Origin: Methanomethylovorans hollandica DSM 15978
Lineage (GTDB): Archaea > Halobacteriota > Methanosarcinia > Methanosarcinales > Methanosarcinaceae
Length of the DNA: 64,000 bases
Assembly: GCF_000328665.1 (NCBI RefSeq)
Contig: NC_019977.1
Span: 372,001 to 436,000 of the forward strand
Direction of reading: 5' to 3'
Within the stretch, counting starts at the first letter, position 1; every line of letters starts with the position of its first letter. A program made the translations under genes and the position numbers. This document shows positions 1 through 64,000 of the stretch, piece after piece. Below the pieces are notes generated by a model. That model searched no databases and had not been told where the DNA came from. It saw only the letters and a list, made by a program, of their open reading frames with translations.

Positions 1-1
1 T

Positions 2-652
2 ATTGATATTTTACGTCATGATCTGCTAAACCCTGCCACCATTATCAAAGGTTATTCCGAGCTTCTGCTGGAAAGAATAACAACAGATGAAGAAAAATCC
101 ATTATTAAAACAATTTATGCTCAAAACGAGAATCTTATACAGATCATTAATACTGCTTCGATGTTAGGTAAACTTGAAAGCACTGATATGGTGAGTTTTG
201 AGAATCTTGACCTGCTTGATCTGCTTAAGAAAGTTTCCAGCGGGTTTACACCACTGCTGGACAAAAAAGGTATAACAGTAGAGTATCCAGCAAGGGACAG
301 TTGTCCGGCTGATGTAAACCCTATGATCGAGGAAGCCTTTTCTAATCTAATATCCAATGCTATCAAGTTCAGTCCCTATGGAGGCAAGCTTATTTTAGAC
401 ATAGAGGATGCAGGACCTTCATGGAAAATAACGTTCACTGATTTCGGTATGGGGATCAGTGATGAGAACAAGGATGCTATATTCAGAAGATTTAAGCAGG
501 TTTCCACTGAAGGGACTAAAGGAAGCGGGTTGGGTCTTGCTATCGTAAAGAAAATAATAGAACTTCACCATGGAGAAGTTGGTGTGTATGATAATCCTTC
601 GGGTTCTGGTGCTGTTTTCTGGATAAAATTGAATAAAAGACAGTCTTTTTAA
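2..652 (+). CDS. Sensor histidine kinase, C-terminal part (5' end outside window)
   Basis: The reading frame is open from the window edge. It begins inside the dimerisation/phosphoacceptor helix: a histidine followed by Asp-Leu-Leu-Asn-Pro, with the His codon at 17-19. An HATPase_c domain follows, with an N-box around SNLISNAIKFSP, a G1 box DFGMGIS and a G2 box GSGLGLAIVKKI. The protein would autophosphorylate on His and pass phosphate to a response regulator. The sensor part lies upstream of the window, so the signal is unknown. The ATP-binding residues look intact. It ends in TAA and no partner regulator follows it. Confidence 0.9.
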   Translation: MDILRHDLLNPATIIKGYSELLLERITTDEEKSIIKTIYAQNENLIQIINTASMLGKLESTDMVSFENLDLLDLLKKVSSGFTPLLDKKGITVEYPARDSCPADVNPMIEEAFSNLISNAIKFSPYGGKLILDIEDAGPSWKITFTDFGMGISDENKDAIFRRFKQVSTEGTKGSGLGLAIVKKIIELHHGEVGVYDNPSGSGAVFWIKLNKRQSF

Positions 653-655
653 TGT

Positions 656-1077
656 GAGGCACTTCGTCCTCGTTAACTATCATACATTCCATGCCAAAGG
701 GCACTGCTTCCTTTAGCTTGATCATTATACTGAAAGCCTGCGAGTTTACACTGAGGTCATTTACATTTATTCTGGGTATGGTCCTGCTGCCGTAAATGCA
801 ATCATATTTTGTGACCGCTATTTCTTCATCATTTTTCAATGTTCAGGCTGAAACGCTATACTGCTCATCCCTTGTTTCAGCGGTGCTTCACAGCACCATT
901 TTCATGATCTCTTTATTAGGATCGATCTAGACTATTGATATTTTCTTTGTTTTAAGTGTGTTTCTTTTTTAAAGCAATGCCAGTGCCAGGTGGGTGGCAG
1001 CAGGTGCCATAAGGGAGCTTACTGGAGAAAAAGTGCAGCAGAAGCTACAATCCCGGAAAGAAAAGTGAGTTTTATAT
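656..1077. other. Gene-poor stretch with hairpins and possible gene debris
   Basis: No convincing gene is seen. A minus-strand open frame (540-839, 99 codons) contains a protein-like run (NVNDLSVNSQAFSIMIKLKE) but overlaps the kinase 3' end, has no recognisable family and may be decayed. A plus-strand run at about 972-1067 also looks protein-like (ARWVAAGAIRELTGEKVQ) but lacks a start. Two perfect inverted repeats are visible: GCTGAAAC/GTTTCAGC (847-854, 874-881) and GGTGCT/AGCACC (882-887, 892-897, 4-nt loop). The second could act as a terminator between the converging genes. Confidence 0.4.
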
Positions 1078-2211
1078 TTATTCATATCGCAGTGCATCCA
1101 GTGGTCTCATCTGGGCAGCTTTCCAGGCAGGATATACACCGCCTGCAACACCTGTAAGTATGCCAAACCCTATTCCCACTATAATATAAGCTAAACTTGA
1201 TGGTGCGAAGAGATAGGATGCCTGTTTCATGATAAGCACGGTTATCAAAAATCCACCTCCAAAACTCAATATTCCTCCAATTAGGCTTGCAGCCGTTCCC
1301 AAAAACAGTGCTTCCAGCAGGAACATCTTGAGCACATCTTTTCTTGAAGCTCCCACCGCTTTCATTATGCCAATTTCGCGGGTGCGCTCCATGGTGGACA
1401 TGAGCATGACGTTAAGAATGCTCACCCCAGCCACAAGCAGGGAAATGGAGCTTATCCCCATCAGGAACAGGGAAATGTATCTGGAGATCTCATCAATACT
1501 TGAAAGGATCGTATTTGTCGCCAAAACGAACACTTCTTCATCTTTCTTGTTGAGCCTGTCCTCGAGGTCAGCTTTGACAATGTCTATCTCATCGATATCC
1601 TTTACCTGGATTATCACATTATTATAACCTTCATCTGTATCCTTATAGACCTTGATGAATGTCTGAGAATCCATAAAAACCGCACTATCGGCACTGATGT
1701 CAAAGCCCATGCCCCGCTCTTTAAGGATGCCTATTACTCTGAACTTAGTATCTTCTACGGTTATTTTTCCACCAATTTTGACATCAAGATCTTCTGCAAG
1801 TCGTGAACCTATCACACAATCCGAAGAGCCACGCTTGTACATGCGGCCTTTTTCCATCTGTACAAGAGTTAAAAGGTCATCACCTCCCATGCCATATACA
1901 TTCGCATAAGCATCCTTATTCTTGTATTCAGCTATTGAACCGCCGGAATGTATGGGTACCAGGTTCTCTATGCCAGCAACCTTATATATTTTTTCAACTT
2001 GTTTTTCAGTGATCGTTGTTCCCCCAAATCCGGGATATACTATAAGTTGATTTCCTACATCTCCCAGAGAATCGGATACTGACATTTTCAGGCTGTTCCC
2101 TAGTATTCCCATGGATGAAATGGCAATTACTCCTATTATGATACCAACAGCTGCAAGGACTGTACGTGCCATATGCCTTCTGAGGTTCCTTTTTGCAAGT
2201 TCGGCATACAT
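1078..2211 (-). CDS. MacB/FtsX-type ABC transporter permease
   Basis: This is a membrane subunit of a MacB/LolCDE-like ABC system (MacB_PCD plus FtsX domains). A transmembrane helix near residues 18-40 (with GIIIGV) is followed by a large extracytoplasmic domain. Three C-terminal helices include the FtsX-like motif MSTMERTREIGIMKAVGAS and the ending YPAWKAAQMRPLDALRYE. The start at 2211 (MYAELAKRN) is preferred because it aligns with the paralogues at 7748 and 8974. An ATG at 2256 would add 15 residues and overlap the ATPase gene. It is last in the minus-strand operon and pairs with the ATPase directly upstream. The substrate is unknown. Confidence 0.9.
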   Translation of the reverse strand: MYAELAKRNLRRHMARTVLAAVGIIIGVIAISSMGILGNSLKMSVSDSLGDVGNQLIVYPGFGGTTITEKQVEKIYKVAGIENLVPIHSGGSIAEYKNKDAYANVYGMGGDDLLTLVQMEKGRMYKRGSSDCVIGSRLAEDLDVKIGGKITVEDTKFRVIGILKERGMGFDISADSAVFMDSQTFIKVYKDTDEGYNNVIIQVKDIDEIDIVKADLEDRLNKKDEEVFVLATNTILSSIDEISRYISLFLMGISSISLLVAGVSILNVMLMSTMERTREIGIMKAVGASRKDVLKMFLLEALFLGTAASLIGGILSFGGGFLITVLIMKQASYLFAPSSLAYIIVGIGFGILTGVAGGVYPAWKAAQMRPLDALRYE

Positions 2212-2227
2212 GTTACGTTTGAAATAC

Positions 2228-2929
2228 CTACTCTGAAGTCCCAAAGATTTCACCATCCCTCAGAACTATGTTTGTATTAGCATATTCTGCTATCTTGATG
2301 TCATGTGTCACAACTATAATGGTAGTCCCATGAGAATTGAGGTTACTGAGAAGTTCCATTACACTTTTTCCGGTCTTTGTATCGAGATTTCCTGTAGGCT
2401 CATCTGCTAAAAGGATAGGTGGGGAATTGGCCAGTGCCCTGGCGATGGCAACTCTTTGTTGCTGCCCTCCTGAAAGTTCACTGGGTTTGTGCTCTGCAAA
2501 TTCCGGACCAAGGTTCGCCCTTCTTAAAAACTCCATACCCCTTTTACGGCGCTCTTGTTCCGGGATACCTGTGAAGATCATAGGCATTTCAACATTCTCC
2601 AATGCAGTGAGAGTAGGGATGAGGTTGAATTGCTGAAAAATGAAACCGATATTATTTCTTCTGATCTCTGTAAGCTGTTCATCGTTAAGAAGAGACAGGT
2701 CCGTACCATTGATCTTCACTGTACCTTCAGTGGGCTGGTCAAGGCAACCTATGAGGTTAAGCATTGTGGATTTCCCAGACCCTGAAGATCCCATAATGGT
2801 CACAAAGTCACCTCGTTCAATTGAAAGACTGACACCGTTCAGAGCATATATTCTGCTTGTTCCAAGCTGGTATATTTTCTTCACATCAGTAAGCTGGACG
2901 ATAGGACCTTGCATGTATGCCCCGTTCAT
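2228..2929 (-). CDS. MacB-type ABC transporter ATPase
   Basis: This 233-residue nucleotide-binding subunit drives the adjacent FtsX-type permease. Walker A (GSSGSGKST) lies near residues 47-55, the signature is [15 protein letters not shown], Walker B is [12 protein letters not shown] and the H-loop is VVTHD. The start at 2929 gives an ATGA overlap with the stop of the upstream COG1361-type gene, which implies translational coupling. The longer frame to 2986 only reads through that gene. It ends with TAG; reading through would add five residues before TAA. LolD/MacB-type ATPases are known to power mechanotransmission or lipoprotein/peptide export; the role here is inferred. Confidence 0.93.
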   Translation of the reverse strand: MNGAYMQGPIVQLTDVKKIYQLGTSRIYALNGVSLSIERGDFVTIMGSSGSGKSTMLNLIGCLDQPTEGTVKINGTDLSLLNDEQLTEIRRNNIGFIFQQFNLIPTLTALENVEMPMIFTGIPEQERRKRGMEFLRRANLGPEFAEHKPSELSGGQQQRVAIARALANSPPILLADEPTGNLDTKTGKSVMELLSNLNSHGTTIIVVTHDIKIAEYANTNIVLRDGEIFGTSE

Positions 2930-4128
2930 TCTGAGTTTTTGCGCTTCTTCCAGGAATATGCTATAATGCCCATCACCGCGATACATATGACAGCAACAAG
3001 GCCTATCATTGCGATGGAGTTTCCTCGGCTGGCGTTAGATGCAGGCACCATTTCTTTTTGCAGGGCGATGTTCTCATTTATATATGCATAGGAATTGTTA
3101 GCATTTCTGAACTCAATAAGTAAGGGTATTTCTTCCGCATTGCTTTCCTGTGTGGAAGCAGATAACTCGAAACTGCTGAAGTCATCACTTTCAAGGGTGC
3201 CGACAAAGTATTTTTCATATGGCTGTACAGGTGTGATGTTTTCAGTTGCCATTACTGAGATCATGACATTCTTTGCATCGGTTGTCCCGAAATTGTTAAT
3301 GTCTCCAGAAATAGTATACACATTTCCTATTCTATCTATCTCTATGGCCGACAGTATGAGTGAGGATTGGTCTACTACTTGTACAGTATAGTTCGCATCG
3401 GAAGAGATATGCAGGTTGTCTCCATTGAAATACGTAGTAGAGAATTGTATTTCTTTATTGCCTTTTTCGGATGTCATGGTGTTCAGGGTGAAAGTTGCTG
3501 TGGATTTATTTCCTCCATTGATAGTACCTACAAAGGCATTGGCAGGAAAGAACTTGATGTCTTCTCCTTTCGGAGTGACTATAACACCTGTGATCTCATT
3601 GGGTCTTAAGTTCACGACCTCCACATTCACTATAGAATATTCTTTCATGAGTGTTGGCGGCATATCGGATACAATTATCTTCAGGTCCCGATCATCAACT
3701 TTTACAGGTATCCTGTAGTTGAGGTTGTACATGTTACTTCCACCTATTACTTCAAGTTCCAGGAAATGCATGCCGTTGGAAGCATTTTCGTTTGCCTGTA
3801 TATTGAAAGTAAGTCGGATGTAATCTCCTGGTCCAAGTAATCCCACATTTGTCTGTCTTCCGTCCAGGATATTAATGTCTTTGTTACCTTTAAGATTGGC
3901 ATTTGCTATGTAGGCGTTCATATCAAAAGTTTCGTCATTCTCCTGGACGTATACCTCACCTGAAGCCATGTTCCTCAGTTCCACAGTCACTGTACCTGTA
4001 TCCCCTGGCATGAGTACTCCAGGTTCGACCGAATAGTTCACGGTGATGGTGGGTCGGATCTCGGTATCTGCGTTTGCGTGCGGTAAGCACATGGCCAATA
4101 GGACAAAGAAAAATATGATCTTTCTCAT
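2926..4128 (-). CDS. COG1361-type S-layer-like exported membrane-anchored protein
   Basis: The protein has an N-terminal signal peptide (MRKIIFFFVLLAMCLPHANA). Several Ig/CARDB-like beta-sandwich segments follow, including VEPGVLMPGDTGTVTVELRN, with a C-terminal transmembrane helix (about the last 30 residues) and a basic tail (SWKKRKNSE). This topology places the bulk outside the membrane. It resembles the protein encoded at 6537. ATG 4128 directly precedes the signal peptide; ATG 4149, three bases after the upstream stop, is an alternative. It overlaps the ATPase gene by ATGA. By position it may be the extracytoplasmic partner of the ABC system (where bacteria use MacA), which is inference. 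Confidence 0.8.
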   Translation of the reverse strand: MRKIIFFFVLLAMCLPHANADTEIRPTITVNYSVEPGVLMPGDTGTVTVELRNMASGEVYVQENDETFDMNAYIANANLKGNKDINILDGRQTNVGLLGPGDYIRLTFNIQANENASNGMHFLELEVIGGSNMYNLNYRIPVKVDDRDLKIIVSDMPPTLMKEYSIVNVEVVNLRPNEITGVIVTPKGEDIKFFPANAFVGTINGGNKSTATFTLNTMTSEKGNKEIQFSTTYFNGDNLHISSDANYTVQVVDQSSLILSAIEIDRIGNVYTISGDINNFGTTDAKNVMISVMATENITPVQPYEKYFVGTLESDDFSSFELSASTQESNAEEIPLLIEFRNANNSYAYINENIALQKEMVPASNASRGNSIAMIGLVAVICIAVMGIIAYSWKKRKNSE

Positions 4129-4151
4129 GCTATCATTTTCTTTGTTCATCT

Positions 4152-4775
4152 TTAATTGAATGCCTTGCTTAGTGTATAGATCATATAGATCGTATACAAT
4201 CCAATTGGCACTCCTACAGCGATGAGGGCATTTTTTACTGTAAGGTTTCTTGAGTACATAATAGCGAACACCCATATGTTCGCACTCCATAGAGTAAGGA
4301 GAATTCCTATTACAGTGGAAGCCATTATGTAAGGGTCTGAAAGCATGGCTTTTTCCAAAATTGCTGGATCCTGTATGGAAAAATCGAGTGAAGAATAAGC
4401 TTTGTTAGTCAAAAAAAGGCTAATAACAGAACTCATTATTGAAGGCAGGAATCCGTAGGCAACAAACTCAAGCACCCTTTTGAAATTTCCCTGCCCACCC
4501 AAAAACGATGAGATTAGATAAAATATACCGCCGTATATCACCCACATAATGAATACAACTATAATAGCAAATATAGCACCAATGGCCATCCCTATCTGGG
4601 TCACGGCTGCCACATCACTCGGCAGGCTCCCTATCACCTTGCTTGCAACTATATAGGCACTGATGGCAGATATAAGGGCCATTGCTCCCAGTATCGCGAG
4701 AGGTTGTTTTAGATCAACCTCTTCTTTTGTCTTCTTTTCAAAGAATCCGCTAGGATTGGTAAGAACTTCCAGCAT
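4152..4775 (-). CDS. Yip1-family integral membrane protein
   Basis: About 207 residues with a short cytosolic start (MLEVLTNPSGFFEKKTKEEV) followed by five hydrophobic helices. This pattern is typical of prokaryotic Yip1-domain proteins (PF04893). ATG 4775 is chosen because it matches the paralogue start at 5656 and has AGGTG just upstream; ATG 4778 and GTG 4784 are alternatives. It is the first gene directly linked to the COG1361/ABC operon, with a 2-base gap to an alternative downstream start. The function of archaeal Yip1 proteins next to ABC genes is not known. Confidence 0.8.
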   Translation of the reverse strand: MLEVLTNPSGFFEKKTKEEVDLKQPLAILGAMALISAISAYIVASKVIGSLPSDVAAVTQIGMAIGAIFAIIVVFIMWVIYGGIFYLISSFLGGQGNFKRVLEFVAYGFLPSIMSSVISLFLTNKAYSSLDFSIQDPAILEKAMLSDPYIMASTVIGILLTLWSANIWVFAIMYSRNLTVKNALIAVGVPIGLYTIYMIYTLSKAFN

Positions 4776-5029
4776 CATATACACCTTTTATCTTGCTAAA
4801 CTAGTTTTATATAATAAACGTCTCCTTATTAATACTTTTTATTAATGCAGTTTATTAAACTGATTTATGTAAAAAATATATTTTTAACTCAATCATATAG
4901 TGTGTTAATTAATATCTGGAATCTAAAAAGAAGTTTCACTCTTTTGTTTCTTATCTGCACGCTAATATATAGTGTAAAATAATAGAAAAGATATTCAATG
5001 ATCTTTGCAACCATTATTCCTTTTTGCTA

Positions 5030-5656
5030 TCATCCAAGTGCCAGATACACTGTATAAAGCATATATGCCAGGTAAAATCCCAGTGGTATTCCTACAGTGA
5101 TCAGAGCATTCCTGGTAGTAAGGTCTCGGGAGTGGATCATAGCAAAAACCCATATGTTTGCACTCCACAAGGTCATGATAATGCTAACGAAATTAGAGGC
5201 TATCATGTATGTACTTTTGAGCATGGTCTGTTCTATAGCCAGTGGGTCATTTGTTGCAAAGTTTGTGAAATGGCACATTCCTGTCATCAGTACCAGGCTA
5301 ATAGCAAAACTTAAGATCAAAGGCAGGAATCCATAGGCTACAAACTCAAGGACCCTTGTGAAATACCCTTTTCCCAAAAAGAGCGACGATAAAGCATAGA
5401 ATAAACCACTGGTTATCAGCCATCCGGCTATTCCTGAGCCCATGATGGATATTAATCCAAAAGTTATCACAATTAGCTGTGCAATGTTAGGTATATCTTC
5501 CAGCAGATTTCCCATCAATTTTTCCGTCAATACAAAAGCATTGGCCAGGATGAGAAGCGACAATATACCAATTATAGCATAAGGTGGCTTTAGATCAATT
5601 CTATCTCTGATCTTTTTTTCAAAGAACCTATTCGGATCGGTAAGGACTTGCAGCAT
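5030..5656 (-). CDS. Yip1-family integral membrane protein (paralogue)
   Basis: A 208-residue paralogue of the protein encoded at 4152-4775. It has the same start pattern (MLQVLTDPNRFFEKKIRDRI), the same helix layout and the shared stretch RVLEFVAYGFLP. The two genes are separated by about 250 bases of AT-rich DNA, so the second probably has its own promoter or a leader. It sits at the head of the minus-strand group and is divergent from the ABC operon starting at 5818. The tandem pair suggests duplication; no catalytic residues are evident. Confidence 0.8.
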   Translation of the reverse strand: MLQVLTDPNRFFEKKIRDRIDLKPPYAIIGILSLLILANAFVLTEKLMGNLLEDIPNIAQLIVITFGLISIMGSGIAGWLITSGLFYALSSLFLGKGYFTRVLEFVAYGFLPLILSFAISLVLMTGMCHFTNFATNDPLAIEQTMLKSTYMIASNFVSIIMTLWSANIWVFAMIHSRDLTTRNALITVGIPLGFYLAYMLYTVYLALG

Positions 5657-5817
5657 TGTTTTTTCACTCTATTAAAAGAACCATTTACAACAATCATCTT
5701 GTTGTACACGTTTCTTGTTAACTCTTTTTGTTACATCTTTTTTCCAAGGATATATATAGATTTGGCCTTATATACTTGTGTGTTTACTTTCCAGATCCTT
5801 CAAATGGAGTTGAGAGC
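5657..5817. promoter_or_regulatory. Divergent promoter region between two ABC modules
   Basis: This 161-bp gap separates the two outward-facing modules. On the plus strand, TATA-like runs are seen at about 5749-5756 (ATATATAG) and 5767-5774 (TTATATAC). The second is about 45-50 bases ahead of the chosen start at 5818, a reasonable distance for an archaeal TATA box plus a short leader. Assignment is by eye only. Confidence 0.4.
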
Positions 5818-6513
5818 TTGAATAGTGCAATATCACAGAATGGTAATCCTATCATTGAACTGAGGGATCTGTGTAAGAGTTACTGGGCAGGTAATATGGA
5901 GATCCCGATACTCAAGAGTATTAATATGAAAGTTTTTCCAGGTGAGTTTCTGGCCATAATGGGTCCATCGGGTTCAGGGAAAAGTACCCTTATGAACATG
6001 ATAGGATGCCTTGACAGGCCTACCTGCGGGCAGGTGGTACTCATGGGCCAGGACATCAATACAATATCTGACACGGAGCTTGCACAATTAAGGGGTCTTG
6101 AGATCGGTTTTGTATTCCAGAACTTCAATCTTGTTCCCAGGTTATCCGCGGCCCAGAATATTCTACTCCCTACCTATGCCAATACAAAAAATGGTACAGA
6201 ACCTGCTAAACGGGCAAATGAGCTGATTAAGCTTGTGGGGCTTGAAGATCGCCGTAACAACCGGCCTTCTGAACTTTCGGGAGGACAGCAACAGCGTGTG
6301 GCTATAGCCCGGGCTTTGATCAACGATCCATCTATAATTCTGGCGGACGAACCTACAGGGAACCTTGATAGCAAGACCGGATTAGAGGTCATGGAAATGT
6401 TCAAGGACCTTAATGCAAAAGGAAGGACCATTATAATGATCACTCATGATGACAATATCGCAAGCTATGCTGACAGAGTGGTATACTTGAAAGATGGTGT
6501 TCTTAATAACTAG
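5818..6513 (+). CDS. MacB-type ABC transporter ATPase (second module)
   Basis: A 231-residue ATPase with Walker [10 protein letters not shown], signature [15 protein letters not shown], Walker [14 protein letters not shown] and H-loop MITHDD. A TTG start at 5818 is chosen because GGAG lies 8 bases upstream; the frame is open further upstream but without a good ribosome site. It ends in TAG, and read-through would add eight residues before TGA. It heads a plus-strand operon with a COG1361-type protein and two permeases. It should energise one or both of those permeases; whether they form a heterodimer is inference. Confidence 0.92.
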
Positions 6514-6536
6514 GCGGTGTTAATATCAGAACAATT

Positions 6537-7739
6537 TTGAAATATCTTTGCTTAATCCTTGTTTCATGCTTACTTTCAACGGGAGTTGCATGTGCAGCTT
6601 CAGGTTCAGCTCTTAGTGTCAGTGTCCTTAAATATGAACCAGTGCCTGCAGAGATCGGTAAGTATGTTGACATCTGGATCAAGGTAGAGAACATAGGTTC
6701 AGGTAAATCCGAGGACCTTTCCATAAAAATGGTCCCTGAGTATCCCTTGTCTCTGGATTCAGAAGCTAATGCCCTTGAAAATATTGGTATACTTAGTCCA
6801 AAAAGTGCGGCAGTACACAAATACAGATTATTTGTGGACGAAGACTCAAAACAAGGCGTTGCCTCCTTTGACATCCAATACCAGAAAGAAAAGGATGGTG
6901 CCTGGGTCGAGGAGACCTTTGAGATCACTGTAGGTTCTACAGCCTTTAACAGCAAAGGTAATGTCCAGATAGAAGGCGATCCCGTAAAAGAACCGGAAGT
7001 TTTTATGCCTGGTGACACCGGCACTATTACGTTCACTCTTAAAAACAGTGCAAATGCATATTCTGTGACCATCAATGGTGAGGACTTCGATACCAATGCC
7101 CGGGTACAATCTGCTTCTTTGAAAGGGACAGATGGTATAACCGTAGCTACTGATACCTATTATGGAAATGGCATCCTGGGTCCGGGTGAATTGATGGTCC
7201 TTACATACAATATAAAAGTTGATGAAAATTTGTCAGATGGTACTTATTATCTTGATTTTTCAACAATAGGCAGTTCTCATTCGTACAATAACAACTGGCG
7301 TATTCCTTTAAAGGTTGATTCCTCGTCTGTGCGCATTGTTCCTTCTAAACCTCTTAAACTGGAGGACGGACAAGGAACTCTGGAGTTCGATGTAGCTAAT
7401 ATACATCCGAATAAACTGTCATCGGTAAGTGTCAGGCTGGAAGCAGAGGATGTGGATTTTTCTCCTGCTGAATACTTCATTGGTTCCATGAATTCGGATG
7501 AACTTTTTACCATGCAGATCTACGGGGAAACATCTTCTGATAACTCCTCCCAGGAAGTAAAGATCATCGCAAATTACAGGAATGGCCTTAACGAACATGA
7601 AGAGCTTATCGGTGTGAGGGAATTACAACTGGAAACTGCAAAGAAATCAAGTAATATCGGTTCTCTGGCCTTGGTGTTTCTTGTTGCCGTTCTTGCAGGT
7701 GCCGGCTACTTTATATATAATCGCAGGAAACAAAAGTGA
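6537..7739 (+). CDS. COG1361-type S-layer-like exported membrane-anchored protein (second module)
   Basis: A 400-residue protein with a signal peptide (MKYLCLILVSCLLSTGVACA), repeated beta-sandwich segments, and one C-terminal helix (IGSLALVFLVAVLAGAGYFI) before a basic tail RRKQK. The stretch FMPGDTGTITFTLKN matches the same region of the 2926-4128 product. TTG at 6537 is the only suitable start before the signal peptide. It lies between the ATPase (23-base gap) and the first permease (8-base gap), so it is cotranscribed with them. The exported domain is probably the outside part of the transporter complex. Confidence 0.8.
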   Translation: MKYLCLILVSCLLSTGVACAASGSALSVSVLKYEPVPAEIGKYVDIWIKVENIGSGKSEDLSIKMVPEYPLSLDSEANALENIGILSPKSAAVHKYRLFVDEDSKQGVASFDIQYQKEKDGAWVEETFEITVGSTAFNSKGNVQIEGDPVKEPEVFMPGDTGTITFTLKNSANAYSVTINGEDFDTNARVQSASLKGTDGITVATDTYYGNGILGPGELMVLTYNIKVDENLSDGTYYLDFSTIGSSHSYNNNWRIPLKVDSSSVRIVPSKPLKLEDGQGTLEFDVANIHPNKLSSVSVRLEAEDVDFSPAEYFIGSMNSDELFTMQIYGETSSDNSSQEVKIIANYRNGLNEHEELIGVRELQLETAKKSSNIGSLALVFLVAVLAGAGYFIYNRRKQK

Positions 7740-7747
7740 GGCATTAA

Positions 7748-8962
7748 ATGATAAGCCTCCGGCGATCCATTGATCTCTCTATAGGCAGTATCAGCAGCTC
7801 AAAGATGCGATCTGTCCTTACTACTCTGGGAATCATTATCGGAGTAGCTGCTGTCATAGCTAATGTGTCTCTAGGTGCCAGTTTTAATGAGTTTTTCAAT
7901 GATGAGATCGGTGCTGTCGGTTCAAATTTTATAGTGATCTACAGTCAGGGGGTCAATGTCTTTTTTGATAAGGAAATTGATCTGATCAGGAACACTCCGG
8001 GGGTAGAAGGTGTTTCTCCGGTCAATCAACAAATGGCCAGGGTCACTTATCTCTCAACTTCCAGGCAGATAGATATACAGGGTGTTATAGAGGATTATGG
8101 GGAAGTTGCTAATTTAAAAATGGATGCAGGGAGTTTTCTTAGTGATAAGGACCAATTTGTTGCAGTATTAGGGTCTGAGGTTGCTTATGAGAAGTTCGAT
8201 AAGAAGGTCTCTGTAAAGAATCCCATTGAAATTACATTCAGAAGAGAGGATGGGGGAGTAGTCACACAAAAGTTCATAGTAAAAGGCATAATACAGGATC
8301 CTAACACTGCTTTTGTGCAGACTGGCGTGGAGCCAGAGATCAGGATATTTATTCCCATAAACACCATGAACCAGATGCTTGGAAAAGATGATTATGGTGG
8401 TTTTTTCATAAAGGCGTCAAGTCTGGATACAGTACGCGAAACTGCTGATGAGATCGATAATCGTCTGGCCAGGAATCTGGGAGTATCTACCAGGGAACTG
8501 GAAAACGATGATACAAAACCCTATGTCATGTTCGATCAAATAGATGCCATAGAGCAGACCGACCAGGTTTCTACGGCCCTTACTTCTCTATTGACCTCTG
8601 TAGCCTTAATATCTCTCATAGTGGGTTCCATAGGCATCATGAATATCATGCTGGTAACAGTAACCGAAAGGACAAGGGAGATTGGTCTTATGAAGTCGCT
8701 TGGATATACCAGGAAGGATGTACTTACCCTGTTCTTGATAGAATCCACAATATTAAGTCTTCTAGGTGGCATATGTGGTACTGCCCTGGGTATCGGTGTT
8801 GCGTTCATTGCAAACTATTTCCTTGATCTGCCTAATGTATTTCCGGTGAACCAGATTCTCATCGGCTTTATTGTATCGATTTTAGTCGGTTTGGTGGCAG
8901 GTATATACCCTGCTAATAAAGCAGCGCAGATGGATCCAGTGGAGGCTTTCAGGCATGAGTGA
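7748..8962 (+). CDS. MacB/FtsX-type ABC permease, first of tandem pair
   Basis: A 404-residue permease: N-terminal helix with GIIIGVAAVIANVSLGASF, a large extracytoplasmic MacB_PCD domain (about residues 45-260), then three C-terminal helices with the FtsX motif VTERTREIGLMKSLGYT and the ending YPANKAAQMDPVEAFRHE. TGAGG lies just upstream of the ATG. It is a close tandem paralogue of the next gene and a more distant relative of the 1078-2211 product. Stop and next possible start overlap (GTGA), suggesting coupling. Confidence 0.92.
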   Translation: MISLRRSIDLSIGSISSSKMRSVLTTLGIIIGVAAVIANVSLGASFNEFFNDEIGAVGSNFIVIYSQGVNVFFDKEIDLIRNTPGVEGVSPVNQQMARVTYLSTSRQIDIQGVIEDYGEVANLKMDAGSFLSDKDQFVAVLGSEVAYEKFDKKVSVKNPIEITFRREDGGVVTQKFIVKGIIQDPNTAFVQTGVEPEIRIFIPINTMNQMLGKDDYGGFFIKASSLDTVRETADEIDNRLARNLGVSTRELENDDTKPYVMFDQIDAIEQTDQVSTALTSLLTSVALISLIVGSIGIMNIMLVTVTERTREIGLMKSLGYTRKDVLTLFLIESTILSLLGGICGTALGIGVAFIANYFLDLPNVFPVNQILIGFIVSILVGLVAGIYPANKAAQMDPVEAFRHE

Positions 8963-8973
8963 GGTGTCATATA

Positions 8974-10188
8974 TTGGTTAACATGAGACAGGCTCTGGAT
9001 CTGGGCATGGGAAGTATCAACTATGCAAAGCTTCGCTCTGCTCTTACAACATTGGGTATCATTATCGGGGTAGCAGCAGTTGTAGCAAATGTTTCCCTTG
9101 GAGCTAGCTTTAATCAGTTCTTTACCGATGAACTTGGAACACAGGGGTCCAATTTCATTGTCATATACAGTCAGGATGTGAACATTCTCCATGAAAATGA
9201 ACTTAATATTGTCAGGAACACTCCTGGTGTGGAGGGGGTTTCGCCCAGTAAAGGGCAAATGGCTGCTGTAACATTTATTTCTTCTAAAAGGCAGATAGAC
9301 GTCCAGGGTGTATCCCAGGATGCTGAGAATATATTGAATCTCCAGCTCGAAGAAGGTAATTTTCTTACTGACAAGGATAAATATATAGCTGTATTGGGCT
9401 GGAAAGTTGCCAATGAGAAGTTCAACCGTAACATTTCAATTAACAATTATATAGATATTACTTTTACAAGAGTGGATGGTTCCAGTATAACTCAGAAATT
9501 CAAGGTAAAAGGCATTCTAGGATCTCCGGAGAATACTTTTGTTCAGGGCGGTCCTGACCGGGATATCACGATATACATACCTATCGCTACTATGAATGAG
9601 CTGCTCAACGTTTCTGATTACGGGGGCATAACAGCCAAGACCAGCAGCGCCGAATCTGTAAGCGCTGTTTCAGATGAGGTTGACCGAAGGCTGGCACGAA
9701 CTCTTGGTGTTTCTGCAAGGGACATTGATAACGATGATGTGAAGCCTTACAGGATCTTCAATCAGGCGGAGATCATCGAGCAATTGAATCAACTTTCAAA
9801 CACGCTTACGATCCTCATAACCTTAGTTGCACTCGTGGCTCTGATAGTGGGTTCCATAGGTATCATGAACATAATGCTTGTCACAGTTACTGAAAGGACA
9901 AGGGAGATAGGTCTTATGAAGTCTTTAGGTTTTAAGAAGGCCGATATTCTTTTACTTTTTATTGTAGAATCCACTCTTTTAGGCACAATAGGGGGCGTTT
10001 TTGGAGTACTTCTTGGGGTTGTGGGCTCTTACACGGTGGAAAGTTATCTGTCTATTCCTCGTGTTTTCCCACCATATTTGATCCTGATGGGTTTTAGTAT
10101 TGCTTTTGTTGTAGGTCTGGTCGCCGGTGTATATCCTGCTAACAAAGCAGCATCCATGGATCCTGTAGAAGCACTAAGGCACGAGTGA
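8974..10188 (+). CDS. MacB/FtsX-type ABC permease, second of tandem pair
   Basis: About 404 residues, nearly collinear with the preceding permease. The N-terminal segment (LTTLGIIIGVAA), the FtsX motif (VTERTREIGLMKSLGF) and the C-terminal YPANKAAS are shared. TTG 8974 is chosen because it aligns with the paralogue start and has GAGGTG 7 bases ahead. GTG 8959 (overlapping the upstream stop) and ATG 8983 are alternatives. Two permeases behind one ATPase suggest a heterodimeric transporter, unlike the homodimeric arrangement implied for the left module. Confidence 0.9.
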   Translation: MVNMRQALDLGMGSINYAKLRSALTTLGIIIGVAAVVANVSLGASFNQFFTDELGTQGSNFIVIYSQDVNILHENELNIVRNTPGVEGVSPSKGQMAAVTFISSKRQIDVQGVSQDAENILNLQLEEGNFLTDKDKYIAVLGWKVANEKFNRNISINNYIDITFTRVDGSSITQKFKVKGILGSPENTFVQGGPDRDITIYIPIATMNELLNVSDYGGITAKTSSAESVSAVSDEVDRRLARTLGVSARDIDNDDVKPYRIFNQAEIIEQLNQLSNTLTILITLVALVALIVGSIGIMNIMLVTVTERTREIGLMKSLGFKKADILLLFIVESTLLGTIGGVFGVLLGVVGSYTVESYLSIPRVFPPYLILMGFSIAFVVGLVAGVYPANKAASMDPVEALRHE

Positions 10189-10245
10189 ACAAATGTTTTG
10201 GTTTTAAATAGAACTGTTCATATCTTTCCTATAAGAGGTGAAAAT

Positions 10246-10563
10246 ATGCTAGTTACTACTACAAACGTTGTGAATGGTAAGGAACTGGAGATACTGGGAG
10301 TAGTTTTTGGTAATACTGTGCGTGCAAAGAATATCGGGAGCGATATTGCTGCGGGTCTGCAGAATTTAGTAGGTGGGGAATTGAAAGGTTATTCTGATCT
10401 GCTTTCACAATCCAGAAAAGAATCATTACAGAGAATGGTGGAGGAAGCAGAGAAACTGGATGCAGATGCGGTTGTAAATATACGCTTCACCACCTCTCAG
10501 ATCATGGCAGGAGCAGCAGAACTACTGGCTTACGGGACCGCTGTAAAGTTTAAAAGGATATGA
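10246..10563 (+). CDS. YbjQ/UPF0145 family protein
   Basis: A 105-residue protein of the heavy-metal-binding-like YbjQ family. Its typical elements are the start MLVTTTNVVNGKEL, the central GVVFGNTVRAKNIGSD, the helix SRKESLQRMVEEAEKLDADAV and the closing GTAVKF. ATG 10246 is preceded by GAGGTGAAAAT. YbjQ proteins form ring-like oligomers; their biochemical role is not established. It follows the permease operon by about 60 bases and may be cotranscribed. Confidence 0.85.
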   Translation: MLVTTTNVVNGKELEILGVVFGNTVRAKNIGSDIAAGLQNLVGGELKGYSDLLSQSRKESLQRMVEEAEKLDADAVVNIRFTTSQIMAGAAELLAYGTAVKFKRI

Positions 10564-10580
10564 ATTTCCGGCTCATATCC
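10556..10580 (+). terminator. Hairpin overlapping the YbjQ stop codon
   Basis: The perfect 8-bp inverted repeat GGATATGA/TCATATCC (10556-10563 and 10573-10580) includes the stop codon and lies between converging genes. There is no long T-run, so its role as a terminator is uncertain. Confidence 0.35.
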
Positions 10581-10596
10581 TATTTCGGGACCTTGC

Positions 10597-11775
10597 TCAG
10601 TCAATGAAATATACCTTCACTGGAGGTATTCCATTGAACTCTACTGAGCAATAGGTGTAGGTGTATGCTCCTGTAGTGAGTATATATAATCTGTCTCCTT
10701 CCTGTATATCCTTAGGCAACTCGTATTTGAAATTCTCATATAGTATATCCATACTGTCGCACGTCGGTCCAGCAAGGATCACTTCTCTTCCACCATTGCC
10801 GTTATATCCTTTCTCAGGGTAGATCGGATACTTTATAGCCTCATCTAAAGTTTCTATAAGCCCTCCAAACTTTCCTATATCCAGGTAAACCCATTCATAC
10901 TGGCTTGAATCAGATTTCTTGGAGATGAGCACGATCTCCGTAACTACTACACCAGCTTCTCCTGATATGTATCTACCTGGTTCTATGAGGATCTCTGGCA
11001 GTTCGTCTCCGAAGTATTCGTGCAGATATGTTGTAATGATCTCGGCGTATTGCTGAGTGCTGCGAGTGGGCTTAAGATATTTTGCAGGAAATCCTCCTCC
11101 CAGATTTACCATTTTCAGCTCTATTCCTTCGTAACGTTTAACATCATCAAACAGATACTTGCACTGTGATATAGCGTGATCCCATTCTCCAATATCTCTT
11201 TGCTGTGACCCTACGTGGAAAGAAAGCCCATATGGGATCAAACCCAGATCTTTAGCTTCAACGATCAGAGAATATATCTGGCCTGTGTGCGCACCGAACT
11301 TTCTGGATAGAGGCCAATCTGCCCCGTTACTTTCAGTGAGTAATCTGAAAAAAACCTTTGATCCAGGCGCATTGGCAGCTAATTTTCTAAGGTCATTATG
11401 AGAATCTGTAACAAAAAGCCTGATTCCATATTCATAGGCTTTTTTTATGTCCTTTGCTTTTTTTATGGTATTGCCGTAACTCATCCTTTCAGGGCTGATC
11501 CCCATCTGGAGAAGCTGTTCCATCTCATATATGGTTGCTACGTCAAAATTAGACCCTTTTTCATGTAATAGCCTCACTACTTTTTCAGCAGGGTTTGCTT
11601 TCATTGCATAGTAGATCTTGGCAAAAGGAAGGTTCTTTTTCAATTCATCGTATTTCTCTTCGATCTTCTTCAGGCTGAGTAAAATAAAAGGAGTCTCTTT
11701 GTCCTTTGCAAACTCTTTTATTTTCTTGAACTCTTCTGAAGACAGGTATTCTGAAATGCTTATAGGGTGTTCCAA
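10597..11775 (-). CDS. PLP-dependent fold-III decarboxylase (ornithine/lysine decarboxylase-like)
   Basis: About 392 residues in the ODC/DAPDC family. The PLP lysine lies in YYAMKANP, near residue 60. HVGSQQ and the glycine-rich VNLGGGFP bind PLP phosphate, EPGRYISGEAG follows, and the catalytic Cys is in GPTCDSMDIL. This CDSMD motif is typical of ornithine and related basic amino acid decarboxylases rather than diaminopimelate decarboxylase. The likely reaction is decarboxylation of ornithine (or lysine) to a diamine for polyamine synthesis. TTG 11775 is preferred because GAGGTG lies 9 bases upstream; GTG 11787 is part of that ribosome site. It appears monocistronic. Confidence 0.85.
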   Translation of the reverse strand: MEHPISISEYLSSEEFKKIKEFAKDKETPFILLSLKKIEEKYDELKKNLPFAKIYYAMKANPAEKVVRLLHEKGSNFDVATIYEMEQLLQMGISPERMSYGNTIKKAKDIKKAYEYGIRLFVTDSHNDLRKLAANAPGSKVFFRLLTESNGADWPLSRKFGAHTGQIYSLIVEAKDLGLIPYGLSFHVGSQQRDIGEWDHAISQCKYLFDDVKRYEGIELKMVNLGGGFPAKYLKPTRSTQQYAEIITTYLHEYFGDELPEILIEPGRYISGEAGVVVTEIVLISKKSDSSQYEWVYLDIGKFGGLIETLDEAIKYPIYPEKGYNGNGGREVILAGPTCDSMDILYENFKYELPKDIQEGDRLYILTTGAYTYTYCSVEFNGIPPVKVYFID

Positions 11776-11825
11776 GGCTGCTATCACCTCTTTCTATTAT
11801 TTAATGGATCTTTACACAGTATTCA

Positions 11826-12374
11826 TTAGAATGTATGTAAAAGCGATCGATCATGGCCCGAAGGGCAATACTCATGATTAAAGTATCTGTATATGGTATT
11901 CTCTCTTAAATTTGTATTTGAACATGTATTGCTTTTTGTACCTGCCTGTACCACACCTGTAAGTATACAGGCATCCCCTTCAAGGGTATATGATAATATC
12001 TGCTGGTGCAGTATCATATATGCAAAAAATATACCCACGACAGGTTTAATAAGAGATATGATACAAAAATCTTGAGCTTTTAAGTGCCTGGAAATTCTGT
12101 AATAGATCAGTGAACCAGAAAAGGGGAGGATAAAATTCTTTTTGGTGGTTATCTTCAGCTCATCCAGTTTTTCTGTGCAGGCCAACATCAACAGCATCAA
12201 AAGCCCGAAAACGAGCTTGTAGCAGATCACAGACCCCATTGCCATTCCATAAACTGGTTTAAGGAATATACCTGACAGTGAAAACATGGTGAAGGTCACT
12301 GCAAGGCCGAAAAAGGTACTATAGTTTGTTGTTGCTAATGATGTCATAAAAGCACATCTCAAATAAGCTTTCAT
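11826..12374 (-). pseudogene. DMT/EamA-family transporter, internally deleted remnant
   Basis: The open frame of 182 codons begins with EamA-like helices (residues 1-70). It then jumps from KKNFILPFSG to a segment typical of the second EamA repeat (KAQDFCIISLIKPVVGIFFA). Intact family members have about 290-300 residues and ten helices, so roughly 100 residues are missing in the middle. After GVVQAGTKSNT the frame turns into unrelated sequence. The gene is best read as a decayed drug/metabolite exporter. Confidence 0.7.
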
Positions 12375-12695
12375 GATAAAAAACTAACTGTGATTATTAA
12401 TACTTAACAACTCAGTTAAATCTAAAATACAGAAGCTACTTTTGATTCCAAATTCTTTCTCATTAATACTTTGAAGCACATTGATCTTTTGTATTTGTTT
12501 AGATCTATAATACTATTCTTTTCTCGGCTGGTGATCTGCGTAAGTTGCTGTCCATTACCTGAGATTTTGCCTTTCCAATGGACAATACTGCTCTATAAAT
12601 CAAGTTCAGAATGCTTCAAATCAATTTAAAGTTTAAGCAATGGATATATAGCAAAATAACGTACTCTTTTTGGTAACAACAAAAGGAGTAAATAA
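12375..12695. other. AT-rich intergenic region
   Basis: This region separates the broken transporter from the lipoprotein gene. No open frame or RNA gene was recognised. It should carry the promoter of the downstream lipoprotein; AAAAGGAG precedes its ATG. Confidence 0.4.
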
Positions 12696-13181
12696 ATGAA
12701 ACCAGTAATAAACACTCTATCCTTTATACTTATCCTTATTCTAATCGCCTGCACATCGTCAACATCTGGCTGCATAAGTCTCCAGGATCAAATGGGTGAG
12801 AACAATGGACAAACAGATGGTGGAACAATAGCTTTGGAAAAAATAATTAATATAACTTGGCAATGGGCCGGAATGATAGAAACTTCTTCTGGTAACCAGT
12901 CTGTTGTTCCAAATAAGGATAGCTATACTTTGAAATTCCAGCCGGATGGTACCTATTCCATAACAACTGACTGTAACAGCGGCAGTGGAACTTATGCAAC
13001 AGATGGTCATAATTTGACTATAGAGCCGGGAGTGATCACACTCGTATACTGTGGTGACGAATCATTGGAACCTCAATATCTGTTATCTCTGTGGAGGATA
13101 ACATCAATGACGCTTGAAGATGGCCAACTTTTGTTATCTGTGGAAAACAAAACTGAAAAGATGTTGTTCATCAATGCATAA
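12696..13181 (+). CDS. META-domain (DUF306/HslJ-like) lipoprotein
   Basis: A 161-residue exported protein. The N-terminal hydrophobic segment ends in a lipobox-like TSGC near residue 26, so it is probably lipid-anchored on the outer face of the membrane. Residues from about 50 show the META fold pattern: a TWQWAGM strand, YTLKFQPDGTYSITTDCNSGSGTY and the final strand. META domains occur in secreted stress-response proteins such as HslJ; no enzyme activity is known. A strong AAGGAG ribosome site precedes the ATG. It stands alone beside mobile-element debris. Confidence 0.75.
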   Translation: MKPVINTLSFILILILIACTSSTSGCISLQDQMGENNGQTDGGTIALEKIINITWQWAGMIETSSGNQSVVPNKDSYTLKFQPDGTYSITTDCNSGSGTYATDGHNLTIEPGVITLVYCGDESLEPQYLLSLWRITSMTLEDGQLLLSVENKTEKMLFINA

Positions 13182-13220
13182 AGTGTTAAGCAATAATTCG
13201 GTTTTGTATTTTATATTTCG

Positions 13221-13264
13221 CAGGTACCTTGCAATAGAGGTCCACATATTTCTATAGGTACCTG
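13221..13264. repeat. Inverted repeat with 9-bp arms
   Basis: The arms CAGGTACCT (13221-13229) and AGGTACCTG (13256-13264) are perfect reverse complements, each containing the palindrome GGTACC. They lie just upstream of the IS5-type transposase remnant and could be the remains of an element end or a terminator for the lipoprotein gene. Confidence 0.4.
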
Positions 13265-13338
13265 TGAAAAAAGGTTGAATACGAGCCTACTTCAAATGTA
13301 TAAATACTACCTTTTGGAATAATGTTATGGGGACTTGA

Positions 13339-13611
13339 ATGGAATTCAGAGAACTCTCTGATGAACAATGGAAGTTTATTAAAACATGCCTGTCTCCACA
13401 ACCAATAAACAGGAGAAAGAGAGCTGATGATCGTAGGGTCATCAATGGCGTTCTCATTGAATACAGTGTGTATTGATAGAAGTTTCATCGAAAACAAAAA
13501 AGCGGAGAATATTTCTCGTACAATGGCCACAAGAAAAGAAAAGGCAAAAAGATCCATGCATGTGTAAGTTTTGAGGGCTTTCCTCTTACAATTCAGATAG
13601 CAGCACATTGA
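13339..13611 (+). pseudogene. IS5-family transposase remnant
   Basis: The start MEFRELSDEQWKFIKTCL continues to RRKRADDRRVINGVLIEYSVY, which is the N-terminal DUF4096-type domain of IS5-family transposases. The frame then breaks. Another frame carries later transposase sequence: FIENKK, then after a further shift NGHKKRKGKKIHACVSFEGF and PLTIQIAAH, ending at TGA 13609-13611. More than half of a normal transposase is missing and at least two frame changes are needed, so this is a dead relic. Confidence 0.75.
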
Positions 13612-14341
13612 AATTTATGTAGGCAAACCATAAAATATGACTGGATTTTCTTATCAAAAAATGAAATAAATTTGCATAAATGATTGAAATTGTTACATAC
13701 ATTCTTGAATAAAAATTCATTTAATGCTTTATAATGCTTTATTGTAGCTGATAAAACATTAAGAACAAGTATTTTCCCATATTATTCATTATAGACTCAT
13801 TAAATTTAATTTTAAACGCCTTATAATATCTATTGTATTATTAAGCTCATCTGAGTTCCCTGACCCAGCTTCAAAGATTCTTTTTTTCCATTATTTTTGG
13901 CATGGTAAATGTTAGATACTTCATTCATATGATTTTAATCAAGCAGAAAGAAATTACATCAAAGAATTAAGAGTATTTAGTCTTTTTTACAATTTAGAAT
14001 TCACTTTAATCCCTTATCATGGCATGATTTTAAAATATAAGGTGTTTTAGCATTTATTGAGGGTAAGTATGTTTATATACCTCAAACCTAATCCAAATTC
14101 ATTCCAAAAACGTTTGTTGATAATTGAATGATCAGTACAACAATATTCGATATATGTAAGTTGTAGTTTTCCAAATTGCAGCCTTATAGGATAATAAACG
14201 ATAGAATGGATTTCATTGCAGCATCTACCGTGATCATTGATTGATCATAGACATTTGTTCACTCTTGTATCCTTTCTCTCAAAAGTAAGCGGTTACTGAT
14301 CGTACAAAATAATCCCAATAAAAAAACAGAGGTGTAAACAT
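13612..14341. other. Long AT-rich intergenic region with a possible fossil gene tail
   Basis: Most of this 730-bp stretch has no recognisable content. On the minus strand, 13789-13928 reads NEVSNIYHAKNNGKK, then after a one-base shift in an A-run RIFEAGSGNSDELNN, ending in TAA. The first part resembles the C-terminal tail of GGDEF domains (ALYxAKxxGRNR). This is a weak match. The right end should hold the promoter and leader of the beta-helix protein; AGAGGTG precedes its ATG. Confidence 0.35.
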
Positions 14342-16693
14342 ATGGATAATATATCTTTTAAGGTTTTCGAAAGATTTAGCACCCATAGATGGGCCAAATC
14401 ACGTCATGTGTTCTTAATTGCTTTATGGTTGAGCAATTATGTATACTCAACAGCATCTACTTTCTCTGCAAAATACAATTTCTTCAAAAATAAAAACAAC
14501 ACCACCTTTAAAAAAATATCTATTTCCGTCCTTGGATTAGTATTTTGTTTCCTGTGTTTTTCAATAGCCGGATCAGACCTCTCTTCAGCAGCAAATGCAA
14601 ATGTTGCTGCGAGCGGGAGTGGCGACTACATTTGTGACGGAACAAATGATCATGTTGAAATAAATAAAGCACTTGCATACGTAAAAAGTACTGGTGGCGG
14701 TACTGTATATCTAAGGGGCCCAAATACATACTGGATTGATAGCACTCTTAACATCGGCTCAAACACAAAACTCACAGGTGACTCCACTGCTGAAATAAAA
14801 CTTGTTCCAAAGGCAGGTTGGTCCAGCGGTGTTCCAATGATCCGGGGTGAAACCGGAGCAAAGAATATCGTGATCACTGGCTTTACTATAGATGGGAACA
14901 GCGAAAATCAAGGCGTTTCTTTTGGAAGAGGATATTATAATCTGATGAATTTTGAAAATTCTAATAACATAGAAGTATCCAAAATGCGTCTTGAATGGGG
15001 TTGCAATGATGGTGTGCAGATAAAAAGAGGTAGTAACATCGTTTTTACTCATAATGATGTATACAAGATGGGACATGATGCCTTTTACATACTTTACTCT
15101 AATACAGGTGAAGTTGCATACAACACTGTCTTCACACGGACAAACAGCGCGTGCAGGTTATCCGGCGGTATATCTGATTTTACTGTCCATGACAATACAT
15201 TCTATTCTGACGGGGGCGGCACATCAACAGGACCGGCAATAGAGATAGACAAAACCGGTAGCTCAGGAACTTTATCCTTTAATAATATAGATATATATAA
15301 TAATAAGATACACAGCATAAGGGGTTCAGGTATCTGGATGTTTGCAGCATATACTGACAATGTCATACGGGCAAAGAACGTCCATATACATCACAATACA
15401 TTTACAAAAGTAGGCCAACACGCTTTAAATACCGGATATACCAATGCAGCGATCACAATGCAGAACTTTGATAATACTATCATCGAGAATAATGTCTTCG
15501 ATGATGGCGGTAATGCTGCAATAAAATGGTATGCATGGTCTTCAGTTCCACAGCAAAAGGCACAGTTCACCACCTATGTGAGGAACAATGTCATAAAGAA
15601 CAATGATGGAATGAGTGGAGTCACAGGCTCAGGAGTGGGTATATGGAACACACAGCCATCCTATGCAAAGTTCACAGTTCAGAGCAATAATTTTTACAAT
15701 AATAAAAACGGGGACACATATGGTGGAGGTTTCACAATGAGCAGCAACGTGAATACAGCTCCATCCACTAGTGGTTCAACAGTTGTCAACAAGGTAGATG
15801 CTGCTCCGGTTGCAAATGGCGGAGCAGATAAAACTGCAACTGTTGGATCACCTGTCACTTTTGATGCCAGTGCATCTACTGATGACCTTGGCATAGCTTC
15901 TTACTCCTGGGACTTCGATGCATCAAATGGCATAACCTCTGAAGCTACCGGTAGGACAGCTACAAAGACATATGCCACGGCAGGAACGTATACTGTGACA
16001 CTTACTGTTACAGATACAACTGGACAGAAAGCCACAGATAAAGTAACTGTAGTAGCCAAGGCAGCAACAACTACCACCGCTCCATCTACAACTACACCTA
16101 CTACACCAACATCTCCAGCAGGATCGGTCTCATATTCTCCGACCTATGACAATGGTCTGCGGACTTCATCCCCTACTAGTGTTTTCTCCACTACGAACTA
16201 TATTGATATTGGAGCGAGTTCAGCTAGTTGCAGGGATCTAATGATGTTCGATCTGAGTAACTACAAAACAACAGATGTAATCTCAAAGGCTACCCTCTCA
16301 CTGTACTGGTATTATCCTGCCACCACGCGTACTTCAGATACAGTGGTACAGATCTACAGACCAGCAGCTGACTGGGATCCAAGGTATGTAAGCTGGACAA
16401 ACCGCGCATCCGGCACTAAATGGACCACAGCAGGAGGAAACTGGTATGACAAGAATGGAGCAGCCCAGGGCAGTACACCTTATGCATCCGTTACATTCGC
16501 AGCCAGCACAGTGCCCGGTAACAGGTACTATGATTTCGATGTAACTCAGCTGGTGCAGGAATATGTGAGTGGCAAGTTCAAGAACACCGGATTCTTCCTG
16601 AAGGCCAGGACAGAGAGCGGCAATTACATTGCTTTCTACAGCTCAGAATGGTCTAATGCTGCACAGAGACCTAAGTTAACTATAACACGCTGA
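14342..16693 (+). CDS. Disaggregatase-related secreted beta-helix/PKD surface protein
   Basis: This is a 783-residue exported protein. A long N-terminal extension precedes a hydrophobic signal (ISISVLGLVFCFLCFSIAG, residues about 60-78). A right-handed parallel beta-helix follows (about 90-480, with repeated NNxxxxN-type turns), then a PKD domain (about 495-580, SYSWDFD), a Thr/Pro-rich linker, and a C-terminal disaggregatase-related/DNRLRE-like domain (about 600-783). The disaggregatase of Methanosarcina breaks down the methanochondroitin matrix that holds cell packets together. The same family here suggests polysaccharide binding or cleavage at the cell surface. AGAGGTG before ATG 14342 supports the start, though its distance from the signal is unusual. 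Confidence 0.8.
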   Translation: MDNISFKVFERFSTHRWAKSRHVFLIALWLSNYVYSTASTFSAKYNFFKNKNNTTFKKISISVLGLVFCFLCFSIAGSDLSSAANANVAASGSGDYICDGTNDHVEINKALAYVKSTGGGTVYLRGPNTYWIDSTLNIGSNTKLTGDSTAEIKLVPKAGWSSGVPMIRGETGAKNIVITGFTIDGNSENQGVSFGRGYYNLMNFENSNNIEVSKMRLEWGCNDGVQIKRGSNIVFTHNDVYKMGHDAFYILYSNTGEVAYNTVFTRTNSACRLSGGISDFTVHDNTFYSDGGGTSTGPAIEIDKTGSSGTLSFNNIDIYNNKIHSIRGSGIWMFAAYTDNVIRAKNVHIHHNTFTKVGQHALNTGYTNAAITMQNFDNTIIENNVFDDGGNAAIKWYAWSSVPQQKAQFTTYVRNNVIKNNDGMSGVTGSGVGIWNTQPSYAKFTVQSNNFYNNKNGDTYGGGFTMSSNVNTAPSTSGSTVVNKVDAAPVANGGADKTATVGSPVTFDASASTDDLGIASYSWDFDASNGITSEATGRTATKTYATAGTYTVTLTVTDTTGQKATDKVTVVAKAATTTTAPSTTTPTTPTSPAGSVSYSPTYDNGLRTSSPTSVFSTTNYIDIGASSASCRDLMMFDLSNYKTTDVISKATLSLYWYYPATTRTSDTVVQIYRPAADWDPRYVSWTNRASGTKWTTAGGNWYDKNGAAQGSTPYASVTFAASTVPGNRYYDFDVTQLVQEYVSGKFKNTGFFLKARTESGNYIAFYSSEWSNAAQRPKLTITR

Positions 16694-16901
16694 TATCAGG
16701 AGATTTAGTGAGCGAAAGATAATTTCGACTCACTTACTTTTTCAATATATTTTCTAAATGGGTTTGTAGATGTTTGTACAAAAGAATCATTTTAGGCAAA
16801 TATGGGCAGGAATATATTTTAACTTATTATGTATCTATTAATAAGAACTAATAAGCACACATGGGAACTGAGTTCTTAAATGTCTTTTAAGGAGATTTGA
16901 C

Positions 16902-17830
16902 TTGAACTCTGAATTGAAGACCATATCTCTTTCTGAAATTATGATTATTTTAATCTTCATGGCAGCTTTGCATATTATGAGCGGCTATAGCTTCTTGTTA
17001 TTCCACAGTATAGCAGAGATTTTCAGCATAGTCATAGCAACAAGTCTCTTTTTTGTTACTTGGTTCTCCAAGAAGACAATTAAAAACAATTATTTTCTTC
17101 TTTTGGGAATAGCTTATTTGTTTATCGCAGGGATTGATCTCCTTCATACACTATTATACAAAGGTATGGGGGTCTTTCCCACTCAGAGTCACAATCTATC
17201 TACACAATTGTGGATCGTTGCAAGATATATGGAAGCTGCCACCTTACTCATAGCTCCTTTCATAATTAGGAGAAAGTTGAAGGCATCTTCAATGCTAATT
17301 GTATACGGTATCATAACAACAATTCTATTAATACTAGTCTTTAAGGGCATTTTTCCTGTTTGCTACGTAGACGGTGTTGGGCTTACAGCTTTTAAGAAAA
17401 TCAGTGAATACGTTATCTCAGTAATGCTGCTAGCTTCACTGAGCATGCTATGGAAACACAGCAATCAATTCGAACCCCTTATACTTAATATGCTGAGTGT
17501 TTCCATAGTACTTACTATATTTGCAGAACTTACCTTTACCTTATATGTAGGTATTTATGGCTTTTCTAACCTGATAGGGCACTTATTCAAACTTTTATCA
17601 TTCTATTTCATATTTAAGGCAATAATTGTAACTGCTTTGGTAAGGCCCAATGACTTGTTTTCCAAAGATCTCGTTCTAAAGGAAAGTATGCTGAAAGAAG
17701 AGAAAGAAAGGTATCAGGAACTTTTTAAGAACATGAGTAATGGTGTTGTTGTAATCGAAACCAGAGACAATGGTCAAAGTTTTATTTTCAAGGATATAAA
17801 TTTAGCTGCAGAACAGATATGCCATAAAGA
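16902..17830 (+). pseudogene. MASE3 sensor histidine kinase, 5' fragment interrupted by IS
   Basis: A TTG start with GGAG 7 bases upstream begins a protein with about seven membrane helices typical of MASE3 sensor domains (residues 1-250). A coiled region (KEEKERYQELF) and the beginning of a PAS domain (NMSNGVVVIETRDNG) follow. The native frame is cut at 17830 by an insertion sequence, and translation runs to a stop at 17870 inside it. Joining this part to 19102-19971 across one copy of the 8-bp duplication restores a continuous kinase of about 596 residues (QICHKDKNKIIDKHLAEIY at the junction). Confidence 0.85.
17823..17830. repeat. Target-site duplication, left copy
   Basis: CATAAAGA occurs here and at 19102-19109, directly flanking the insertion. 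Removing one copy and the element restores the kinase reading frame. Confidence 0.85.
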
Positions 17831-19101
17831 GGCCATCAAATTAGCTCCTTATATTTCTATTCTAATTTGATGTACTTTTTTAGAATAGCCTCCCAAACGA
17901 ATTCCTGAGTTTAACTTTATTTTGCAATTCAGTAAGCACTAATAGTTGATAGGAAACGAAATTCAGCAGAGAGTAGAGAGCTCTGCTCTCTACTCTTATT
18001 CTTCTGACATCGAAGTTCATCGTATCTTTCATGTGGCCATGTACTTTTTCGCATTCTACTCTTTTCTTGTATAACTCCCAAAATAATTCATCGAGGATGT
18101 TTTGATTTCTTAGGTACATCCCAACTTGTTCTTGTCTTCCATTTTCATACAGAAACTTCAGCTTATTTTCTATTTTGGTATGAACTTCTCCACCAAGTTT
18201 CCACATTTTGTTCACCCAATGATCAATCCTCTCTACTTCACCTTCTTTGTGCAATACTGCATCACACGAGTAGGAAATAATTGGTTTTGCATTCAGATGA
18301 TACCATATATCTGCATTGTTTTGGAATGAGTCATAAGCTCCATCCGCAGCATAAAATTCAATATTAGCTTCCATTTTCTTTAATGCGTGTATGTGTTTGA
18401 TAAGTTCCGTAGAATCAGAACTAAGGCCATTAGTATATGTCATAAATACCGGATAAGTTCCAATCATTGTAATGTGAGCTTTGTCCATTTTACATTTATA
18501 ATGCGGATTATAATCCGCATATTTGTCATATCGTGAAGCTTCAAGAGGTGTTGAATCTATCTTGGCGTCTTTTAACTTTGAGCTTTTAAGAATCTTTTCG
18601 CCTACCATTATTATTAGTTCATTGATCCCATCTTCTCCAAGTCTATATTTTACAAAATGATGGAGGGTTCCAGCTGAAGGAAGTCTTATTTGCCCATTTT
18701 TATCACAGAACGATAGCATAATAGCTTCTTCTTCTGTTAAACTGGATACTGTTTTTCATAAGAGAGATTCCTGAAGCACTTTACAATAAAGAGCTTTATC
18801 ATTGAGGAAACGTTATATTTAAAATGCCAACGTTTGTTGGTATACACAGTACGTTCAACGTATTGTGAAATGTCTTCTATACAGAGAAAATGAAGAAATT
18901 GGCAAATAGAGGCAGTTTCTCTGTAAAGATAGTTTTCTATGGAGTCCTCGAAGAGGACTCCTCTATACTCGATAGATTTTTTATCCATAAAGAAGCAAAA
19001 TTTTTTATATTTATAGCTACCACTGACCAAAAAAAAAGAGAATAGCAGTATCAACGAAAAAAGGAATAGGTTTTTAAATCAAAATCCTAATTTGAGATTC
19101 T
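17831..19101. mobile_element. 1.27-kb insertion sequence (possibly ISNCY/ISM1-like)
   Basis: The element is bounded by the 8-bp direct repeat CATAAAGA and inserted in the PAS domain of a histidine kinase. Its ends share the core TCAAATTAG in inverted orientation (left near 17836, right near 19086-19094), a short imperfect terminal repeat. A transposase is encoded on the minus strand in two overlapping frames. ISM1-type elements of methanogens also make 8-bp duplications, which fits, but family assignment needs a database comparison. The left end holds an 11-bp inverted repeat (CATCAAATTAG, 17834-17844, and its complement at 17862-17872) just beyond the transposase stop, possibly a terminator. 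Confidence 0.85.
17880..18988 (-). CDS. DDE transposase in two frames (-1 frameshift or disrupted)
   Basis: The first frame starts at ATG 18988 (MDKKSIEYRGVLFEDSIENY) and ends at TAA 18737. The second runs from just after 18760 to 17880 and holds the catalytic core: DSTPLEA (first Asp), YAADGAYDS (second Asp) and RVECEKVHGHMK (Glu). The frames overlap by about 20 bases, and the overlap contains GAAAAAC on the minus strand (18751-18757). A -1 slip on this A-run joins SYEK to TVSSLTEEEAIML and restores a normal protein of about 370 residues. This may be programmed frameshifting, as in several IS families, or an inactivating mutation. Confidence 0.75.
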
Positions 19102-19109
19102 CATAAAGA
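19102..19109. repeat. Target-site duplication, right copy
   Basis: This second copy of CATAAAGA lies immediately right of the insertion sequence. It encodes the His-Lys of the kinase PAS domain where the frame resumes. Confidence 0.85.
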
Positions 19110-19971
19110 TAAAAATAAAATTATTGATAAGCATTTAGCTGAGATATATGCCACTCTACCTGAGTGTAACCTTATGGACATTATTCATCAGGTCTGGACA
19201 ACTGGTAAATCAAAACTAATTCCTGAATTCCAATATCATGACAAACACATTGAAGCGTGGTGGGAATTATATGTTTATAAACTCACCAACGGTGAGGTTG
19301 TGATGGTCATCAAGGACATAACAAAGAACAAAAAATTAGAGGAATCTCAGGAAGAACTCCATGAAATGCTTAAGGTTATTAATAAAATCATGAGGCATGA
19401 TATCTCCAATGATTTGAGTATTATTTCAATGTCTTTAGAGGTTTTTGAAGAAAATAGTGATAAGAAGTATCTGGAACTTTCCCAGAAGTCAGTTAAGCGT
19501 TGTCTCAAGAAGATAAATGAAATGCGGAACCTTGAACAGACGATTTCGAATCAATATGAGCTTAAGCCATACAACCTTCATGATGTAGTAACTGAGGTTT
19601 CTAGAAATCACCTTGTGAAAATAAGTATGAATGGTAGCTGCGTTGTCATGGCTGACGAGGGACTTTTTTCTGTAGTTGACAATATTATTACTAATGCTGT
19701 CAATCATGGTGCTGCTACTCATATAGAGACCACTGTGAAATTAAATGATACCAATGTATGCAGCATGCGGATAGCTGACAATGGTAGTGGTATTCCTCCA
19801 AGTATCAAGGAGCATATTTTCAAAGAGGGTTTCAAATATGGAGAAAAAGGTAACACTGGTTTGGGACTCTACATAGCAAAGACGATAATGAGCCGGTATG
19901 GTTCAATTAGCGCAGAGGACAATTCCCCTTCAGGTGCTGTTTTCATACTTACTTTCAGCAAACACCATTAA
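19102..19971 (+). pseudogene. MASE3 sensor histidine kinase, 3' fragment
   Basis: The frame continues the PAS domain (KHLAEIYATLPECNLMDIIH, then WWELYVYKL). A HisKA-like helix with the phospho-acceptor His in IMRHDISNDLSIIS and an HATPase_c domain follow, with N-box DNIITNAVNHG, G1 IADNGSGIPP and G2 GNTGLGLYIAKTI. The catalytic half is intact but has lost its sensor and start. An internal ATG at 19174 could in principle give a soluble fragment, with no clear ribosome site. This is typical of a recent insertion, since no further decay is seen. Confidence 0.85.
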
Positions 19972-20225
19972 TCTCTTCCATCAATGTGAAAAATTATGAA
20001 ATTCTTTTATTCTACAGTGAATAGCTTGATGGCTTACCGCAACGCATCTTGGATTTGATGTTGTGGCAATAAGGGTATCAGTAAGACTATGAACTACTAT
20101 TTTGCAGAATATCAAAAAGGTGCTTCATGTAGCCGGACTTTAATATTTTAGGGAAGTGTATGAGGAAGCATTACCTAGATACAAATGTGGCCATGCTTTG
20201 TTGTGTTAACATCTAAAAATAAAAA

Positions 20226-20246
20226 GAAGCCTTAAAATAAGGCTTT
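20226..20246 (-). terminator. Terminator of the antiporter gene
   Basis: AGCCTTA/TAAGGCT (20228-20234 and 20238-20244) forms a 7-bp stem with a 3-base loop. Read on the minus strand it is followed by a T-rich run (CTTCTTTTTATTTTT). It lies about 20 bases beyond the antiporter stop. Confidence 0.65.
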
Positions 20247-20262
20247 GCTTTTTGGACCAGTA

Positions 20263-21756
20263 TTAATCAACCCTTGGGAAATATCGTTCAATGGCCCAGA
20301 GCATAGGGCGGGTCATAAATGTGGTTACAAGAGCCATCAGAACCATCATGGTAAAGACGGTAGGAGTTAGAATTCCCAGTTCATATCCGATGCTCAGGAC
20401 AACCAGTTCCACCAATCCCCGTGTGTTCATCAGCGCTCCCAAAGCCAGAGAGTTAGCCCAGGATTGGCCGGTATAGCGGGCTGCTGCAGCGCTTCCCCCA
20501 AATTTTCCTGCAACTGCCACCAATATTATCAAAAAGCAAATAAACCACAAATAACTCTCGTTCAACAGTCCGATCTCTGTTTTGAGACCATTTATAGCAA
20601 AGAACAGAGGTAACAAGATCACTAAGCTGACATCTTCTATACGGGAAATCAATGATTTTCTGAAATCAAATTGTATAGGCATCATCATTCCTGCAAGAAA
20701 AGCTCCGAAAAGGGCATGAATGCCAATGGTCTCGGTGGCAAAGGCTGATAGAAAAAGCACGACAAACATCGTGGCAATGAACCCTTTGCTCATGTTTTCT
20801 TGGATGGCGAATCTTTCCCCGAGGAATCTGAGCACGGGACGCACAAGGTAGAACATAAACAAAATGTACAATATTGACATAATAACAGTAACAAGGAAGG
20901 TCATTATTGATTCAGCCCTGATTATGCTAACAACAGCACCCAGCATACACCAGGCTGTGACATCATCAACTGCAGCACAGGTAAGTGCCAGCGTACCAAG
21001 GGTAGATTGTGTCAGCTTATGCTCCTGTATTATCCTTGCCAATACCGGAAATGCAGTCAGGCTCATGGCAATACCCATGAAGAGGCTGAATGAGAGAAAA
21101 GTAACTCCTTTAGGTGCAAACTCTGTATATAAAAAATATGCTAGAGTAACTCCTAAAAAGAAAGGTACTACAATGCTGGCGTGACTGACGATCAAAGCGG
21201 TATGTGCTTTGTTTTTCAGCAAACTTGGGTCCAGCTCCAGACCAACAATAAATACATACAGTACAAGTCCCAGATTGCTCAAAGTTTCCATCCAGCCCAA
21301 TGAAGCCGGTGCAAACAGGAAATTGCTCAATTGTGGCCACCATATACCAACCACGGATGGTCCAAGCACAATTCCGGCTGTCATTTCACCGATGACGCTG
21401 GGCTGACCTATAAAAGAAAAAATGAATCCAAAAAGTCTGGCCATTAGGATTATGACAGCGATCTGCAAAAACATAAGTCCAAGTGGATGGTCTAAATTCT
21501 GTGTTAAGTATTGGGTTATAAGCGTTCCCAGATCACTATATCCTTCAAAATGGTTTTGACTGTTTATTTTGATGTCAGGAAAATCAGTCAGTGGTGACTC
21601 TAACCTTTGACCCATACTAATAATCGACCAAACCAGCAGGATAAATATACCGATAAACAGCAAATAAAAAAAAGCATGTTTCTGTAGCTGGCTTCTCATC
21701 AGGTGTATTAATTCTTCTTTTGTAAATATCTCTTTCGTTCCACCTGATTGTAGCAT
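20263..21756 (-). CDS. CPA2-family cation:proton antiporter (KefB/NapA-like)
   Basis: A 497-residue membrane protein. After one N-terminal helix and a loop, about twelve helices form the Na_H_Exchanger domain (from about residue 85). They include IGQPSVIGEMTAGIVLGPS and the ion-binding region ALTCAAVDDVTAWCMLG with paired Asp residues typical of electrogenic CPA2 antiporters, followed by HALFGAFLAGMMMP. No RCK/TrkA-N domain is attached. It probably exchanges Na+ or K+ for protons across the cytoplasmic membrane, relevant to the sodium gradient of a methanogen. The start may be ATG 21756 or 21699. It is monocistronic. Confidence 0.88.
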   Translation of the reverse strand: MLQSGGTKEIFTKEELIHLMRSQLQKHAFFYLLFIGIFILLVWSIISMGQRLESPLTDFPDIKINSQNHFEGYSDLGTLITQYLTQNLDHPLGLMFLQIAVIILMARLFGFIFSFIGQPSVIGEMTAGIVLGPSVVGIWWPQLSNFLFAPASLGWMETLSNLGLVLYVFIVGLELDPSLLKNKAHTALIVSHASIVVPFFLGVTLAYFLYTEFAPKGVTFLSFSLFMGIAMSLTAFPVLARIIQEHKLTQSTLGTLALTCAAVDDVTAWCMLGAVVSIIRAESIMTFLVTVIMSILYILFMFYLVRPVLRFLGERFAIQENMSKGFIATMFVVLFLSAFATETIGIHALFGAFLAGMMMPIQFDFRKSLISRIEDVSLVILLPLFFAINGLKTEIGLLNESYLWFICFLIILVAVAGKFGGSAAAARYTGQSWANSLALGALMNTRGLVELVVLSIGYELGILTPTVFTMMVLMALVTTFMTRPMLWAIERYFPRVD

Positions 21757-22142
21757 TCTACTTTTATTATATTCTTATATTGTTTTATTAGTCTTATGTG
21801 GAATCTAAAATTTATAATTCTTTCGTGATGAAAAACAATATCTAGGGAGGTATTGTGCAAAGATAATGTCATGGTAAACATTAAATGCAGGAGCCATTAC
21901 TTACTGCATTGGTAGTGAATAAAGAAAGTGGTATCCCTAGAAGTGGATTATTTATAGTTAAACACTATGGTTTGTAACTTATGAATGGTAAAATCAAATT
22001 GAATAGGTAGTTACGTCAATACTATAAGTTTCAAACAAAAAGTTAACAACTATAAATGGATAAAGAAGGAAGATTACATCAGTGAACTTGATTCAGTTTT
22101 CAATTATAAATGGAGAAAGTTGAAAATATAATATAATCCAAA
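21757..22142. other. Intergenic region between antiporter and integrase fragment
   Basis: About 390 AT-rich bases with no recognised gene. It holds the promoter of the antiporter (minus strand) and the left flank of the tRNA-linked integrase remnant. Confidence 0.4.
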
Positions 22143-22361
22143 TCAATATTGAACATTAGCAGGAAAATCATTCCTCTTCTTATACTCCATTTCCGTGATC
22201 CGCAAAACCGGGCTGAGGATGTTCAAATGGCTCAGGTACTTGATGATCCCTGCCTCCGACAAGCCTTCTGCATACAATACGTCCACAAAAGCAAAAATAG
22301 TGCTTTGTTCTTCTGTGAATAAGCTGGGTGAAATTGTTGGGCTTATGACTGTGAAGTTCAC
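22143..22361 (-). pseudogene. Tyrosine-recombinase N-terminal-like fragment abutting tRNA-Ser
   Basis: A frame starting with GTG at 22361, the base next to the tRNA 3' end, encodes 72 residues. It contains a SAM-like core-binding pattern (FTEEQSTIFAFVDVLYAEGL, then SEAGIIKYLSHLNIL) as in the N-terminal domain of phage-type integrases. It stops at 22143 before any catalytic domain. The frame also continues upstream through the tRNA gene. An integrase fragment at a tRNA 3' end is the usual mark of a past site-specific integration. Family membership is judged by eye only. Confidence 0.45.
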
Positions 22362-22476
22362 GCCGAGGTTGGGATTCGAACCCAAGCACCCCGTCAGGGG
22401 AAACCGGTCTCGAGCCGATCGCATATAGACTCCTGGGCAATTATTCCGTTGGATTGGTCCGCTCTGCCACCTCGGC
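22362..22476 (-). tRNA. tRNA-Ser(CGA) with a 30-nt insertion in the D arm
   Basis: The acceptor stem GCCGAGG/CCTCGGC, T arm TTGGG-TTCGAAT-CCCAA, long variable arm (CCCC/GGGG) and anticodon arm ATCGG-CTCGAGA-CCGGT are all well formed, giving anticodon CGA. The D arm is abnormal: between GCA and TGC lie 41 bases instead of about 11. Deleting 30 bases (nucleotides 24-53 of the gene, with two equivalent registers) leaves GGCAGAGCGGACCAATGCG, a normal class II D arm, and an 85-nt tRNA. No clear bulge-helix-bulge was found at the junction. CCA is not encoded. This may be a non-canonical archaeal intron or a disabling insertion. Confidence 0.8.
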
Positions 22477-22532
22477 ACCGCTGTTGCGAACTGGATGAAG
22501 GTTTTACTCTTTTATATAGATATCGTGGCGAT

Positions 22533-23777
22533 TCAGAAATCAAACAGAGATTTCTGTTTTTCTTTTTTGTCTGTGTGTCCAGCTTCAGGTTCTGAAAGAG
22601 GGGGACGATTGTTTCTATTTGCAGGCAATTCCAGCCAGCCGTACTGTCCTCCTCCACCCGGATGGATAATGATCTCCTCATTTCTGAAGGCCATGATCGC
22701 ATTTACTATTTTACGATCCACAAAATCTATATTTTCAGCCGGGATATCCAGGAGCACTTTAACCTCACTGCCAAATCTTTCCACCAGGGAGTTCCAGGCC
22801 GTTTGTACGCCCTTGGTGTTTATGCTGGCATGCCCCAATGCCATCATTATCACTTCAGAAAGAGGTGCCAGGTGCACATAGGGGGGCCTGTGATCAGGAT
22901 GCTGAGGCTCATCCAGGTCTGCAAGCTCGTTAACTCTATCTCTTACGCCTTTTTTTATCTGGCCTCTGCACTTGCTGCATCTCCAGTTCAGGCTTACAGC
23001 TTGTTGCATAGTGTAATGCGTAAAACATTTGATACATGCAGATTCGCTGTACTTGCCTTCCTGGGGATAGAACCCTACGTTAAGTGTCGGACCATAGCCT
23101 TCTTTTCTCATGATCGCTTTTTCAAGCCCTTCAAAAGTTACTTCCGGAACTTCCAATTGTGTGAACTCCCGAGCAAGCTTGTTGGCCATTGGGGAGTGAG
23201 CATCGGAATTCGTAAGGAATGTAAGCCTATGCAGTTCACTTATGCGGTCTGCGTAGTCACTGTCCGCACTGAGTCCAAGTTCAACAAAAGAAATGTATTC
23301 TGTCATATCTCTATAACAATCTTGTAGAGAATCATGTGCTGCATACATGGCGGTCCAGGGAGTGAATGCATGGCAGGGCCCTATTAATGCACCTATATCC
23401 TTTGCAGCCTCGGCAATTTCACAACCATCCATAAGAACCGTAGGCCTGCCGTCAGTCTTAATATCTCCATGTTTTTCCATCTCGACAGCGAGTTCTTCTG
23501 CTTTGGATATGGACGGCAGGATTAGAAGGTGGTGTACTCTGGATCTATCTTCGATCTCAGTTGTGAGTATAAAATCAGTGTTATCGATCCTTATAGTTTC
23601 ATTATCAATGGCTGCTCTTTTTATTTCCTCAAGCCATTTAGGATGGATACAATCCCCGGTGGCTACAAGATCAATTCCTTTCTTTGAAGCCTCTGTAGCC
23701 ATTGTAGGCAATTCCATCCGATCGGAGCATGCCATTGAATATTTAGAGTGCAGATGCAGATCTGCATTGATCTTCAT
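22533..23777 (-). CDS. Endonuclease Q-like PHP-domain DNA repair nuclease
   Basis: A 414-residue protein with an N-terminal PHP metal-dependent domain. The metal ligands are DLHLHS near residue 6, then ATGDC, HPKW and the late TNSDAHSP. A Cys-rich zinc motif (CIKC...CSKC, residues about 268-290) and a conserved C-terminal region follow. Archaeal EndoQ cuts DNA 5' to deaminated bases such as uracil and hypoxanthine. The last residues, QKSLFDF, form a PIP-box-like PCNA-binding motif, in line with the known PCNA link of EndoQ. It lies just downstream (5-base gap) of the PAC2-family gene and probably belongs to that operon. Confidence 0.85.
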   Translation of the reverse strand: MKINADLHLHSKYSMACSDRMELPTMATEASKKGIDLVATGDCIHPKWLEEIKRAAIDNETIRIDNTDFILTTEIEDRSRVHHLLILPSISKAEELAVEMEKHGDIKTDGRPTVLMDGCEIAEAAKDIGALIGPCHAFTPWTAMYAAHDSLQDCYRDMTEYISFVELGLSADSDYADRISELHRLTFLTNSDAHSPMANKLAREFTQLEVPEVTFEGLEKAIMRKEGYGPTLNVGFYPQEGKYSESACIKCFTHYTMQQAVSLNWRCSKCRGQIKKGVRDRVNELADLDEPQHPDHRPPYVHLAPLSEVIMMALGHASINTKGVQTAWNSLVERFGSEVKVLLDIPAENIDFVDRKIVNAIMAFRNEEIIIHPGGGGQYGWLELPANRNNRPPLSEPEAGHTDKKEKQKSLFDF

Positions 23778-23781
23778 GGGT

Positions 23782-24567
23782 TTACCCTATGTATCTTAGA
23801 TCCTCTTCTCCGGTTCCGATCTCTGGCATTATCTGGGATTGTTGCTGTTGCTGCTGCTCATATTCTTTAAGCCTGGCAACTATCTTTTCCATTTCCTTTG
23901 CGCGCTCTTCAAGAGGACCTGCATCTATGTCCAGATCAAATAGCTTGCAGATTACTTTCAACAATGATTGAGCGCTCTTCGGGTCAACGATGTAACCTGA
24001 GGTCATGCCCATTAAACATGCAGCATCAATACCTCTAAGTTTACACAATCCAAGCATTAGACCTGAAGCGCCCACAATGCCTCCTCCAGGCTCGTTTGGT
24101 TTGAATTGCACTCCTATCTCTTCCAGCCTGCTTTTCATTTCAGCTCGGCTCACTGCACCCAGGACTTCATCAATGTGAGTTAATTGCCCGGTTGGGAATC
24201 CTCCCAGAGTGTATATCGTTTTCACTCCCATCTCTTCAGCGAGATCAAGATACAACCCACAGAGTTCGTAATGTCCATTGGTAGTATTACTTTGATGGTC
24301 GCCAATAAGTATAAGAAGATCATGTTTTTCTGCTTTACATACATATATCTCGTTGTTGACCATTCTTATCTCGCTGTTCTCATCAACGAGAATCTGGGGA
24401 GGAAAATGAGGGGAATATATTTCTATGAGTTTTATGGACGTAAGTTCTTCCACAAGGTGTTCAGCAACAAGTTTTCCCACATGGCCCACGCCAGGAAGTC
24501 CCACGATCATTATGGGATCTTTTATATCAACATTCTTTTCTAGATGAATTACCCTGTTCTCGCGCAT
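23782..24567 (-). CDS. PAC2-family (proteasome assembly chaperone 2-like) protein
   Basis: About 261 residues. The family features are the N-terminal MIVGLPGVGHVGKLVAEHL, the middle TLGGFPTGQL and GASGLMLGLCKLRGIDAACL, and a C-terminal Gln-rich tail (EQQQQQSQ). ATG 24567 is chosen because GGAG lies 11 bases upstream. That start overlaps the 3' end of nop10 by 41 bases. Eukaryotic PAC2 helps assemble proteasome alpha rings; the role of this archaeal branch is not settled. It belongs to the gins15-to-PAC2 operon. Confidence 0.85.
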   Translation of the reverse strand: MRENRVIHLEKNVDIKDPIMIVGLPGVGHVGKLVAEHLVEELTSIKLIEIYSPHFPPQILVDENSEIRMVNNEIYVCKAEKHDLLILIGDHQSNTTNGHYELCGLYLDLAEEMGVKTIYTLGGFPTGQLTHIDEVLGAVSRAEMKSRLEEIGVQFKPNEPGGGIVGASGLMLGLCKLRGIDAACLMGMTSGYIVDPKSAQSLLKVICKLFDLDIDAGPLEERAKEMEKIVARLKEYEQQQQQQSQIMPEIGTGEEDLRYIG

Positions 24568-24727
24568 TGGTATCCCTACTCCTTGCAATCCTGCGATATT
24601 TTCCATAGGGGTCAAGCGGTGAAAAACGCGGGGGCAAAGGGTTACCCGCTTTTCCTCCGCAATGAGTACATGTTTCTTTCAAAGTATACTGCCCGCATTG
24701 GACGCACTTCTTTATCCTGGAACCCAC
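24527..24727 (-). CDS. nop10: H/ACA RNP component Nop10
   Basis: A 66-residue protein with the zinc ribbon CVQCGQYTLKETCTHC near the N-terminus and the conserved PPRFSPLDPYGKYRR segment that binds Cbf5. Nop10 is part of the H/ACA guide RNP that makes pseudouridine in rRNA. The usual archaeal length is about 50-60 residues. Here a C-terminal extension (about 14 residues) arises because the frame runs into the PAC2 gene. It lies 7 bases after the aIF2-alpha stop in the conserved translation/replication operon. Confidence 0.93.
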   Translation of the reverse strand: MGSRIKKCVQCGQYTLKETCTHCGGKAGNPLPPRFSPLDPYGKYRRIARSRDTNAREQGNSSRKEC

Positions 24728-24734
24728 CAGTATA

Positions 24735-25535
24735 TCACGCCTTTACACTTTCGTTATGACGATGGTACACTCCCTGGCCACCCAGTTTGTGTATTGTAGT
24801 GATAACAGCATTAGAAGCATTTTTTAATACAGATTCAGCAGTCTTATAGTCAGGTGCAATTACTTTGATCCTGTATCTTGGAGCACCTGTGTATGTGATC
24901 TCTACCTTTATTCCCTCTTTTTGGATCTCATTGGCAGCAGCCATTAGTGATTTTTTTATCACTTCGATCCCTTCGGGCAGATAACAGTTCAGATCTACAA
25001 AACCAGCGATATGAACGAACGGGAGTTTTATATTCTCCTGGGCGATTCTAAGGATACTTTTAACTACATTCTCTTCGAGTTTCATTTCCTCAAAAGGAGC
25101 TTCTCCGTTGATGGCAGCTTCTTCAAAAGCAGAATGCAGACTTCCAAAGCTTTCGTGAAGTTTGATCTTAAGCTTATCTAGCTCTTCATCTTTTATTTTT
25201 GTTTCCTCTTCAACGAACTGGAGCCATTTTATAGCTTTTTGCTCATTTTTCCAATCCTGGATCTTAGCACGTTTCTGGTGTTCATTGACATCTTTGAGGG
25301 ACAGATCAATGTGTCTGCGACCAGTATCCACTTTCAGGACCTTACATACAATTTTCTGACCTTCACGAACGTAATCACGTACGTATTTTACCCATCCGGC
25401 CTTGATCTCGGAAATATGGATGAATCCTTCTTTACCGCCATATTCCTCAAGTGTGGTATATGCACCAAAGTCCACTACGTCCTTTACCGTACATACTACA
25501 AAATCGCCAATATCTGGCCACTCATTGATATCCAT
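24735..25535 (-). CDS. Translation initiation factor 2, alpha subunit (aIF2-alpha)
   Basis: A 266-residue protein. The N-terminal S1/OB domain (residues about 8-85) includes VDFGAYTTLEEYGGKEGFIH and DTGRRHIDLSLKDV. A helical middle domain and a C-terminal alpha/beta domain that contacts the gamma subunit follow. As part of aIF2 it helps deliver initiator Met-tRNA to the small ribosomal subunit. It is flanked by rps27e (19-base gap) and nop10 (7-base gap), the usual archaeal order. Confidence 0.95.
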   Translation of the reverse strand: MDINEWPDIGDFVVCTVKDVVDFGAYTTLEEYGGKEGFIHISEIKAGWVKYVRDYVREGQKIVCKVLKVDTGRRHIDLSLKDVNEHQKRAKIQDWKNEQKAIKWLQFVEEETKIKDEELDKLKIKLHESFGSLHSAFEEAAINGEAPFEEMKLEENVVKSILRIAQENIKLPFVHIAGFVDLNCYLPEGIEVIKKSLMAAANEIQKEGIKVEITYTGAPRYRIKVIAPDYKTAESVLKNASNAVITTIHKLGGQGVYHRHNESVKA

Positions 25536-25554
25536 CTGATCACTTTTTGTACAC

Positions 25555-25731
25555 TTATTCCAGGACTTCCAGGATGTGTGTTGTTATAGTTGATTTGCCA
25601 CCGGTAGACTCTGCGAGGGTCCTGCCGCATACCAGGCATGTTACCTTGGTGCTTGCACTTCCAAATATAACTTGTTCGTTCTCACAGTCATTGCATTTGA
25701 CACGTAAGAATCTGCTTTTTGGTTTTGACAT
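25555..25731 (-). CDS. rps27e: Ribosomal protein S27e
   Basis: A 58-residue protein beginning [19 protein letters not shown]. Two CxxC pairs (CNDC and CLVC) form a zinc ribbon, and it ends in ILEVLE. Length and motif spacing are normal for archaeal S27e, a small-subunit protein. It starts 6 bases after the L44e stop and precedes aIF2-alpha. Confidence 0.95.
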
Positions 25732-25737
25732 TGATCA

Positions 25738-26016
25738 TCACTCCGCAAATTCGAATTTCTTTGCTCTGAAACATGGCCTCTGATGTGATTTATTGCACAC
25801 TGAGCAGCGGTACTTGAGGAATATCCTTTTAGTGGGTTTATCTCCACCTGGAACCTTTGAGAATTTTCCGCTGTTGCCTATTCCTATCTGGCGTTTCTTC
25901 TGTCTTTCTATATGTGTCAGTGAGGAAGCTTTTCCTTTCTTCACCCTCTCCACCACATGTTCGGTGTGTTTTTTACAGAAAGGGCAGTGTGTTCTGAATC
26001 TTTTTGGGATCTTCAT
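25738..26016 (-). CDS. rpl44e: Ribosomal protein L44e
   Basis: A 92-residue large-subunit protein (eL42). It has [10 protein letters not shown] near residue 11, a basic middle ([20 protein letters not shown]), and the second zinc pair [12 protein letters not shown]. This is a normal full-length archaeal L44e. It lies between gins15 and rps27e, the usual archaeal order. Confidence 0.96.
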
Positions 26017-26040
26017 TATCTACACCTTTATTGATCTGAA

Positions 26041-26766
26041 TTATAGTTCCTTGATGATGTGTGCAACGTTGCGTTTCACAAGACCTTGCGCATTAAGGGT
26101 CGGCAAAACAACAATATCCTCTGCACGCAGTGCATAATTACGATTATCTAAAGCCTTAAAGGTAGGTATCTCCTTCAGTATTCGCACAACAACGAACTCT
26201 TCATTTATATTACTTTTGCCTATTACGTCTGGAATACTTTCTTCAGGTATTCCCTGTGCTCTTTCTGTTCTTTCAGTCACTTCCAAAGTACTAGGGTTGG
26301 AATTTCCTCCGTGAACATGTTTTTGCAGAGCAACATTTATTGAAGCACTTTCTCTGGAAGGTATACATATTGAAGACGATAATACCTCTGGATTAAGGAT
26401 CGGTTCCAGTAGTTCTCCTCTTGCAGAGTTAATGGCAGATAATACAGAATCATAGATCTTCTTTTCAGCAGGCAATAGTTTATCCATATCCTGATTCGGT
26501 GATTTTTTTGAAAATGCGTTTGAAGTTGCCCTTGTGGTGATCTTTTTTATCCTGCGGAGGAATATTACTTCGATGTCTGTGATGGCGCTCTGCAGTTCAT
26601 CTTCCAGCATTCTGGATTCAACAGATCTGGGGTTATTGATCAGTCTGATCTCGTCTTCCAGTTCCCGGATGTACTTAGCTACATTCTCATAGAAATCGGA
26701 ACTTAAGGACCTGAGGGAAGAACTGCTCTCACTGCGCAGGATATCTTTTAATTCTGTCCTATCCAT
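26041..26766 (-). CDS. gins15: GINS complex subunit Gins15/51
   Basis: About 241 residues. An alpha-helical A domain (residues about 1-130, SLSSDFYENVAKYIRELEDE and FLRRIKKITTRAT) is joined by a linker to a C-terminal small B domain (VVVRILKEIPTFKALDNRNY, ending KRNVAHIIKEL). Archaeal Gins15 combines with Gins23 or itself to link MCM helicase with the RecJ-like Cdc45 and primase at the fork. ATG 26766 is chosen because GAGGTG lies 9 bases upstream. It heads the operon running down to EndoQ. Confidence 0.85.
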   Translation of the reverse strand: MDRTELKDILRSESSSSLRSLSSDFYENVAKYIRELEDEIRLINNPRSVESRMLEDELQSAITDIEVIFLRRIKKITTRATSNAFSKKSPNQDMDKLLPAEKKIYDSVLSAINSARGELLEPILNPEVLSSSICIPSRESASINVALQKHVHGGNSNPSTLEVTERTERAQGIPEESIPDVIGKSNINEEFVVVRILKEIPTFKALDNRNYALRAEDIVVLPTLNAQGLVKRNVAHIIKEL

Positions 26767-26767
26767 A

Positions 26768-26943
26768 TTATGTCGCACCTCTGCACATCAGGTGCACTGC
26801 CGCATAATTGAGATCCAGTCTCGACAACTCATTCACCATAGTAGTTTTCCTTTTAACTTTAAAACACAATAGTTACATCCTTCATTTTGGGCCTGCTGGG
26901 ATGTATATGACACTCCGTCAACCTTTAAACCTTTATTGTTCAT
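26768..26943 (-). pseudogene. Decayed 3' end of a second priS copy
   Basis: Directly upstream of gins15, the frame ending at TAA 26768 reads LDLNYAAVHLMCRGAT. This matches the C-terminus of the intact primase subunit encoded at 29195 (LPEYVAVHLLCRGVAEI). The DNA also matches well over about 32 bases, with TGTGCAGAGG identical. Further upstream, after a frame change, NYCVLKLKGK resembles PFAVQMKGK of PriS. The nearby open frame (26833-26943) follows a strong GGAGGT site. No intact gene is present; the likeliest reading is a fossil of priS in its ancestral place beside gins15. Confidence 0.6.
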
Positions 26944-27234
26944 CAGTGTGGTGATACCTCCTTTGTTATCAAGACCCTAAAACCTACTGCTCATACTATA
27001 TATCTCAGATTAAGGTACATAACTTTCTCTTTTTGTGTTTTTACTTCATTTAATTATGTTATACTTTTTTTAGGATGCCAGATGCTATATTCAAAATCTA
27101 AAAATTAAAAAAAAAGAAAAACAGAGAATTGGAGACATTAGACGCTATTTCTTACCTGAAACCCAGAAAAGACTTTAAAACAAGGATTAATTATGATCCT
27201 CTCTGACATCTCCTCTTTTTCGTATTTGAGTGTC

Positions 27235-28854
27235 TTATTTTAATAGTCTCTCCATGTCTGCTTCTACAGTACTGTTTGGTGTTATATTGAACTTCTCCAC
27301 CAGGACCTTGAGAATATTTGGTGAGATAAATGCCGGTAGCTTTGGGCCAAGGGTAATATTGCGTATTTCAAGCCTCAGAAGGGTAAGCAATACAAGAACT
27401 GCTTTTTGTTCGTACCATGCTATATTGTATGAGATCGGAGCTTCGTTAACATCGATAAATCCAAGTCTGGACATGAGTCCTTGTGCAATGACGATCAGTG
27501 AAAATGAATCATTGCACTGTCCTGCATCCAGTACTCTTGGTATCCCATCAATTTCTCCAAGATTAAGTTTGTTGTAACGATATTTTGCACACCCTGCTGT
27601 AAGTATAACAGCATCTTGTGGAAGTGCTTCTGCAAAATCAGTATAATACTGTCTCTCCTTGTGACGTCCGTCACATCCTGCCATAACAATGAACTTCTTT
27701 ATCTTGCCTGCTTTGACGGCATTAACGATCTTATCTGCGTTAGATAGTACTGAATTGTAAGCAAAGCCTGTCATAATGGTACCCTCTTCCAGTTGTACCG
27801 GGGGCTCGCAGGTCTTTGCCTGCTCGATTATTGTTGAGAAGTCTTTCTTACCATCTTCAGCCACAATATGTGTGGCACCATCATAACCTACGGGACCCGT
27901 AGTGTATAATCTGTCAATATAGCTGTTCCTTGGTGGAACTATGCAATTGGTCGTCAGTAATATCGGTCCGTTGAAACTCTCGAATTCCTGCTGCTGGCGC
28001 CACCATGATCCGCCGTAGTTTCCTATCAGGTGTCCGTACTTCTTAAATTCAGGATATGAATTTGCAGGTAGCATCTCTCCATGAGTGTATACATCTATCC
28101 CTGTTCCTTCGGTTTGGTCCAATAATTGTTTCAGGTCATGCAGGTCATGTCCGCTGATGAGGATACCAGGTTTGTCGCTTGTTCCAATATTGACCAAAGT
28201 AGGTTCTGGATTTCCGAATGTAGCGGTATTTGCCATGTCAAGTTCCGCCATTACATCAAAACCCTTTTCCCCACATTTTAGGACCAGTGAGATAAGCTTC
28301 TTATCAGTTAGACTGTCATCCGTGGTTGCCACAAGAGCTTCTTCTATAAATTTATTGATTTTTTTATTATAACGTCCAAGCATCATAGCATGATGTGCAT
28401 ATGCTGCAATTCCTTTGATACCATAGATCAATAGTTCTCTCAATGATCGGATATCTTCGTCCTCTGTTGTAAGAATGCAGGTATTTATGTCCTTGAGGTT
28501 TTCAGGGGTCAAAGTTGCGATTTCAGGCAGATCTTTCTCATTAAGCAGATTATTATCCTGGAGTTTTTGCCTGATCTCACTCTGGAGTTTGAGCCCTCTG
28601 TCGATGCGGTCCTGAATTCCGCTCGTTCTGAAATCTGTATTCGTTATTGTTGAGAACAATGCATCGAGCATAAACTCATCAGTGTTCTTCTCAGAAATAC
28701 CTGCCTCTCTTGCTTTCTGGTTGTAGAATGCAATGCTCTTAAGCACATAGATGAGATCGTCCTGAAGGTCTGCGATTTCCCCTTTCTTACCGCACATACC
28801 GTTCTTTGTGCAGCCTTCCCCATTCATTGTTTCTTCACACTGGTAGCAGAACAT
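27235..28854 (-). CDS. hcp: Hydroxylamine reductase (hybrid-cluster protein)
   Basis: A 539-residue class I/II hybrid-cluster protein. The N-terminal Cys motif [21 protein letters not shown] binds the simple Fe-S cluster. Downstream His, Glu and Cys ligands of the hybrid cluster are visible in [31 protein letters not shown] and DAGQCND. Hcp reduces hydroxylamine in vitro and acts as an NO reductase in bacteria; in methanogens it is linked to nitrosative or oxidative stress. It sits between priS and the gins15 operon on the same strand, with long gaps on both sides, so it is probably transcribed alone. Confidence 0.95.
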
Positions 28855-29194
28855 TTTGTCACCTTTTATTTTTGTAGACTAATGTGTAGATATGTCTATT
28901 TACTTTTTATGCTACTATATTTTTTCCCGGAAACATCACTGTTTTCAGGCATTACATAATTAATGTCTAAATACAAATAATATCTAAATACAAATCAATT
29001 ATCCTCTTTTGAGTAAGAAGGTCTTTACATAAATTCAGTTCATTCTGTTGTCAGAAGAAATCAAAATACAAAATCGGTTCATTAAGTTTTTATTTTCTGA
29101 GGCTTGTCGTGCTCTTAAAGAAATCCCAAAATAAGGTTCTGAGGGAATAAGCACTTCACTGTGTAGCATATCCTTTGCATATCTCTTAATTGTG
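28855..29194. other. Intergenic region upstream of hcp
   Basis: About 340 AT-rich bases between priS and hcp, both on the minus strand. No gene is recognised. It must contain the hcp promoter. The repeated ATCTAAATACAAAT-like runs near 28964-28996 look like simple local duplication. Confidence 0.4.
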
Positions 29195-30361
29195 TCATAT
29201 TTCAGCTACTCCTCTGCACAGAAGGTGTACAGCTACATACTCAGGAAGTTCCTGCTCTCCTGGTTCCACCTCGATATCTTTTCCTTTCATCTGCACTGCA
29301 AAGGGCTTGATGATTTTTAACCTTGTCAATTTATCATTGAAGACCACCGCATCTCTTAAAGGTTCGAACTTTTCAAGTTCATCAATCGTTAAGGACATGA
29401 CCTTTAGCCCAGAACCGCCATGTAAAGACCCTGGGAGACGTATCAAACGCTTAATGTCAGCTGTAACAGGCTCATCAACAACTGCTGACATTTTCCTTAT
29501 ACCTTCTTCTATCAGTGCATTGATAACTTTTTTATTCACTACGGATAGAACATCAATATTTCCTTTTTTCAATACTTCTATCTGTGAATCATCCCTGAAT
29601 ACTTCTATGATCTGTCGGGCAGTTTTCTCGCCTACTCCTTTGAATCCTCTAAGGATCTCTTCGGCATCATCTCTGGCAGTTATTTCTTTTAAAAAAGAAA
29701 TGAAATATCTATTGATCCTTCCTTTCCACCCACCTTCAGCTTCCGAAGGAAATACCATCATCTGCGCACTCTCTCTTCCGGCGTCCCCGCTTACTTCTTT
29801 TGTATCAAGTATCCTCTCAAGGTCCATTCCTTTTGCACTTACATAATCAACAATTTCGCGTCTTTCAGGGCTTTCCAGATGCAGTACCGAAGGATCTGTT
29901 ATATGGCAGTGGTATCCTCTTCCTCCAGAGAATACGATATGTACATCCTTTTCCTCGAATCCAAAGTCATCAAGCAGAAATTCCATAAGTTTAAAAGTCT
30001 CTTTCTTTCCTTTTTCGAGCATTTCAGCATACGAATTGATCTTCCCTGGAAGATGGTCGGAGTCTATATCAAAGATCAGATCTGCCTTTTGCCAGTTCTT
30101 CTCCTTCATTTTAGGTGCGCTGGGATACTCATAGTATGCAACAGAATAATAGGCATGCGCAGGGGATATTCCTTTAAGATAGTCCTTTATTTCCCCTTCT
30201 GAGCCGAAAGCGATGTGTCTTTTCATAAAAGTTTCAGAACTGTCGCTGAAAGGAATAAATCCCCACTCACGAGCCATGTGTTCAGGGGGGAGGTGTATCT
30301 CAGCTTGTGAGTAGTATGTCTGGAACCTGCTAACAAGATAATTCCGTGTTCTTTCGTTCAT
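29195..30361 (-). CDS. priS: DNA primase small (catalytic) subunit PriS
   Basis: A 388-residue archaeo-eukaryotic primase. The catalytic Asp motif is LIFDIDSDH (near residue 97), followed by VFSGGRGYH, the nucleotide-binding SGGRGYHCH region, and a later VTADIKRLIRLPGSLHGGSG motif. With PriL it makes the RNA/DNA primers for replication. The start MNERTRNYLVSRFQ is normal. Archaeal priS is usually next to gins15; here hcp lies between, and a decayed priS end remains near gins15. It diverges from the RqcH gene. Confidence 0.95.
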   Translation of the reverse strand: MNERTRNYLVSRFQTYYSQAEIHLPPEHMAREWGFIPFSDSSETFMKRHIAFGSEGEIKDYLKGISPAHAYYSVAYYEYPSAPKMKEKNWQKADLIFDIDSDHLPGKINSYAEMLEKGKKETFKLMEFLLDDFGFEEKDVHIVFSGGRGYHCHITDPSVLHLESPERREIVDYVSAKGMDLERILDTKEVSGDAGRESAQMMVFPSEAEGGWKGRINRYFISFLKEITARDDAEEILRGFKGVGEKTARQIIEVFRDDSQIEVLKKGNIDVLSVVNKKVINALIEEGIRKMSAVVDEPVTADIKRLIRLPGSLHGGSGLKVMSLTIDELEKFEPLRDAVVFNDKLTRLKIIKPFAVQMKGKDIEVEPGEQELPEYVAVHLLCRGVAEI

Positions 30362-30473
30362 TTTCGCACTTTTGTTGTTTTACTTTCTTATTCCTGGCTC
30401 AATGGCCAGATTATCATTAATGTTACTTTCTTGTCATAAACCTTATAGTCAACACCTGCATTATAGTCGCTTT

Positions 30474-32468
30474 ATGAAAGAGGAAATGGCAAGTGCAGAT
30501 GTTGCAGCTCTTGTGGCAGAACTTAGCTCAGGTGAGCTCTCGCTTATTGATGCCAAGGTCGGGAAAATATATCAGCCACTGGAAGATGAGATACGTTTTA
30601 ACCTCTTCGTTTTCGGTAAGGGTCGGGTAGATTTCATAATACAGGCCGGAAAGAGGGCTCATCTGAGCCAGTATGTTTCTCCGAGTCCCAAACTACCACA
30701 GTCATTTCCCATGCTGCTGCGTAAACACGTAATGAGCAGCAGGATAACATCCATCAAGCAGTATGATTTTGACAGGATAATCGAAATAGGTTTTGTCAGG
30801 GGCGGTGTGGAGACAGTCTTAATAGCTGAGCTTTTTGCCAGAGGCAACATTGTCCTCATTGACAATGAAAGGCGCATCATTCTTCCTATGAACCCTACAA
30901 CGTTTAAAGGTCGCAGGGTAAGAAGTGGTGAGATATACAGTTATCCTGAAGCACAGATAAGTCCTCTTGATGCAAGTGAAGAACAAATGCTTGCAGTTTT
31001 CAGATCGTCGGATTCTGATGTGGTGCGCACAATTGCAACCCGGTTCAATCTGGGCGGTCTTCTTTCAGAGGAAGTATGTTCCAGGGCCGGGATCAAAAAG
31101 AACCTTCCTGTTTCGGAAGTAGGCTCAGAGGAAATAACTTTACTCCTTCGGGCAATGAAGGATATGTTCTCTCCATTGCAGACAGGGGAATTAGACCCCT
31201 GTATCATAATGAAAGGTGAAGGGGATACCGCTCAGTCAATAGATGTCGTACCTTTTGAACTGGAAGTATACCGTGAACTGACAAAAGAGCGCTATCCCTC
31301 ATTTAACAAGGCCTTGGATGAGTATTTTGGCAAAAGGGAAGCTGCGTCTATCACCGAACAGGCATTTTCGGTAAAAAAAGAAAAAGTTGATCTTCTGGAG
31401 CGCAGGTTAAGGCAGCAGGAAGAAGCTGTGGAGAAGTATGGTAAAGAATCAGAGAAACACACGTCCATTGCAGAAACAATTTATGCTAATTATCAGGCTG
31501 TAGAAGATGTTTTAAAAGTACTTGCCATTGCAAGGGATAAAGGTTACTCGTGGGATCAGATAAAGTCCACCATAAAGGCTGCCAAGGATTCTGTTCCGGC
31601 TGCCAAGTCCATATTGAGCATAGACTCAGCTACAGGAATAGTGGTGCTTGACCTAATGGGTATGAAAACGAATATAGATGTAACTAAGACCGTTCCTCAG
31701 AATGCTCAGGTATATTACGAAAGGTCCAAAAAACTGGCAAAAAAACAGGAAGGTGCTATAAGGTCTATTGAGCAGACAAAACTGGCTATGCAGAAAAAAG
31801 AAAAAACTGCTACCAGGAAAAGAGGTACTGTTCGTATTAAGAAGCAGTGGTATGATAGATTCAGATGGTTTGTTTCATCTGATGGTTTCCTGGTAATAGG
31901 TGGGAGAGATGCTGATACCAATGAGGAGATCTTTGTAAAGTACATGGAAAAGCGGGACATTGTACTGCACACCCAGATGCCAGGTGCACCACTGACAGTG
32001 ATAAAAACAGGTGGTAAAGAAGTACCGTCACAGACCATTGAGGAGGCAGCTCGTTTTGTAGTGTCATATTCAAGTGTCTGGAAATCAGGTCAGTTCAGTG
32101 CAGACTGTTACTGGGTAAATCCAACACAGGTTTCAAAAACTCCGGAGTCAGGCGAATACGTGAAGAAAGGGTCTTTCATTATCCGGGGTGAAAGGAACTA
32201 TCTAAAAGATGTGCCAGTAGGAGTTGCGGTTGGTATTGAAATGGGTGAACAGACAAGGGTAATAGGCGGCCCCCTTTCTGCAATAAGCACAAGGGCGAAG
32301 CATGTTATAGAGCTGGTGCCAGGCAAATTCAACCAAAACGATATAGCAAAAAAGGTATACAGGAAGTACGTGGATACAATAGGTGATGCGTCATATGTAA
32401 AACAGATCGCTTCTCCTGACAAGATAGCTATGATGTTACCGCCGGGAGAATCCGACTTTAAGTCTTGA
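30474..32468 (+). CDS. RqcH/NFACT-family ribosome quality control protein
   Basis: About 664 residues. The order is NFACT-N (start MKEEMASADVAALVAELSSG, residues 1-170), helix-hairpin-helix, long coiled-coil arms (QAFSVKKEKVDLLERRLRQQ to about 460), and the NFACT-R domain with YDRFRWFVSSDGFLVIGGRDA. Rqc2/RqcH binds the large subunit carrying a stalled peptide and, in bacteria and eukaryotes, recruits Ala-tRNA for tailing. ATG 30474 is chosen by homology; ATG 30486 is also possible, and the upstream frame is not conserved sequence. It is followed by pelota. Confidence 0.9.
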   Translation: MKEEMASADVAALVAELSSGELSLIDAKVGKIYQPLEDEIRFNLFVFGKGRVDFIIQAGKRAHLSQYVSPSPKLPQSFPMLLRKHVMSSRITSIKQYDFDRIIEIGFVRGGVETVLIAELFARGNIVLIDNERRIILPMNPTTFKGRRVRSGEIYSYPEAQISPLDASEEQMLAVFRSSDSDVVRTIATRFNLGGLLSEEVCSRAGIKKNLPVSEVGSEEITLLLRAMKDMFSPLQTGELDPCIIMKGEGDTAQSIDVVPFELEVYRELTKERYPSFNKALDEYFGKREAASITEQAFSVKKEKVDLLERRLRQQEEAVEKYGKESEKHTSIAETIYANYQAVEDVLKVLAIARDKGYSWDQIKSTIKAAKDSVPAAKSILSIDSATGIVVLDLMGMKTNIDVTKTVPQNAQVYYERSKKLAKKQEGAIRSIEQTKLAMQKKEKTATRKRGTVRIKKQWYDRFRWFVSSDGFLVIGGRDADTNEEIFVKYMEKRDIVLHTQMPGAPLTVIKTGGKEVPSQTIEEAARFVVSYSSVWKSGQFSADCYWVNPTQVSKTPESGEYVKKGSFIIRGERNYLKDVPVGVAVGIEMGEQTRVIGGPLSAISTRAKHVIELVPGKFNQNDIAKKVYRKYVDTIGDASYVKQIASPDKIAMMLPPGESDFKS

Positions 32469-32545
32469 TCAAATTTATCAGAGTTGCTTCTATAGCAATT
32501 ATTTTTACGATGCTGCTTGTATGATCATTTTATTGAGGTGCTAAT

Positions 32546-33586
32546 ATGAGAGTGATGAAAAAAAACCTGCGGGGTAATGAAGGGGAAATATCTGTCTTAG
32601 CTGAAACTCTTGATGACCTGTGGCATCTCAAATATATAATTGAGGCTGGTGACCTTGTTTTTGCTGTAACTAAAAGAAAAGCCGATGCTGCAACCGATAA
32701 ATTGCGCCCGGAAAAAATAGAGAAGAAAACAGTGAGACTTGGAGTACGGGTGGAGGGTCTGGAATTCCATAAATTCTCCAACAGGCTCAGGGTACATGGT
32801 GTTATAGAGCACGGTATGGATATTGGTTCTCATCATACTTTCAATATTGAGGGTGGTACGGATCTGTCCATCATCAAGGTCTGGAAGAAGGATCAGCTTG
32901 AGAGAATAGATGAAGCTGAAATAGCCTCCAAGAGGCCATCTGTTATTATTGTGGGCGTAGAGGAAGGAGATGCGGATATTGGTCTTGTCAGGCATTATGG
33001 TATCGAGGTTTATTCTCATATCACGCAGTCTTCAGGCAAAGGCGAGGGTAATATGAGGACTGTCTTTTTCCAGGAGATCCTCGACCAGTTGGTACATGCC
33101 ATTTCCGGCTCAGAGTCTATTGTACTTGCAGGACCGGGTTTTACAAAAGAGGATTTTTTCAAGCTAGTTCAAGAAAAAGAGCCGGATATGGCTTCAAAGA
33201 TCGTTTTTGAAGACACTTCATCAATTGGCATGTCCGGCTTTCAGGAAGTGCTGCGAAGGGGTGCAGTTGACAGGATCATGGAGCAATCAAGGATAGCTCG
33301 TGAATCCAGGCTCATGGATGATCTCTTAAGAGAAATAGCAATTAACGGCAAAGTAGCCTACGGGCTCTCTGAAGTTCAGATGGCTCTTGGCTATGGGGCG
33401 ATAGATACACTTCTTATATGTGATGAATTACTGAGAGCAGAAAGAGAAAAAGGAGAGATAGATACTTTTTTACAGGCAGTTGAACACTCCCAGGGAAGTA
33501 TAGTTGTTTTCAGCACAGATTTTGAGCCTGGGCAGAAATTGCTGGCGCTGGGTGGAATTGCAGCTCTGCTGCGGTTCAGGATATGA
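32546..33586 (+). CDS. pelA: mRNA surveillance protein Pelota (Dom34)
   Basis: A 346-residue protein with three domains: an N-terminal Sm-like domain (MRVMKKNLRGNEGEISVLAE to about 130), a central eRF1-like domain (VGVEEGDADIGLVRHYGIEV), and a C-terminal L7Ae-like domain (about 260-346, VQMALGYGAIDTLLICDELL). With aEF1A/aABCE1 it rescues stalled ribosomes. GAGGTG precedes the ATG. It lies 77 bases after the RqcH gene, so the two steps of ribosome rescue and nascent-chain handling are side by side. Confidence 0.94.
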   Translation: MRVMKKNLRGNEGEISVLAETLDDLWHLKYIIEAGDLVFAVTKRKADAATDKLRPEKIEKKTVRLGVRVEGLEFHKFSNRLRVHGVIEHGMDIGSHHTFNIEGGTDLSIIKVWKKDQLERIDEAEIASKRPSVIIVGVEEGDADIGLVRHYGIEVYSHITQSSGKGEGNMRTVFFQEILDQLVHAISGSESIVLAGPGFTKEDFFKLVQEKEPDMASKIVFEDTSSIGMSGFQEVLRRGAVDRIMEQSRIARESRLMDDLLREIAINGKVAYGLSEVQMALGYGAIDTLLICDELLRAEREKGEIDTFLQAVEHSQGSIVVFSTDFEPGQKLLALGGIAALLRFRI

Positions 33587-34068
33587 TAGAAGTTATTGGG
33601 GTGCACTTTCTTATCTCTCTTTAAAAGCATAATCATTCTCTCTTTTTATATTTAAATATGTCGTTCCACATATCCGCTGCATCATATATATACTTATACT
33701 GGTTTGTAAATTCAAATGACAAAGTCATTTTTCACCTTTATTAATGATAATAACCTCTTTTTGGCGCTTTATTTCTTAATAACCGTATTTTCAGACTCTA
33801 AATTGTTTATGGAGTCTACTACTAGGTTTATGCTATAAATCACTCCTGTTTGATTTCTCCTCTTTCCTAAAAAGAAACAAAACACATAAATACTGCTATT
33901 AGAAAGTGTCTTGTGTAGGAGGTGTTTGGCTAAGTCTGGATAGCATGCAGTGTAAATAACTTTAAATTTATCATCATGTAGCCCATTCTTTTTCAAGGGT
34001 AGTACAACTATACATTAATAAATCTCTACGATCGTAATATTCATTATATATTTGGGAAGTGACAAACT
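33587..34068. other. AT-rich intergenic region upstream of the acetate permease
   Basis: About 480 bases, T-rich, with no recognised gene. Short open frames here show no family resemblance. The end carries GGGAAGTG about 8 bases before the ATG of the permease. A promoter and long leader are likely. Confidence 0.4.
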
Positions 34069-34641
34069 ATGGAAGGAGAAGTTACAATTAAAGATACTAC
34101 AGCTGGAAGTCCGGCTGCAGTAGGTTTCTACGGTCTTGGGTTTGCAGCTACATTCGCAGGACTTTTAAACATGGGGATACTCCCAGACGCACTTATGGTA
34201 ATTGCAATGGCAATTATGCTTGGTGGCATTGCAGAAGTGATCGCTGGTCTGCAGTTATGGAAGAAAGGTGACACATTCGGTGCAACCGCATTCACCATAT
34301 TCGGTCTTTGGTGGCTCGGCTTTTCATACATAAACCTCGCTCCACTAGGAATTTTCAATGCAACATGGGACGCAGCAAGTGCTACATCTATGGGATTTTT
34401 CACACTTGTATGGGGTATCATAGCAACTTTGCTCACACTTGGTACATTAAAGATTGGTTTAAAGATGCTAACTGTGGTCTTTATAGTGCTAGACCTAACT
34501 TTCTTCAGTCTTGCAGCGGTATTCTTTGGAATGCTGCCACTGGGAGTCGCAGGAGCAATAACCCTTATCACAGGTCTTGCAGCACTTTACCTTGCCACTG
34601 CACTGGTCTTGAATGCAGTTGGGATGAAAATGCCAATGTAA
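34069..34641 (+). CDS. AceP/SatP-type acetate transporter (GPR1/FUN34/YaaH family)
   Basis: A 190-residue protein with six hydrophobic helices. Family features are the N-terminal SPAAVGFYGLGFAATFAGL, GIAEVIAGLQLWKKGDTFGA, TIFGLWWLGFSY and the closing GLAALYLATALVLNAVG. The family moves acetate/succinate, usually with protons, through a hexameric channel-like assembly. In methanogens it serves acetate uptake. It stands alone with its own terminator; no acetate kinase genes are near. Confidence 0.85.
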   Translation: MEGEVTIKDTTAGSPAAVGFYGLGFAATFAGLLNMGILPDALMVIAMAIMLGGIAEVIAGLQLWKKGDTFGATAFTIFGLWWLGFSYINLAPLGIFNATWDAASATSMGFFTLVWGIIATLLTLGTLKIGLKMLTVVFIVLDLTFFSLAAVFFGMLPLGVAGAITLITGLAALYLATALVLNAVGMKMPM

Positions 34642-34662
34642 AGCAGAAATTCGAAAATATAT

Positions 34663-34691
34663 GGCCGGCTCTAACCGGTCTTTCTTTTTTT
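34663..34691 (+). terminator. Terminator of the acetate permease gene
   Basis: A 6-bp GC-rich stem (GGCCGG pairing with CCGGTC, 6-base loop CTCTAA) is followed directly by TTTCTTTTTTT. It lies 22 bases after the stop and between converging genes. Confidence 0.7.
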
Positions 34692-34699
34692 AAAGACTA

Positions 34700-35635
34700 T
34701 TATGCTGGGATACACCTTTGCGGTTTATCGATGCAGAGCAATTCTTTTCCATCTTTGTAGATCCTCACTACACCACCAGATTCTGATACAATGAAAGCCA
34801 CGGCGACAGTATCTCTTGTGATAGCTGCAGCGGATACATGTCTTCCTCCAAGGCCCTTATCAATATTGATGTTTCTGGCATCCACATCGAGATACCTGCC
34901 TGCCGCATGTATCTTTCCCTCTTCTGAGATCACAAATACTCCGTCCAGCTGTGCAAGTTCCTTAACTGATTCCCAGTTGTGCTCTTCAAGGATATTGCTG
35001 TCCTCAGGTGTTTGTCCCTGGTATGGGTTAATGATCAGAGGATGTGACCTATGCATGACTTCATCCACATCACCTACAATTAATGTTGTACCCATTTTTT
35101 TGCCTTCACGTCCTTTTGTGGCAATATCAAAACAAATGTTCAAAACAGCACGTACAACTTCAGGAGATACGCGTTCTCCACACTCTCTTATTCTTTTTAC
35201 CATGTCGCTCTCATTAAGATCGTGGACAACTATGGCACAAGAATCTATGCTGCCCACGATCCCGACAACCGTTCCTCCCGAAATATTCCCCAGAACATGT
35301 TCTATAGAAGATATGTTTTCCAGCTCTTCCAATTTATGATAAGATTTGTCGATCATCTTGTTGGTGAATGTGCTTACTCCCTTTTCCCCGGTAGAGAATA
35401 TGAGATGATCTATGAGCTCCTTCTGATCACTGAAAGCATGATATATGGGAATATCCGTAATGACATCTACAAAACAAAAGTCACCAGCCAGGATTATAGC
35501 GGAAGAGCCAAGTCCTTCGGCAAGCTTCACAGCCGTTTCGATGAAAACATTATTTTTTTGCATGCAATTCTCACTTTCACCTGTGCCCTCCAGTTTACTG
35601 CTATAATAATCAGCGATGATTCCTTTTTGTTCCAT
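34700..35635 (-). CDS. dacZ: Diadenylate cyclase DacZ-type (c-di-AMP synthase)
   Basis: A 311-residue protein with a DisA_N/DAC domain in the C-terminal half (about residues 170-300). Features are QLDGVFVISEEGKIHAAGRY and the GGRHVSAAAITRD motif. These correspond to the DGA and RHR motifs of bacterial DACs, with Val replacing Ala and Arg, as seems usual in the archaeal branch. The N-terminal half has a pyruvate-kinase-like alpha/beta pattern as in DacZ. It condenses two ATP into c-di-AMP, which governs osmotic balance in archaea. AGAGGGGAC before ATG 35635 supports that start; 35563 is the alternative. Confidence 0.82.
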   Translation of the reverse strand: MEQKGIIADYYSSKLEGTGESENCMQKNNVFIETAVKLAEGLGSSAIILAGDFCFVDVITDIPIYHAFSDQKELIDHLIFSTGEKGVSTFTNKMIDKSYHKLEELENISSIEHVLGNISGGTVVGIVGSIDSCAIVVHDLNESDMVKRIRECGERVSPEVVRAVLNICFDIATKGREGKKMGTTLIVGDVDEVMHRSHPLIINPYQGQTPEDSNILEEHNWESVKELAQLDGVFVISEEGKIHAAGRYLDVDARNINIDKGLGGRHVSAAAITRDTVAVAFIVSESGGVVRIYKDGKELLCIDKPQRCIPA

Positions 35636-35753
35636 TTTGTCCCCTCTTCACATTGATTATTATATAATCATCTTATCTCTATTAAAGATACCTATGTGAG
35701 CTTGCAGCGCCAGTATTTTATGTTTTCAGTTCCACTTCTATAAAGGTGTTTTT

Positions 35754-36299
35754 GTGTTCAGGATATTCGTAGCTGTGGACCTTCCAAAAGAATTCCATGG
35801 AAAGATCTCTGCGATACAGTCAAGGCTCATAGGGCCTGGATTAAGACCAGTAGATCCCAGTATTGTACATATCACCCTGAAGTTTCTGGGAGATGTTGAT
35901 GAGGCACAACTACCAGAGATCATCACAGCTCTTAACAGACTGGATTGTCCGTCATTTAATTCAAAAATTTCCGGGGTGGGCGCTTTTCCAGGTATGAAGA
36001 ATCCCAGGATAGTATGGTTGGGTGCAGCTGGTGATTATTCATGTCTTCACGGGCAATTGGAAGCATTGCTTTCAGAAATTGGTTTTAAAAAAGAGCCACG
36101 TAAGTTCATTCCGCACGCGACTCTTGCCAGAGTCACATATCTACCTGTTCCCCGAAAGAAAGAACTCATCTCTGTAATAGATCCTCTCAGGGATTTTGAT
36201 GTGGGCCTGATGAGAGTGCATACTGTGAAGCTCAAGAAAAGTACTCTGACTCCACAGGGCCCCATCTATGAGACCCTGCATGAGATTGATCTGTCCTGA
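35754..36299 (+). CDS. thpR: RNA 2',3'-cyclic phosphodiesterase (ThpR/LigT family)
   Basis: A 181-residue 2H phosphoesterase. The two catalytic motifs are HITLKF (residue about 41) and HATLAR (about 122), separated by about 80 residues as usual. It opens 2',3'-cyclic phosphates to 2'-phosphates and can ligate RNA halves in vitro. A GTG start follows AAAGGTG. It is unlinked to its neighbours, diverging from dacZ. Confidence 0.92.
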   Translation: MFRIFVAVDLPKEFHGKISAIQSRLIGPGLRPVDPSIVHITLKFLGDVDEAQLPEIITALNRLDCPSFNSKISGVGAFPGMKNPRIVWLGAAGDYSCLHGQLEALLSEIGFKKEPRKFIPHATLARVTYLPVPRKKELISVIDPLRDFDVGLMRVHTVKLKKSTLTPQGPIYETLHEIDLS

Positions 36300-36319
36300 T
36301 CATAAAGTGAATGTGACTC

Positions 36320-37345
36320 TCAGGCTGAAGCGACCTCATATTTTTCAAAGCCGCTAGACTTTACTATTCTTTTGTCGTTCGTTATCAGAAGACATTCTAT
36401 GCCATCAAGTTCCTCTATCATCTTAAGGCCATCCTGCTCTCCTAATACGAATACGGAAGTTGACAGTGCATCCGAGTCTATGCCAGTAGGAGCAATAACC
36501 GTAGCACTGATCAGGTTCTGGGAAGGATATCCTGTTCGAGGGTCGGCAATATGCGAGACCTTTGCTTCTTCGCTGAAATACCTTTCATAATTGCCACTGG
36601 TGGCTATAGCCATATCTGTGACTCCGACCACAGTTATCACCTGTTCGCTCATATTCGGATTCTGCAATCCCACTCTCCAGGATGTCCCATCGGGTCTATG
36701 GCCAATATAATATCCATTCCCTCCTGCATCAACAAAACCGGAGCTAATTCCATCCTTGCGAAGTGAATCTATGGCAAGGTCAAGAGCATATCCTTTTGCG
36801 ATCCCGCCGAGTGTGATCTTCATCCCTTCCTCAAGGAATATATCATTTCCTTTGATTGTTATGTTGCTGGCATTCACAAGCCTTAGTGTTTCACTGATCT
36901 CATTTTCAGCAGGTGGCTGATGTGTGCCTCCGGGTACGAACTTGCTCTTCCATAGATCCAGCAGAGGTAATATTGTAATGTCGAAAGCCCCGTGGGTAAT
37001 ATGCTGATAATATATAGATTTATTGACTACGTATGTAAGATTGTTACTAGCATCGAAAAGTTGTGCATCAGTGTTAAGTCTGCTAAGTTCACTGGTGTTG
37101 TCGAAATAGTCCATGCTGGAGTCAACATAGTGTACTTTCTCAAAAGCATTATCTATAGCCATTCTGGCATGAGTGCTGTCAGTGTCAACCACTTTGATCG
37201 TTACTATAGTATCCATTATGCTTCTGGTATCATTGTATATTTGTGGTATAGGCTCTTGGCTAGCCACATCCTTGTCAATGCAATTTATAACGAATGATAC
37301 TGATAATATCGTTATCAAGACAATGGTAACAGTTTTATACATCAT
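36320..37345 (-). CDS. apbE: FAD:protein FMN transferase (ApbE-like)
   Basis: A 341-residue ApbE-family protein with an N-terminal hydrophobic signal and a Cys (VSFVINCIDKD) that may be a lipobox. It places the enzyme outside the membrane. Key family segments are MDTIVTIKV, the helix AFDITILPLLDLWK, LGGIAKGYALDLA, GGNGYYIG and HIADPRTGYP, with metal-binding Asp/Thr in GIDSDALSTSVFVLG. ApbE attaches FMN to Thr of Rnf and Nqr subunits. Its place next to the rnf operon indicates that RnfG (and perhaps RnfD) are the targets. It is transcribed divergently from that operon. Confidence 0.93.
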   Translation of the reverse strand: MMYKTVTIVLITILSVSFVINCIDKDVASQEPIPQIYNDTRSIMDTIVTIKVVDTDSTHARMAIDNAFEKVHYVDSSMDYFDNTSELSRLNTDAQLFDASNNLTYVVNKSIYYQHITHGAFDITILPLLDLWKSKFVPGGTHQPPAENEISETLRLVNASNITIKGNDIFLEEGMKITLGGIAKGYALDLAIDSLRKDGISSGFVDAGGNGYYIGHRPDGTSWRVGLQNPNMSEQVITVVGVTDMAIATSGNYERYFSEEAKVSHIADPRTGYPSQNLISATVIAPTGIDSDALSTSVFVLGEQDGLKMIEELDGIECLLITNDKRIVKSSGFEKYEVASA

Positions 37346-37445
37346 GGATTATGGAATGACATAATCAATCTTAAACTTAATCAGAACTGTAATAGTCATT
37401 TAGTTGGTTCTTTCACGGAAATCTTTGATCAAAGGAAGTGTAATT

Positions 37446-37874
37446 ATGAGCGATCACAGTGGATCTTCACCTACCGGCTCACGTTCCAGCAAGGACAAAT
37501 ACCTTGTTGTGGCAATCCATCAAATAATGGAAGAGTATGGATGGAGGGGAATCGAAAAGCAATTTGGTATCGTAAAACATCATATCATCTATGTGAAACC
37601 CGGTTCTCCTCTTGAGAAAATAGAACTTAAATCCAATATAGTCGGCAATCACATGGATGTTGACTTCCTTGGCATGACCCCTGAAAAAGGAATTCTGGAC
37701 AAGGTTTTTGATTTTAATGTAAGGGTAGTGCGCAAGACATTCGAGATAGACAAATATGTCACGAATGATCAGAAGATCGCAAATGAACAGAGTTTGAGGA
37801 ATACTATAATAGTTGCTATAAAGCAGCTTGAAGATATTGCCTCCAACACTCCCGGGGAAGTGTCAGAAAAGTGA
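37446..37874 (+). CDS. Unknown protein, first gene of the rnf operon
   Basis: A 142-residue soluble protein. A Ser-rich start (MSDHSGSSPTGSRSSKDKY) is followed by an alpha/beta region with a QIMEEYGWRGIEKQFGIVKH helix and a C-terminal helical part. No cysteines, signal peptide or membrane helix are seen, so it is cytosolic. AGGAAGTG lies just upstream of ATG 37446. The mmcA ATG is 13 bases after its stop, so the two are cotranscribed. I do not recognise the family; position suggests a role in expression or maturation of the Rnf/cytochrome complex. Confidence 0.75.
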   Translation: MSDHSGSSPTGSRSSKDKYLVVAIHQIMEEYGWRGIEKQFGIVKHHIIYVKPGSPLEKIELKSNIVGNHMDVDFLGMTPEKGILDKVFDFNVRVVRKTFEIDKYVTNDQKIANEQSLRNTIIVAIKQLEDIASNTPGEVSEK

Positions 37875-37887
37875 GTGTGGTCATATT

Positions 37888-39426
37888 ATGAAAGCTAATT
37901 TTCTCTTTGTCATTGCTATTTTAATGCTTTTCATATCCGGTGTTTATGCTTACATAGGATATAGCGGAAATGAAGTCATGGCAGCTCATTATATGACGGA
38001 TCAGAAATGGTCTGATAGTGTGTGCATGGGGTGTCATTTAAAGGTAAAAGATGAAGTTGCCGGATCTTTCCATGTACAACAGGACCTTGCTGAATGGTCT
38101 TCTCTAAGAGGCCAGGGTGTTATGTTGAGTGACATGGATAAAGATACGTGGTTAAGCGTTTACGGTCCATTGCACCCGGGCGGTGGAGATCTTGAGGAAT
38201 ATGGTGCAGATGTGGACTGCATGGTCTGTCACGAACAGCACGGCTTATATGATTATCAGGCGCGCGTTGAAAGCATCGCTTCCAGGGATATTGCCGGTGC
38301 AAAAGGAGCTGCAATTGAAGCGGCCAGCAAAAAAGCACAGCAAGATCCTCTATATGTGTCAAGTTATGTTTTGAACATTCTTACTCCTCTTCCTATAGTT
38401 ACTGAGATACACGATAATGTTAATGCGGGTCCCCGAAAGGAACAATGTAGCAGTACCTGCCATCAGGGTGAAGCTGTTACCGGTGCAGTTACATGGATGG
38501 CTGCTAACTCTTCTGAATATGATGTCCATGCAAGTGTAAATTGTGTGGAATGCCATGCAACAGAGGAGCACCAGGTCGGCCGCAGAATTCCTCTTGATTC
38601 CACACATGATGATCATGTGGCAGTAAAGAGCTGTGATGCACAAGGCTGTCATGCAGGTATCTCTCACGGAGGTATGGTTGATGCTCACCTTGAAACAATT
38701 GAATGTGAAACATGTCACATACCTCTGTTGCCAGGAGGCAATGTTACAGGTGTAACTCCAATAAACGGGTTCAACTGGGAGAATGGAGTTCTTGAAGAAA
38801 CATACCATGAATCTGATTTCACACCAACGCTTGCCTGGTCAAAGGGGATATATAATGAAAAACTGCCTGTGGTGGCTAGTAAAGATGAAGAAGGTGTGAA
38901 ACTTAACACTTTCAATTCGATTAAGGGTGTATGGTGGGATGAAGGTTTGGACCGGGATGTTCTGAACTATCCGGATAACAGTTCTTCACTGGGCAACCCG
39001 ATACCTCCGGCTGCAGTTAAGGCAGCAGATTCTAACGGTGATGGTATTGTCACATCCTCTGAGATAAGCTCTTATGATGGTGATCTTAACAAACAGCCTG
39101 ATTATCCAAATGCAGTTCTCAGGAGTGTTGACCTCCTTTACCAGATAAGTCATAACATTGCAGGCAATGATGTTGGTATGGCTAGTCCACTGCAATGTAA
39201 TGACTGCCACGGTGCCTCATCCTCCGAAGAGCTTCAAAGGATACACTTTGCAGAGGAGCAGCCAAATTGTACTCAATGTCATGATATCACACCTGCCATT
39301 AACTGGAAGCTGTTGGGGTATGATAAGGATCCCGCAGGAAACGCTACTCCTACTACAGAGATCCTTGTGACCATACCCGGGCAAAAACCGCTTGAAATAG
39401 AGAGGGAACCAGCATTTAAGGAGTGA
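37888..39426 (+). CDS. mmcA: Multiheme c-type cytochrome MmcA
   Basis: A 512-residue protein with an N-terminal membrane anchor (residues about 4-24) and a large external domain. Eight c-haem motifs can be read: CMGCH, CMVCH, CSSTCH (CX3CH), CVECH, CDAQGCH (CX4CH), CETCH, CNDCH and CTQCH. The Methanosarcina acetivorans MmcA is described as a seven-haem protein that passes electrons between Rnf and methanophenazine or outside acceptors. ATG 37888 is used; the longer frame from 37828 overlaps the upstream gene. It is directly followed by rnfC (6-base gap). Confidence 0.93.
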   Translation: MKANFLFVIAILMLFISGVYAYIGYSGNEVMAAHYMTDQKWSDSVCMGCHLKVKDEVAGSFHVQQDLAEWSSLRGQGVMLSDMDKDTWLSVYGPLHPGGGDLEEYGADVDCMVCHEQHGLYDYQARVESIASRDIAGAKGAAIEAASKKAQQDPLYVSSYVLNILTPLPIVTEIHDNVNAGPRKEQCSSTCHQGEAVTGAVTWMAANSSEYDVHASVNCVECHATEEHQVGRRIPLDSTHDDHVAVKSCDAQGCHAGISHGGMVDAHLETIECETCHIPLLPGGNVTGVTPINGFNWENGVLEETYHESDFTPTLAWSKGIYNEKLPVVASKDEEGVKLNTFNSIKGVWWDEGLDRDVLNYPDNSSSLGNPIPPAAVKAADSNGDGIVTSSEISSYDGDLNKQPDYPNAVLRSVDLLYQISHNIAGNDVGMASPLQCNDCHGASSSEELQRIHFAEEQPNCTQCHDITPAINWKLLGYDKDPAGNATPTTEILVTIPGQKPLEIEREPAFKE

Positions 39427-39432
39427 ATTATA

Positions 39433-40785
39433 ATGGAAAGTAAACGTTTAAGTAAATTACCTGAGAAGGTAATAATTCCCCTTAAACAGCATAAAGGAAT
39501 GCCTTGTATTCCTATGGTCAAAAAGGGTGATTCGGTGGTCATCGGTCAAAAGATCGGTGACTGCAAAGATAATAACGATTCATCTGTCCATTCAAGTGTC
39601 TGTGGTGAGGTTCTCTCTATTGAGATGGCTCCAAATCCGGATGGAAATAAGGCACTGAGCGTTATCATCAAGACCATTGAAAGCGATGAAACAGTGGAAT
39701 TCTCTCCGACTAAGAATCCTTCTCAAAATGATCTGATCGAACTGATAAAGAACTCAGGTATAGTGGAGCATTATGGTCTACCTACACAAAGCGTGCTCAA
39801 TCCCGATGGTAAGAAGATAAACACAGTACTTATCAATTCCACATCTTCTGAATGGATCGGGGGTAAGTTCAGCACTCCAGAAGAATATGGTACTCAGATG
39901 CTGGAAGCTCTCAAACTTCTCATGAAAGCCGCAGGAGCTGCAAAAGGAGCTATTGTGCTACGTAGTGATGATGCAGAGTCCATAGCAGCTTTTAGCGGTA
40001 TAAGATTTGAAGGGAAACAACTGGAAGTTGCCCCTCTTATAGGCAGTCGCAAGATCGGCTATTATTTCAAGGACCAGGGATCTGATATTGTAGTGGTTTC
40101 TCAGAAGCGTATATACGGTAAGCGTATTCTCAATTTCTTCACTTACAATGTAACAGGCAAAAAGGTGCCAGTTGGCTGCACTCCTGCAGATGTGGGTGTG
40201 GCTATATGCGGTGTCAAATCGGCTAAAGCTCTATATGATGCTGTATATCAGGGCAAACCTTACTATGAAACGGTTATATCCCTAGGAGGTCTTGCACATT
40301 GTCCTCCTCAAGTGCTGGTCAGAATAGGCACACCTTTCAAGGATGTGATAGAGGCATGTGGAGGTTATCCCAGTGAATCAGGTAAACTTATCGCTAACGG
40401 CATGAGGACCGGGGTTGCCCAGTACACTGATGAAGTCCCGGTAACGAAAACAACCACTCGCATCTCTTTCCTGAAACCGGAAGACATATTAAGGGATGAA
40501 GCCATCGCGTGTACTCATTGTGCAGCATGTGTGGACGTATGCCCTGTGGAATTGATTCCCAGCAAACTCGCAGTTCTGGCAGACCAGGGAAGGTTCGATG
40601 AATGTCGGAAGATCCATATAGAAAATTGTATAGAATGTGGAAAATGTGCAGTGGTCTGTCCTTCCAAGATACACATTCTCCAGTTGATACGGTTTGCTAA
40701 AGATGCTATTGAGATGGCTTATGAAGACATACCTGCGAAAGAGTCTTCGAATCTTCAGCTTAACTGCACCTGCGGAGGTGAATAA
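39433..40785 (+). CDS. rnfC: Rnf complex subunit RnfC
   Basis: A 450-residue peripheral subunit on the cytoplasmic side. An N-terminal barrel-like region (IPLKQHKGMPCIPMVKKGDS) is followed by an FMN/NADH-binding-like domain and two 4Fe-4S motifs near the C-terminus: CTHCAACVDVCP and CIECGKCAVVCP. In methanogens Rnf takes electrons from reduced ferredoxin rather than NADH, so this subunit probably relays them within the complex. It starts 6 bases after mmcA and abuts rnfD. Confidence 0.94.
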   Translation: MESKRLSKLPEKVIIPLKQHKGMPCIPMVKKGDSVVIGQKIGDCKDNNDSSVHSSVCGEVLSIEMAPNPDGNKALSVIIKTIESDETVEFSPTKNPSQNDLIELIKNSGIVEHYGLPTQSVLNPDGKKINTVLINSTSSEWIGGKFSTPEEYGTQMLEALKLLMKAAGAAKGAIVLRSDDAESIAAFSGIRFEGKQLEVAPLIGSRKIGYYFKDQGSDIVVVSQKRIYGKRILNFFTYNVTGKKVPVGCTPADVGVAICGVKSAKALYDAVYQGKPYYETVISLGGLAHCPPQVLVRIGTPFKDVIEACGGYPSESGKLIANGMRTGVAQYTDEVPVTKTTTRISFLKPEDILRDEAIACTHCAACVDVCPVELIPSKLAVLADQGRFDECRKIHIENCIECGKCAVVCPSKIHILQLIRFAKDAIEMAYEDIPAKESSNLQLNCTCGGE

Positions 40786-41802
40786 ATGACGTTTACTATA
40801 TCTGCTCCCCCTCATAAAAAGTCAACCGTTTCGTTCAGATCAATTATGTGGAGCAAGGTACTGGCCCTTGTGCCCGTGAGCCTTATATCCATATATTTCT
40901 TCGGTATACCTGCCTTGAGTATAATTCTTATTAGTGTGCTCGCGGCAGTGGCAACAGAATTTGGTATTCAGACAGTGTTCAAACAGAATGTAACTATAAA
41001 GAATGGCAATGCGGTCCTTATAGGGCTCATGCTGGCTCTTTTGATGCCTCCGGAAGTTCCTTTATGGCTTCCTGTAGTAAGTTCTTTCTTTGCCATAGCG
41101 ATTGGTAAGCTTGCTTTTGGCGGTATTGGCTCCTATGTCTTTAATCCGGTATTGGCTGCCTGGATCTTCTGTAAGACTGCGTGGAGCGGTTTTATGACTC
41201 CTGCATCCACACCTCACATCGGGCAGTTATCTGATCTGTTGCTTGAACAAGGAGCAGGCTTTTTGGTTGAGGTATCCCCGATTGCTTTGATAGGTGGTGT
41301 GTACCTCATTTACAAAAGATATGTCGAATGGAGGATTCCCCTGGCCTTTTTCCTTACAATGGTCATCTTCCCTCAGGCTCTGAAAGTTTTGTCATCAATT
41401 ATCCAGCTGGCAAATGAAGGCGTACTTAATCCTTTGATGTACCTCTCACAATTATTTGGATTTTTGGACCTTAGCGGGGAGCTGAGGTATTCAATGATAG
41501 GTATTGTTTTCTTCGGTATACTCTTCATTGCTACAGATACTCCCTCATCACCGGTTTCCAAGAAAGGCCGTTTGATCTATGGAATAGTATGCGGTTTGCT
41601 GGTCTCTATCTATGGTTATTTTGCAAATTATGTGGAGGCGACATTCTACGGTCTGTTCCTTGCAAATTGTGTGGCATCTTTCATAGAAGTCAATACCGCT
41701 CCGGCCTCCTTCGGAACAGAAGGATTGCTTGGAAAATTGTATGGTCGTATAATTAACAAATTGCCTTCAGGCTTAAAGATGGAGGTGTTGTCAGATGAGT
41801 GA
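40786..41802 (+). CDS. rnfD: Rnf complex subunit RnfD
   Basis: A 338-residue integral membrane protein (NQR2/RnfD family) with about nine helices. Conserved parts are NGNAVLIGLMLALLMPPEVP, GGIGSYVFNPVLAAW and FIATDTPSSPVSKKGRLIYG. Bacterial RnfD/NqrB carries a covalent FMN on a Thr; the equivalent residue here was not fixed by eye. It likely forms part of the ion-translocating core. Its stop overlaps the rnfG start (8 bases). Confidence 0.94.
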   Translation: MTFTISAPPHKKSTVSFRSIMWSKVLALVPVSLISIYFFGIPALSIILISVLAAVATEFGIQTVFKQNVTIKNGNAVLIGLMLALLMPPEVPLWLPVVSSFFAIAIGKLAFGGIGSYVFNPVLAAWIFCKTAWSGFMTPASTPHIGQLSDLLLEQGAGFLVEVSPIALIGGVYLIYKRYVEWRIPLAFFLTMVIFPQALKVLSSIIQLANEGVLNPLMYLSQLFGFLDLSGELRYSMIGIVFFGILFIATDTPSSPVSKKGRLIYGIVCGLLVSIYGYFANYVEATFYGLFLANCVASFIEVNTAPASFGTEGLLGKLYGRIINKLPSGLKMEVLSDE

Positions 41803-42364
41803 TGGTAACAAAGAATTTGCTGTTGTGGTAGGTAAACTTGTAATTATATCCATAGTGGCTGCTGTGCTTCTAGGTATCACATATGTGCCCACTCAGGCAC
41901 AACTTCAGAAGAATCAACAGGAAGCGATGAATCTGAAGCTTCTGGAAGTAATGCCGGATGCAACCTTTGAGCCTGTATATGGGGATCAGGTGAACGCTGA
42001 GACAGGTGAGAAGGAAATTATATATTACCGTGCCAAAGATGCATCTGGAAACTCCATAGGATATACATTCTTATCTTCAGAAACGGGTGCCAAGGGCGAT
42101 ATCGTCGTTGTAGGAGGTGTTGATTCCACATTCAGCACGATAACTGGAATGAGTATCCTGTCCCAGGAAGAAACCCCCGGTTTGGGATCAAAGATAAAAG
42201 AGGACGCTTTTGTGAACCAGTTCAATGCTCTCCCACTTAGTAAACTAAGTCTGTCAAGTTCTGGTGGATCCATTGATTCCATCACAGGTGCTACGATCTC
42301 TTCCCAGGCTGTAGTAGATGCCCTTAACTCAAAAGTCGAATCAATAAAAAGCAGTGAGGCATAA
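41795..42364 (+). CDS. rnfG: Rnf complex subunit RnfG (covalent flavoprotein)
   Basis: A 189-residue protein with one N-terminal helix (VVVGKLVIISIVAAVLLGIT) and an external FMN-binding domain. The FMN attachment motif is DSITGATISSQ near residue 170, in which the Thr of GAT receives FMN by a phosphoester bond from ApbE. The ApbE gene lies a few kilobases away in this window. RnfG passes electrons across to the MmcA side. It overlaps rnfD by 8 bases and precedes rnfE. Confidence 0.95.
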   Translation: MSDGNKEFAVVVGKLVIISIVAAVLLGITYVPTQAQLQKNQQEAMNLKLLEVMPDATFEPVYGDQVNAETGEKEIIYYRAKDASGNSIGYTFLSSETGAKGDIVVVGGVDSTFSTITGMSILSQEETPGLGSKIKEDAFVNQFNALPLSKLSLSSSGGSIDSITGATISSQAVVDALNSKVESIKSSEA

Positions 42365-42373
42365 GGTGAGATA

Positions 42374-42988
42374 ATGGATCCATTAAGTGAATTTATTCGA
42401 GGTATAACTAGGGACAATCCGACATTCGGGCTGGTACTGGGTCTTTGTCCCACTCTTGCAGTATCAACATCAGTAGAAAATGGTATAGGGATGGCAGCAG
42501 GCACTGCTTTTGTGCTGATATTCTCAAATCTCTTTGTATCGCTTGTAAGAAAAGTAACTCCATCGGAAGTCAGGCTCCCAGTGTTTATTATAATCATAGC
42601 AACATTTGTGTCGATTGTGGATATGGTTATGAAGGCTTTCTTTCCGCCAATGTATGCGGCACTGGGCGTTTTTATCCCGCTCATAGTTGTCAATTGTATC
42701 ATCATAGGTCGTGCTGAAGCTTATGCAAGCAAAAATAATGCATTCTACTCTGTGATAGATGCACTTGGAGTATCAACAGGTTTCCTCCTTGTTCTTATGC
42801 TCATAGGCGGTATCCGCGAGATTCTTGGTACCGGGCAGATAGTAACATTTGGACATACTCTCATAAGTCTTCCAGTAAATCCATCTGTTACCACAATGAT
42901 CCTTCCGGGCGGTGCTTTCCTGACAATCGGCATATTGATGGCTATAATCAATTACCAGAAAGAGAAAAAGCGTGTGAGGGGTGAATAA
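42374..42988 (+). CDS. rnfE: Rnf complex subunit RnfE
   Basis: A 204-residue six-helix membrane protein of the RnfA/E family. It starts with GITRDNPTFGLVLGLCPTLA, followed by VVNCIIIGRAEAYASKN and LGTGQIVTFG. The conserved Cys residues in the GLCPTLA and VNCIIIGR helices may hold the membrane 2Fe-2S cluster shared with RnfA. It is tightly packed between rnfG and rnfA. Confidence 0.95.
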   Translation: MDPLSEFIRGITRDNPTFGLVLGLCPTLAVSTSVENGIGMAAGTAFVLIFSNLFVSLVRKVTPSEVRLPVFIIIIATFVSIVDMVMKAFFPPMYAALGVFIPLIVVNCIIIGRAEAYASKNNAFYSVIDALGVSTGFLLVLMLIGGIREILGTGQIVTFGHTLISLPVNPSVTTMILPGGAFLTIGILMAIINYQKEKKRVRGE

Positions 42989-42990
42989 TA

Positions 42991-43578
42991 ATGGTGGAGA
43001 AAGCACTGTTCACAATTTTCATGGAAGGCCTATTCCTTAATAACTTCCTGCTAGTACAATTCCTCGGTCTCTGTTCCTTTGTGGGTGTGACAAAGGATGT
43101 TAAGAGTGCTGGGGGTATGTCAGGTGCTGTTATCTTCGTGATGACAATTTCCGCTCTCGTATGTTATCCATTGTATGCTTATCTATTAGTCCCGCTGAAG
43201 TTGGAATTCCTTGGGCTCATTGCCTTTATCGTTGTAATTGCAGCTCTTGTCCAGCTTGTTGAGTTCATTGTGAGGAAAAAGATTCCTGCACTGTATCGCT
43301 CCTTAGGCATTTATTTACCTTTAATCAGTACCAACTGTGCAGTGCTTGGTGCTGTACTGTTAAATGTAAGTTCAGATTACAATTTTATTCAGAGTGTGCT
43401 GTTTGCTTTCTCTGCAGCCCTTGGCTATACAATTGTGATGTTAATGATGTCAGCTATAAGGGAGCGTTCTACACTTGTCAGCATCCCAACGGCAATAAGG
43501 GGTCTTCCACAGGCATTCCTATTGGCTTTAATGCTATCAATGGCGTTTGTTAATTACTTCTGGGTGATACCTGTATGA
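42991..43578 (+). CDS. rnfA: Rnf complex subunit RnfA
   Basis: A 195-residue six-helix membrane protein, inverted partner of RnfE. Key segments are NNFLLVQFLGLCSFVGVT, PLISTNCAVLGAVLLN and the C-terminal LMLSMAFVNYF. The Cys in GLC and TNC are the likely intramembrane 2Fe-2S ligands. Its stop overlaps the rnfB start by 4 bases (ATGA). Confidence 0.95.
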   Translation: MVEKALFTIFMEGLFLNNFLLVQFLGLCSFVGVTKDVKSAGGMSGAVIFVMTISALVCYPLYAYLLVPLKLEFLGLIAFIVVIAALVQLVEFIVRKKIPALYRSLGIYLPLISTNCAVLGAVLLNVSSDYNFIQSVLFAFSAALGYTIVMLMMSAIRERSTLVSIPTAIRGLPQAFLLALMLSMAFVNYFWVIPV

Positions 43579-44381
43579 ACCTTACAACTTTACTAATACA
43601 ATCTGTAGCCATCCTTGGTGGCCTCGGCATTGCAGTGGGTGTTATGCTCATGGTTGCTTCCCGTAAGTTCAAAGTGGAAACTAATCCTCTTGTGGACGAA
43701 ATTCTTAGTGTGCTGCCGAATGCCAACTGTGGAGCATGTGGTTATGCAGGCTGCTCTGACTTTGCACAGCGCGTAGTGAATGAGAATGCACCTATCAATG
43801 GTTGTCCAGTTGGCGGATTTGAGGTTGCCAAGCAGATAGGCGGGATCATGGGGCAGGAAGTGGCAGAGGGAGAAAAAGAATATCCCTTTGTGCTCTGCAA
43901 CGGTGGAGTGAATTGCATCAACAGGTTCGAATATGTGGGTATCGAGGACTGTAAGGCTGTGATGATGCTATCGGATGGAGAAAAAGGTTGTAATTTCGGC
44001 TGTATGGGTCGTGGTACTTGTGTACGTGCATGTCCATTTGGTGCTATGTCTATAGGGGAGGATAAACTTCCGCATGTTAATACGAATCTTTGCACAAGCT
44101 GTGGACTCTGTATATCGTCTTGTCCGAACGATATTCTTGTTTTTGCAAAGGAATCTGAGAAGGTGCATGTTAAGTGCCGTTCTCATGATAAGGGAAAGGA
44201 TGTTAAGGCTGCATGCACAGTTGGATGTATTGCATGTAAGATATGTGAAAAGAGCTGTCCAGTGCAGGCAATAATAGTTACTGATTTCCTGGCCGAGATC
44301 GACCAGGCTAAGTGCACTGCCTGTGGCATATGTGTGGAAAAATGTCCACAGCACACAATAGAGTTAAGAGGTGTACCATGA
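43575..44381 (+). CDS. rnfB: Rnf complex subunit RnfB, polyferredoxin
   Basis: A 268-residue subunit with an N-terminal helix, a four-Cys ASPH-type Fe-S domain (NANCGACGYAGCSDF, then GCPVGG) and several cluster motifs. These include CNFGCMGRGTCVRACP, CTSCGLCISSCP, CIACKICEKSCP and CTACGICVEKCP. It receives electrons from ferredoxin in the cytoplasm. The order mmcA-rnfCDGEAB matches the M. acetivorans operon. The next gene starts inside its stop codon (ATGA). Confidence 0.95.
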   Translation: MNLTTLLIQSVAILGGLGIAVGVMLMVASRKFKVETNPLVDEILSVLPNANCGACGYAGCSDFAQRVVNENAPINGCPVGGFEVAKQIGGIMGQEVAEGEKEYPFVLCNGGVNCINRFEYVGIEDCKAVMMLSDGEKGCNFGCMGRGTCVRACPFGAMSIGEDKLPHVNTNLCTSCGLCISSCPNDILVFAKESEKVHVKCRSHDKGKDVKAACTVGCIACKICEKSCPVQAIIVTDFLAEIDQAKCTACGICVEKCPQHTIELRGVP

Positions 44382-44716
44382 CATACAAGACATCTATCGG
44401 ATTGAACGAGAACGTTGTTGCAGCTTTATGCTATATAGGTTTCTGGTTCACAGGCATACTTTTCCTACTAATAGAAAGGCAGAACAAGTTCGTCCGTTTT
44501 CATGCCATGCAATCAGTTCTGGTATTTATACCTCTGGCTCTGATTGTATTTTTGATTGGCTGGATCCCCTATTTTGGATGGGTGCTTGCTGATTTTGCAG
44601 GTTTCCTCTCTCTATTTTTGTTGCTGGCTTTCGTCATAATGGCATACAGGGGAGCGAAGTTCAAAGTACCTATCGTGGGCAAATATGCCTATGATTCAGT
44701 TTACAAGAACAAGTAA
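44378..44716 (+). CDS. Small DUF4870-like membrane protein at end of rnf operon
   Basis: A 112-residue protein with three hydrophobic segments (ENVVAALCYIGFWFTGILFL, SVLVFIPLALIVFLIGW, FLSLFLLLAFVIMAY) and the conserved FVRFHAMQS loop, typical of DUF4870/TIC20-like proteins. ATG 44378 overlaps the rnfB stop, so it is coupled to it. The M. acetivorans rnf operon also ends with a small membrane protein of unknown role. A terminator follows at once, marking the operon end. Confidence 0.85.
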   Translation: MTYKTSIGLNENVVAALCYIGFWFTGILFLLIERQNKFVRFHAMQSVLVFIPLALIVFLIGWIPYFGWVLADFAGFLSLFLLLAFVIMAYRGAKFKVPIVGKYAYDSVYKNK

Positions 44717-44752
44717 AGATGTTGTGTTGCACAACATCTATTTTCTTATTTG
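44717..44752 (+). terminator. Terminator of the rnf operon
   Basis: A perfect 9-bp stem AGATGTTGT/ACAACATCT (44717-44725 and 44731-44739, 5-base loop) is followed by a T-rich run. It lies directly at the stop codon of the last gene. Confidence 0.75.
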
Positions 44753-44844
44753 ATTTTCACGTTCTTCTATAGCTGGATTCGAAAGTTTAAAAAATACCTA
44801 TTGCTATCTATGCAATACTCATTTTCTGGAAGGGAGGTCAAATC

Positions 44845-45801
44845 ATTAAAGAAGAGATATGGATCGAAAAATACAGGCCTATGAGACTTGATGATATTGT
44901 CGGTCAAACAGAGGCAATAGCAAGGCTCAAATCCTATGTAAAGAGTCGAAACCTTCCACACTTGCTTTTCTCTGGTCCCCCCGGAGTAGGTAAAACAGCA
45001 ACAGCTGTTTCCATTGCAAAGGAGCTATTTGCCGATTCATGGAGAGAGAACTTCACTGAATTAAATGCATCCGACGAAAGAGGGATCGATGTCGTACGCA
45101 CGAAGATAAAGAGCTTTGCTAAAACATCGCCAATAGGTGGGGCAGATTTTAAGATAATCTTCCTTGATGAGGCTGATGCTCTTACTTCAGATGCTCAGGC
45201 GGCGCTAAGAAGGACCATGGAGCGCTATACTAACAATTGTCGTTTTATTCTTTCTTGCAACTATTCTTCAAAGATCATAGAACCTATCCAGTCAAGGTGT
45301 GCAGTTTACAGATTTCGTCCTCTCTCGGATGATGCAGTGACCGAACGTGTGCGTTTTGTTGCCAGTAATGAAGGTATCGAAGTTGCAACTGACGGTATGG
45401 AAGCTATCAAATATGTAGCTCAGGGGGATATGCGCAAGGCCATTAATGCATTGCAGGCTGCTTCTCTTGTTGATAATGTAGTACACAAGGATACCATTTA
45501 TAAGATCACTGCCACAGCTCGTCCTGAACAGATCACAGATCTGATCAACACTGCCCTAAGTGGCAATTTCATGGCTGCACGCAAATATCTGGACGAGCTC
45601 CTTCTTGATCAGGGCCTTTCAGGTGAAGACGTGGTTGGGCAGATCTACCGGGCTATGTTCAATATATCCATTCCTCAGGAAAAAATGGTAGAACTCATTG
45701 ATGTCATAGGAGAGGTGGATTTCAGAATAGCCGAAGGAGCAAATGAAAGGATCCAGCTTGAAGCATTGATCGCACATTTTACATTAAGGGGAAGAAACTA
45801 G
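44845..45801 (+). CDS. rfcS: Replication factor C small subunit (apparent AUU start)
   Basis: A 318-residue clamp-loader ATPase. It has the N-terminal RFC box (EEIWIEKYRPMRLDDIVGQ), Walker A GPPGVGKT, Walker B IIFLDEADAL and the SRC motif (PIQSRCAVYRF). With RfcL it loads PCNA. The conserved start residues lie upstream of the first ATG (44881). The only site fitting both homology and the ribosome site GGGAGGTC is ATT at 44845; no ATG, GTG or TTG occurs in frame back to the stop at 44788. It ends in TAG, with another stop 11 codons later. Confidence 0.93.
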   Translation: MKEEIWIEKYRPMRLDDIVGQTEAIARLKSYVKSRNLPHLLFSGPPGVGKTATAVSIAKELFADSWRENFTELNASDERGIDVVRTKIKSFAKTSPIGGADFKIIFLDEADALTSDAQAALRRTMERYTNNCRFILSCNYSSKIIEPIQSRCAVYRFRPLSDDAVTERVRFVASNEGIEVATDGMEAIKYVAQGDMRKAINALQAASLVDNVVHKDTIYKITATARPEQITDLINTALSGNFMAARKYLDELLLDQGLSGEDVVGQIYRAMFNISIPQEKMVELIDVIGEVDFRIAEGANERIQLEALIAHFTLRGRN

Positions 45802-45802
45802 A

Positions 45803-46309
45803 ATGGCAGTTGTTCAATTACTCACAAATCTTTTTGACAGTTTTCCTCACTGGCTCGCAACCATTCTGATAAGTTGTTTACCTGTGGCTGAACTCAGAGG
45901 TGCCATACCAATTGCACTGCTTCAATATCAAATGCATCCGGTAGAAGCCTATCTTCTTGCGGTTATAGGTAATATGATACCGGTTATACCTCTTCTGTTA
46001 TATCTGGAGCCGGTGTCCAACTATTTACGCAGGTTCAGGTTCTGGAACAAATTCTTCGATTGGCTTTTTACCCGTACTCGCCATAACCATTCGGACACCT
46101 TTGAAAAATACGGCACTCTGGGGTTAGCTATCTTTGTAGCCATTCCACTGCCGGCAACAGGTGCATGGTCCGGATGCGCAGCAGCCTTTGTTTTCGGTAT
46201 AGGCTTCAGGCATGCGCTTATGGCTATAACCGCAGGTGTCCTTATTGCAGGTGTGGTGGTAACAGCAGTTACCTTAGGTGGCATCAGTCTATCTACTCTG
46301 TTTAGGTAA
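45803..46309 (+). CDS. COG2426 small membrane protein (putative small multidrug export family)
   Basis: A 168-residue membrane protein of PF06695. Key segments are LPVAELRGAIPIAL, VIGNMIPVIPLLLYLEP, the central EKYGTLGLAIFVAIPLPATGAWSG and a C-terminal helix. The paired re-entrant loops resemble DedA/VTT-type proteins. The original family name is historical and transport of drugs is not shown. It starts one base after the rfcS stop. Confidence 0.85.
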   Translation: MAVVQLLTNLFDSFPHWLATILISCLPVAELRGAIPIALLQYQMHPVEAYLLAVIGNMIPVIPLLLYLEPVSNYLRRFRFWNKFFDWLFTRTRHNHSDTFEKYGTLGLAIFVAIPLPATGAWSGCAAAFVFGIGFRHALMAITAGVLIAGVVVTAVTLGGISLSTLFR

Positions 46310-46324
46310 AAAAATTAAACTGTA

Positions 46325-46549
46325 TTATTTGAACATTTTCTTGGAAAGCATATCCTTTGCCAAGGCAATGTCCTCGGATTTTACAGTTTTTCTTCCTGCA
46401 TGTTCAGCCAGCTTGATCGCTTCTCTTGAAATGTCCAATCCGTAATCTTCGAGTATTTCAGAAAGAGCTATTGCTGCGGATTCACTAACCCTGTGAGATC
46501 CAGCACTTCTGATAAGCCTTTCTATCGGTGCAAGTGGTATTATTGTCAA
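46325..46549 (-). CDS. Archaeal histone
   Basis: A 74-residue histone-fold protein. The pattern is LAPIERLIRSAGSHRVSESA, then ALSEILEDYGLDISREAIKL, and HAGRKTVKSEDIALAK. The RKTVK loop and Arg in the first loop contact DNA as in HMfB. Length is normal and there are no tails. It is monocistronic and converges on the COG2426 gene. Confidence 0.96.
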   Translation of the reverse strand: MTIIPLAPIERLIRSAGSHRVSESAAIALSEILEDYGLDISREAIKLAEHAGRKTVKSEDIALAKDMLSKKMFK

Positions 46550-46775
46550 TTTTTGTCCTCCTTAATATGCTAATTTAAGATTAGATCCTTATTAGATATT
46601 TGATTAGAAAAATAAATTATAAATAGTTATCTTAGATGATTTATGTCGGATTAATGTCTTTAAGTATTGAACCAGGATTAATTAAGGCAAATATGCTATA
46701 AATAATACACCATTAACATCATAATCTATGATTTGTGGTATGTTGGTTCAAAAAATGAGTTGATAGTGTGTGCTA

Positions 46776-47219
46776 TCACTCTGTTACTAGTTTCTTAAGT
46801 TTAATGGCAATATCCTTGCCAAGGCGCTGGCATTCCTTTATATCCTTCTCTTCAGGAATATACTGTATCCTGAGGACCGGATCGATTACTTTCATGCCAG
46901 CTTCCCTCATTTTTTCTGCTATGATTACAGGTGCTTCACCACTCCATCCATATGAACCAAATGCAGATCCTACTTTTCCTTCTACTCCTTCAGCTATTAA
47001 TGCATCAAGGAACTTTGAAATGGGTTCCAGCATTTTGTAATAAAAGGTCGATGAACCCACAGCTATGCCATCATAGCTGGCGGCATCTTTAGGTTCCCAT
47101 TCATAGAAGCTGTCAACCCTTACTTCTATATGTTTCTGCCTAGCTCCTTCAGCTATAGCTTCTGCCATCATCCGGGTGCTTCCCTGGGTGCTTAGATAAA
47201 CTATTGCGAGTTTTACCAT
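46776..47219 (-). CDS. Flavodoxin-domain protein
   Basis: A 147-residue protein with the FMN phosphate loop STQGSTRMMAEAI (residues about 9-21), YDGIAVGSSTFYYKM and GSAFGSYGWSGEAP. These are features of short flavodoxins and the flavodoxin domain of FprA-type enzymes, without the diiron domain. It probably carries electrons or acts as a small NAD(P)H/FMN protein. ATG 47219 is chosen (GGGGAT about 8 bases upstream); the frame beyond is not conserved. It diverges from the RPA gene. Confidence 0.88.
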   Translation of the reverse strand: MVKLAIVYLSTQGSTRMMAEAIAEGARQKHIEVRVDSFYEWEPKDAASYDGIAVGSSTFYYKMLEPISKFLDALIAEGVEGKVGSAFGSYGWSGEAPVIIAEKMREAGMKVIDPVLRIQYIPEEKDIKECQRLGKDIAIKLKKLVTE

Positions 47220-47384
47220 TAGATGATCCCCTGTTTTCTTATAAAGGACTTTTATGGAAATACTAGTTAAATCCCCTTTCAAATGGACCGTATTCTCTGA
47301 TAAACTTTTCCAGAAAAGCATATGATATGTTTATTGCCTATCAGGTATAACATGCACTACATTTCCGGTGCAGGGAGTTCATGG

Positions 47385-48686
47385 ATGAATGACAAATATG
47401 CGCTTCATATTGAAGAGCTGGCAAAGGCGCTTGATGGCATAGATCAAGATGATATAAAGAATGAGCTGGATAAACTTCTCAGGTTCCGTGTACCTCTTGA
47501 AGAAGCAAAACAAACTGTTTTAAATAAATTCAGCTCAAAAGAGGCTTCTGAAATAAAAATAAAGGATATTTCTAATGCACCAAAGAGTTTCACTTTGAAA
47601 GGCAGGATCACATCCGTCGAGAAAAAAAAATTTGTTCAGAAGGGTGAAACGGTGAACCTGTATTCAGGTAAGATTGTAGATGAAACAGGGGTTTGCCTGT
47701 TCACTGCCTGGGATGATTTTCATTTGAATGAAGGGGACATTATCAGGGTGCAAAATGCCTATATGAAGTTTTGGAACAATCGGCCAGAGCTTAATTTAGG
47801 ACAACGTTCTATTGTGGAAAAACTCCATGAAGATCCATCCATACCCAGAACTGAACAGTTTTTTACCCAAAACAAAAAGATCATCGAAATAAACTCATCT
47901 GATATGCTGGTAAGTTCACAGGGCGTAGTCACTGAAATGTACCACAGGGATGTCAACGTCAAAGGCAAAGATACTATTATAATAGAGGGTGTCATTGCAG
48001 ATGAGACTGGTAAACTTCCTTTTACATCGTGGGTGCCCATGGATGGAATAGATATTGGTAGCACTGTAAGTTTTAAGGCTGCGCACGTGAGACTTTTCAG
48101 AGGCATCCCATCTTTAAATATTGCTCATGAGACTTCATGGGAACTACTCCCTGATGACAAGTGTGTTTTTTCCAAAAATGATATTATAAAAGATGACCCC
48201 ATCTCTATACCTATTGCTTCTGTTCTTGAAAAGGATGGTCTTTTTGATGTAGTGGTCACAGGAAATATCATTTCCGTGCGTCCGGGCTCAGGACTAATTG
48301 AAAGATGTCCTTTTTGTAATCGTGTTATACAGAGCAATGTTTGCAGGGCACATGGTAATGTGGAGGGTGTCAAGGATATGAGGATAAAGATGATACTTGA
48401 CGATGGTACGGGAGCTGTCTATATCATGTTGAACAAAGAACTCTCGGAGACTGTTTATGGGAAATCTATGAACGAAGCTGAGAACATCATGAAATTATCC
48501 CTCTCAAAAGATGCTGTGTATGAGAGCATGAAAAGATCTTTGATAGGTGCTTATCTCACCGTAAGAGGCAATTCATCAAAGAGCGAGTTCGGTACGACTA
48601 TTGTTGCGAGATCTGCCTGGTTTACGGCAGATGATCTTCTTTCCCGTCTTGAGAGTATATTGTCAAAATTACCAGAGGATGTTTGA
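47385..48686 (+). CDS. Replication protein A (RPA1-like), OB folds plus zinc finger
   Basis: A 433-residue single-stranded-DNA-binding protein. A short helical start is followed by OB folds near residues 65-160, 165-260 and 265-400. The last contains the zinc motif CPFCNRVIQSNVCRAH. Its start, MNDKYALHIEELAKALDGID, follows GGGAG. It protects ssDNA in replication and repair. A COG3390 partner follows 4 bases downstream, as in other euryarchaea. A second such pair lies at 54459-56276. Confidence 0.9.
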   Translation: MNDKYALHIEELAKALDGIDQDDIKNELDKLLRFRVPLEEAKQTVLNKFSSKEASEIKIKDISNAPKSFTLKGRITSVEKKKFVQKGETVNLYSGKIVDETGVCLFTAWDDFHLNEGDIIRVQNAYMKFWNNRPELNLGQRSIVEKLHEDPSIPRTEQFFTQNKKIIEINSSDMLVSSQGVVTEMYHRDVNVKGKDTIIIEGVIADETGKLPFTSWVPMDGIDIGSTVSFKAAHVRLFRGIPSLNIAHETSWELLPDDKCVFSKNDIIKDDPISIPIASVLEKDGLFDVVVTGNIISVRPGSGLIERCPFCNRVIQSNVCRAHGNVEGVKDMRIKMILDDGTGAVYIMLNKELSETVYGKSMNEAENIMKLSLSKDAVYESMKRSLIGAYLTVRGNSSKSEFGTTIVARSAWFTADDLLSRLESILSKLPEDV

Positions 48687-48690
48687 TATA

Positions 48691-49566
48691 ATGGCCGAGA
48701 GGGAAATAGCTCAGAGACTGTTCGCAAAAGAGTTCAATGGTTCTACTCTTAGTCTTACAAGTGTTCTTAGTGATGACTTTTCTGATATGAATTCTCCTAA
48801 TCTGCTGATCTCTCCTACAGGTATGCGTATTAACCGGGTTTTTGTGGTCGGAGTGATCACAGAAGTAGAGAATCTGGGTTCCGAAACGGGAAAAGAGCGT
48901 GATCTCTGGCGAGCTCGTGTGTCAGACCCAACTGGAGTTTTTATGCTATATGCAGGTCAATATCAACCGGAAGCTGCTATCTTTCTTTCAACCGTGGAAG
49001 TCCCATCCTATATTGCCGTAGTAGGTAAAGCGAGGATATATGAACCTGAAAAAGATTCGGTGTTCATTTCCATAAGGCCGGAAGAGCTCAACACTGTAGA
49101 AAGTAGCATCAGGGACAGATGGGTTGTAGACACGGCAGAATTGACATTAAAACGGCTTGACCTGCTTAGTGAGGTACTTTTAGACCCGAAGCATGGAGAA
49201 GATATGGCAGAGCCCTTGAAATCCGGGATCATAGGTTCTGGCTCAAGTGAAGCAATTTTGGATGCTATTGCATTCTATGGTACAGATCAGGACTATATCG
49301 CTGAGTTTAAACAAAGTTTGCGTACAATCCTTCTTTCCATTAAGGAAAATGCAGGTACAGAAATGCAACGAAAGGATAATACTGAAAATGTGATCTTTGA
49401 GCTCCTCAAAGAACTTGACAGTGGTAAAGGCGTAAAATATAGTCACCTGCTGAAAGAAGTGGAGTCAAGAGGGATCCCGGAAGAGGTAGCAGATGCAGGG
49501 ATACGGTCTCTCCTTGATAAAGGAGAGTGTTATGAACCCAGGCTTGGACTTCTAAAACTCATCTGA
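48691..49566 (+). CDS. RPA-associated protein (COG3390)
   Basis: A 291-residue protein. The N-terminal OB region includes REIAQRLFAKEFNGSTLSL, DPTGVFMLYAGQYQPEAA and FISIRPEELN. A C-terminal winged-helix-like part (about residues 215-290, LLKEVESRGIPEEVADAGIR) is absent from the shorter paralogue at 55710. It likely forms the RPA32-like partner of the preceding RPA1. GAGGAT precedes ATG 48691. Confidence 0.87.
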   Translation: MAEREIAQRLFAKEFNGSTLSLTSVLSDDFSDMNSPNLLISPTGMRINRVFVVGVITEVENLGSETGKERDLWRARVSDPTGVFMLYAGQYQPEAAIFLSTVEVPSYIAVVGKARIYEPEKDSVFISIRPEELNTVESSIRDRWVVDTAELTLKRLDLLSEVLLDPKHGEDMAEPLKSGIIGSGSSEAILDAIAFYGTDQDYIAEFKQSLRTILLSIKENAGTEMQRKDNTENVIFELLKELDSGKGVKYSHLLKEVESRGIPEEVADAGIRSLLDKGECYEPRLGLLKLI

Positions 49567-49574
49567 TAAGTTCC

Positions 49575-49895
49575 TTATTCAAATTCGATGCTGATGTTAC
49601 CTGAATTTTTTGCAAGCGTTTTGGATATAGTACCCAAATCCATCCTGCATACATGCATTATGCCGCATGGTACAAGACATGTGGAGCACCATTTTGCTTC
49701 CTTTACCTTTTGGAAGACCTGGTTGTCATTGTAAAAAGGTTCATATAATTCTTTTACCGGGATCTCCATATGTGAAAGCATTGCAACTTTCTTGCAAGGG
49801 GTCTCGATCTCAATAATCATGTTCTTGCCATCTACTTTGCCACTGATCTTATGGGTAAAACCACATATCCTGGAGTTTACTTTAACATCTGTCAT
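49575..49895 (-). CDS. Small cysteine-containing protein of unknown function
   Basis: A 106-residue protein with six Cys: C11, the one in TPCKK, then CSTCLVPC and HVC. The cluster in its last third (WCSTCLVPCGIMHVC) could bind metal or an Fe-S cluster. The N-terminal part has a beta pattern (ISGKVDGKNMIIEIETPC). No signal or membrane helix is present. I do not recognise a characterised family. It converges with the COG3390 gene. Confidence 0.7.
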   Translation of the reverse strand: MTDVKVNSRICGFTHKISGKVDGKNMIIEIETPCKKVAMLSHMEIPVKELYEPFYNDNQVFQKVKEAKWCSTCLVPCGIMHVCRMDLGTISKTLAKNSGNISIEFE

Positions 49896-50051
49896 AATTG
49901 CACCTGATAATAATCTCCAATTACTGCTTATATATCTTTTTGTTCTCTTTTTAAGATAATTATCGGGAAGTAATAGTCCGGTATACTTAAATAATGAAAC
50001 ATTGACATAACAATCATCTTAAGTACAATAATTTTAAAAGGAGGCACTATT

Positions 50052-50642
50052 ATGCAGCGTGAAGAGATAATTGAAATGGTTCGACAGCGCCTCAAGGAAA
50101 TAAAAGGTGTAGGAGAAACCTATGTCCTTCTTGACGAGGACAGGGAAGTCATTAAGGAACTTGAGAAAAAAGCAGATGAAATGACTCTTATGGGTCTTGG
50201 CAGGGGTGATAATCGGGGTATTAAAGAAGTGCTCAAGAAAGATGTAGTCATTCCCTTCACTACAAGTATGGAATATGTATGGCCTTGTTGCCCTAATGTT
50301 ATCCTCATGCACCATGATCGTTTGGTTGGAGAAGATCTGGATGATCAATGCAAACTCAATGAATTGACAAACTGCAAGGATAACCTGATCATTGGTAACA
50401 TTGTGATCTATGATAAGGATCTGCTCAGGTCGATAGATTCTAAGAACGATCCACTACTTGTGGTGTTGCCACCTAAACCATGTCCTGAGGTAGAGGAATT
50501 GTCTCATATCTGTAATGTTGCTCTTGCTTCTCCATCTCCTCCGACTGATGAATACCTTAAACAAAAAATGGGTATTCAGCAGGTCCATGGTACGGGAACC
50601 TTCATTCTGGGTTTTGATTTTGAATGCTCCGGCGGGAACTGA
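50052..50642 (+). CDS. Conserved protein of unknown function, alpha/beta
   Basis: A 196-residue soluble protein. AGGAGGCAC precedes the ATG. An N-terminal helix is followed by GETYVLLDEDREVIKELEKK, a motif PFTTSMEYVWPCCPNVILMHH with paired Cys and His, and a C-terminal strand region ending FECSGGN. The CC...HH arrangement hints at metal binding. The family was not recognised with confidence. It shares a bidirectional terminator with the aldolase gene. Confidence 0.7.
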   Translation: MQREEIIEMVRQRLKEIKGVGETYVLLDEDREVIKELEKKADEMTLMGLGRGDNRGIKEVLKKDVVIPFTTSMEYVWPCCPNVILMHHDRLVGEDLDDQCKLNELTNCKDNLIIGNIVIYDKDLLRSIDSKNDPLLVVLPPKPCPEVEELSHICNVALASPSPPTDEYLKQKMGIQQVHGTGTFILGFDFECSGGN

Positions 50643-50679
50643 AACCCGCTATTTTATTTTCAGTTACTTCTTAAAAAAG

Positions 50680-50706
50680 AAAGGCTGGCATTGCAGCCTT
50701 TTTATT
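50680..50706. terminator. Bidirectional terminator
   Basis: The 8-bp stem AAAGGCTG/CAGCCTTT (50680-50687 and 50694-50701, 6-base loop) is followed by TTATTTT on the plus strand and preceded by an A-run. It lies between the converging unknown gene and aldolase gene, touching the aldolase stop. Confidence 0.7.
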
Positions 50707-51634
50707 TTCCCATGTATATCATGAGAGCTTCTTCCACAGTGGCATCTTCTATTGTAATTGCATATATGGCATTACACATGCGTACGGCTTCATCAAGTGG
50801 TTTCTGGTGGATATTACGGCCAGTTGCGTTGCCCATTGCGCCGCTTACATGTATCTGATCATGGAGCTTTTTCAGGAAAGCTTCTGGATCATCGCTGGAT
50901 CCTCCCGCACATACAACTTTTGTACGGCCGGCTGCAAATACAGCCTCTTTAAATATTTCTGCTGAAGAATGTCCTTCTTTTTTCGGGTAGTTCACTTTTA
51001 CGAAGTCAGCGTTCAGGCAGGCACCAACTCCAGTTGCGCCGGCAATAAGGTGAGGGTCCTTCTCGTCAGCTACTGCAGCACCTCTTGGGTATATCCAGAG
51101 TACCGTAAGCATTCCATATTGGTGAGCATCGTACACGATCTGTGCCGCCTGTGCAAGCATATCCGCTTCATACTCGCTACCCAAGTATATAGTGTAACCC
51201 ACACCAAGTATCTTTAGTTTGCTGTTGTCCCTGAACTCTGCTATCTGGGGTATATCATACCACTGGTTACTAAAGGGATCCATTTGTTCAGTAGGAACAA
51301 GATGACTCTTTGAGTTGATCTTCACGAGGTATGGCACATCCGTATAGTCCATTCCATATCTTGCAATAAGGCCTAACTGGGTGGCGAAAACACCCATTTT
51401 TCCCTGATGTGCTATCCTGAACAGATGTTCCGGATCATTGTCATCTGCAGCAGCCTCTTCTCCATAAAAGTCATCATTAAGATGCTCTACTTTCTGGTCT
51501 CCTGCAAAGAGCATAAGTCTACCAGTACTGTTTGTAATCTCCATATAGTTCTCTACATACGTTTCACGGGCCTCTTCAGGTACATCCAGCGGCACTTTGA
51601 TATCAGAGCGTTTGATTGAAATCATTTTCATCAC
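50702..51634 (-). CDS. Archaeal class I fructose-bisphosphate aldolase (DhnA/FbaB type)
   Basis: About 310 residues of a DeoC/LacD-type TIM barrel. Segments include LMLFAGDQKVEHLND, VLWIYPRGAAV, the Schiff-base lysine in ADFVKVNYP, and VVCAGGSS with phosphate-binding VSGAMGNATGRN. Class I archaeal aldolase makes fructose-1,6-bisphosphate in gluconeogenesis. The related AroA'-type aldolases are an alternative, but the length and motifs favour aldolase. The start may be ATG 51634, 51631 or 51625. Confidence 0.85.
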   Translation of the reverse strand: MMKMISIKRSDIKVPLDVPEEARETYVENYMEITNSTGRLMLFAGDQKVEHLNDDFYGEEAAADDNDPEHLFRIAHQGKMGVFATQLGLIARYGMDYTDVPYLVKINSKSHLVPTEQMDPFSNQWYDIPQIAEFRDNSKLKILGVGYTIYLGSEYEADMLAQAAQIVYDAHQYGMLTVLWIYPRGAAVADEKDPHLIAGATGVGACLNADFVKVNYPKKEGHSSAEIFKEAVFAAGRTKVVCAGGSSDDPEAFLKKLHDQIHVSGAMGNATGRNIHQKPLDEAVRMCNAIYAITIEDATVEEALMIYMGK

Positions 51635-52029
51635 CTAATTTATAATTGTCATAAACACATTTATTTCATAGTTCATATTTATTCATAACTATTGTGTATC
51701 TTTTTTAGAACAACAAGCAATCTTCCCCTGCAATTATTCTCGTATCTCATAAAAGGTGGAAACTATTTAGGATTTCATAGGTTAAAAACTCTCATTGTTA
51801 TTTATCTTTATTCTACATTTTACTGTTGGCTCTTTTAATAGGCTCTGCTTATCCAATTGTTAAAGATGCACGCTTCGAAACATTAAAATTAGATTATCGC
51901 TTAGTGCTAATAAATAACGACAACGCCTCTGTTCTATTTTATAATAGACTGGCTAAATTTCTATGTTAACCTGAAACGTATTATAAAAATGGTAAATTTG
52001 TAATATAAATTTTGTGGGGTATATTACCA
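51635..52029. other. Intergenic region between aldolase and permease genes
   Basis: About 395 AT-rich bases between divergent genes. No gene or structured RNA is recognised; it must hold the two promoters. Confidence 0.4.
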
Positions 52030-54291
52030 ATGGCTGCAATTGAAACAAAAGAGAGGTTGGGGCGTAGTCTGGGTTTTTTTTCGACATTTGCCATTGGTAC
52101 TGGCACGATGATCGGGGCTGGGATATTCATCCTTCCAGGAATCGCCTTCACAAATGCTGGTGCTGGAGCAATATTGTCTTTTTTGATCGGAGGTATTATC
52201 TCTATAGCTACAGCGATCAGCATGGCTGAGCTGGCAACGGGTATGCCCAAAGCCGGTGGAAGTTACTACTATATCAGCAGAACAATGGGTGCCGCATTTG
52301 GAGCTATAATCGGTCTTGGATCATGGTTTGGTTTGATATTCAAAGGCTCTTTTGCACTTATCGGCTTGGCAGAGTATTTTCAGGTGTTTTATCCATCGTC
52401 TCTTTATTTCGTAGCCGCATTTTCGGGCTTTGTTCTTTTGATAATTAATTATCGAGGTGCAAAGAGCAGTGGTTCACTGCAGAACATTAGTATAATTCTC
52501 TTACTGATCATTTTGGCTATATTCTTAGCCGAAGTATTTTTGTTCGTCGAGCCGCGCAATTTCATTTCAACAACACCGAATTCAGCAACATCTTATGGGC
52601 CAGCATCAATACTCACTACAACAGGAGTTATTTTTATTTCGTATCTGGGACTTGCAGAGCTTGCAGCAATTTCGGAGGAAGTAAAAAATCCATCAAAGAA
52701 TCTACCAAGGGCATTCATTGCTTCTGCAGTAGTAGTAACCATTTTCTATGTTCTCATAATGATGGCAGTTGTAGGTGTCTCAGGCATTTATGCAGGAGCA
52801 GTTACGATTACCCCTCTTGCTGATATAGCTAATCTGATATACGGGGAAATTGGAAGCACCCTTATTGTCTTTGCGGCATTGCTTGCAACACTTTCAACAG
52901 CTAATGGAGCCATATTGTCTTCTTCCAGATTTCCATTTGCCATGAGCAGAGATGCATTAATGCCACAATGGTTTGTCCGGATACACAAAAAATATGACAC
53001 GCCATACAATTCTATACTGGTCACCGGGATCATAATGATCTTGCTGTTATTCCTGTTCGACATACAGCAACTGGCCAGGTTAGGTGGTGCATTTAACATC
53101 TTGATCTTTGTTTTGCTCAATCTGGCGGTCATTATCCTGAGGAAAAGAACTTTACCAGAGTATGAACCAACATTTCGAGACCCTTTCTTCCCGTTCACTC
53201 AAATAATAGGAATAGCTGGTAGCCTGATCCTGTTACCATTACTTGGTGTCCTTCCTTTGCTTTTTGCTGTATCGTTGATCGCTCTGGGTGTGTGGTGGCA
53301 CTGGTTCTATGGAAAGGGCAAAGCTACTCCAGGATATACTCTATTTGACCTGCTGGAAAACAATTTAGGGTCACCTGTCATAAAACCAGAGTCTGGGGTA
53401 AAGGTACTGGTCCCCATTTCTAATGTCAAACATCAGCGTGACCTCCTGAGGCTGGCAGATTGTTTAGGTGATGAGATCGTAGGTCTTCATGTGATCAAGG
53501 TTCCGGACCAGACAGCTTTAAAATTTGCTCAAGAAGCCTTTCATGAGAAGAAGATCGAAATGGACTCACATTTTAAAGAGGAATTTGAAAAATATCCAGC
53601 AATTCTTGGGCATAAGAGGAAATACATCACTGCTTTTGACCATAGTGTATCTAATTCAATAATTGAACAGGCTGAAATGGAAAACGTAGATCTGGTAATC
53701 ATGGGCTGGCACGAGTCAAACAGATTCCAGTATTCTCTTGGAGATGTAACTAATGATGTCCTTTCATCGTTAAAGCGTCACATAGTCTTATTAAAAGGCT
53801 ATCTCTCCTCTAAGACTAATAAAATCGTGGTAGCATATAATGGAAAAGATAATTCGGTATATGGTCTTCACCTGGCAAAAAAACTTGCTCTCAATACAGG
53901 AGCAAAAATAGAAATTATCACAATAGTGAGCCCTGATGAGGATACTGAAAGAAAAAAGGAGATTGCTGAGAAACTTCAGGCCATATCCAGCAATGAAGAG
54001 TTGATCTCCATCACTTTTAAGGTCTTGGAAAGGTACTCTGTAGACGACACGATATTGGAAGCTTCAAACGATAGTGATCTGACAATAGTCGGAGATTCAA
54101 GCCAAAGGTTTAAAATATCGTTCCTTGGGACCTTGCCACAGAGGATTGCCAGGCACTCAAAGAATCCCGTATTGGTAGTAAAGATGTCCAAACCAATATC
54201 TAAGCAAAACATTACTTATACAGTAAGAAAATTTTTTTACAATGCCTATGTAAAAATCAGTCGTGCGTCTAAAAAAGTATTCAAATCATAA
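52030..54291 (+). CDS. APC-family amino acid permease fused to two universal stress (UspA) domains
   Basis: A 753-residue protein. Residues about 1-440 form twelve helices with APC features (GTGTMIGAGIFILPGIAF, ELATGMPKAGGSYYYISRTM, ISEEVKNPSKNLPRAF). Two soluble UspA-type domains follow: about 455-595 (GVKVLVPISN, IMGWHES) and about 600-730 (IVVAYNGKDNS, IVGDSS). Such fusions import amino acids or other cations, with the Usp part probably sensing ATP/AMP or c-di-AMP. ATG 52030 is chosen because it precedes the conserved start. Confidence 0.88.
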   Translation: MAAIETKERLGRSLGFFSTFAIGTGTMIGAGIFILPGIAFTNAGAGAILSFLIGGIISIATAISMAELATGMPKAGGSYYYISRTMGAAFGAIIGLGSWFGLIFKGSFALIGLAEYFQVFYPSSLYFVAAFSGFVLLIINYRGAKSSGSLQNISIILLLIILAIFLAEVFLFVEPRNFISTTPNSATSYGPASILTTTGVIFISYLGLAELAAISEEVKNPSKNLPRAFIASAVVVTIFYVLIMMAVVGVSGIYAGAVTITPLADIANLIYGEIGSTLIVFAALLATLSTANGAILSSSRFPFAMSRDALMPQWFVRIHKKYDTPYNSILVTGIIMILLLFLFDIQQLARLGGAFNILIFVLLNLAVIILRKRTLPEYEPTFRDPFFPFTQIIGIAGSLILLPLLGVLPLLFAVSLIALGVWWHWFYGKGKATPGYTLFDLLENNLGSPVIKPESGVKVLVPISNVKHQRDLLRLADCLGDEIVGLHVIKVPDQTALKFAQEAFHEKKIEMDSHFKEEFEKYPAILGHKRKYITAFDHSVSNSIIEQAEMENVDLVIMGWHESNRFQYSLGDVTNDVLSSLKRHIVLLKGYLSSKTNKIVVAYNGKDNSVYGLHLAKKLALNTGAKIEIITIVSPDEDTERKKEIAEKLQAISSNEELISITFKVLERYSVDDTILEASNDSDLTIVGDSSQRFKISFLGTLPQRIARHSKNPVLVVKMSKPISKQNITYTVRKFFYNAYVKISRASKKVFKS

Positions 54292-54458
54292 GGCAACTAT
54301 ATGTTATATTAAAACAACTTCTATTTCAGTAACTACGTTGACAATGGTTTTTGAATATCAAAAACACTTTCACCGTGCATAGTATTTCTATTTATACTTT
54401 AACAGAATACTTCTATTTGCCTCTCTACAAGAGACAAACCAGAGGCTTGAGGTAAAAT

Positions 54459-55709
54459 ATGAACACAATGGTAACTGAAATCAAGAACAAGTTCCAGGAA
54501 CTTGGTGTAGATATTCCGGTTGAAAAGATAGAAGAGAGACTTGACAAGCTCATAGTGAAGTTCAAGGTTCCCCAGGAAGAGGCAAAAAGAAGTGTTGTGA
54601 ATTTTTTCCTGAAGGAATACAGTATTTCCAAAGATCAGTTCTATGGTGGTAAGGGAGAAACTTCCTTTGTAAAGGTGGCAGATATCTCTGAAGATGGGAA
54701 GTGGGTGAACGTAAAGTGCAAGGTGGTTCAGCTGTGGGAAAACACTCATGGGTCTATTTCTCAGGTCGGGCTGCTGGCAGATGAAACTGCTACTATAAAG
54801 TTCATATCCTGGGCGGCTGCAGAGGTGCCGGTAGTTGAGGAAGGAAAAACTTACATATTCAAAAATATTGTATGCAGTGAGTGGAACGGTAAAATGGAAG
54901 TAAACCTCAATAAGACCAGCTCCATTGAAGAGACTTCAGATGATATACATGTAGAAAGCAGAACTCCGGGAGTAGCTCCTCTTGTAAAGGTCGCTGAAAT
55001 TTCAGATGAAGGAAAGTGGGTCGATCTGAAAGGGAAAATTGTGCAGTTGTGGGACAATAACAATGAATCTATTTCTCAGGTAGGTCTTATTGGTGATGAA
55101 ACTGCAACTATCAAGTTTATCAAATGGGCAAGAGCGGAGATTCCCGTTGAGCTGACAGAAGGAAATAACTATCTTTTCCGGAATGCTGTGACCAGTGAAT
55201 GGAATGGAAAACTTGAGATCACTCTGAACAAAAGCAGTTCCATTGAAGAGATATCCGATGAGATTGAAGTTAAAACCAGAGAAGATGCTGTGCTTACAGC
55301 TGCAATGGTGGACGTTCAATTAGGTTCCGGGCTTATAAAACGTTGCCCTCAATGCAATCGCTCTCTGACCAAAGGCGCATGTGCAGAGCATGGTAAAGTA
55401 GATGGGGTATACGACCTACGCCTGAAGGCTGTACTGGACACCGGAACTATTGCTCAGGACATACTTCTTAAAAGAGAAGTTACTGAAGAGATATCGGGTA
55501 TAACGCTCGAAGAAGCCATAGCTATGGCGGCAGATGCACTTGATCAGGGTGTGGTCCTGGAAGCTATGAAACAAAAGCTTGTGGGCAAGTATTATACGGT
55601 TTCAGGACCGCGAGTTGACAGATACATACTTGTGGAGTCAATAAAAAGGGAATCCATCCTGGATCACGAATTGCTTGCCGAACTCATAAATGAAGCGGAG
55701 GTGTTCTAA
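54459..55709 (+). CDS. Replication protein A (RPA1-like) with a duplicated OB fold
   Basis: A 416-residue protein. The N-terminal helical part (IEERLDKLIVKFKVPQEEAK) is followed by two nearly identical OB folds (about 68-165 and 178-275). They share SEWNGK, ISQVGL and DETATIKFI. A third region holds the zinc motif CPQCNRSLTKGACAEH. It binds ssDNA and differs from the 47385 RPA, which has more diverged folds. It abuts its COG3390 partner directly. The architecture recalls the shorter RPA paralogues of Methanosarcina. Confidence 0.9.
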   Translation: MNTMVTEIKNKFQELGVDIPVEKIEERLDKLIVKFKVPQEEAKRSVVNFFLKEYSISKDQFYGGKGETSFVKVADISEDGKWVNVKCKVVQLWENTHGSISQVGLLADETATIKFISWAAAEVPVVEEGKTYIFKNIVCSEWNGKMEVNLNKTSSIEETSDDIHVESRTPGVAPLVKVAEISDEGKWVDLKGKIVQLWDNNNESISQVGLIGDETATIKFIKWARAEIPVELTEGNNYLFRNAVTSEWNGKLEITLNKSSSIEEISDEIEVKTREDAVLTAAMVDVQLGSGLIKRCPQCNRSLTKGACAEHGKVDGVYDLRLKAVLDTGTIAQDILLKREVTEEISGITLEEAIAMAADALDQGVVLEAMKQKLVGKYYTVSGPRVDRYILVESIKRESILDHELLAELINEAEVF

Positions 55710-56276
55710 ATGGCAGGCTATACCCGTGAAGTTGCCAGAAGGCTATTCGCTCAGGAATTCAGGGAGTCCAATCTAACTTTCAAGGATGGTAATGATCAAT
55801 ATTCTCCCCAGTATCTGTTAAGTCCCACTGGCGCAAAAGTAAACAGGATGTTCATAGTGGGAACTCTTACGGAGAAAGAAGATATTGGAAGCGATTCAGA
55901 ATACTGGCGTGGGCGAGTGTCTGACCCAACAGGCTCATTCTTCATATATGCAGGCCAATATCAGCCTGAAGCCGCTCAGGTGCTTTCAGAATGTGATACT
56001 CCTGAATTTGTAGCTATCGTGGGCAAGCCCAGTACATATACTACTCCCGAAGGCGAGATCCGTACATCCATAAGGCCGGAGTCAATGTACATAGTCGACG
56101 GTGAAACCAGGGATCTCTGGGTGCTTGACACAGCCAGGGCCACTCTGGAACGTCTAAAAGCCCTTACGGACTCCAATCCAGATGCACTAAAGGCAAAAGA
56201 ACACTACAGGACAGAAACAAAGCACTATGCATCCATGGTGCTGAAGGCTCTCAGGTCTCTGCAGGAAGAATATTGA
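55710..56276 (+). CDS. RPA-associated protein (COG3390), short form
   Basis: A 188-residue OB-fold protein beginning MAGYTREVARRLFAQEFRES. DPTGSFFIYAGQYQPEAA and SIRPESMYIVDGETRD match the 48691 product, but the C-terminal winged-helix extension is missing. The ATG directly follows the RPA1 stop (TAA then ATG), so the two are cotranslated. It probably forms the small partner of that RPA. Confidence 0.88.
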   Translation: MAGYTREVARRLFAQEFRESNLTFKDGNDQYSPQYLLSPTGAKVNRMFIVGTLTEKEDIGSDSEYWRGRVSDPTGSFFIYAGQYQPEAAQVLSECDTPEFVAIVGKPSTYTTPEGEIRTSIRPESMYIVDGETRDLWVLDTARATLERLKALTDSNPDALKAKEHYRTETKHYASMVLKALRSLQEEY

Positions 56277-56278
56277 TC

Positions 56279-56307
56279 TTACAGGTTTAATCGCCTGTAA
56301 TTTTTTA
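56279..56307 (+). terminator. Terminator of the second RPA operon
   Basis: The stem TTACAGG/CCTGTAA (56279-56285 and 56294-56300, 8-base loop) is followed by TTTTTTAATTT, right after the COG3390 stop. Confidence 0.7.
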
Positions 56308-56378
56308 ATTTCTTGTGCTTATCTTTTTTGGAGCAAAAGAACCATAAACAACAATGGTCAATAATTGATTGGTGTATT

Positions 56379-56612
56379 ATGAAAACATATCTTCTTATCT
56401 GGTTCAACAGTAATGGGGCAAGGCCTTCTGAGGTTACCCGAAGTCTGATGTCCCTTGGTTTTACTCCTATGCAAGGCTCCTACGATTATGTCTATGATTG
56501 GGGAAACCATGTAGATATGGATGAGATCGTAAATTTCGGGGATAAGGTGCAGATGACCTTAAAAGATACAGGGGTAATGTTCAAAATAGAAACGGTAAAT
56601 TCTACTCCGTAA
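56379..56612 (+). CDS. Small conserved protein of unknown function
   Basis: A 77-residue protein, MKTYLLIWFNSNGARPSEVT onward, with GFTPMQGSYDYVYDWG and a final strand. The beta-alpha-beta-type pattern suggests a ferredoxin-like fold, somewhat like small ribonuclease-like proteins. No catalytic residues are evident and I do not recognise it. ATG 56379 is chosen as the start of the compact domain. Confidence 0.6.
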   Translation: MKTYLLIWFNSNGARPSEVTRSLMSLGFTPMQGSYDYVYDWGNHVDMDEIVNFGDKVQMTLKDTGVMFKIETVNSTP

Positions 56613-56634
56613 ACAGTACTCCATATAAGGTGCT

Positions 56635-57165
56635 TTATTCCTTCTCTGCGAGTTTACGTGAATATTCTATATAGTCGCAGGATTGGCCAACGATCTCAAT
56701 TATTCTGGTAGAAACATTTCCATTATTGATATCTATCTCCACTGCGCATGGATCGGACATTCTGGGTTTTGTAGGCGATCCAGGACAGATCAGCAATACA
56801 TCACTTTTTTCGATCAGGGGTCTGTGGAGATGCCCGAAAACAAGTATGTCCACTTCCATCTCAAGGGCAAGGTATCTGAGAGCAGTGGTATCGTTCAGAG
56901 AGAGGGCTCCTTCATGGACTATACCTATCTTTATGCCGCCTGCTTCAAATGTGATTTTTTCAGGAAGTTCCTGCTTTACCAAAGCCTCATCTGCATTACC
57001 ATGCACAGCTTTTAGTTTACCGGTTGCTTCAAATGCCTTGTAGCACTCGTAAGATGTGAAATCCCCTGCATGAGCGATAATATCATAATCTGCGAGTACA
57101 TCCGCAAGATATTCCGGTATTTTTCCGGTTTCAATGTGTGTATCCGAGATAGTTATAATTTTCAT
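56635..57165 (-). CDS. YfcE/MJ0936-type metallophosphoesterase
   Basis: A 176-residue calcineurin-like phosphodiesterase. Metal ligands are in SDTHIE (residue 7), AHAGDF, HGNAD and the late FGHLHRP. Family members hydrolyse phosphodiesters with Mn or Ni; the natural substrate is unknown. It is of normal length. The stop of the upstream regulator lies 19 bases ahead, so it may belong to the same transcript. Confidence 0.92.
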   Translation of the reverse strand: MKIITISDTHIETGKIPEYLADVLADYDIIAHAGDFTSYECYKAFEATGKLKAVHGNADEALVKQELPEKITFEAGGIKIGIVHEGALSLNDTTALRYLALEMEVDILVFGHLHRPLIEKSDVLLICPGSPTKPRMSDPCAVEIDINNGNVSTRIIEIVGQSCDYIEYSRKLAEKE

Positions 57166-57184
57166 TTATGCACATCCACTAAGC

Positions 57185-57973
57185 TCAATGTAGAGAAAGA
57201 TCGACAAGTTCATATTCCAGGTTTTCGCTTTCGAGGCGGCTCAGTATGCCGGGAACCTCTTCATCAATAGCAAGCACCAATGAGGACAGGCCATGGAAAG
57301 CTGCCTCTATAACGGATTCCTTTGCTCCGAACATTACGTGTGGTTCCCTGCCCACCCTTCTCAAAGCTATAAGAGATTCAACCCCTATGGTAGCAATATA
57401 TGATTTTGATCTGACAAGGTTTTCCAATCTTTCCAGATCAACATTCTTGGACCCGCCTCTTTCTACACGTGGTATCTTACAGACAGTAATGCTTGCATTT
57501 TCCAGGTCAATGAGTCCCATCAGATCAGTGACACCTACATCCTCTCCCTTCAATGCAGCGGAGATGGTTGTACCAGTGGCATTAGTGATATTCTGTGTGC
57601 TGACATAGAGTAAACCGTTTCTCATCGTAAGATATACTTCCTGGTCTGCATTCATATCTTCTTCAGTTATTGCAGTCCAGGTGGATACATGACTTATGAT
57701 GTCACTCATCACAAACCTTGCATACCTTTTCATCTCGGCGGCATTTTCCAGAACCCATTCAACCCCTTGTTTAGTAATTCGGTACCTTACTCTTCCTTCA
57801 GAGCTCACAAGTCCTTCAGCCACAAGTTCTTTTATGTATTCTGAGACCGCCTGAGGCGTTACACCGATCTTTTCAGCTATCTCCTTTTGCCGAACATTAG
57901 GCTGGTGTGCAGCCACTTCTATGAGTATCTGGAACTTGGTTATACCACTCTTACTGCTAAGAAGCTCGATCAT
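57185..57973 (-). CDS. COG1497-type winged-helix transcriptional regulator
   Basis: A 262-residue protein with an N-terminal MarR-like winged helix (VRQKEIAEKIGVTPQAVSEY, residues about 30-60). A long C-terminal domain follows, with repeated strands and SITVCKIPRVERGGSKNVD. The second part may bind a ligand. Its ATG overlaps the stop of the upstream ArsR-type gene (ATGA), so the two regulators are made together. The target genes are unknown. Confidence 0.8.
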   Translation of the reverse strand: MIELLSSKSGITKFQILIEVAAHQPNVRQKEIAEKIGVTPQAVSEYIKELVAEGLVSSEGRVRYRITKQGVEWVLENAAEMKRYARFVMSDIISHVSTWTAITEEDMNADQEVYLTMRNGLLYVSTQNITNATGTTISAALKGEDVGVTDLMGLIDLENASITVCKIPRVERGGSKNVDLERLENLVRSKSYIATIGVESLIALRRVGREPHVMFGAKESVIEAAFHGLSSLVLAIDEEVPGILSRLESENLEYELVDLSLH

Positions 57974-58479
57974 TCCTTGTCCTCTACTTCTTTGATACGT
58001 TGTCCCATCACTGCAAGTTTATCAGATCGTCGTGCAACGGCACGGATATACATTGGGCTTTTGTTTAATGCCCTTGTCAGGCTGCTCATGGACTCGTTTC
58101 CCTCTATCACAAGTTTTTCTAGTTCTTCTATTATATCCTCCACTTCTTCATAAGGTTTGAAAGTCAGCATTATAATATCGCTCATATCCTCAACAGAACA
58201 TTGAAAATTTGTCTGTACTTTGGAATAAGAACTATGATATTCTTTTTGTGGAGTTTTTCCAGGTTCAGGCATATGCCACTGGCTTTCGATCAAACCACTT
58301 TTCTTAAGGATCATTATACTCTGCGCAACATCCGTTCCCAGCGTTTCCTCTAGTTCATCTTTTGTCATCCATAAATTTAAAAGGGCATCAAATACCTTTT
58401 TATGCCGCTTAGACCCAAAAATCTGGAGGAGTGGTACAAGTTCGGAAGGATCATTAATAATTCTTGTCCGTTTATTCAT
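57970..58479 (-). CDS. ArsR-like HTH transcriptional regulator
   Basis: A 169-residue protein. The winged helix spans residues about 20-85 (GSKRHKKVFDALLNLWMTKD to MILKKSGLIESQWHM). A middle region QTNFQCSVEDMSDIIMLTF and a C-terminal helical part follow. No metal-binding Cys/His motif of classic ArsR is seen. It is translationally coupled to the COG1497-type regulator and probably controls this small operon. Confidence 0.75.
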   Translation of the reverse strand: MNKRTRIINDPSELVPLLQIFGSKRHKKVFDALLNLWMTKDELEETLGTDVAQSIMILKKSGLIESQWHMPEPGKTPQKEYHSSYSKVQTNFQCSVEDMSDIIMLTFKPYEEVEDIIEELEKLVIEGNESMSSLTRALNKSPMYIRAVARRSDKLAVMGQRIKEVEDKE

Positions 58480-58629
58480 TGTATTAACCTCTGAATGTAC
58501 CTCATATGGACCGTGACCAGTTAAATTTCGAAACTCACAAGTACAAGCGATCCAAAAATTTAGTTAACCCATCAAAACACTTTTCGCCAATAGTATATGT
58601 TCCTTAATCTTAATAAAGGTGTTGTGATT

Positions 58630-59679
58630 TCAGAATGTTTTAAAATCGATATTCAGTTCTCCATTTTGTTGCCAAAGGAACAATGGGAATTTTCTCTTTT
58701 CCTGTATGTTCTTCTCATACAGTGCATGGACTACAATGGGTAGTGCAATGGTTGCATCCACGAATACCTGAACTTTCTTTGCATCAGCAGCTATCTTACC
58801 CCAGGAAACAGCTTCATCGAACGTGCATCCTGAAAGGCCACCCTAGTGAGGTACATCTGTGGTATACTGTATGGCATAATCATGTCCGGCAATATTCGCA
58901 CCCATTATGGAAGCCACAACTTCCGTCTGTTGTATGAAGTTCTTGGGAACTCCTCCGCCTACATAAACGACCCCGGTCTTTCCAGACATCTCCACTATGC
59001 GGGTTATTTCATCCACATCTTTTATCTGGTCCACATCAACATCAAACCCTGCCCTTCTTGCAATGGTCAATCCTATCCCTATGGAACTATCGCCAAGAGC
59101 TGGCACAAAAATGGGAACACCATATTTATACGCGCTGCCTACGATGGATTCATCGCCATTTCCATCTTCGTATATTTTCTTTCCAAGGAGGCCTATGAAT
59201 TCTCTTGAGGACATTCTCTTCCCATGAAGTCCTCTGGCAAAATCTGCTATCAAATGATCTGTATTTCTGAACTCTTCCTCAAAAGCGAAAACATCGTATA
59301 TTCTGTCCACTCCATGCCTGAACAGTTCTTCATCGTTGGCCAGGTGAGAGCCAACATAATGTTTCTTTCCAATAGCTTCATGGCAATCATGGAACAGGTT
59401 CGCTCCCGTGCTCACAAGACAGTCTATCATCCTGTTCTTTATTAGATGTACTATCACTTTCCTCATGCCTGCAGGTACCATAGCACCTGTAAGCCCCATC
59501 ATTATAGTAAGTTCTTCTTCTTTGAGCATATTGTTCCAGGCTTGCACTGACTCGGCAAGTTTCCTGCCCTGGAATCCAGTATATAGCATGCTGTCTACTA
59601 GCTGGCCTATAGATCTGTTCGTGACATCTAAAGGTCTTGTTGGGTTCTGAGTGAAAACATTGATCTTATGTGACTCCAT
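58630..59679 (-). CDS. dys: Deoxyhypusine synthase with in-frame amber codon (possible pyrrolysine)
   Basis: Residues 1-278 show a typical synthase: VSTGANLFHD, FIGLLGKKIY, YVGGGVPKNFIQQ and AIQYTTDVPH. A TAG (58843-58845) then stands where the family has Trp in PHWGGLSG. The same frame continues without break for 70 codons, GGLSGCTFDEAVSWGKIAAD onward, to TGA at 58630. The Lys in SWGKI is the catalytic lysine of the family, so stopping at TAG would give a dead enzyme. Full length would be 349 residues. Methanosarcinales can read UAG as pyrrolysine. ATG 59679 is preceded by GAGGTG. The enzyme modifies aIF5A lysine using spermidine. Confidence 0.85.
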
Positions 59680-59897
59680 CCTGGCACCTCTCAATGGTAG
59701 AATCATGAAACTCTGAAATGTTACATACTGCTACATTTAATTATCAGTTGGTGTTCAGAGAGACATATCTTTTGGAAAATATATCATGTGCACCATTGTA
59801 ATTAAGCATGACCTTTGAGGTAATTCTACAGTTCTTTATCCTATTCTTTTGCAGACCGATACATATATCCAATTCTGTTACCAATCAGTCAGTTATC

Positions 59898-60506
59898 ATG
59901 TCCCAGAATCTTAGTGAGAAGATAAATGATGTGCTTGTAGATAGGCAATTGTCCATAAGCGCCATCACCAGGGAGCTTAAAGACAAGGGGTTCGTTGAAC
60001 ACAGGCTGGTACTGACTGGATATCTGCGGGCTCTGCGCGATCTGAAAAAATTACAGGAAATCGAAATTCCTCCCTCTAAGGTCTACAAACGCCTGGAGTA
60101 TCCTGAAAAATGCACAGATATTTACTCTATAGTAGGCGATCAGATCAAGAGCCTGGACATGGAAATGCGTCTACACCTTGCTATCTTTATTATATCCCGG
60201 CTCTTCAAGAGACCAGTGTTCAGGGAAGAGCTCCTCCATCTTGGCATCAATAACAAGAGTGTTGCTAATTGTCTGGAATCTTCCACATGCATGATATCTG
60301 TTTCAAGGGACGAGAATCTGAAACTCTACCGCACTGAGATCACACGGATCCCCATTCCCGCAAACGATCCAGCCTATGAAATAAAGGCTGAAGATGCTCA
60401 TCTGATCTCCATGGCAAATGTGGTCCTAGTGGACACTATCAAAGATCTTGTGGACATAAGCGGGCTTACTCCAAAAACGAAGCAAACGAAACTTGTTGAA
60501 ATGTGA
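59898..60506 (+). CDS. Conserved protein with possible winged-helix start, unknown function
   Basis: A 202-residue protein starting MSQNLSEKINDVLVDRQLSI. The first 70 residues look like a winged helix (ISAITRELKDKGFVEHRLVL, YLRALRDLKKLQEIEI). The rest is mixed alpha/beta with few Cys. No known family is recognised. ATG 59898 is used because the upstream part is not protein-like. It diverges from the deoxyhypusine synthase gene, sharing its promoter region. Confidence 0.65.
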   Translation: MSQNLSEKINDVLVDRQLSISAITRELKDKGFVEHRLVLTGYLRALRDLKKLQEIEIPPSKVYKRLEYPEKCTDIYSIVGDQIKSLDMEMRLHLAIFIISRLFKRPVFREELLHLGINNKSVANCLESSTCMISVSRDENLKLYRTEITRIPIPANDPAYEIKAEDAHLISMANVVLVDTIKDLVDISGLTPKTKQTKLVEM

Positions 60507-60562
60507 TTTCATCTTTGAACATATCAGTTGCGGCATCAATGGTAACTTAAGGCAGTGATAAT

Positions 60563-60991
60563 CTGAAAATAGAGCATGAAGGACTTATTCAAATACATCC
60601 CGTCGGATACGTACACAATGCTTTTAAAGAAGCTGTTTTTGATAAGGGGGTATATTCTTCGATATCACAAATATTTTTGAAAGAACCACTAAAGGATGGC
60701 CTTAAAGAGACAACAGATTTCGCTAAGATCTATGTGCTGTCCCATTTTGACCGCTTGGAAGGCTACGATCTGATTCAAAAACGCCGTCATGATGGGAAAA
60801 TATCAGGTGTCTTTGCTTCCAGGTCACCTAAAAGACCTAAAAGTATAGGGCTTAAGTTGCTGGAATTGCTGGCCATCAAATTAAATATGCTTACTGTCAG
60901 AGGCCTGGATGTTATTGATGGTATTCCAGTGCTTGATATAAAACCGTTCATAGAAATTGATGTGGCAGGTGATTGTTTACGGTCTCCATAA
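60563..60991 (+). CDS. trmO: TrmO-type tRNA (N6-threonylcarbamoyl-A37) methyltransferase, apparent CUG start
   Basis: About 142 residues of the UPF0066/TsaA family. IHPVGYVHNAFKE lies at the start, SPKRPKSIGLKLLELL in the middle and DVIDGIPVLDIKPFIE at the end. The family methylates t6A37 in tRNA-Thr with SAM. The conserved PVGYV segment lies upstream of the first TTG (60677). The frame is open back to 60551 without ATG, GTG or TTG, so CTG at 60563 is the best candidate start. It overlaps the next gene by 19 bases. Confidence 0.8.
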   Translation: MKIEHEGLIQIHPVGYVHNAFKEAVFDKGVYSSISQIFLKEPLKDGLKETTDFAKIYVLSHFDRLEGYDLIQKRRHDGKISGVFASRSPKRPKSIGLKLLELLAIKLNMLTVRGLDVIDGIPVLDIKPFIEIDVAGDCLRSP

Positions 60992-61770
60992 ATGCGGCAT
61001 GTATACAAATGGAAGTGGAACACTGTTCTAAAACAGATAATATAACGAAAGCTTTGTCCATGGCAGAAAAGGCAGTGTCGTCAGGAGCAGATCTCATTGT
61101 ACTCCCGGAAGTCTTCTCTACCGGTTTTTGCTATGAAGGAATAAGTGACCTGGCAGAAGAAGCTCCATTCCCCACCATCAGTAAATTCATTGGATTCTCA
61201 AAAATAAAGGAATGTGCTGTGATCGGCTCTATAATCGAAGCACAGTTCCAGGAAGGAATTCCTGTATTCTATAACATGTGCTTCTGTGTGGAGCACGGCA
61301 AGCTTGCAGGTATCTATCGTAAATGCCATCTTTTCAGGCAGGAAAAAAACTATTTTGCAGCTGGAAGTAGCATGCATCCCCTATTCCTTAAAAGCTACGG
61401 TCTAAATATTGGACTGGAAATATGTTATGAATTACGTTTTCCTGAAGTAGCCAGGAAACTGGTCCTTGAAGGTGCAGACCTGCTGGTTACTGTAGCGCAG
61501 TTCCCAAACCCCAGAAAACATATATGGAGGACTCTTGCCTTGGCGAGGTCCATTGAGAACCAGATACCACATATAGCCTGTAATATGGTAGGCTCTTCTC
61601 CTGCTTCCTCTTTTTTTGGCGGTTCCATTATCATTGATGCAGCGGGCGATGTGCTTGTGGAGGCAGATGGGGACGAGTGTATAATCATGCATGCTATTGA
61701 TACTGAAAATACTAATAAAGTGAGACGCGATATCCCTGTTTATTCAGACCGGCGTGCAGAACTTTACTGA
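60973..61770 (+). CDS. Nitrilase-superfamily carbon-nitrogen hydrolase
   Basis: A 265-residue amidase-like protein. The Glu-Lys-Cys triad is visible: LPEVFSTGF (Glu near 44), YRKCHLF (Lys near 116) and GLEICYELRFPE (Cys near 150). It hydrolyses a C-N bond of a small amide; omega-amidase or NIT-type activity is possible, but the substrate is unknown. TTG 60973 is taken as start because the first strand (SINAACIQMEV) would be lost with ATG 61009. It overlaps trmO. Confidence 0.88.
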   Translation: MFTVSINAACIQMEVEHCSKTDNITKALSMAEKAVSSGADLIVLPEVFSTGFCYEGISDLAEEAPFPTISKFIGFSKIKECAVIGSIIEAQFQEGIPVFYNMCFCVEHGKLAGIYRKCHLFRQEKNYFAAGSSMHPLFLKSYGLNIGLEICYELRFPEVARKLVLEGADLLVTVAQFPNPRKHIWRTLALARSIENQIPHIACNMVGSSPASSFFGGSIIIDAAGDVLVEADGDECIIMHAIDTENTNKVRRDIPVYSDRRAELY

Positions 61771-61850
61771 TAATTATTATTTCCTTTGATCTGACCGAAG
61801 CAGACTATTTAACTCGAAAAGTCATTCATTCACTGAAAGTTATTCATTAC

Positions 61851-62750
61851 TCATATGACTAAATCTTTGTTCTCTGCGGTTGATTCTGATGCTGGTATTG
61901 GTGATTTTGACAGGATATTAAGAAGCTTTTCTTCATCATGATTAAAATTATGCACGTTGTAACTTCCCAGTGGACATCTGCCAATTCTGCCAGTCCCGTG
62001 GTAATCCGAGCCTCCTGTTATGATCAATCCATATGTACGGCACAGTTCCAGCATGGATTTGACCTGTTGCCAGTTGCTTTTTCCGTAGAACACTTCAAAG
62101 CCATCAATTCCGCATTTTACAAAATGGTCCACTACATCGGCAAGTAAGGGTAGACTGCTGTACTGGTCCAGGGTGCGTATCATATGTGCTCCGACTGCTT
62201 TGCCCCCTGCTTTGTGAATAATCTCAATGGCTTCCTCTATCTGGAACTTCTCCACATCTATAAAGTACTTCGATTTCTCCGTGAGCCACAGGTCATGGAA
62301 CTCATAAGTGGACATATCTCTGTTAACAACAGCCAGTGCAATATCATGTTTGGTGATAATCCCTTTTGCCGATTCAAGGCGCGAATAATCCACAAGCCAT
62401 CCATGCGAAGAAAGCAAATCCACCATTTCGTCAGCATATTTCCATGCACGTTTTTTTGTGATCTCAAGTTTCTTTTGTAGGTATGGGTCATCCTTATCAA
62501 AGCCGTAGCCAAGCACATGTACTTCAATACCCTGGGGGTCAAAATTAGTTGTGAATTCTATACCAGGGATGAACTGTAACCCCATTTTCTTGCATTCGCG
62601 TTCAATAGATTCAAGCCCATCCACAGTGTCATGATCAGTGACGCTGATGGCCTTTAATCCTATATCCCTTGCTTTTGTAACCAATTCAGAAGGATACAAG
62701 TCCCCATCTGAATAGATCGTGTGCATGTGCATATCTGAAATGATTTGAAT
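61851..62750 (-). CDS. PHP-domain phosphoesterase (COG0613), apparent AUU start
   Basis: About 299 residues. The PHP metal motifs are DMHMHTIYSDGD, VTDHDTVDG, GIEFTTNF, VGAHMIRT and GGSDYHGTGRIG. Relatives hydrolyse nucleoside 3',5'-bisphosphates or trim RNA 5' ends (YciV/RNase AM); the substrate here is inferred. ATG 62732 lies within the first strand and has no ribosome site. ATT at 62750 has GAGGTG 5 bases upstream and supplies the first strand (QIISD). No ATG, GTG or TTG is in frame between them. Confidence 0.82.
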   Translation of the reverse strand: MQIISDMHMHTIYSDGDLYPSELVTKARDIGLKAISVTDHDTVDGLESIERECKKMGLQFIPGIEFTTNFDPQGIEVHVLGYGFDKDDPYLQKKLEITKKRAWKYADEMVDLLSSHGWLVDYSRLESAKGIITKHDIALAVVNRDMSTYEFHDLWLTEKSKYFIDVEKFQIEEAIEIIHKAGGKAVGAHMIRTLDQYSSLPLLADVVDHFVKCGIDGFEVFYGKSNWQQVKSMLELCRTYGLIITGGSDYHGTGRIGRCPLGSYNVHNFNHDEEKLLNILSKSPIPASESTAENKDLVI

Positions 62751-63158
62751 GATAACACCTCACCAGTCTTTCTTTTTGAAGTTTACTCGTTATGAACTTA
62801 ATGTAAATAGGCTATAGGAACCTCTATAGACTATATTTGGTATGTATCCTGGACCATTGCATGTTTGATGTGCAGATTAATATCAAAATACTGCAGCCAA
62901 AAGTTCAAAGCAGGAAATGTATTGTAATTCTTATGGGGTCCCAATACAGGATCAGTTTTAACAGGACTCTTTTCATTCACGTTTTTACTCTTCCACATAT
63001 ATTAAATAATATAATAAAATTATTATATAAACATCTCTATGGGTTACATGCACTTAAAGGCAACACGCTCATAGAAATATTAATCTCACATATAACATTA
63101 AACAGACTACTTATAGTATGAACTTGATTTTATAAAGATAAACGGTAAAAGAATAGAT
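62751..63158. other. AT-rich intergenic region between divergent genes
   Basis: About 400 bases with no recognised gene. A 94-codon open frame (62837-63121) has low-complexity hydrophobic content and no ribosome site, so it is probably chance. Promoters of the PHP and TPR genes must lie here. Confidence 0.4.
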
Positions 63159-64000
63159 ATGTCTAGCAGAGAAAGGGATATGGCGGTAAGATACCTTAAC
63201 AAAGGGCTATCTTTGAAGGAGAAAGGCCTTCATGCAGAAGCACTTGAGAATCTCAAAAAGGCAGAAGAACATTCATGGGTGGCTTCTTCTCCTGCTCTTC
63301 TGGCTACGGTCATGCAGAATCTTGGAGAACTTTTGGAGATCATGGGTGATGATGAAAACACTTTTGAACAGTATTTTCTTGCAGTAGAGAAGTTAGAAAG
63401 ACTTGTTGAAGTAGTCCCATCATTCAATGAACAATTAGCTACCACCCTCAGCAAATTTGCTTCCATGCTTGTGGACAGGGATGAAAAGGAAGAAGGAAAA
63501 GCAAATTATGAGAAGGCCATTGCTATTTACCGAAAACTTCGTAGGGAGAATCCAAGGAATGTACAAATACGCTCCAATATGATCTCTACTTTAAACAATC
63601 TGGGTGCGCTTCTGGCAGACATGGGTCAGAAGGCTGAAGCACAATGGAAGTTCGAAAAAGCTCTGGACATGCTTGATGACAAGCAGTGTCCTGCAGAGAA
63701 TTATACTCTTTGTTTTGAGAAAAAAGCCATGGTGCTAGAAAACCTGGCCAATTTGCTTATCGAAAGTGGAGAACTTGAGCAGGCAAGAGAAAAGCTTTCA
63801 AATGTCCTTGAGCTCTACTCTTCGCTACTTGATCAGGATCATATGACAGAGTTTTATCAGGCAAGAGTAGCTTTGGTTCTTAGCAGGATGGCTCATTTGT
63901 TTGTATCCTTGGATAGAAAAGAAGAGGCATTACAAAGCTACACCTCTCTCCTTAAAATGTATGGTGAGCTTTCAAAGCTTACACCGGAAAATGAAGAGAT
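63159..64000 (+). CDS. TPR-repeat protein, N-terminal part (continues beyond window)
   Basis: The frame is open from ATG 63159 (MSSRERDMAVRYLNKGLSLK) to the window edge, 280 codons. At least five tetratricopeptide-type helix pairs are visible: GLHAEALENLKKAEEH, LGELLEIMGDDENTFEQY, ANYEKAIAIYRKLRRENP, LGALLADMGQKAEAQWKFEK and LANLLIESGELEQAREKL. It is a soluble scaffold for protein contacts; no catalytic domain is seen yet. Archaeal genomes hold many such proteins, so the role cannot be named. Confidence 0.85.
   Translation, partial: MSSRERDMAVRYLNKGLSLKEKGLHAEALENLKKAEEHSWVASSPALLATVMQNLGELLEIMGDDENTFEQYFLAVEKLERLVEVVPSFNEQLATTLSKFASMLVDRDEKEEGKANYEKAIAIYRKLRRENPRNVQIRSNMISTLNNLGALLADMGQKAEAQWKFEKALDMLDDKQCPAENYTLCFEKKAMVLENLANLLIESGELEQAREKLSNVLELYSSLLDQDHMTEFYQARVALVLSRMAHLFVSLDRKEEALQSYTSLLKMYGELSKLTPENEE

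Follow-up and report, generated by a model that had tools for sequence, protein, structure and literature searches.

The analysed window, 64,000 nucleotides of Methanomethylovorans hollandica DSM 15978 (C2:372001-436000, in a genome of 2 contigs and 2,714,013 bases), carries on its minus strand a gene of the deoxyhypusine synthase (DHS) family at 58630..59679, with 349 codons followed by a TGA stop. It belongs to the subfamily NF002006/PRK00805, called type A, with 546.6 bits against a cut-off of 434, and it matches the Pfam DS domain (PF01916) with 341.5 bits. Read on the minus strand (59679 to 58630), its frame has a single internal stop, a TAG at codon 279 (58843..58845), and the original prediction of a TAG breaking an otherwise intact synthase frame at these positions was right in both coordinates and description; the PF01916 match crosses this codon, extending from residue 35 to residue 328 of the longer-start translation, in which the TAG is residue 288. 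As for the start, the one at 59679 is conserved in the relatives, while the alternative upstream start of the open reading frame 58843-59706 is less so. If UAG terminates, the product corresponds to codons 1-278 (58846..59679, minus strand); if it is read through, the protein has 349 aa, with UAG encoding residue 279.

The 70 codons 3' of the TAG, 280-349 (58633..58842, minus strand), are coding and constrained, with a dN/dS of 0.081 relative to the nearest congener, compared with 0.05 before the TAG, in agreement with the earlier claim that this part shows no decay. They include GGLSGCTFDEAVSWGKI, whose catalytic-type Lys is codon 295 (58795..58797, minus strand), 16 codons beyond the TAG. 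Counting residues on the alignment with human DHS, Lys295 pairs with the catalytic Lys329 and residue 279 with Asp313; the gene has both the DS domain and the catalytic Lys motif, the Lys being reached only with UAG readthrough and missing from a product that ends at the TAG. The in-frame UAG is located within the conserved domain and the frame is intact beyond it. The best PDB match is 7cmc (E = 9e-35); compared with archaeal and human deoxyhypusine synthases (PF01916; PDB 7cmc, 1rlz), type A is of the same family and keeps the SWGK motif and the catalytic-type Lys, whereas human Asp313 is aligned with Trp or Phe in type A, and with UAG here. Finally, the downstream neighbour is an ArsR-type regulator (PF09824; 57970..58479, minus strand) that is retained in the relatives and is given for context only.

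The original prediction had pointed to a second synthase gene as the finding that would speak against an indispensable role, and such a gene exists: an uninterrupted DHS-family gene of 316 aa is located at C2:792835-793680, beside an orotidine-phosphate-decarboxylase-like gene. The two genes are about 38% identical and fall into different NCBIfam subfamilies, NF002006 ("type A", 547 bits, cut-off 434) for the TAG gene and NF002630 ("type B", 514 bits, cut-off 364) for the intact one; both types occur far outside the genus. Among the 238 genomes of the class, some DHS-family gene is present in every one that is at least 90% complete, and type A exceeds its cut-off in 114; within the same family, the sole DHS-family gene of many 99%-complete genomes is not type A. 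Type A is therefore dispensable in the relatives, being neither the sole nor a universally kept DHS of the lineage, and it is not the indispensable enzyme, because NF002006 is missing from many 99%-complete genomes. Internal stops in some type B matches were set aside: where coordinates were checked, they were natural ends, lying beyond the open frame. As a separate observation, two genera of the same family, g7 and g10 (G098-G107 and G112-G119), have a single DHS-family gene that shares only about 30% identity with type A and scores well under the type B genes of the relatives; it is perhaps a third DHS type that replaces both.

Regarding the activity of type A, its neighbourhood points to agmatine. 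In 27 of the 80 named loci (27 of L074-L153, including L078, L091, L131, L133, L140-L142, L144 and L147), type A has a gene for a pyruvoyl-dependent arginine decarboxylase (PF01862) close by and in the same orientation, upstream of it in 26 and just downstream in one; the two genes often abut or overlap, with a gap of -4 to 1 base in Archaeoglobales and of -40 in two deep euryarchaeal records. A PLP-type decarboxylase (PF02784 domain) is encoded close to type A in seven more loci, which belong to ANME-2 archaea and to relatives of Methanothrix. In M. hollandica, the pyruvoyl-dependent enzyme is encoded at C2:1350919 and is not adjacent to type A. This linkage suggests agmatine as the substrate, and type A would probably be an agmatine-using side enzyme and not the housekeeping deoxyhypusine synthase, so that an archaeal DHS subfamily annotated plainly as deoxyhypusine synthase may have an agmatine-based role. 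In Thermus, a DHS-family enzyme couples two agmatines (PMC10981699). Type A shares with this T. thermophilus protein, CdmS, the family, a Leu replacing human Asp316 and, through the arginine decarboxylase link, a source of agmatine; however, it scores 295.7 bits with the NCBIfam caldomycin synthase model (type B, 215 bits), under the cut-off of 500, and the Leu at the Asp316 site also occurs in archaeal DHS.

The aIF5A gene is intact, with the lysine of the PGK loop present, and it precedes by 51 bases an agmatinase-like gene in the same orientation; the pair is at L162:11995-13298, plus strand. In Haloferax, the surroundings of aIF5A are similar and include genes for DHS and for an agmatinase-like protein (PMC5178350). 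The pairing found here hints at an agmatine-based hypusine chemistry in methanogens.

As for the age of the TAG, the four congeners that carry type A all read TGG at codon 279, and no other type A gene listed over the cut-off has an internal stop. The TAG is thus not shared by relatives, which the original prediction had left to be checked, and the codon comparison marks it as recent and lineage-specific. A manual count over 80 named relatives found Trp (67) and Phe (13) as the sole residues at site 279; the predicted Trp in relatives holds for the orthologues and has to be widened to Trp or Phe beyond them. Judged from this count, the site is a constrained aromatic position close to the active-site motif, so a change from Trp to Pyl is not obviously harmless. 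Over the entire gene, dN is 0.019 and dS 0.31 with respect to the nearest congener, and the ratio of 0.063 indicates that selection on type A was strong until recently; by estimate, the gene would have been free of constraint for roughly the final tenth of its branch at most. The present values would fit a recent TAG as well as a type A product that is still in use.

UAG can be a sense codon in this genome, because it has both the pyl genes and methyltransferase genes with in-frame TAG. The pylTSBCD cluster is present and intact, with pylS at C2:22.5 kb, pylB, pylC and pylD (read from the sequence by the analyst) lined up behind it and tRNA-Pyl alongside; together with the TGG of the congeners and a stop unique among the listed type A genes, this upholds the proposal that TGG became TAG in a methanogen able to encode Pyl. 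Over the 1.6 Mb scanned of the 2.7 Mb genome, tRNA-Pyl is the only tRNA with a CUA anticodon, and five methyltransferase genes (two mtmB, two mtbB and one mttB) have a TAG inside the family domain. TAG is plainly also a terminator: within C2:1-1600000, it ends 133 of 1354 open reading frames of at least 100 aa, about 9-10% with interrupted genes counted in, a share that was dropped as proof of recoding and that implies competition between termination and readthrough. In the same 1.6 Mb, no enrichment of in-frame backstop codons was found near TAG-terminated genes, and a search for a PYLIS-like RNA structure after the type A UAG gave no signal (z = +0.86, versus -1.20 for mtmB). Reviews of Pyl decoding are consistent with readthrough without special signals (PMC2933860; PMC9499178), and for M. 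acetivorans there are documented cases of amber codons, introduced or acquired, being read through (PMC2933860). Decoding of the type A UAG as pyrrolysine is thus possible on these genomic grounds.

The behaviour of TAG was compared with that of the other stops in a survey of the 1.6 Mb, in which stops with a coding-like open frame behind them were collected and the joined pieces scanned with Pfam; the scan covered nearly all candidates of the first 0.8 Mb and, from the second 0.8 Mb, the ones with a distant restart codon. Methyltransferases aside, two domains continue in frame across a stop, both across TAG, and among the candidates tested none was found across TAA or TGA. One is type A, and the other is an SLFN/AlbA_2 domain gene of 504 codons (C2:308137-309645, minus strand), with an in-frame TAG at codon 101 (~C2:309.3 kb) where a congener (G005) has TGG and an uninterrupted frame of 504 aa. 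A third candidate, a gltS-type symporter gene (C2:105.3-106.7 kb, L159:5270-6700, plus strand), was rejected as a further case of tolerated UAG because its alignment to the intact copy of another congener (G004) shows several frame breaks besides the internal TAG; it is a pseudogene. By stop type, intact-frame interruptions amount to 2/128 for TAG and 0/1221 for the others (Fisher test, p = 0.009); the result is treated as weak, because the null is generous and, if the three stops are taken as equally likely products of nonsense mutation, two TAG out of two has p ~0.11 by the analyst's arithmetic. The contrast between TAG and TAA/TGA would weakly fit UAG tolerance, the numbers being small.

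The explanation that we favour, with somewhat better than even confidence, is that a recent TGG-to-TAG mutation struck a dispensable DHS paralogue and is tolerated thanks to a backup enzyme and to probable, partial readthrough with pyrrolysine. A G-to-A transition would have turned TGG into TAG in this non-essential gene of a Pyl-encoding methanogen; with charged tRNA-Pyl, part of the ribosomes would read UAG as pyrrolysine and yield the full-length protein of 349 aa with Pyl-279, and the remaining ones would halt at 278 aa, leaving a fragment devoid of the catalytic lysine. Tolerance of the mutation would follow from a dispensable type A and an intact type B, with aIF5A modified without need of the former. 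From the sequence we infer the UAG readthrough, any residual type A activity and the agmatine substrate, while it is doubtful that the Pyl-279 enzyme functions, because the aromatic residue is invariant and Pyl may inactivate the protein. It is improbable that the enzyme works with Pyl at this site, with an agmatine- or polyamine-linked reaction that would track the Pyl supply, that is, growth on methylamines.

The main rival, which has a substantial but clearly smaller probability than tolerance with partial readthrough, is an incipient pseudogene, in which the TAG has killed the enzyme, either by termination or through an inactive Pyl protein, and decay has not yet begun. The invariant Trp/Phe of the relatives, the repeated absence of type A among them and the available backup DHS all suit it, and the same genome does contain a true pseudogene with TAG and frame breaks, gltS. 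The lack of a second lesion and the low dN/dS after the TAG speak on the other side; the latter is a weak point, because a recent lesion would look identical. An error of base calling or assembly, with TGG as the true codon, is unlikely: a single base departs from all congeners in the one sequence of the species that was used, yet the assembly consists of two contigs and is 99.99% complete, and the second frame-intact gene with TGG changed to TAG, with no TAA or TGA counterparts, argues against it because random errors would yield all three stops.

Two further readings are very unlikely. According to the original prediction, hypusine formation, and hence translation, would depend on the pyrrolysine supply; a TAG ahead of the catalytic Lys in a DHS-family gene and the presence of the pyl genes speak for such a switch. 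However, the TAG gene is probably not an essential synthase, a reading dropped in view of the second intact DHS and of the patchy distribution of type A; with an intact type B of another subfamily, hypusine formation need not depend on the TAG codon, type A is missing from many complete relatives, and it is linked to arginine decarboxylase and not to aIF5A, which here adjoins the agmatinase-like gene. The TAG does not, then, make hypusine or translation dependent on pyrrolysine, and this part of the prediction does not stand. The other reading, to which we give just as little credence, is that the UAG is decoded by a different suppressor tRNA, which brings in Trp or some other standard amino acid; this would keep the conserved aromatic residue; against it, the sole tRNA with a CUA anticodon in the 1.6 of 2.7 Mb scanned is tRNA-Pyl.

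Compared with the known systems, type A resembles MtmB, MtbB and MttB in having an in-frame UAG in the same genome; in these methyltransferases the UAG is conserved and catalytic, whereas in type A it appears as a private mutation. By analogy, the closest known case is the amber codon of M. acetivorans Thg1, the tRNA-His guanylyltransferase (Heinemann et al. 2009, as described in PMC2933860). As far as that description goes, both are non-methyltransferase genes of a Pyl-encoding methanogen, with a TAG in one species and a sense codon in the relatives; for Thg1, Pyl was physically observed and was not required for activity (PMC2933860), whereas the type A site is invariantly Trp or Phe in the relatives.

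The type A gene is a clean example of a sense codon that recently turned into UAG where the meaning of UAG is ambiguous. UAG reportedly encodes Pyl widely across the proteomes of some Pyl-using archaea, according to recent work, which would make the present case less new. With its invariant site and its backup enzyme, the gene could serve to gauge the extent to which nonsense mutations are buffered by Pyl decoding.
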